DNA of 41,896 nt, taken from Bacteroidota bacterium. GTDB taxonomy: Bacteria; Bacteroidota; Ignavibacteria; UBA10030; UBA8401. Below are positions 1 through 41,896 of this stretch, one piece after another. The stretch covers positions 1 to 41,896 of the forward strand of contig JABWAK010000014.1 in NCBI GenBank assembly GCA_013361065.1, written 5' to 3'. The notes below the pieces were generated by a model, which saw only the letters and a program-made list of their open reading frames with translations, did not search any database and had not been told where the DNA came from. A program made the translations under genes and the position numbers. The stretch's first letter is position 1. Each line of letters begins with the position of its first letter.

Positions 1-211
1 ATGACCCGTCCGTGTTCGCAGTATCCTTCCGGAACGGCACATCAAGCGTCACAACGATGCTGTCGATACCGCTGCCGGTGATCGATGTGACCGCCCTCCC
101 GGTGACCGTCACCGTATATTCCGAACCGGGACCGTTCGGGTCCTCGCAGGAGAAGATACCGAGGGTCATCACCAGCAGGATGCTGACAGGGATGCGATTC
201 CAGATTTTCAT
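1..211 (-). CDS. Putative lipoprotein, N-terminal part only (runs off window start)
   Basis: Not in the ORF track. Reverse strand from ATG at 211 reads MKIWNRIPVSILLVMTLGIFSCEDPNGPGSEYTVTVTGRAVTSITGSGIDSIVVTLDVPFRKDTANTDGS; lipobox-like LGIFSC; GGAAGG upstream of the ATG; follows the secretin gene. Confidence 0.75.
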   Translation of the reverse strand, partial: MKIWNRIPVSILLVMTLGIFSCEDPNGPGSEYTVTVTGRAVTSITGSGIDSIVVTLDVPFRKDTANTDGS

Positions 212-301
212 AGGACACCTTCCAGGGATTTCATAAAAAAAGAATTTCGTCCCATCGTACAGCATTGATGAGACGAAAACCGTGACTGGGAACACCGATG
301 G

Positions 302-1576
302 TTATTTCTTCGGTTTCAGCCGCTCGAACTCGTTGACGTTGCGTTTCTGAGCCTCTTCGATGGGATTGATCCCCTTCCGCTGAGCAGCCGCCGCCACCCG
401 TTCCTCGATCGTCGGGATGATATCCGCTTTGATCAGGATGATGAGTTCGCGGGTGATCTCGGAGGTCTGATCGAATCCGAAGATGTACTTCAGACCGAAG
501 ACCCACCACGGAAGGTCCTTCAGGATCGGGATACCGCCGCGCGTCACTTCCTCGCTGGTGAAGTACAGACCGCCGATGACGGTCTCTTCACCGTCGAAGA
601 GCACGGAATAGGTCGACGCGGTGGTCTTGGCGATACTCCCGTCCGCCTGTGCGGAACTGTTCTCCGCCATCACTTCCAGATTGATGAACTTGATCCCCTG
701 CTCCTCGTACACGGTCGGCTTCACATTGATGATGATACCGGACGAGATGGCGGTCTTGATCACGTTCCCGGAGAAGTCCTTCGTATCGATATAGATATCA
801 TTGCCGACCTGGATGCGGCCCGGCTTGCCGGAGGAGACGGTCACCGACGGATTGGCGAGCACATCACCAAGACCGGTGCTGGAGAAGAACGACATGAGCG
901 CGGAGATGTTGGCGAAGGCATTCTTCGGTGCAAAGCTGGCCAGGAATCCGACCGCCGTGTTCTGGCTCCCCCCGCCCCCGCCGGTGGTGGTGGTGTTCGG
1001 GTCCTTCACACCGCCGAAGAACTGTCCGCCGAACTTGGTCGTATCGGCTGATTTGTCGCCGTAGAGGAAATTCCAGTTGATGCCGGCATTGAGGGATTTC
1101 TGGACGTTCACGCTGAAGAAGATGGAGGAGATCTTGACGTCCCGCTGCTGCATCAGGAACTTGCCGGTGGTATCGGCAGCGGCCTTCGGCACCATGCCGG
1201 TGCCCGACGAGGTCATGGTCTTCCCGGAGGAATCCTTCACGGCATAGACATAGAAGAACTCCTCACGCTCATCGTACCACATGCCGTTCGTCTTCAGGAT
1301 GTTCTCGAACGCTGCATACCAATAGGTGTTCTCCACATCGACGCCGATCGGCTTCTTGTTACTGCTCACGTCGACGATGATCTTGTTCATGTACTTCTTG
1401 CTGAAGTCGCTGAACAGCAGCATCGCCTTGTCGAACGGCAGCGATTTGGAGATCGAGACGAGCTCTTCCGGCGAGACGTACTCGTTCAGATACATCCGCT
1501 TCTCGCGGTTGGTCTGCGCCGATGCGGCTGCCGCGAGCATCAGGATGCACAGGATGATAGGCAGGATACGGTTCAT
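302..1576 (-). CDS. pilQ: Type IV pilus secretin (PilQ/GspD family), short form
   Basis: Signal peptide; secretin-domain features (VLANPSVTVSSGKPGRIQVGNDI, GIIINVKPTV, LFDGEETVIGGLYFTSEEVTRGGIPILKDLPWWVFGLKYIFG, ELIILIKADII); in a T4P operon. Confidence 0.85.
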   Translation of the reverse strand: MNRILPIILCILMLAAAASAQTNREKRMYLNEYVSPEELVSISKSLPFDKAMLLFSDFSKKYMNKIIVDVSSNKKPIGVDVENTYWYAAFENILKTNGMWYDEREEFFYVYAVKDSSGKTMTSSGTGMVPKAAADTTGKFLMQQRDVKISSIFFSVNVQKSLNAGINWNFLYGDKSADTTKFGGQFFGGVKDPNTTTTGGGGGSQNTAVGFLASFAPKNAFANISALMSFFSSTGLGDVLANPSVTVSSGKPGRIQVGNDIYIDTKDFSGNVIKTAISSGIIINVKPTVYEEQGIKFINLEVMAENSSAQADGSIAKTTASTYSVLFDGEETVIGGLYFTSEEVTRGGIPILKDLPWWVFGLKYIFGFDQTSEITRELIILIKADIIPTIEERVAAAAQRKGINPIEEAQKRNVNEFERLKPKK

Positions 1577-2475
1577 TGGAGGTCGTCCTTCTCTGAATTC
1601 TCGAATTGAATGGTCAGGCGCTTGGTCCGCTGGATCCCTCCGTCGTTCAACACGAACTCCACCACGCCTTCCCGCGGAATGATATTGGTCACTTTACCGA
1701 GGAAGACCTCGTCCCCCACCTGCAGCGTGATCAGCTTCCCTTCTTCGTTCATCACCAGCGCTTTGCCGTTGGCGGTCGCCTTCAGCGATACACGGTCCAC
1801 ATCGACGAGCTTCCGGGGGTTGGCCGGGGTCCGCTGGAGGATGCTGGGCTGGAACGGATTGGACATGATCGGCTGCGGCGCAGAATCGGGACGCATCACC
1901 GGCATGCCAAGGGTCGCTTCGCTGGTGAAGTAGGCCTCGATGTCCATATCGTACTGCAGACTGATCTGCGGGCGCTCCAGCGAATCGGCGCCGGTCTCGC
2001 TGCTGACCAGGACCAGATTCCTGATCTTGTACAGCTTCCGTCCGTTCTCGAGCAGCCAGATGAACCGGAAGATGTTCGGGAACTCCGATGTCCCGGTGAT
2101 CTTGTAGGTGTTGTAGCCGATGGTCCCTTCGTTCTTGGTACCGGTGAGTGCCAGGTTCATCTTCAGCTGCTGTGCACCGCTCTCGTCGATGATGTCGCTC
2201 AGGTAGCCGTACGTCTGCGATGAGACATCGGAGGCGGAGATCTCCTTCACGCGGTTGTTCCACCGGTGGAGGGTTTCCCGCAGTTTCGCCTGGTTCTCCT
2301 CGATGGCCGCCAGCTGTGCCGTGTTGTCCTGCAACTGCGCTTCGATCTTCTTGGCTTCCTTCAGGTTCGCCGCGATCTTGTTCGGCTGATAGAACATGGT
2401 GATGTATCCCCCGAAGAGGGAGACGACGAGGATGATCACCGCCAGTGCTATGGTATTTCGAAGTTTATAGGACAC
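1573..2475 (-). CDS. Type IV pilus alignment protein, PilO-like with C-terminal PilP-like domain
   Basis: N-terminal TM, coiled coil, PilO-like region, then PilP-like segment KALVMNEEGKLITLQVGDEVFLGKVTNIIPREGVVEFVLNDGG; between the secretin and PilM/N genes. Confidence 0.7.
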   Translation of the reverse strand: MSYKLRNTIALAVIILVVSLFGGYITMFYQPNKIAANLKEAKKIEAQLQDNTAQLAAIEENQAKLRETLHRWNNRVKEISASDVSSQTYGYLSDIIDESGAQQLKMNLALTGTKNEGTIGYNTYKITGTSEFPNIFRFIWLLENGRKLYKIRNLVLVSSETGADSLERPQISLQYDMDIEAYFTSEATLGMPVMRPDSAPQPIMSNPFQPSILQRTPANPRKLVDVDRVSLKATANGKALVMNEEGKLITLQVGDEVFLGKVTNIIPREGVVEFVLNDGGIQRTKRLTIQFENSEKDDLQ

Positions 2476-2483
2476 GGTGCTCC

Positions 2484-4043
2484 TTACTCATCCTTGACCT
2501 GGGAATGGACCACCAGATTGAATCGGTACACATCCTTCCCGCGGATGTTCTCGATGTCCACCGCCTGCAGCGTAGCATTCTCGAACATGTTGGCAATGCG
2601 CGGGATGCGCTGTCGGTAGACCGTGTACCCGGTGAGGTTCATGGAGGTATCACCGCGGGCGGAGATATCCTTGATCCAGACCGCATTGACGCTCTCCATC
2701 GTCCCGGTGAGATGGTTGAACATCTTGCTCCACCGGTTGTAATTCGGCATCAGCTGGTCGTAAACCTTCAGTGCCGACTCATACTGTGCGTTCCGGGCGA
2801 TCAGATCGTCCAGGATCCCCTGGAGCCGCTGGTTCTCGGCGAGTTTCTCCTGCTTCTTCTGCAGGTCCGCACGGGAGCGGCGGACATCATCGTTCAGTTC
2901 GGCGAACCGCGACGTGAAGAAGAAGGTGACGCCGAAGATCACCAGGAGCAGCAGGTACCCGTGCCATGCCAGCTTGAAGACCTTCTGGCCTTCACGGTAG
3001 CTGGTCGGGAGCAGGTCGATGTCGTAATACCGTTTGTTCTTCGGTTCCAGCGCCCGCATCGCCGATGCGATCGGGATGGCGTATTCAGAGATGATCGTCT
3101 CGGGATTGTCCTGGAATTCGGACATGTCCAGCGTCGGCGAGACGAGGTACTCGATCGGTGCTTCCGCGAACTGCGGTGCAAGGAACTGTTTCAGGTCGAT
3201 CTTCACTGCTTCGCCCGCCAGGAAGATCCGGTCGATCCGCACGATGCCGGCACTGTCCTGTTCGAGCAGGATACGGGAATAGATGGTGTTCTCGATGTTC
3301 GGCGTGAGCCGCCCTTCACTGATCACCGGCGCGAAATGGAAGAAGAACTCCCCTTTCATGAAGATCAGGCGGCTGAACTCGGTACCGACATAGACGATGA
3401 TGGAGACCTCGGACTCGCCCAATTCATAATTGGTCCGGACCATGTTCATCAGGGAGATATCGGAGGTCTCGACGAACTGGAGTTTCGGGGTCCGTTTGCC
3501 GAGGAAATCCCGCACACTGTCGATCAGGTCCAGCAGACCGAGCCCGTCCTCACGGATCACCGACAGGATCTGTCCTTCGGCGGCCGGGATATAGGAGAGG
3601 GAGTCGATGGTGGGCTTCACGGAGCGGGTGGCCGCGAGTTCATCGACCAGCTTTTTCTTCAGCTTCATCCCGGACAGGCCGAAATTATCCTCGAATTGCT
3701 GGTAATAGATGCTCGGTTCGGAGATGGAATAGACCAGTTTATAGGCGGAGGTCGGGTACTCGGCAAGAAGACCGATGATCACCTCGCTGTTGGAGGCGCC
3801 GCCGCTCGCTTCGGCGAACTCGTCCTTCACCCCGCTCGCTTCCAGCGAATCCATCATATCGAAGCTGTCGGAACCACCGTCCGCGCCGGCGACCCGCTCC
3901 TCGAGACGCTTCACCAGATTCACCGTGCGGACATCGTGGAGCGTGATGCGCTTGTTCTTCAGCGCCAAATGGACGAACTTGACATCCAAGCCGTCCACGA
4001 AAATCCCGAGTATCGTTTTGCCTTCGCCTTTGGTGTATGGCAT
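2484..4043 (-). CDS. Type IV pilus PilM-PilN fusion-like protein
   Basis: N-terminal actin-like PilM-type region (ILGIFVDGLDVKFVHLAL; SIIVYVGTEFSRLIFMKGEFFF), then YYDIDLLPTSYR (cf. PilN INLLP) directly before a TM, coiled coil and PilN-like C-terminus. Confidence 0.72.
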   Translation of the reverse strand: MPYTKGEGKTILGIFVDGLDVKFVHLALKNKRITLHDVRTVNLVKRLEERVAGADGGSDSFDMMDSLEASGVKDEFAEASGGASNSEVIIGLLAEYPTSAYKLVYSISEPSIYYQQFEDNFGLSGMKLKKKLVDELAATRSVKPTIDSLSYIPAAEGQILSVIREDGLGLLDLIDSVRDFLGKRTPKLQFVETSDISLMNMVRTNYELGESEVSIIVYVGTEFSRLIFMKGEFFFHFAPVISEGRLTPNIENTIYSRILLEQDSAGIVRIDRIFLAGEAVKIDLKQFLAPQFAEAPIEYLVSPTLDMSEFQDNPETIISEYAIPIASAMRALEPKNKRYYDIDLLPTSYREGQKVFKLAWHGYLLLLVIFGVTFFFTSRFAELNDDVRRSRADLQKKQEKLAENQRLQGILDDLIARNAQYESALKVYDQLMPNYNRWSKMFNHLTGTMESVNAVWIKDISARGDTSMNLTGYTVYRQRIPRIANMFENATLQAVDIENIRGKDVYRFNLVVHSQVKDE

Positions 4044-4047
4044 ACCG

Positions 4048-5307
4048 TCACGTATTGATGATCTGCTGCATGCGTTTCTTGTTGTTTGCGTAGTTCATCG
4101 CATTCTCCATGGAGATCTTCTTCTGCTGATAGAGACGCTTCAGGTCCTGCTCCATCGTCTGCATCCCGATCTCCCCCGACTCCTGGATCATCTGATAGAT
4201 CTCCCCCGTATTCCCGTTCTTGATGGCGGCACGGACCGACGGGTTCATGATCATGATCTCCCGTGCGGCGACCCGTTTGCCGTCCAGCGACGGGATGAGT
4301 TTCTGGGACAGCACCATCTTGCAGACGTCGGCGAACCGCATCCGCACCCGGTCCTGCTCCACATGCGGCACTTCGCCGATGATACGGTCGATACTCTCCA
4401 CCGCCGAGGCGGTATGCAGTGTGGAGAACACTTTATGACCGCTGTCGGTGATCTCCAGACCGGTCATGATGGTCTCTGGATCGCGCATCTCACCGATCAT
4501 GATGATATCCGGGTCCTGCCGCAGCGCCTGGATCGCACCGTCCTTGAACGACAGTACATCGCGGCCCACCTCGCGGTGCCGGACGATACACCGGTCGGAA
4601 CGGTGCACATATTCCACGGGGGAAGCGACGATACAGATATGTCCATCCACCGTATGGTTGTTCAGATCGATCATCGCGTCCAGTGTGGTGCTCTTTCCGG
4701 AACCGGTGATACCGGTGATCAGGATGAGCCCTTCCTTGGTGTGCGCGAGACTGACGATCTTCGTAACGTTCGGATGCAGTTCCAGTGATTTGTACGGACG
4801 CACAGTGGCATTGATGGCGCGCATGTTCAATGCCAGCTGATCGAGGTCCATGTACGCATCGGCGCGGTACCGGTTCATCTTATCGCCGTCCACCACCATG
4901 TAGGAGAAGTCAAGATTCTTCATCTCATACAGGAACTGCCGCTGACGGGCGGAGATGAGCGACTGGATGAGGATGTTGGTCTCATCCACAGAGAGGGACT
5001 CGAGTGTCGGATCGGGTTTCTTGGCACCGAAGATACGGTACCACACTTTGCCGTGCCCGCCGAAGCCGCCGAAATCGATGTCCGACGCATTGATGAGTGA
5101 CATCCGGAGCAGCAGGCATTCCACGAAACTCTTCAACGCATGCTTATGTTCGAGCGGGAGCTTCTCGACGAAATCACCAATGAAGATCTGCCGTTCAAGT
5201 CCCTGTGTAGACGACGGTATCTGCGCGATCACCTGACCGAGGATGGTCTTTGCACCGGAAACGATCTCCGCCGGGATGACCAGGGACGCAGTGGGGATTA
5301 CAGGCAT
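4048..5307 (-). CDS. PilT-like retraction ATPase with divergent Asp box
   Basis: Walker A GITGSGKSTT, Walker B IIMIGEMRD, His box GHKVFSTLHT, C-terminal GMQTMEQDLKRLYQQKKISMENAMNYANN as in PilT; Asp box reads IVASPVEYVH. Confidence 0.85.
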   Translation of the reverse strand: MPVIPTASLVIPAEIVSGAKTILGQVIAQIPSSTQGLERQIFIGDFVEKLPLEHKHALKSFVECLLLRMSLINASDIDFGGFGGHGKVWYRIFGAKKPDPTLESLSVDETNILIQSLISARQRQFLYEMKNLDFSYMVVDGDKMNRYRADAYMDLDQLALNMRAINATVRPYKSLELHPNVTKIVSLAHTKEGLILITGITGSGKSTTLDAMIDLNNHTVDGHICIVASPVEYVHRSDRCIVRHREVGRDVLSFKDGAIQALRQDPDIIMIGEMRDPETIMTGLEITDSGHKVFSTLHTASAVESIDRIIGEVPHVEQDRVRMRFADVCKMVLSQKLIPSLDGKRVAAREIMIMNPSVRAAIKNGNTGEIYQMIQESGEIGMQTMEQDLKRLYQQKKISMENAMNYANNKKRMQQIINT

Positions 5308-5442
5308 AGGATAATTGGGCCGGTCATTGAGAGTACAGCAACTCGCACGGACTAATGGGTTTAGCTCAGATGCTCAAGTAAAACATTAAATGTTGGAGAG
5401 AATATATTGAAAGGGCTGTTGAATGTCAACAGAACCGCCATA

Positions 5443-6678
5443 TTATTCAAACCAGGAGAGTACTTCGAACGAATTATTGACCGTTGGATTTGGGAAGTCC
5501 TCAGGAGGATCATCTTCGAACCGATTATCGTATTTCATGTAGAATTTGGCACCTTTTGTCGCACCGGTACCGAAATCGGTGGAATTGATCTCCCGTGTAA
5601 TGAGGGATCCGACAATCTTCAATTGTTTGGATGGATTGGTATTTGCCAATGTACCGCCAAGGGTCGCTTTTGTATTGGTAAAATAGGCTCCATCCATTCG
5701 GATGGGAAGCGTATTGATCGTGATATCGCCGGCACTGACCAGGCCGAGTTTATCAGTAGAAGAAGGATTGGTCAACGGATCGGTGTTGTATTGAAGATTT
5801 CCATCGATATACGTGGCCCCTACCGTAGAGGTCGGAGTTGTGCTGGAGGGGGATACTGTGGATGTGATGGTCACTTCCCCTTTCACAGTGCCCTGTACGT
5901 GTAACGCACCGTTGACAATAGCGATCTTCCCGTTCGGCGCGAAAGTGGTGATGTTGACCGGAGCCCCCCAGGCTGCTCCGGAATTGGTCTTATACTCCAC
6001 CATTCCCACACCGGCAACGACGGAGAATCTCAACCACATCTCTCCGCCCACCTTATAATTATTCGTTCCGCCGCTGGTCGATGCATCGGATGCAATGGAG
6101 GCGGCATTGGAGGAATAGGATGGGAATGAGACGTTCACACCTTCCTGGTATCCGCCAAGGAACGTGGGAGTACCAGAGGTTGTCTGAAGGGAACCCATCG
6201 TCGCCTTCCCTGTAAAAACGGGGTTCCCTTGGGTAACGAGTTTATTATTGAAATGGATCGGTCCGTCGACCGTATCACCGGAACGGAGTTTTGCTGCGGC
6301 AGAGACATTCCCGCTGTACATCGCGAATTTAGCGATGGAACTCGGACTGAGCAGGATACGGACGACATGGGTGTCCTGCTGGAAGATACCGGTGGAGGTC
6401 AGCAGGACCTTGCCAACATACGTCGTGGTATCAACGGTCACGGTGAACCGGCCATCATTCATCGCGACATTGGTGAAACCGGTGCGCCAATTGCTGTTCA
6501 TGAAGATCTGATTGCACGCCAGATTCGCACCGGCCTCGGCGATATTGTACGTCTGCGTCGATTCGTAATAATCGATCGCATTGGAGAAGGCCTCCGTCCC
6601 GCTGTCGCTCATCGTCTTCCCGAAGAACAGGAAGATGAAGGTCATCCCCATCACCATATAGATCGCCGATCGTCCCAT
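5443..6678 (-). CDS. Pilus-associated minor pilin-like protein (PilX-like position; large repetitive beta-rich C-terminal region)
   Basis: Starts MGRSAIYMVMGMTFIFLFFG; single N-terminal TM then long Gly/Ser/Thr-rich region; GGAGAGGG ribosome-binding site; in the pilus operon. Confidence 0.6.
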   Translation of the reverse strand: MGRSAIYMVMGMTFIFLFFGKTMSDSGTEAFSNAIDYYESTQTYNIAEAGANLACNQIFMNSNWRTGFTNVAMNDGRFTVTVDTTTYVGKVLLTSTGIFQQDTHVVRILLSPSSIAKFAMYSGNVSAAAKLRSGDTVDGPIHFNNKLVTQGNPVFTGKATMGSLQTTSGTPTFLGGYQEGVNVSFPSYSSNAASIASDASTSGGTNNYKVGGEMWLRFSVVAGVGMVEYKTNSGAAWGAPVNITTFAPNGKIAIVNGALHVQGTVKGEVTITSTVSPSSTTPTSTVGATYIDGNLQYNTDPLTNPSSTDKLGLVSAGDITINTLPIRMDGAYFTNTKATLGGTLANTNPSKQLKIVGSLITREINSTDFGTGATKGAKFYMKYDNRFEDDPPEDFPNPTVNNSFEVLSWFE

Positions 6679-6686
6679 ACCCTCTC

Positions 6687-7331
6687 CTACCGGTTGTTCA
6701 GATTCTTCGCCACCAACCGCACCTGCCGCCAGAAGGCGCTCTGGTAGACGGTATCGTAGGTGGCCGTGTTATAGTACTTCGTCCATTTCACCGGATGCTC
6801 GACCTGGATCGTGATCTGCATGTACTGGATCAGCTGACAACTATCCACCGGTGTGCTCAGTTTGTTGCGTAGCGCATCGTAATACTGCAGATTGAAGGTG
6901 GAGACGCCCATGTAGACACCGATCGGAGTGGCATTGTTCTCCACACGATAGATAAGTCGGTCGTTCGGATTCGGTGTAGAGGTGAGTTCGGAGGTCGGTC
7001 CGATGTAATAGGTGAGCGAATCGAGCACTCCGTCCCCGTACGGATTGGCAACGGTCGGAAGATCGGTCCAGAAGATGATCTTGGAGGTATCGGCATACCG
7101 GATAGCGAGCGTCGGCGAACTGATCACTTCGTAATCCTTGCAGTACGCGATCTTGCGGAAGTCATGTTCCAGCAGTTCGGAGACCGCGACCAGGTTCTGC
7201 TGCACGATCAGGTCCTCACGGAACGCGGACATGTTCTCCATCGTACTGCCGTTCAGGCGGAGCGCGATGAGCATCAGCGTCCCGAAGACGATGGTCGAAG
7301 CGATGAGATCCAGTATGGTCTGTGAGCCCAT
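6687..7331 (-). CDS. Minor pilin-like protein (PilW-like)
   Basis: Starts MGSQTILDLIASTIVFGTLMLIALRLNG; single N-terminal hydrophobic helix; AAGGA upstream; operonic. Confidence 0.6.
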   Translation of the reverse strand: MGSQTILDLIASTIVFGTLMLIALRLNGSTMENMSAFREDLIVQQNLVAVSELLEHDFRKIAYCKDYEVISSPTLAIRYADTSKIIFWTDLPTVANPYGDGVLDSLTYYIGPTSELTSTPNPNDRLIYRVENNATPIGVYMGVSTFNLQYYDALRNKLSTPVDSCQLIQYMQITIQVEHPVKWTKYYNTATYDTVYQSAFWRQVRLVAKNLNNR

Positions 7332-7342
7332 GGGAACGGTCC

Positions 7343-7879
7343 TTACCGGAAGTACCAGTAACTGAAGATGGAGCGGAACTTCAATGTATCCTGCACCGGA
7401 ACATCGAGGGAGTAATCCATCATATACGGGCTCGTCACGTAGACGGTGATCATCTTGTTGAACGACTTCGACGTGGTCGTGGTGAACGACGTCGGCGGCG
7501 TGACCGTCAGGTAATCGATACGTGCCGTGGTATAGAAGATCGCGGAGTTCGGGATGGTATCGATCTTCACATAATTATGGTAATCGTCCACATCATCGAA
7601 CAGAAGGTAATTGGTCTCCCCCGTTTCGGCGCCAAAGCTGGCGGAAGCGGTCAGCGAAGAGACCTGCGTGGAGGTCAGGAACGTATCGACGGTTGCCTCA
7701 TCGAAGGCGAGGTCATGGGCATACTCCAGCATGGATGTGCCGAGCGAGGTCGCCGTGATGCGGTACTCGGCGACATCCTTCGTCGAACCGACCTCGAGGA
7801 CGGTCCGGTTGACGGTGAGGATCAACCGTCCCATCAGCATGAGTGCCATGATGGTCAATAATGTCTGCCCGAGTCCCAT
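7343..7879 (-). CDS. Minor pilin-like protein (PilV-like)
   Basis: Starts MGLGQTLLTIMALMLMGRLILTVNRTVLEV; N-terminal hydrophobic helix; AGGA upstream; operonic. Confidence 0.58.
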   Translation of the reverse strand: MGLGQTLLTIMALMLMGRLILTVNRTVLEVGSTKDVAEYRITATSLGTSMLEYAHDLAFDEATVDTFLTSTQVSSLTASASFGAETGETNYLLFDDVDDYHNYVKIDTIPNSAIFYTTARIDYLTVTPPTSFTTTTSKSFNKMITVYVTSPYMMDYSLDVPVQDTLKFRSIFSYWYFR

Positions 7880-7961
7880 GATATCCTATCCGTTGATCCA
7901 ATGTCCGGACTTTTGCATCATCCGGCCGTGAGAGAGCGCACACCGCTCCGTTCCAGTACGG

Positions 7962-9749
7962 TCATTCATCTTCCACCGTGGAGGAAACGACCTCTTCGAG
8001 TGACGTCACCCCTTCCTTCATACGCTCCATGCCGGAACGACGTAGAGTCCACATCCCGTCTTTCGCGGCCTGTTCACGGATCGAATTCTCGTCCACTTTC
8101 TCGCCGGCATTCAGCACGATATCCTTGATCGCCTTCGTGAAGTACAAAGCCTCATGGATGGCGGCGCGTCCCTTGTACCCTCCCGAACACTTGTCACAAC
8201 CGACCGCCTTATAGAAGGTATGGGAGCGCAGGTCCTCCTCGGTGAATCCGAACTTGAGCAGGTCGGATTTCTCACTGTCGTCGATCGGCGTCTTGCATAC
8301 CTTGCAGAGCGTACGGATGAGACGCTGCGCCACGATGATGTTGATGGCGTACGCGATCAGGAACGGTTCGATGCCCATCTTATAGAGACGGGCCACGGCG
8401 CTCGGAGCGTCGTTGGTGTGCAGCGTGGAGAACACCAAGTGACCGGTGTTCGCCAGCTTGATGGCGGTCTCGGCCGTTACCTTATCGCGCATTTCACCGA
8501 CGAGCACGATGTCCGGATCATGGCGCAGGATACCGCGGATCGACTGTTCGAACGACATCTTCGGACCGATCTTCAGCTGCCGCGCCCCTTTGATGATGTA
8601 TTCCACCGGTTCTTCGATGGTGAGCACGTTCACGGTCGGATCGATCACCTGGTACAGTGCAGCGATCAGCGTGGTCGACTTACCGGACCCTGTCGGACCG
8701 GTGAGGATGACGATACCCTGCGGTTTCTCGATCGCCTTGTAGAAGAATCCCTTCGCCGGCCCCTGGAGACCGAGTTTGTTCAGATCGGTGATCACCTTCC
8801 GGTCATCGAGAACGCGGATGACGACCGATTCGAACTTGTTCTTGAACTCCGTGGTGACGATCGGCATGATGGAGACGCGGAACCGGAGCTGGTGCCCGTC
8901 CACGACGCGCTGGATGAAACCGTCCTGCGACATCTCGCGTTCGAACCGGTCGACGTTCTTGGTGCGGTCCTTGATCACCGCCATCACCGCTTCGGGCATC
9001 GTGTTCTCCTGGCAGTGCCAGAGCTTCAGATTACCGTCCACGCGGAACATAAAATTGGTCCTCTTCCCTTCGGCCGCCACGATGTGCACGTCGCTCACGC
9101 CGGTCCGCACGGCTTCCACCAGCGCACCTTCGAACAGGTTCGCCAGGGCGCTCTTGTTGATCTCGGCATTGAGCGCATCCTCATCGACATTCGCCTCCTC
9201 CTCGCCGGTCTCGACGCTGATCTGATTGTCCTCGAGGAGCTTCAGGAACTCGTTCTGCGGCGGGATGACCTGTTCCGTGAGGCTCTGGATGTCCTTCAAA
9301 CGGCAGTAGGTGACCTCGTACTTCTTCACATTGAAGTTACGGGCGATGAGCGGGATGTTCCGGTCGGTCGGATCGGCGGAGATGATGATGAGCTTGTCCG
9401 GCTGTTTCTCATCGAACTTCAGCGGGATCATCTTCGTCTGCACCATCAGTTCCTTGTTCCCTTCCGGCAGGGCATCGACGAGCTTCCGGATGAAATCGAT
9501 GCGGGACTTCTCGATGTTCTCATCGGCGATGTAGATCTCACGGAACGCGTACAGGTTGGCCACCTCACGGAAGACCGCATCATGGTCCGCACTGAAATCC
9601 GTGACGAGGATCTGTCCAAGGTTCCGCCGTTCCTTCTTGGTCGCTTCGGCCTCCTTGATCCTCAGGGATTTCTCCAGGGTCTCATAGTCGATGATCCCCT
9701 TCTTGAGGAGCGTATATCCGATCTTATCCGTGATGTCGATATCGGCCAT
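7962..9749 (-). CDS. pilB: Type IV pilus extension ATPase PilB/GspE
   Basis: N-terminal GspE-like domain; GPTGSGKSTT; TIEEPVEYI; IVLVGEMRD; GHLVFSTLHTNDA; zinc motif CKVCK...CDKC. Confidence 0.93.
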   Translation of the reverse strand: MADIDITDKIGYTLLKKGIIDYETLEKSLRIKEAEATKKERRNLGQILVTDFSADHDAVFREVANLYAFREIYIADENIEKSRIDFIRKLVDALPEGNKELMVQTKMIPLKFDEKQPDKLIIISADPTDRNIPLIARNFNVKKYEVTYCRLKDIQSLTEQVIPPQNEFLKLLEDNQISVETGEEEANVDEDALNAEINKSALANLFEGALVEAVRTGVSDVHIVAAEGKRTNFMFRVDGNLKLWHCQENTMPEAVMAVIKDRTKNVDRFEREMSQDGFIQRVVDGHQLRFRVSIMPIVTTEFKNKFESVVIRVLDDRKVITDLNKLGLQGPAKGFFYKAIEKPQGIVILTGPTGSGKSTTLIAALYQVIDPTVNVLTIEEPVEYIIKGARQLKIGPKMSFEQSIRGILRHDPDIVLVGEMRDKVTAETAIKLANTGHLVFSTLHTNDAPSAVARLYKMGIEPFLIAYAINIIVAQRLIRTLCKVCKTPIDDSEKSDLLKFGFTEEDLRSHTFYKAVGCDKCSGGYKGRAAIHEALYFTKAIKDIVLNAGEKVDENSIREQAAKDGMWTLRRSGMERMKEGVTSLEEVVSSTVEDE

Positions 9750-9770
9750 AGCTGGTCCTTTGCCGGGTCC

Positions 9771-17703: not shown

Positions 17704-20187
17704 TCACCGACCGGTGATCTCCCTGATCGCATCCGAGATGTGCGGTGAACCGGGAAGATACTGCTGAGCGAGGGTGAGGATCTTCAGCGCGGGATAGGTG
17801 CGGCGACGTTCCCGATAAAGTGATGACAGAACGAGAACAGCAGATTCCCGGTCCGGCTGCAGCATCACTGCCCGGCGGAGCGATGCGATCCGGGCATCGG
17901 ACAGACCGAGCCGTTCGTACGCTGCCGCCATCCGTTCCTGGATGCCGGCCTGCTGCTCAGCTGTGCGGGCCTGCCTCCCTTCGTCGATCAGGCTGAAGAG
18001 CTCGCCGAACGGAGCAATGGATGGTTCTCCCGGGAAGGAGCGCTGCAGCACGGTAAAGGCTCCCCGGGCATTCACCGTATCCCCGATCTGGAGTGAGAAA
18101 TGGATGAAGAGATTGTAAGCAGGGATATATGACCGTTGCTGCATGACAGCAGCATTCAGGAAGCGCAAGGCGGTTGTCCGCATATCCAGTTCCCAATAAT
18201 TCACGGCCAGATTGAACAGGATGTCTGCCCGTTGCGCCGAATCGGAGGTCCGCTGCAATGCCGTCAGCTGATCGAGCATCGTGGCGTGGAATCCTGCTTT
18301 CTGTGCATATCCGATCCCCTGCGGCATCCCCTGCAGTGTGGCAAAGAGCAACCGGGCGGAATCAAGGGAGCCAAGGCATTCCAGCGTTACGGCATGATAA
18401 TATCGGAACAACGGATGGACCTCCGCCAACCTCTGTTCCGCTCGGAAGAAACGCTCGAGCTGCCGGAAATCACCATTGTCCACCAGATGTGCAAGGGTCT
18501 GCACTGCACCGGCGGACCGAAGTGCCGGTCTCCCGCTCTCCGCCTGCCGTACAGCGAAGATATCGAAGCCTCCTGCACTTCCCTGCTGTTCGAACGAGTA
18601 TGTCCGGCTCAGTCCCATCAGCAGATCGAATTCGCGGACTCCGGCGCGGTCCCGTGACGAAACGATGTACCGGACATCATAGTCCCGGATCATCTGCTCG
18701 AACGCCGATAGGCCGGAGAACTCATTCATCAGCAGCACCTTGGTCCCGGGCAGCACGATGCCGAACTCCTTCCGTTTGGCGATGATCACGTCCGGCTGCA
18801 GACCGCGTTTGATGAACCACTCTGCCGCCAATGGGAAGGATGTTGCGAACTCCGTCGGTACGGACGCAGAGGAACGGTCGAACTGCTCCGTTGATGTTGA
18901 TGCCGATCGATAGGCCGAAGCACGACCGATCATCTCTGCCGTCCACAGCAGATTCGGCAGCATCAGAAACAATGCAGCCGCAATGACGATACGCTTCATG
19001 AGGATATTCCGGCCCGTCATGAACGCATCCACACCCTGTGCCGCCAGAATGAGCAGGATCAGAAGCAACGGATAGGTGAAACGGATATCGGCAACAGGAT
19101 AGAGCAGCACCATGACGCTGTAGAAGATGATGAAGAGTGAATATATAGGAGCAAGCCGGCCATTTCGGAATTCTCTGATCATCCCGGTGACCACCGAACC
19201 TGCAGCGAGCACAGCGGCGATGATGAACCTGGGAGCCACGATCCGCTGCGCCGCCGTTATCATCAGAGAGGACCGGTCCACCACGCTATAGAATGTCGGC
19301 CGCACCTCTCCATCCAGACCGAACTGAGGATAGTGGAACAATCCCGGCAGTTCGCGGAGATAGAATGCTGCATTCACCGTGATCCGTGCGACGATCTCCT
19401 GCAGGAACGCTGTCCGGCCCGATGTGAGGATGTTGCTCCCGAACAGCAGAGAATTCCGGAGGTCCGGTTGTTCACGGCCTGCCACGATGATCTCATTGCG
19501 GACGTACCATGCACCGAACACCAGCACGATCCCGACGAAGGTCCATCCTGCCATATCATACTTCCGGTGCAGCACAAGGAACAGAAGCACAACAGGGACA
19601 AGGACGATACCGATCTCCCGGGTCAGCACCGATGCAGCAAGCACTACAGTCAACCATACCATGGTTGCTGTGTCAGCGGCTCCTTCATTCCCGACACGGG
19701 ACATCAGGGAGAACAGCACGATCAGCAGCAGCAGGAAGAGCGGCTCTGAGAGCAGCTGTGTGGAATAATGCAGTGTGAAGGGATGGAATGCCAGTAATGC
19801 AAGTGCGATCCCGGCTGGCACTGCTGATACCTTCCCTTTCACGAACCGGTGGAACAGAAGGAGCATCACGGCGGTGATGATCAGGGTACCGAATTTCAAC
19901 GCATAAGGAGTGAGCGGCAGAAGCCACGCGAACGGAGCAATGAGGACAGGATACAGCGGTGCATGAACAACATACCGCGGTGCTTCGGGGTCCGTGGTAT
20001 CCACGAATCCCTCCCCTGCGGCTATGGAACGTGCCCAGATCTCATACCGTGCACTGTCCGGTGTATAGGAACTCGTTTGAGTAACGGAGAACGCTGCGGT
20101 GACGATGAACAGCAGGATAAGGATCGATGCAGCTCGATCGGCAGGATCCCGAAAAGCGTCAGAGAGGGAGCGAACGATGCGGTTCAT
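17704..20187 (-). CDS. GT-C family (GT39/ArnT-like) glycosyltransferase with C-terminal TPR region
   Basis: TPDSARYEIWARSIAAGEGFVDTTDPEAPRYVVHAPLYPVLIAPFAWL, multi-TM core, TPR-like C-terminus. Confidence 0.72.
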   Translation of the reverse strand: MNRIVRSLSDAFRDPADRAASILILLFIVTAAFSVTQTSSYTPDSARYEIWARSIAAGEGFVDTTDPEAPRYVVHAPLYPVLIAPFAWLLPLTPYALKFGTLIITAVMLLLFHRFVKGKVSAVPAGIALALLAFHPFTLHYSTQLLSEPLFLLLLIVLFSLMSRVGNEGAADTATMVWLTVVLAASVLTREIGIVLVPVVLLFLVLHRKYDMAGWTFVGIVLVFGAWYVRNEIIVAGREQPDLRNSLLFGSNILTSGRTAFLQEIVARITVNAAFYLRELPGLFHYPQFGLDGEVRPTFYSVVDRSSLMITAAQRIVAPRFIIAAVLAAGSVVTGMIREFRNGRLAPIYSLFIIFYSVMVLLYPVADIRFTYPLLLILLILAAQGVDAFMTGRNILMKRIVIAAALFLMLPNLLWTAEMIGRASAYRSASTSTEQFDRSSASVPTEFATSFPLAAEWFIKRGLQPDVIIAKRKEFGIVLPGTKVLLMNEFSGLSAFEQMIRDYDVRYIVSSRDRAGVREFDLLMGLSRTYSFEQQGSAGGFDIFAVRQAESGRPALRSAGAVQTLAHLVDNGDFRQLERFFRAEQRLAEVHPLFRYYHAVTLECLGSLDSARLLFATLQGMPQGIGYAQKAGFHATMLDQLTALQRTSDSAQRADILFNLAVNYWELDMRTTALRFLNAAVMQQRSYIPAYNLFIHFSLQIGDTVNARGAFTVLQRSFPGEPSIAPFGELFSLIDEGRQARTAEQQAGIQERMAAAYERLGLSDARIASLRRAVMLQPDRESAVLVLSSLYRERRRTYPALKILTLAQQYLPGSPHISDAIREITGR

Positions 20188-20238
20188 GGTCGGCCGGGAC
20201 AGGTGGGATCACGTGATGTTCGGGACAGCGGACAGGAA

Positions 20239-20273
20239 CTTCCTGCCGGAGCATGGTCCGCTCCGGCAGGAAG
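20239..20273 (-). terminator. Strong hairpin after matrixin gene (no U-tract)
   Basis: CTTCCTGCCGGAGC-ATGGTCC-GCTCCGGCAGGAAG, 14-bp perfect stem just after the stop at 20280. Confidence 0.55.
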
Positions 20274-20279
20274 AATCGG

Positions 20280-22250
20280 TCATTTCAGGAGCAGCATTTT
20301 CCGGGAGACTGTACGGCCTGCGGCGGAGGCGGTAACGAGATAGACACCGCTGGCGAGCCGTGCGCCGTCGAACGATGCGGAATATTCACCGGCCTGCATC
20401 CGGTCATTGACGAGCGTCGCGACCTCTTCACCCAGGGACGAATATACTTTCACCGTCACCAGTCCTTCTGCCGGGACAGCGAACGAGACCGTCGTGGACG
20501 GGTTGAACGGATTCGGATAGTTCTGGCGGAGTTCGAATGCCGACGGGACTCCCTCATGACGGACCACACCATTGGGGATATCGATCACTGCCCTGACCGC
20601 CAGATTGTATCCCTTATTGAAATTGGACGGTTCCATCAGATTGAACCATGCCATGCCGGAACCGCCGTCGAAGTACGACGAGGAACGGTTCGTCGGGCTG
20701 CTGCCGTCGTCACTGACGAACTGGATGGAATCGGTCGCGGCACCGACCACTTCGAACACCACATGGAAGTGGACATTGGCCGTCACCTGGAGGTTCTGTC
20801 CGCTGAAATCGGCGATGTTATACGTGCTCTTCGTGATCTGGCTGAACGGGATCGTGACCGCATTCCCGATCTGAGTGCCGGGGATACCGCCGAGACTGCC
20901 GGACGTATTGTTGTGGATCGATACCTTCAGCGAACCGGTGCCGTCGATGGCATCGGCACTGCCGTTGATATAGTACTCCGCACGGAGCAGTTTGCCGTTG
21001 GCACCCGGTGTGAAACGGACCGCGTAACGTTTGTCCCCGAAGCTCGAAGGCAGTTCGAAGACGCTGCTCAGCGCACCGTGATACTGCAGGATGTTCGTAA
21101 TGGGAACATTCGGTTGTTTGTTCGCGATCAGATTGATGCCGGAGGTGGTCCCGCCGGCGGTGACAGCGATCGCCGTACGGGCGGCCGGGTCATCCGTGGA
21201 GGGCTCGGCGGATTCTGCGCCGGCATTGTAATATTCCGTCAGCACCGGATTGATGAAAGAAAGATCGGTCGCAGAAGTGGCGTACGGTCCGACACTGGAG
21301 CCTTTGATGAAGGAGCTCTTCACCGGTTCGATGCGGAGATAGTAGTTCCCGGCAGCAAGTCCCTGCACCGTGTACGTCCCGTTGTTCTGCACGAGGTAAT
21401 CGGTAACGGTCGAGATCTGATTGGTCAGCGAATCGCTGCCGGTGCTGACCGCCACGACATTCGCGCCGCGGACCACGGACGCATCGAACCGCACCACCGT
21501 ACCGGTGATCTTCCCGGTGGAGGTGGCAAAATTCGCTTTGGGATAGAGCTGGGAGACGGAGGAGATATCGTCCGGATTGAGTGTGGCAAGATGCGTGTCG
21601 TCATCCGTCGAGGTCGGATACATGGTCGGGATGTGCGCATCGTTCGCTGCGTTCCCGTCACCGACGAACGGCATATTGATCTGTGAATGGTCGAGACCGA
21701 TGAAATGACCGAACTCGTGCACGAAGGTCGCCTTGAACTGCGCTTCGGTGAACGGATTGTTCGCCATCTTCCCGTTCATCACCGATTGCCCTTCGGCATA
21801 GAAGCCGGCGTTGGGACCGGAGGTGAAATAGGAGGAGCCGGCGAATCCGATGGTGGAATTGGAGGCATTCGCGCCGAAGATGGCATCGATGATGGAGCCG
21901 TCGGTATCGAAAATGACCGGATTCACACCGTCATTGAACTTGTCCAGCACCGTGGTGTAATTCGCCGCGGTGATATCCGACGCGAGCTGTCCGCCGTTGG
22001 TGAAAGTGATCTGGGCGGTGCTCACTGCCTGCCACGTTGCGAAACTGGTCGTGACCAGATTCGTCGCAACGGTGTTGGAGAAACTCCCCATCGCGCCGAG
22101 ATCGGTCTTATAGGTGATGGCAACAGCATTATTGTATTTCACCGGCTGTCCGTTGAAGACGGAGAGCGGTCCGCCGGCACGAAGCACTGTGACAGGAATG
22201 ACCGCAAGCAGGAGGAACAGAGAAACGAGGGAACGGGCTGATGTCTTCAT
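20280..22250 (-). CDS. Secreted matrixin-type metalloprotease with T9SS C-terminal sorting domain
   Basis: Signal peptide; HEFGHFIGLDHSQ zinc motif and later TMYP Met-turn; C-terminus FELRQNYPNPFNPSTTVSFAVPAEGLVTVKVYSSLGEEVATLVNDRMQAGEYSASFDGARLASGVYLVTASAAGRTVSRKMLLLK. Confidence 0.9.
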   Translation of the reverse strand: MKTSARSLVSLFLLLAVIPVTVLRAGGPLSVFNGQPVKYNNAVAITYKTDLGAMGSFSNTVATNLVTTSFATWQAVSTAQITFTNGGQLASDITAANYTTVLDKFNDGVNPVIFDTDGSIIDAIFGANASNSTIGFAGSSYFTSGPNAGFYAEGQSVMNGKMANNPFTEAQFKATFVHEFGHFIGLDHSQINMPFVGDGNAANDAHIPTMYPTSTDDDTHLATLNPDDISSVSQLYPKANFATSTGKITGTVVRFDASVVRGANVVAVSTGSDSLTNQISTVTDYLVQNNGTYTVQGLAAGNYYLRIEPVKSSFIKGSSVGPYATSATDLSFINPVLTEYYNAGAESAEPSTDDPAARTAIAVTAGGTTSGINLIANKQPNVPITNILQYHGALSSVFELPSSFGDKRYAVRFTPGANGKLLRAEYYINGSADAIDGTGSLKVSIHNNTSGSLGGIPGTQIGNAVTIPFSQITKSTYNIADFSGQNLQVTANVHFHVVFEVVGAATDSIQFVSDDGSSPTNRSSSYFDGGSGMAWFNLMEPSNFNKGYNLAVRAVIDIPNGVVRHEGVPSAFELRQNYPNPFNPSTTVSFAVPAEGLVTVKVYSSLGEEVATLVNDRMQAGEYSASFDGARLASGVYLVTASAAGRTVSRKMLLLK

Positions 22251-22258
22251 CGGTCCTC

Positions 22259-22831
22259 CTATCGTTTGATCAGTTGAACATACGAACGGACGAGCGACGT
22301 GAACTCTTCCACATCCATCGTTCCATCCTCTTCCAGCGAAGCGGGGGCGCGTTTGGCCAGCGACTTCCCGACGGTGAGTCCGGTGAAGAGCGAAGGATTC
22401 TTCGTCAGATTCCGCACGACCGTCTTCGCCGTTCCCTCCTGCACGATCATGAACTTCCCTTGCTGCATCCCGACCGGGCTCTGCATTCCGATGGAACTTG
22501 GGGCGGTCAGGAACAGGATGGACCGTTCACCCTGTGCATAGCGCGGAAGGTGCTTCGGATAGTTCGCGAGACCGTCCGCTTCGCCGCCGTATTGCTTGAA
22601 GGTGATGGTCCCATTGACAGCGCCGTGGAAGGATTCGTTCACGTTCATCGTCACCCAGGTGACCAGCAGACCGGATTCCGGGTCCTTCCCTGTCCTGGTG
22701 CCAGTGACCGTCCCGTCGATGATGGTACCGGCATCGCGGACCAATTGTTCGATGTTCAGCGGTATGGTCCGTTGTGCGGTCGCTGTGTGCGTCCAGAGCA
22801 GGACCACCAGAAGAAGCAGGAAGCGTTTCAT
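22259..22831 (-). CDS. Small secreted protein paired with the matrixin
   Basis: Start chosen at MKRFLLLLVVLLWTHTATAQ (signal peptide), internal to the 270-aa ORF; stop 8 nt before the matrixin start. Confidence 0.72.
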   Translation of the reverse strand: MKRFLLLLVVLLWTHTATAQRTIPLNIEQLVRDAGTIIDGTVTGTRTGKDPESGLLVTWVTMNVNESFHGAVNGTITFKQYGGEADGLANYPKHLPRYAQGERSILFLTAPSSIGMQSPVGMQQGKFMIVQEGTAKTVVRNLTKNPSLFTGLTVGKSLAKRAPASLEEDGTMDVEEFTSLVRSYVQLIKR

Positions 22832-22887
22832 GAAATCCTCATGTTGGTGAACGATGGTAGGTTCGTGCGCGACATCGATTGCATGAT

Positions 22888-22917
22888 CGGTCATTTCCGG
22901 CTGGCCGGAAATGACCG
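22888..22917 (-). terminator. Strong hairpin after secA (no U-tract)
   Basis: CGGTCATTTCCGG-CTGG-CCGGAAATGACCG, 13-bp perfect stem just after the secA stop. Confidence 0.5.
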
Positions 22918-22928
22918 CGGGCACACCG

Positions 22929-25900
22929 TCAGGCCCCTTTGCCGTGGCAATTCTTGTATTTCTTCCCGCTGCCGCAGGGACAGGGATCATTGCGTCCGAC
23001 CTTGTCGCCGGAGATGATCTGCTGGACCTTCGGTGCCTGCTGCTGCGCCTGCGGCTGGCCGCCCTCGACATCCTCCGGCGCTCCCTGGAATCCCATGCCG
23101 GTGGAAGCGGAATGGGTCATGGTCATCCGGTCCCGGTTGAACCCGCGCCGCTGCTGCTGTGCTTCGAGCTGCTGCTGGTTCTCGGGGAAGAGTTTGAAGA
23201 CCATATTGAGCGCTTCGCGGTTGAGCAGTCCGAGCAGTTCCACGAACATCTTGTACGCTTCGGATTTGTACTCCAGGATCGGGTCCTTCTGACCGTAGGC
23301 ACGGAGATAGATCCCCTCCTTCAGGTCATCCATCTCGCGCAGATGTTCCTTCCACCGGGCATCGATCACCTGCAGCATCGACACCTTCTGAATGAAGTCC
23401 ATCGCCGGAGCGCCGATCGATTCACGTTTGCGCTTCAGGAACTCCTTGGCCGCTTCGATGATCCGCTCCTTGAGTCCGTTCGCACCGAGCGACTGGAACT
23501 CCTTCGGGGTGATCTGCAGGTCGATGAGGAGGTTCGCCCGGAGCTCGTCCCGCATCTCGTCGATTGTACCGGCCTCATAATGCCGTTCCACCACATCGTC
23601 CGCATAGTCGTCCAGCATGCGGTGCACCTCATCGTCCAGCTGCTCGCCGAGCAGTGCACTGCGGCGCTTCGCGTAGATCACCTCGCGCTGCTGGTTCATC
23701 ACGTTATCGTATTCCAGCAGCCGTTTCCGGATGCCGAAGTTGTTCTCCTCCACCTTCTTCTGGGCCCGTTCGATCATGCGGGTGATCATCGTATGCTCGA
23801 TCACCTCACCCTCTTCCGCTCCCATCTTGGTCATTACCGATGCGATACGGTCGCTGCCGAACAGACGCATCAGGTCATCCTCCAGCGAGAGGAAGAATTT
23901 GGTCATACCGGGATCGCCCTGACGGCCGGAACGGCCGCGCAGCTGCCGGTCGATACGCCGCGCCTCGTGGCGCTCCGTACCGATGATGGCAAGACCGCCT
24001 GCTTCCCGCACGCCGGGACCGAGCTTGATGTCCGTTCCGCGGCCTGCCATGTTCGTGGCGATGGTGACCGCACCGGGAAGACCGGCGTTGGTGACGATCT
24101 CCGCCTCGCGCTGATGCTGTTTGGCGTTCAGCACGTTATGCGGGATCTTCTCGCGGGACATCATACGGCTCAGTGTCTCGGAGACCTCAACGCTCGTCGT
24201 TCCGACGAGCACCGGCTGTTTCTTCTCGCGCAGTTCCTTGATGTGCGCGATCACGGCGTTATACTTCTCCCGTTTCGTGCGGTACACCAGGTCGTTCAGG
24301 TCCTCGCGGATCACTTTCTTGTTGGTCGGAATGACGACCACATCCAGCTTGTAGATATCGAAGAATTCGGCCGCTTCCGTTTCCGCCGTACCGGTCATAC
24401 CGGCGAGCTTCTTATAGAGGCGGAAGTAGTTCTGCAGCGTTACCGTGGCGAGGGTCTGGGTATCACGTTCGACGTGGACCCCTTCCTTCGCTTCGATCGC
24501 CTGATGGAGACCGTCTGAATACCGCCGTCCGTGCAGGATACGACCGGTGAACTCATCGACGATCTGCACCTTGCCGTCCTCGGTGACGACGTACTCCACA
24601 TCCTTGTCATAGAGCGAATAGGCGCGGAGCAGCTGACGCACGGTGTGGACGCGGTCGCTTCGTTCCGCATAGAGCTTGTTGATCTCGTCCTTCTTCAGCT
24701 GTTTCTGTTCATAGCTGAGTGCGGCATCGTTCTCCACGACGCTCATCTCGGTGCCGACATCGGGCAGCACGAACATATCCTTGTCCGTACCGCTCGCCAT
24801 GAACTCGCGGCCCTTCTCGGTGAGGTCGATGGAATGGTTCCGTTCGTCCACCGCATAATAGAGCTCATCGTCGATCTCGTGCAGACGTTTGTTCTGCTCG
24901 GCGATGTAGACCGATTCGGTCTCCAGCATCAGCTTCTTCGGAGCGCCTTCGGAGAACATCTTGGTCAGTTTGTTGTTCTTCGGGTCCCCGCGGTACGCGC
25001 GGAACAGCAGCACGCCGGCCTCGGAGGTCTTGCCGTCGTTCAGCAGTTTCTCCGCTTCGGCCACGATCCGTGCGACCATGCTCTTCTGGGTGCTCACCAA
25101 GCGTTCCACGCGCGGCTTCATCTCGTTGTACTTATGGTCATCCACCTCCACCGGACCGCTAATGATAAGCGGCGTCCGGGCCTCGTCGATCAGCACGGAA
25201 TCGACCTCGTCCACGATGGCATAATAGTGGCCCCGCTGCACCATCTCATCCGGAGTGTGGACCATATTGTCCCGCAGGTAGTCGAATCCGAACTCGTTGT
25301 TGGTGCCGTAGGTGATATCGCAGTTGTACTGTTCGCGGCGGATGAACGGGTTCTGATTGGTGACGATGCAGCCGACGGTCATACCATGGAACTTGAAGAC
25401 ATTCCCCATCCATTCGCTGTCGCGGCGGGCCAGGTAATCGTTCACGGTGACCAGATGGACCCCTTTGCCGGCGAGCGCATTCAGATACATCGGTGCGACC
25501 GCCACGAGGGTCTTACCTTCACCGGTGGCCATCTCGGAGATCTTCCCCTGATGCAGAACGATACCGCCCATCAGCTGCACGTCGTAGGGTACCATCTCCC
25601 ACTTCAGCATATGACCGACCACATTGAATTCCTGTCCGACCATCCGGCGGCAGGTCTCCTTCACCACGGCGAACGCTTCCGGCAGGAGTTCATCCAGCGT
25701 CTCTTTGATGGTCTCGAGTTCTTCCTTCTGCAATTCCTCCAGCTGCAGATGGAGTTCCTCCCGCTTCGCATCATCCGTCTCCGCTGCGAGGGTCCCTTTC
25801 AGTTCCGTGATCTGCTCCCGCGTTTCCTGCAGGGCATCGGCGATCCGCTGCCGGAACTCCTGCGTCTTGGCGCGGAGTTCATCGTCCGACAGTCCGGCCA

Positions 25901-26000
25901 GCAGTTCGAACTGTTCATTGATCTCCTGCACGAGCGGGAGCATCAGATTGATATCCTTCTCTTTTTTGCTGCCGAAGAGGCCGCTTAAAAATTTGAGCAT
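22929..26000 (-). CDS. secA: Preprotein translocase ATPase SecA
   Basis: MATGEGKTLVAVAPMYLNAL, VDEVDSVLIDEARTPLIISG, MAGRGTDIKLGPGV, C-terminal zinc motif VGRNDPCPCGSGKKYKNCHGK. Confidence 0.97.
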   Translation of the reverse strand: MLKFLSGLFGSKKEKDINLMLPLVQEINEQFELLAGLSDDELRAKTQEFRQRIADALQETREQITELKGTLAAETDDAKREELHLQLEELQKEELETIKETLDELLPEAFAVVKETCRRMVGQEFNVVGHMLKWEMVPYDVQLMGGIVLHQGKISEMATGEGKTLVAVAPMYLNALAGKGVHLVTVNDYLARRDSEWMGNVFKFHGMTVGCIVTNQNPFIRREQYNCDITYGTNNEFGFDYLRDNMVHTPDEMVQRGHYYAIVDEVDSVLIDEARTPLIISGPVEVDDHKYNEMKPRVERLVSTQKSMVARIVAEAEKLLNDGKTSEAGVLLFRAYRGDPKNNKLTKMFSEGAPKKLMLETESVYIAEQNKRLHEIDDELYYAVDERNHSIDLTEKGREFMASGTDKDMFVLPDVGTEMSVVENDAALSYEQKQLKKDEINKLYAERSDRVHTVRQLLRAYSLYDKDVEYVVTEDGKVQIVDEFTGRILHGRRYSDGLHQAIEAKEGVHVERDTQTLATVTLQNYFRLYKKLAGMTGTAETEAAEFFDIYKLDVVVIPTNKKVIREDLNDLVYRTKREKYNAVIAHIKELREKKQPVLVGTTSVEVSETLSRMMSREKIPHNVLNAKQHQREAEIVTNAGLPGAVTIATNMAGRGTDIKLGPGVREAGGLAIIGTERHEARRIDRQLRGRSGRQGDPGMTKFFLSLEDDLMRLFGSDRIASVMTKMGAEEGEVIEHTMITRMIERAQKKVEENNFGIRKRLLEYDNVMNQQREVIYAKRRSALLGEQLDDEVHRMLDDYADDVVERHYEAGTIDEMRDELRANLLIDLQITPKEFQSLGANGLKERIIEAAKEFLKRKRESIGAPAMDFIQKVSMLQVIDARWKEHLREMDDLKEGIYLRAYGQKDPILEYKSEAYKMFVELLGLLNREALNMVFKLFPENQQQLEAQQQRRGFNRDRMTMTHSASTGMGFQGAPEDVEGGQPQAQQQAPKVQQIISGDKVGRNDPCPCGSGKKYKNCHGKGA

Positions 26001-26123
26001 TGCATTCCTTTTCCGATAGTGTACCGAATGTGGTATTGCTGCGATAATATACGAAATAATGGGACGGCAGGACAGACATCCCTCCCGTCATAGACGAACC
26101 GGAGGGCGGGATATGTTCCGGAT

Positions 26124-26690
26124 CTATGCTGTCTTCTGCTTCCGTTTACCGCTCACCCATTTGACCTCCTCCACCCCGTCCTTGTGATTGGCATACCGGG
26201 CCATCACGAAGAGCAGGTCCGACAGGCGGTTAAGATAGACGATCACCGCATCGCCGATATCCTCGTTGCGGGAGAGACGGACGACGTTCCGTTCCGCGCG
26301 GCGGCAGACGGTCCGCGCAAGATGGAGATGTGCCGCGGTCGGCGAACCGCCCGGCAGGATGAACGTCTTGAGCGGCTGGAGTTCCTTCTCGAGCGCATCG
26401 ATCGTCCGTTCGAGCAGGACGGCATGGCGGCGTTTGATGCGGGGGATGAAAGGACTCTGATGCGCGATCGGTGTGGCGAGGTCCGCTCCCAGTTCGAACA
26501 GCTGGTGCTGGATCTTTGCCAGGATACGGTCGATGGAAGGATGCGGTTTAGCCGCACGGATGACACCGAGTTCACAGTTCAGTTCGTCCACCGAACCGTA
26601 GGCTTCGATCCGCTGTGCATCCTTCGGCACCCGTTCCCCTCCGAACAGTGCCGTCTCCCCTTTGTCACCGGTTTTGGTATAGATCTTCAT
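26124..26690 (-). CDS. PduO-type cob(I)alamin adenosyltransferase
   Basis: MKIYTKTGDKGETALFGGERVPKDAQRIEAYGSVDELN and later RTVCRRAERNVV, YLNRLSDLLFVMAR, characteristic of the PduO-type family. Confidence 0.92.
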   Translation of the reverse strand: MKIYTKTGDKGETALFGGERVPKDAQRIEAYGSVDELNCELGVIRAAKPHPSIDRILAKIQHQLFELGADLATPIAHQSPFIPRIKRRHAVLLERTIDALEKELQPLKTFILPGGSPTAAHLHLARTVCRRAERNVVRLSRNEDIGDAVIVYLNRLSDLLFVMARYANHKDGVEEVKWVSGKRKQKTA

Positions 26691-26700
26691 GGTCCTCCCG

Positions 26701-26735
26701 AAAAAAAACGAGGGACAACCGCACCGGGTTGTCCC
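26701..26735 (-). promoter_or_regulatory. Terminator-like hairpin plus U8 in the 5' leader of the adenosyltransferase gene
   Basis: Reverse strand GGGACAACC-cggtgc-GGTTGTCCC-TCG-TTTTTTTT-CGGGAGGACC-ATG. Confidence 0.65.
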
Positions 26736-26741
26736 GCTCCA

Positions 26742-26770
26742 ATATTAGCACAAGTTTGGCGTATATCCAA
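26742..26770 (-). promoter_or_regulatory. Candidate sigma70-like promoter for the adenosyltransferase gene
   Basis: Reverse strand TTGGAT, 17 nt, TAATAT. Confidence 0.45.
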
Positions 26771-26801
26771 AAAGTAAAACGCCCGGTATGTACCGGGCGT
26801 T
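26771..26801 (-). terminator. Rho-independent terminator of the phosphodiesterase gene
   Basis: AACGCCCGGTA-tg-TACCGGGCGTT; reverse strand followed by TTACTTTTTGG. Confidence 0.8.
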
Positions 26802-26823
26802 CCACGTTTGCAGGGAATAACAC

Positions 26824-28050
26824 TCAATTCCGCAGTAATTCCATTGTCCGGGAGACTTCGCCCGCCGAAGCGGAGTGCGGCCGTATCCCCAGGACCCTGC
26901 AGAGTAGCGGATGGACATCGATGGTCCGGATGGTACCGGTCCTGCTTCCGCTCCGGAAGGCCGGACCTCCCGCCACGAAGATACCGTGCATCTCCTGCGA
27001 TTCACTGTCGTACCCATGGCTTCCCCTGCCGTAATTGAGCAGGTCTCCGGAGGAAACGGTGGTAGGAAGGATCGACCAGCCGTTCCGTGCGAAGACCATC
27101 ACCGGAGGAATGTTCCTGTTCCTGGAGAACCGATAGGATGACGGGATATCTTTCTTCAGGAAAACCTCCGCTTTGCCGGACAAGGCACTGCGCAATTTCC
27201 TGACCAGTGCCGTGTCGCGGCCGTCCAGCGATTCCACACCGATCATCGTACCGTTCCATTGAGTGCGATATCTCTCGCCGGACAGGATATGGTCGATGCT
27301 CATGGTCCGTTCGGGAACGATCTCCGACATTCCGTGGTCCGAGACGACGATGATATTGGTGCGGTCCGCCATGGAGAGCCGCCGCAGTCCGTTGACGAGC
27401 GACCGCAGCGCACTGTCGACAACGGCGATAGCGTTATTCACCTGGGATGACGAGGGACCGGACTGATGTCCGTGGGTATCGACGGCATCGAAGTACAACA
27501 GCACAAGGTCCGGACGTTCCTTTTCCGGCAGTGCGAGCCACCGAAGCACCCCTGCCACCCGGACCGGGTATGGACGCTGCTGATCGTACGCCTCGAAGTG
27601 CTGCGGACGGCGTTGTTCATCGTTTAATTCGCTGCCCGGCCAGAAGTAACTGGCGGTGGACTTCCCGGCCTTGCGTGCGGTCTCCCACACCGCTTCGCCG
27701 GTATACCAGCGCGGGTCGCGCACTTCCACCGTATCGCTGATACGGAAGCGGCGGTTCGCGTCACGGTCCCAGAAATCATTCTGGATAATGCCATGGTCCT
27801 CGGGATACATTCCGGTGACGATCGCCAGATGGTTCGGGAAGGTCTTGGTTGGATTGACCGGCTGGAGCGACCTGGCGGTCACGCCGGCTGTGCGGAGAGA
27901 ATCCAATGTCGGCGAGAGTCCCCGCTCGATGTAGTCCCAGCGGAAGCCGTCGAACGAGATGAGGATGGTGGTCTGTTTGGATTGTGCAGTGAGAATGCAG
28001 AACTGCGTCAGGAGCAAGAACGATAACAACGAACGATGCATAGCAGTCAC
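26824..28050 (-). CDS. Secreted nucleotide pyrophosphatase/phosphodiesterase-like protein (alkaline phosphatase superfamily)
   Basis: Signal peptide; ILISFDGFRWDYIERG, NPTKTFPNHLAIVTGMYPEDHGII, VVSDHGM. Confidence 0.9.
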   Translation of the reverse strand: MTAMHRSLLSFLLLTQFCILTAQSKQTTILISFDGFRWDYIERGLSPTLDSLRTAGVTARSLQPVNPTKTFPNHLAIVTGMYPEDHGIIQNDFWDRDANRRFRISDTVEVRDPRWYTGEAVWETARKAGKSTASYFWPGSELNDEQRRPQHFEAYDQQRPYPVRVAGVLRWLALPEKERPDLVLLYFDAVDTHGHQSGPSSSQVNNAIAVVDSALRSLVNGLRRLSMADRTNIIVVSDHGMSEIVPERTMSIDHILSGERYRTQWNGTMIGVESLDGRDTALVRKLRSALSGKAEVFLKKDIPSSYRFSRNRNIPPVMVFARNGWSILPTTVSSGDLLNYGRGSHGYDSESQEMHGIFVAGGPAFRSGSRTGTIRTIDVHPLLCRVLGIRPHSASAGEVSRTMELLRN

Positions 28051-28110
28051 TCAGGGGAAAGTGAATGGTGAGCCCGAAGGCCCCCGCGATACACAAAGAT
28101 GAGATGAACG

Positions 28111-28141
28111 CCGAACGCCCCGCAGACTGCGGGGCGTTCGG
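28111..28141 (-). terminator. Strong hairpin after TonB receptor gene (no U-tract)
   Basis: CCGAACGCCCCGCA-GAC-TGCGGGGCGTTCGG, 14-bp perfect stem. Confidence 0.6.
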
Positions 28142-28154
28142 TTTGGAAGGAAGA

Positions 28155-31100
28155 TCAATTGAATGTATAGCGGATACCGAACTGGATGCGGTATACATCA
28201 TTGATACTGGCCGTCGGCTCGAAGGTGCTGCTGATCAGCTGATTCCCGATGTTGCGCAGGCGGTAAGTTGCTTTCCCGCCGACTGCCGGACGCGCGATGA
28301 GCGGCTGCGTGCTGACGAACCGTTGACCGACACCCCAATCCTTATTCAGGAGGTTCGTGACGTTGAGGATATCTGCACGGAGCTGGAGTGAGTTACGTTT
28401 CCCGAACAGATCGGTGAAGACCTCCTGGGTGATGCTGAGGTCTGCACGGAAGACCATCGGCAGGAACACCGCACCGCGTTCTGCGTACTTCCCGCGGTTG
28501 GCACTCAGGTACTCATCCTGTTTGATGTATGCTTCCCAGGCAGCTTCCTGTTGTGCTTTTGTGAAAGTGGTCGTGGTCCCGCTGATGGTGACGCTGTACT
28601 GTTCGAAATTCATCTCCGAGGCATCCCTCGGGATGTAGATCAGATCGTTGCTGGTCCCAAGGTCGCCGTTGAGATCGCCGCTGAATGTATAGCTGCCGTT
28701 GCCGAGGGTGAAACCTTCCCAGAACAGCGAGACGGTCGTTGCCCCCATGTCGAAATACTCTGCACGGTAGGATGCTGTTGCGAACACACGGTGTCCGGGC
28801 GAGGTTGCGGAGAACCCAACACCGGGATTGTTCGGATCGGTCGCGATGGCATTGTTATAGTACGAACCGGATGCGATGGAACCGGGATCGACCGTGTTCT
28901 TCGCTTCTCCGTAGTTATAGGCCATCTTCGCGAACCAGCCGTCCGCCCACGGTTTTTCGATGGCGAACGACGCGGTCCAGGAATATCCGACATCCTGATT
29001 CTTCATGACGATCGCATTGGTCACCTTATTGATGATACGGCTGGTATCGGCTGTTTTCCACCGCGGACGGTTGTCCGCACCGGCGAACAGCGTATCCGGT
29101 TTGTCGAGGTTGGCATTGATATAGTACACACCATTCACATCGGAACCGTACAGGAACTCTGCGGTAGCGACGAGGTCGAACGGCAGCTGCTGATCGACCG
29201 CGATGTTGCTTCTCCACAACTGCGGGAACTTGAACTCAGGATCCGTGAGTGCGAGTTCGTAGCTTGTTGCGGCAGCGCCGGTGGCGGTCTTCTTGTAGAA
29301 ATCAGGATTGGGATTGAACGGACGGGTCTTGATATTATCCAGCTGTTCGAATCCGGTGATCACACCATTGTTCCCGATCTGGTTGGAGATCCACACATAC
29401 GCCGGTTTGCCGGTGAAGATCCCGGTTCCGCCGCGCACCTGGGTCGTGCGGTCCCCCGTCACATCCCAGTTGAAGCCCAACCGCGGCGAGAAGAGAATAT
29501 TGGCATCCGGTAATTTATCGGTGCTGTACTTCACCGTCGCACCGGTCTCATCTTTGAAGCTGAATCCTTCCACTTCCGCATTGCGGAATCCGGTGTTCTC
29601 GAAGACGGGGACATCAAGACGAAGGCCTGCGGACAGTTTGATATCATTGGTCAGCTGCCATTCATCCTGCGCATAGACACCGGTGTACCACACTTTCAGG
29701 GGCTGGATCGGTTTCGTCTGGCCGGGAATATTCGACCAGCGGACCTGGAACCGGCGCAGCGTGCTGTCCGAGGCGGTCCGGGCAGGATTGGCGACATAGC
29801 CATTCACATCCGCATAGAAGTCATCCAGATCGTTGTAGACATAGACGCTTTGCGAGCCGGGGAAGAAGATATTCTCCGATTCGTACCGTTCAGCACTGAA
29901 GCCGAAGGTCAGATAATGCTCACCCATGGAATAGGTGAAATTATCCTGGATCTGGAGACTGCTGTACCGGAGTTCGTTGTTCGGAGTGAACGGTTCGAAT
30001 CCGAATGACGTATAGGTGGAACCGCCGCTGAGAATATCCACGAACGGGAAGAAGCTGCCGCGAGATTTACGGCTCTCATCATGGAAGGAGTAACCCACAA
30101 TAAGATTGTTGGCCATCTTGTCGCTCAGGATGGAATTCCATTCACCCACGATCGAGCGGATGTTCTCACCGATCTGATAATTGGAATTCTGGAAGTTCAT
30201 GGCCGTGGTGCTGCCCTGCCGGCTGCCGAATCCCAGAGAGCTGGAATTCGATGCCAGCACATCCGTCTCGGAGTCAAGATGGATGTATCGCATGGTCACC
30301 TTGTTCTTGTCATCAAGGTTATAATCCAATTTGGCGAGGAACCGCATCGCCGGTGTTTCGTTGTCATACCCCTGGTACGGACCCGGGTCATATCCCAATT
30401 TGGATTTCAAAAAACTGCTCAATGTATTCAGATCCGATTCAAGAACACGCGTCACATTCCCGCTCACAGTTTCTCCTCCCTTATTGGCACGGAAGGTTGT
30501 CCCGGGCTGCACCAGTGCATCACTTTCGAAATTCAGGAAGAAGAACAATTCATTCTGGATGATCGGACCGCCCAGACGGGCGCCGATCTGATTGTATTTG
30601 AATGTACCGGGATTATAGGCGAGGCTGCCGGCTTCGGTGCCGACCAGACCCTGGTGACGGTACAAATAATATGCGGAACCGGAGAGCTCATTGGTACCGC
30701 TGCGAGTGATGGAATTGATGCCGGCACCGACGAAATTGCCCTGCCGCACATCATACGGTGCGATGCTGACCTGTACCTGTTCGATCGCGTCCACAGAGAT
30801 CGGTGCCACACCGGTACGGTCGCCGGGCTGTCCCTGAAGACCGAACGAGTTGTTGAAGTAGGAACCGTCCACCGTGGTGTTGTTATAGCGGTTATCCATT
30901 CCGGCGAAGGAAGCATTGCCGCTCACCTGCGGGGTCAACCGGGCGAAATCCTGGATACGGCGGGAGATGGTCGGAAGAGCTTCGATCGCATTCCGGCTCA
31001 CGGAGGTTGCTGCACCGGTTCTGGCTGCGTTCAGGATGGCGCTTTTTTCTGCGGTCACTTCGATCGCATCCATCTGTACTTCCTCCTGGATGAGACCGAA

Positions 31101-31415
31101 ATTCTGTTTCAGGGTCTGCGACAGCTGCAGGTTGATCCCCGAACGTTCTTGTTTCGAAAATCCCAGCAGCGAGACCGTGACAGTGTACGGACCGCCCGCG
31201 CGAAGATTGGGCAGGTTGTACTGACCGTCTTCCCGAGTCGTCGTTCCATACTTGGTACCGGTCGGGACGTGGATGGCCATGACGATGGCTCCTGGTAACC
31301 CTTGTCCGTTGTTATCCTTCACAACGCCGGAGATCGCCGCCGTCGTGACACCTTGCGCGAACAGTGCGGGCGTGAGCAGCGCCAGCACCAGCAAGAGTTG
31401 TATCGCTCGTTTCAT
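28155..31415 (-). CDS. TonB-dependent receptor, Oar-like, with N-terminal carboxypeptidase regulatory-like domain
   Basis: Signal peptide, AAISGVVKDNNGQGLPGAIVMAIHVPTGTKYGTTTREDGQYNLPNLRAGGPYTVTVSLLGF, plug region VSVAPYD-like/SITRSGTNE, long beta-barrel-like region ending in IRYTFN. Confidence 0.9.
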   Translation of the reverse strand: MKRAIQLLLVLALLTPALFAQGVTTAAISGVVKDNNGQGLPGAIVMAIHVPTGTKYGTTTREDGQYNLPNLRAGGPYTVTVSLLGFSKQERSGINLQLSQTLKQNFGLIQEEVQMDAIEVTAEKSAILNAARTGAATSVSRNAIEALPTISRRIQDFARLTPQVSGNASFAGMDNRYNNTTVDGSYFNNSFGLQGQPGDRTGVAPISVDAIEQVQVSIAPYDVRQGNFVGAGINSITRSGTNELSGSAYYLYRHQGLVGTEAGSLAYNPGTFKYNQIGARLGGPIIQNELFFFLNFESDALVQPGTTFRANKGGETVSGNVTRVLESDLNTLSSFLKSKLGYDPGPYQGYDNETPAMRFLAKLDYNLDDKNKVTMRYIHLDSETDVLASNSSSLGFGSRQGSTTAMNFQNSNYQIGENIRSIVGEWNSILSDKMANNLIVGYSFHDESRKSRGSFFPFVDILSGGSTYTSFGFEPFTPNNELRYSSLQIQDNFTYSMGEHYLTFGFSAERYESENIFFPGSQSVYVYNDLDDFYADVNGYVANPARTASDSTLRRFQVRWSNIPGQTKPIQPLKVWYTGVYAQDEWQLTNDIKLSAGLRLDVPVFENTGFRNAEVEGFSFKDETGATVKYSTDKLPDANILFSPRLGFNWDVTGDRTTQVRGGTGIFTGKPAYVWISNQIGNNGVITGFEQLDNIKTRPFNPNPDFYKKTATGAAATSYELALTDPEFKFPQLWRSNIAVDQQLPFDLVATAEFLYGSDVNGVYYINANLDKPDTLFAGADNRPRWKTADTSRIINKVTNAIVMKNQDVGYSWTASFAIEKPWADGWFAKMAYNYGEAKNTVDPGSIASGSYYNNAIATDPNNPGVGFSATSPGHRVFATASYRAEYFDMGATTVSLFWEGFTLGNGSYTFSGDLNGDLGTSNDLIYIPRDASEMNFEQYSVTISGTTTTFTKAQQEAAWEAYIKQDEYLSANRGKYAERGAVFLPMVFRADLSITQEVFTDLFGKRNSLQLRADILNVTNLLNKDWGVGQRFVSTQPLIARPAVGGKATYRLRNIGNQLISSTFEPTASINDVYRIQFGIRYTFN

Positions 31416-31522
31416 AGTTTCCTCAAGATAGTGATAGTGGGGAGGATGAATTAGGGTGCACCAAAATACAAAATCACTGTTAACGGAATATTACGAATGA
31501 ACATCACGAGCGATCCGCTTCC

Positions 31523-32920
31523 CTACCGTTTCTTCTTCGATCTCCGCTCGTTCCAGAACTTCGGCAGTTCGTGGAAGAAATGGACCGACGTCCTGATACC
31601 GCCGTAGAAGTTATCGATATTCAGATGTTCATCGGGTGAGTGTGCGTTCTCATCCGGCAGCCCGAAACCGAGCAGCACCGTATCCAGACCGAGCAGTTTC
31701 TTGAACTGCACCACGATGGGGATGGACCCTCCTTCGCGCTGATAGAGCGGCTTCTTGCCGAATCCTTTCTCGAGCGCCGCCACGGCCGCTTTCACCCCGG
31801 GGGAATCGATCGGCGTGATGGCCGCTTCGCCGCCGTGATGGAGCTTCACATTCACCTTCACCGACTTGGGGGCGGTCTTTTTGATGTGGTTCACGACGAG
31901 TTTGGAGATGGTATCGGACTTCTGGTCCGGCACCAGACGGCAGGAGATCTTGGCGAATGCTTTGGACGGCAGAACGGTCTTGGCCCCTTCGCCGATATAC
32001 CCGCCCCACATACCGTTCACTTCGAGTGTGGGACGCGCCCATGTCCGCTCGAGCGTGGAGAATCCCTTCTCACCCCACAATGCATCCACCTGCAGGTCCT
32101 TCGCATAGGCTTTGTCGCTGTGCGGCAGTTTCTTATAGGCGGCGCGTTCCACGGCGGTGAGCGGACGGACATCCTTGTAGAAGCCGGGGATGTTCACTTT
32201 GTTGTTCTTGTCATGCAGTGCCGTGATGATCTCGCTCAGCGCCTGGACGGGATTGTGCACCGCTCCGCCGTACGTTCCGGAATGGAGGTCGCGGTTCGGT
32301 CCGGTCACCTCGATCTCCAGGTACGCAAGGCCGCGCAGACCGTACGCGATGGAGGGGACCCCTTTGGCATACATGGAGGAATCGGAGATGAGGACGAGGT
32401 CCGCCTTCAGCATCTGTTTGTTCTGCTTGACGAAGTCCTCGAGATTCCGGGAACCGATCTCCTCCTCCCCTTCGATGAGCATCTTGATGTTCACCGGGAG
32501 TCTCCCCTCATGCTTCATCATCGCTTCGATGCTCTTCAGGTGGATGAACACCTGGCCTTTGTCGTCGGCGGAGCCGCGTGCGAAGATGTTCTCTCCGCGG
32601 ATGGTCATCTCGAACGGCGGTGAGGTCCAGAGATTGAGCGGGTCGACCGGCTGCACATCGTAGTGTCCGTAGAGCAGCACGGTCGGTGCGCCGGGCGCGC
32701 CAAGCCATTCGCTGTACACCACCGGATGTCCGGGCGTCGGCATGATGCGGATGTTCTGCATGCCGATGGTACGCATATGGTCCGCCACCCATTCCGCACA
32801 TCGCCGGATATCTTTGGTATGATCGGACTGGGAACTGACGCTGGGGATGGCAAGGAAATCTTTGAGTTCGGAGAGGTACCGCTGGTGGTTCGCTTCGATG
32901 AAGGAGAGGATCTTTTCCAT
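31523..32920 (-). CDS. M20 family dipeptidase
   Basis: LYGHYDVQPVDPLNLWTSPPFEM, GSADDKGQVFIHLKSIEAM, EGEEEIGSRNLEDF. Start moved to MEKILSF at 32920 with AAGGAAG upstream. Confidence 0.92.
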   Translation of the reverse strand: MEKILSFIEANHQRYLSELKDFLAIPSVSSQSDHTKDIRRCAEWVADHMRTIGMQNIRIMPTPGHPVVYSEWLGAPGAPTVLLYGHYDVQPVDPLNLWTSPPFEMTIRGENIFARGSADDKGQVFIHLKSIEAMMKHEGRLPVNIKMLIEGEEEIGSRNLEDFVKQNKQMLKADLVLISDSSMYAKGVPSIAYGLRGLAYLEIEVTGPNRDLHSGTYGGAVHNPVQALSEIITALHDKNNKVNIPGFYKDVRPLTAVERAAYKKLPHSDKAYAKDLQVDALWGEKGFSTLERTWARPTLEVNGMWGGYIGEGAKTVLPSKAFAKISCRLVPDQKSDTISKLVVNHIKKTAPKSVKVNVKLHHGGEAAITPIDSPGVKAAVAALEKGFGKKPLYQREGGSIPIVVQFKKLLGLDTVLLGFGLPDENAHSPDEHLNIDNFYGGIRTSVHFFHELPKFWNERRSKKKR

Positions 32921-33003
32921 CGGGTCTTCCTTATGACAGGTGAGGAGGGGAAAAAAATCTGCGGGAATATAGCGACGGAGGACCGGAAAAGCAATCGGGA
33001 GGG

Positions 33004-33030
33004 AATAAAAAACCCGCACAAAGTGCGGGT
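33004..33030 (-). terminator. Rho-independent terminator at end of the SUF/SOD-side gene run
   Basis: Reverse strand ACCCGCAC-TTT-GTGCGGGT-TTTTTATTCC; 8-bp stem plus T-run. Confidence 0.88.
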
Positions 33031-33041
33031 GTGGGAATGCG

Positions 33042-33143
33042 TCAGAGCGCTTTCTTCTTCGAGCGCAGGGCTTTCGCCTTCTCTTTCATCTTCGTGCGTT
33101 TCTTCCGGTGCTTCTTGGTGACGCGGCGGTCTTTTTTGTTCAC
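33042..33143 (-). CDS. 33-aa highly basic protein (GTG start), possibly ribosome-associated
   Basis: Not in ORF track. GTG with AAAGGAG upstream: MNKKDRRVTKKHRKKRTKMKEKAKALRSKKKAL, stop TGA, followed by a terminator. Confidence 0.65.
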   Translation of the reverse strand: MNKKDRRVTKKHRKKRTKMKEKAKALRSKKKAL

Positions 33144-33164
33144 AACGACTCCTTTGATGATTGA

Positions 33165-33353
33165 TTATGGTTCACTGCAATTATGATAGAATCCGCACGT
33201 CGGACAGAACAGTTTACACTTGCGGCTGTCCAGTTTCGTGCCGCAATTGACGCAATAATTCCAATAATGATTGTCCGCTGCCGGGGTGATCTCGGTGATC
33301 CCGTATGACAGCAGCGACGGTATCGGCTTCGGCGTTGTCGGATCGCGGTCCAT
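33165..33353 (-). CDS. Small zinc-ribbon protein
   Basis: MDRDPTTPKPIPSLLSYGITEITPAADNHYWNYCVNCGTKLDSRKCKLFCPTCGFYHNCSEP; two CxxC pairs. Confidence 0.65.
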   Translation of the reverse strand: MDRDPTTPKPIPSLLSYGITEITPAADNHYWNYCVNCGTKLDSRKCKLFCPTCGFYHNCSEP

Positions 33354-33413
33354 TGGCGCTACTAACTTAAGGAAGTGATGAGTTGAAAGCAACAATTTTT
33401 TGTCCGGAGTGCC

Positions 33414-34049
33414 TCACTGACGGATGTAGCCGTCGTTCCGGGCGAACTCCTCGACGCTCTTCCGCGAAGACAGGAGCGGCATCACCGTCTCCAGATGCCG
33501 GACGAGGAACCGGAGCCGCTGGTTCTCGGACCGCATGGCGAGCATCGACTGCCGCTGCCGGAGGTCCATGCCGCATTTCTGTACGAGATGGAATGCCCGG
33601 CCCTTCCGGATATCCGCAGCATCCACCTTTTCCACTACGCCGGTGAAGACAGTGGTGATGAACTCGTTATGCAGCCGTACCGCCGTGATGCGCAGCTCCT
33701 CGTCGGTCTCCTCAGGAACATCCTCCAGCCAGGTGACACGCCCGCAATGATACGGATGCGGTGCATCGACGATATTCTGCAGATGGTAACGCCTCCTCCC
33801 TTCTACGACGATATCCATCCGTCCGTCCTCGTACCGTTTCACCACCTCGTGCACGGCAGCGGTGCATCCCACCGTGAGGATCTCGCTCTCCTGCAGGAGA
33901 TTGATGCCGAAGAAGGAATCCGCAATGACGGTCTCGCCGATGAGCGCTTTGTACCGTTCCTCGAAGATATGCAGATGGAGCCTGGACTGCGGAAAGAGGA
34001 CCACATTCAGCGGGAACAGCGGGAGGATCTCGGAGAGGGGTTCGGACAT
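33414..34049 (-). CDS. Lon substrate-binding (LON N-terminal) domain protein
   Basis: LPLFPLNVVLFPQSRLHLHIFEERYKALIGE; lacks the Lon ATPase and protease domains. Confidence 0.9.
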   Translation of the reverse strand: MSEPLSEILPLFPLNVVLFPQSRLHLHIFEERYKALIGETVIADSFFGINLLQESEILTVGCTAAVHEVVKRYEDGRMDIVVEGRRRYHLQNIVDAPHPYHCGRVTWLEDVPEETDEELRITAVRLHNEFITTVFTGVVEKVDAADIRKGRAFHLVQKCGMDLRQRQSMLAMRSENQRLRFLVRHLETVMPLLSSRKSVEEFARNDGYIRQ

Positions 34050-34102
34050 TGGAAAGGAAGACAGGGTCCGGGACCGTCACGGACCCGGACCCCGCCTCAT
34101 TG

Positions 34103-34843
34103 TTATTTCATCGCCTGTTCGTACCGGGCGACCACATCATCCCAGTTGATGACGCTCCAGATGGCACCGAGATAATCGGCGCGGCGGTTCTGGTACTTCA
34201 GATAGTAGGCATGTTCCCACACATCGACGCCGAGGATCGGCTTCTTGCCGTCCATGATCGGACTGTCCTGATTCGCCGTGGAAGTGATGACGAGCTTCCC
34301 GCCGTCCACGATGAGCCATGCCCAGCCGGAACCGAAGCGGCCGAGGCCGGCCTTGTTGAACTGCTCCTTGAACGCATCGAGCGAACCGAAGGTGCCGGTG
34401 AGCGCGGTGCCGAAGGCGCTGGAAGCCGGGAATGCGACATCCTTCTTGAGCTGCTGCCAGAACATGGTATGGTTCACATGTCCGCCGGCATTGTTGCGCA
34501 CGGCGCCGCGGATGGACTCGGGAACGGCCGCGAGGTTCGCGATCAGTTCCTCGGCACTCTTCGACTGGAGGTCCGCATGGTCCTTCAGCGCATTGTTCAG
34601 ATTGGTGACATAGGCAGCGTGATGCTTGCCGTGGTGGATCTCCATCGTCTTCGCATCGATGTACGGTTCGAGCGCATCGAGCGCGTAGGGTAACGGTGCC
34701 AGTTCGTGTGCCATGGGTCTCTTCTCCTTGGTGGTGGTTGATTGTTCGTGTGCAAACAGTGTGGCCGGTACGGTACCGGCGGCGATGCCGCCCAGGACGA
34801 GGGCGGATGACGTTCGGATGAATGTTCTGCGGTTCGATTCCAT
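34103..34843 (-). CDS. Superoxide dismutase (Mn/Fe family) with twin-arginine signal; possible second start at 34714
   Basis: [26 protein letters not shown] motifs [42 protein letters not shown]. Start chosen at 34843, next to the stop of the upstream gene. Confidence 0.93.
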
Positions 34844-34845
34844 CG

Positions 34846-35196
34846 TCACATCCCCAGGGTCAGCCGTGCTTCTTCGCTCATCATGCTGGTCTCCCAGCGC
34901 GGTTCCCAGACGATGTTCACGTTCGCTTCGGTGACACCGGGGACCGTTTCGGATTTGTGCTTCACCTCCACCGGGATGGACTGCGCGGCAGGACATGCCG
35001 GCGAGGTGAGGGTCATCGTGATGTCGACCAGACCGCGGTCGTTCACTTCAACATTGTAGACGAGTCCCAGTTCATAGATGTTCACCGGGATCTCGGGATC
35101 GAACACGGTACGGATCTGCTCCGTCACCTGTTCCTTGATGATCATCTTTTCGATGGAGCTCAGTTGGCGTTCCGCCTGCGGAAAGGTCGCGTCCAT
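34846..35196 (-). CDS. sufT: SufT-like / DUF59 (MIP18 family) Fe-S assembly protein
   Basis: [43 protein letters not shown]; within a suf operon. Confidence 0.85.
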
Positions 35197-35199
35197 GGA

Positions 35200-35673
35200 T
35201 CAGTCCTTCGCCGATTCAGTTGAGATGGTCGATTGATTGTTGGTGAGTGCGGCATTCAGCGCATGCCACGCCAGACTGGCACATTTGATGCGCGCCGGGA
35301 ACTCGCGCACACCGGCGAGCGCGCCGAGACTGCCGAGCGCCTCGATCCGTTCCTCCGACACAGGATCACCGATTTTGGTCATGATCACCGAGTGGAACTG
35401 TTCGAACAGTTCCTTCGCTTCGGCAACGGTGCGTCCTTTCACGGACGAGGTCATCATCGATGCGGAGGATTTCGAGATGGCACAGCCGTTCCCCTGGAAT
35501 CCGATGTCGGCGATGGTGTCGCCGTCCAGTTTCAGCCAGACATGATAATGGTCCCCGCAGAGCGGATTGTAGCCGTCCGCATCATGCGTGAAGAGTTCGA
35601 GCTTCCGGAAGTTCCGGGGTGTCTTGTTATGCTCCAGGATAACCTGCTGATAGAGTTCGTTCAGTTCGCTCAT
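35200..35673 (-). CDS. sufU: SufU Fe-S assembly / sulfurtransferase protein
   Basis: ILEHNKTPRNF, NPLCGD, GNGCAISKSSASMM, RIKCASLAWHAL. Confidence 0.94.
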   Translation of the reverse strand: MSELNELYQQVILEHNKTPRNFRKLELFTHDADGYNPLCGDHYHVWLKLDGDTIADIGFQGNGCAISKSSASMMTSSVKGRTVAEAKELFEQFHSVIMTKIGDPVSEERIEALGSLGALAGVREFPARIKCASLAWHALNAALTNNQSTISTESAKD

Positions 35674-36923
35674 CCGAAGATCTCCTGCACCTTCTGCAGA
35701 CCGGCCGCGAGTGCATCGAAGTCCGCTGTTCTATTATAGAGCGATATGGACGCCCGCGCCGTGGCCGGGATGCCGAACCGCTGCATCACCGGCTGTGTGC
35801 AGTGATGTCCGGTCCGTATGGCGATCCCTTCCCTGTCCAGGATCGTGCCGATATCGTGCGGGTGGGCATGTTCCAGTACGAACGAGATGACACCGGCCTT
35901 CTGTGCTGCCGTACCGATGATCCGGAGTCCGGGGATGCGTGACAAAAGCGCAGTGCCGTACTGCAGCAATTCCTGTTCATAGGCCCCGATCGCATCCAGT
36001 CCGACCGTATTGACGAAATCGATCGCCGCTCCCAGGCCGATACCGCCGACGATGTTGGGGGTGCCGGCTTCGAATTTGTACGGAAGATCGTTGAACGTGG
36101 TCCGTTCGAAGGTGACGGAACGGATCATATCCCCGCCTCCCTGATACGGCTTCATCGCATCGAGCAGTTCCTGCCTGCCGTACAGGATGCCGATGCCGGT
36201 GGGACCGAACAGCTTGTGGCCGGAGAATGCGTAGAAATCGCACTCCATCGCCCGGACATCCACTTTCGTGTGAGCAACAGCCTGCGCACCGTCCACCAGC
36301 ACTTTTGCGCCGACCGCATGTGCGGCGGTGATGATGCGGCGGACCGGATTGACCGTGCCGAGCGAGTTGGAGATCTGGACGACCGAGACGAATTTCGTCC
36401 TCGGCGAGAGCATCCGTTCGAACTCGTCCATCAGCAGTTCGCCGTTGTCATCCATCGGGATCACCCGCAGCACTGCACCGCGCTCCTCACAGATGAGCTG
36501 CCACGGAACGATGTTGGAATGGTGCTCCATCGCGGAGATGAGCACCTCATCCCCGGCCTGCAGGAAGGTCCTGCCGAAACTGGAGGCGACGAGATTGATG
36601 CCGGCGGTGGTGCCGGCAGTGAACAGGACCTCTTTGGTATCGCCGGCGTTGATGAAGTTCCTCACCTTGCCGCGCGCCTTCTCGTATTCGAACGTTGCCA
36701 CTTCGCTCAGGTGATGGACACCCCGGTGGATGTTGGCATTCTGTTCGCGGTAATAGGTCTCCTGGACCTTGAGGACCGCTTCCGGTTTCTGAGTGGTGGC
36801 TGCATTGTCCAGATAGACGAGCGGCCTGCCATGGACGGTCGTTCCCAGGATCGGGAATTCGTTCCGGATGGAATCGATGGGATATGTCGTTGAGTGCTTC
36901 GTAATGGTCTTCCTTCGGATCAT
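35670..36923 (-). CDS. sufS: Cysteine desulfurase SufS
   Basis: FPILGTTVHGRPLVYLDNAATTQKPEAV, FSGHKLFGPTGIGILYG, IAIRTGHHCTQPVMQRF. Confidence 0.95.
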   Translation of the reverse strand: MIRRKTITKHSTTYPIDSIRNEFPILGTTVHGRPLVYLDNAATTQKPEAVLKVQETYYREQNANIHRGVHHLSEVATFEYEKARGKVRNFINAGDTKEVLFTAGTTAGINLVASSFGRTFLQAGDEVLISAMEHHSNIVPWQLICEERGAVLRVIPMDDNGELLMDEFERMLSPRTKFVSVVQISNSLGTVNPVRRIITAAHAVGAKVLVDGAQAVAHTKVDVRAMECDFYAFSGHKLFGPTGIGILYGRQELLDAMKPYQGGGDMIRSVTFERTTFNDLPYKFEAGTPNIVGGIGLGAAIDFVNTVGLDAIGAYEQELLQYGTALLSRIPGLRIIGTAAQKAGVISFVLEHAHPHDIGTILDREGIAIRTGHHCTQPVMQRFGIPATARASISLYNRTADFDALAAGLQKVQEIFG

Positions 36924-36950
36924 CGGACCGATGGTGCACGGTCCGACGGA

Positions 36951-41896: not shown

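Follow-up and report, generated by a model that had tools for sequence, protein, structure and literature searches.

The Asp box of a PilT-family ATPase encoded in a pilus locus of a Bacteroidota bacterium (Ignavibacteria; assembly GCA_013361065.1) lacks two of its three acidic residues, and this raises the question of whether such a protein is a decayed gene, an inactive ring or a motor that works differently from PilT. The locus lies on contig JABWAK010000014.1, of which positions 1 to 41,896 of the forward strand were analysed (the window, 41,896 nucleotides). The ATPase, which we named PilT2, is encoded by a complete ORF of 419 residues at 4048..5307 on the minus strand, as are all features of the window described below.

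A PilT-family ATPase with an altered Asp box

PilT2 matches T2SSE (PF00437) and scores 319.6 bits against TIGR01420 (PilT/PilU family type 4a pilus ATPase), just above the cut-off of 319.1. Extra N-terminal helices are followed by a PAS-like domain and a RecA core, and among solved structures the predicted one (AlphaFold, pLDDT 92) is most similar to Geobacter PilT, with a TM score of 0.82-0.93 by target length. The protein is like PilT (TIGR01420; 6OJX/6OK2, 2EWV, 3JVV) in its fold, PAS-RecA architecture and Walker A motif, with about 35% identity, and unlike PilT in that it has two extra N-terminal helices, belongs to a separate clade and sits in a different gene neighbourhood.

Minus-strand translation of 4603-4635 gives CIVASPVEYVH and thereby bears out a preliminary description of the sequence, which had reported the Asp box IVASPVEYVH in a complete ORF. 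The box (IVASPVEY, 4609..4632) corresponds to TIEDPIEY in PilT. A228 and S229 take the places of E160 and D161 of Geobacter PilT, and the third acidic residue of E-D-P-x-E is retained as E232, the equivalent of the Mg-contacting E164. The other motifs are as they had been described: Walker A (GITGSGKSTT, 4684..4713, residues 199-208) is intact, Walker B (GEMRD, 4480..4494, residues 272-276) contains the catalytic Glu E273, the His box (GHKVFSTLHT, 4411..4440, residues 290-299) contains both H291 and H298, and SVRAAIKN (4216..4239, residues 357-364) stands in place of AIRNLIRE. The PilB/GspE-type assembly ATPase of the same locus (7962..9749) does keep an intact TIEEPVEY.

The catalytic Glu is retained

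The preliminary description took the lost Glu for the catalytic residue, and on this point the published structures say otherwise. The Asp box of P. aeruginosa PilT is E159-D160-P-I-E163 with E204 as the Walker B Glu, and that of Geobacter PilB (PilB-Gm) is E353-D354-P-V-E357 with E395 in Walker B. The numbering was recounted here from alignments, a 20-residue offset between chain and paper in PilB-Gm being taken as an expression tag, consistent with T327 and E395. McCallum et al. identified the Walker B residues E395 in PilB-Gm and E204 in PilT-Pa as the catalytic Glu, and Mg is contacted by the last Glu of E-D-P-x-E, which is E357 in PilB-Gm and E164 in PilT-Gm (PMC5424180, PMC6858323). Among the residues of the Asp and His boxes of Geobacter PilT only H230 and E164 touch ATP or Mg, and D161-R195 is listed as an inter-chain contact (PMC6858323). 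Since PilT2 has both the Walker B Glu, which is catalytic in the structures, and the Mg-contacting Glu at the end of E-D-P-x-E, the catalytic Glu is not lost; mapping onto PilB-Gm and PilT-Pa numbering ruled out this explanation. The E160/D161 pair that is lost consists of second-shell or interface residues. The inter-chain partner of D161, R195, is represented in PilT2 by R263 (4519..4521).

Loss of E160 is fixed across the family

Orthologs of PilT2 were drawn from 60 relatives, a species-level genome collection, 300 genomes of the phylum Bacteroidota, and the phyla of KSB1, of Marinimicrobia and of Calditrichota with LCP-89. The joint alignment compared 168 PilT2-family rows with 187 other PilT-family rows, where a few genes were fetched twice so that rows slightly overcount genes. 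The preliminary description had proposed to ask if Ala-Ser is conserved among orthologs. At the E160 position the PilT2 family always has a small residue, Ala (115 rows), Gly (41) or Ser (12), and never Glu, which is found in all 187 other rows. The D161 position is occupied by Ser (110), Asp (21), Ala (9), Asn (8), Lys (8), Arg (5), Gln (4) and, in the remainder, other residues. The defining change of the family is the loss of E160, that of D161 being less consistent. D161 is retained mostly in KSB1, where most members (L248-L267) combine it with Gly or Ala in place of E160, and this suggests that E160 was lost first or alone.

The family lacks the E-D-P-x-E Asp box of TIGR01420 proteins and has their Walker A, Walker B GE and His-box histidines. 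Like PilT, it keeps the Mg-contacting Glu (E232), the catalytic Walker B Glu (E273), both His-box histidines and conserved arginines, namely the R195 equivalent (R263) and two in the N-domain (R146 and R148 in the window protein); each of these, as well as the Walker A Lys, is found in 168/168 rows. Unlike in PilT, E160 and usually D161 are replaced, and two charged residues are gained at other positions. D142 on the Walker A helix (D210 in the window protein, 4678..4680; Geobacter PilT numbering) is Asp in every PilT2 row and in none of the 187 others, 180 of which have Ala. Position 224 in the His box (K292 in the window protein) is Lys or Arg in 168/168 PilT2 rows vs Leu in 187/187 others. 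A further difference from PilT is SV[RK]AAI[KR]N in place of AIRNLIRE, with A361 in all 168 rows, and the other PilT2-specific columns include H244, E285, E312, R324, A361, E369, E386, N408 and W89. In the predicted secondary structure of PilT2 one strand ends at A228 and another starts at K292, so that any contact among A228, D210 and K292 would be likelier between chains than within one.

The dN/dS of PilT2 is about 0.03-0.05 in two pairs with unsaturated synonymous sites, in accordance with strong purifying selection, and the Ala and Ser codons of the Asp box turn over synonymously. As the Asp-box change is fixed across all 168 family rows it is not due to chance, sequencing error or local mutation, and fixation together with dN/dS rules out decay. 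With the locus also conserved (see below), the earlier view that PilT2 is a specialised ATPase and not a decayed gene is supported.

PilT2 is an ancient paralog of PilT

In a tree of 86 rows, made by a quick method, the PilT2 family forms one clade on a long stem, which measures 1.82 changes per column and has an SH-aLRT support of 100. The clade lies inside the PilT radiation, away from the PilU-like branch and from the canonical PilT proteins of these phyla. Two features identify a canonical retraction PilT, an AIRNLIRE-type motif and grouping with the canonical PilT of the same phyla, and PilT2 has neither.

A PilT-family match was obtained in 105 of the 300 Bacteroidota genomes, with two or three copies in three of them and one in the rest, and every copy read is without E160. 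No other PilT relative accompanies PilT2 in these genomes, and the copies in the three genomes with more than one are all PilT2. Canonical PilT was not found among the 300 genomes, where every match stayed below the 366-511 bits obtained by canonical copies elsewhere. A second PilT in the genome of the window, which the preliminary description had proposed to look for, was not found either; the remaining T2SSE genes are of the PilB/GspE type or fragments resembling that type. Outside Bacteroidota canonical PilT is also present in all 12 genomes with PilT2 of the Calditrichota/LCP-89 phylum (one copy a fragment), and it coexists with PilT2 in 8 of 17 Marinimicrobia and 5 of 22 KSB1 genomes. The coexistence in other phyla, with none in Bacteroidota, marks PilT2 as an ancient paralog that seems to be the only one retained in Bacteroidota. 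Genomes with the PilT2 system belong to Bacteroidota (as defined by GTDB), Calditrichota/LCP-89, KSB1 and Marinimicrobia.

A conserved pilus-like locus with apparently leaderless pilins

In order of window coordinates, the locus comprises a short secretin (302..1576; profile match to PF00263), a PilO/GspM-like protein whose resemblance to GspM is weak (1573..2475) and a PilM/PilN-like fusion with a weak Amuc_1101 PilM-like match (2484..4043). Beyond PilT2 lie a pilin-like accessory protein starting with MGRSAIYMVMG (5443..6678) and two minor pilin-like proteins, one starting with MGSQTILDLIAS (6687..7331) and the other with MGLGQTLLTIMA and a stop two codons upstream (7343..7879). PilB is followed by a PilC/GspF platform protein (9771..11189) and by two leaderless major pilin-like proteins that both start with MGQQQLLLIILG, the first with a stop five codons upstream (11298..11708 and 11783..12184). 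PilB, PilC, a secretin and pilin-fold subunits, one of the features by which a type IVa pilus system is recognised, are all present. The same pilins, PilC, PilB, minor pilin-like genes, PilT2, PilM-PilN fusion, PilO-like gene and short secretin were found in every lineage with enough flank, and in the examples read the canonical PilT copies of the same or related genomes sit outside the PilT2 locus. The region directly upstream of the pilins (12359-17597 and 17704-20187) encodes four large membrane proteins that are polytopic and in some cases TPR-like towards the C-terminus; as a guess, they could be glycosyltransferases modifying the filament. On contig C225 a second GspE-like ATPase (8408-10102) lies in tandem with a normal one and has lost both His-box histidines (GTMVISTVLASD), with an odd Walker A (GPSSSGKT) and response-regulator-like ORFs flanking the pair. 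C225 was considered as a second pilus locus and rejected, as no pilin-like ORF was recognised there by eye.

The pilin-like subunits of the PilT2 system open directly with MGQQQLLLI(I/V)LG and have no leader peptide; Glu5 is also absent. In 66 of 70 distinct pilin ORFs the start codon comes immediately before that Gly with no alternative start upstream, and the upstream in-frame stops are mostly 1-10 codons away. Such Met-Gly starts were seen in the window at 11298-11708, 11783-12184 and 7343-7879, and also in L037, L041, L042, L043, L045, L047 and L357. A leader of 6-26 residues and a dedicated peptidase are given as defining features in a major review (PMC4471445). The window pilins do not have the leader of 6-26 residues ending in Gly, plus Glu5, by which type IVa pilins are recognised. 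The pilin at 11783..12184 is predicted to form a 53-residue N-terminal helix and four strands, and the four best folds for its model among 350,542 chains are PAK-type pilins, with a probability of 0.93 and a top E of 0.2, which is not significant alone. A prepilin peptidase was searched for in this genome with PF01478 and PF06750, which gave 0 matches here and were positive in the controls, where a divergent peptidase could escape these models; PF01478 also had no match in 94 of the 105 Bacteroidota genomes with PilT2. The genome paper of Melioribacter roseus independently reported pilT, pilQ, pilB and pilC and no pilA or pilD (PMC3534657). Among open-access papers we found no matching report on leaderless pilins or on systems without a prepilin peptidase. 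Judged from their genes, the pilins of the PilT2 system seem to be produced with neither the customary leader nor its processing enzyme.

Discussion

PilT2 retains all known nucleotide, Mg and catalytic residues and is predicted to have the fold of PilT. With a complete nucleotide site, one end of an inter-chain contact among the changed residues and two new charges that became fixed alongside the loss, PilT2 is most economically read as a working ATPase with a different coupling of the ring. Sequence and model comparisons lead us to favour, with some reserve, PilT2 as the second motor ATPase in a type IV filament system of its own kind, a motor that would be active with its subunit coupling rewired and that probably serves in retraction or disassembly. 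PilT2 would still form hexamers and would bind and hydrolyse Mg-ATP. Between subunits, the network of E160/D161 and R195 would be replaced by another using D142 and K224, in which D142 could substitute for E160 and K224 could pair with D142 across the subunit boundary. Neighbouring sites would then be coupled in another way than in PilT, with consequences for speed, processivity or direction, and PilT2 would probably drive disassembly or retraction of the filament assembled by PilB. Weighing against an active motor, all other PilT-type ATPases compared have E160, so that losing it may well lower turnover, and the retraction-linked AIRNLIRE motif is also replaced.

The loss of this Glu, of a conserved Asp and of the retraction motif would also suit a PilT2 that binds ATP and hydrolyses it slowly or not at all. 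Its ring would then regulate PilC, hold it back or serve it as an adaptor, and retraction would be left to PilB or to spontaneous disassembly. That an inactive ring can matter is known from Vibrio, where ATPase-inactive PilT still supports PilU-driven retraction (PMC6762196), and CpaF works in both directions so that one motor could suffice (PMC11300603). PilT2 would share with CpaF of Tad pili the ability to work as a filament motor without canonical PilT, but CpaF is the sole motor of the Tad system whereas PilT2 is accompanied by PilB. We consider this main rival improbable, yet it deserves to be taken seriously. Over this evolutionary depth one would expect some active-site residues of a dead ATPase to have disappeared, and the catalytic, Mg and phosphate-contacting residues that were named in the structural papers and checked are kept in 168/168 rows. 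PilT2 is possibly weakly hydrolysing, as the preliminary description had also suggested. Its other suggestion, a PilU-like protein, would make PilT2 an accessory motor needing another PilT. PilT2 does share with PilU (9N32) the fold and the absence of AIRNLIRE (motif: PMC6762196). We find this reading very unlikely, since PilT2 branches outside the PilU-like proteins and PilU depends on PilT, while canonical PilT is missing from this genome and from the 300 Bacteroidota genomes and, where both occur, lies away from the PilT2 locus in the examples read. PilU is also reported to have all conserved ATPase motifs (PMC13142100).

Rather unlikely, too, is a secretion pseudopilus, with a piston powered or reset by PilT2, instead of a surface pilus. 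The 'T2SS' of Bacteroidetes branches with T4aP, not T2SS, and can have a role in secretion (PMC6668835, PMC5553014), and the PilO of this locus weakly resembles GspM; yet PilT is normally absent from T2SS (PMC6668835), and the locus encodes several major subunits the size of pilins next to PilMN and PilO-like genes. The secretion ATPases DotB and TraJ are the second-best family matches of PilT2 (TIGR02524/02525), and DotB also has an altered AIRNLIRE-like motif and a longer N-terminus, but PilT2 scores far under the cut-offs (143 vs 463 and 143 vs 368 bits) and its gene lies outside any type IV secretion locus. Neutral decay or sequencing error, for which nothing speaks beyond the unusual residues themselves, is hardly credible given fixation in 168 rows over several phyla, purifying selection and intact ORFs.

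The PilT2 family could be part of a separate class of type IV filaments in the FCB group, a proposal that we make tentatively from the sequences. In this class the filament would consist of leaderless pilins, with no prepilin peptidase involved, and PilB would act together with a PilT paralog whose Asp-box acid has virtually shifted to the Walker A helix and whose subunits are coupled differently. The TIGR01420 cut-off is cleared by 48 of the 105 Bacteroidota genomes with PilT2 and splits the family mid-way, so that automatic annotation would call about half of it PilT; retraction is thus silently assumed in a phylum in which no canonical PilT was found. The PilT2 family is a natural experiment on the role of the conserved E-D of the Asp box, which makes no ATP or Mg contact and yet is otherwise almost invariant. 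If the pilins are truly leaderless and no peptidase is involved, the biogenesis of type IV filaments would here do without a step that is regarded as universal, and what pilin processing contributes would become directly testable.
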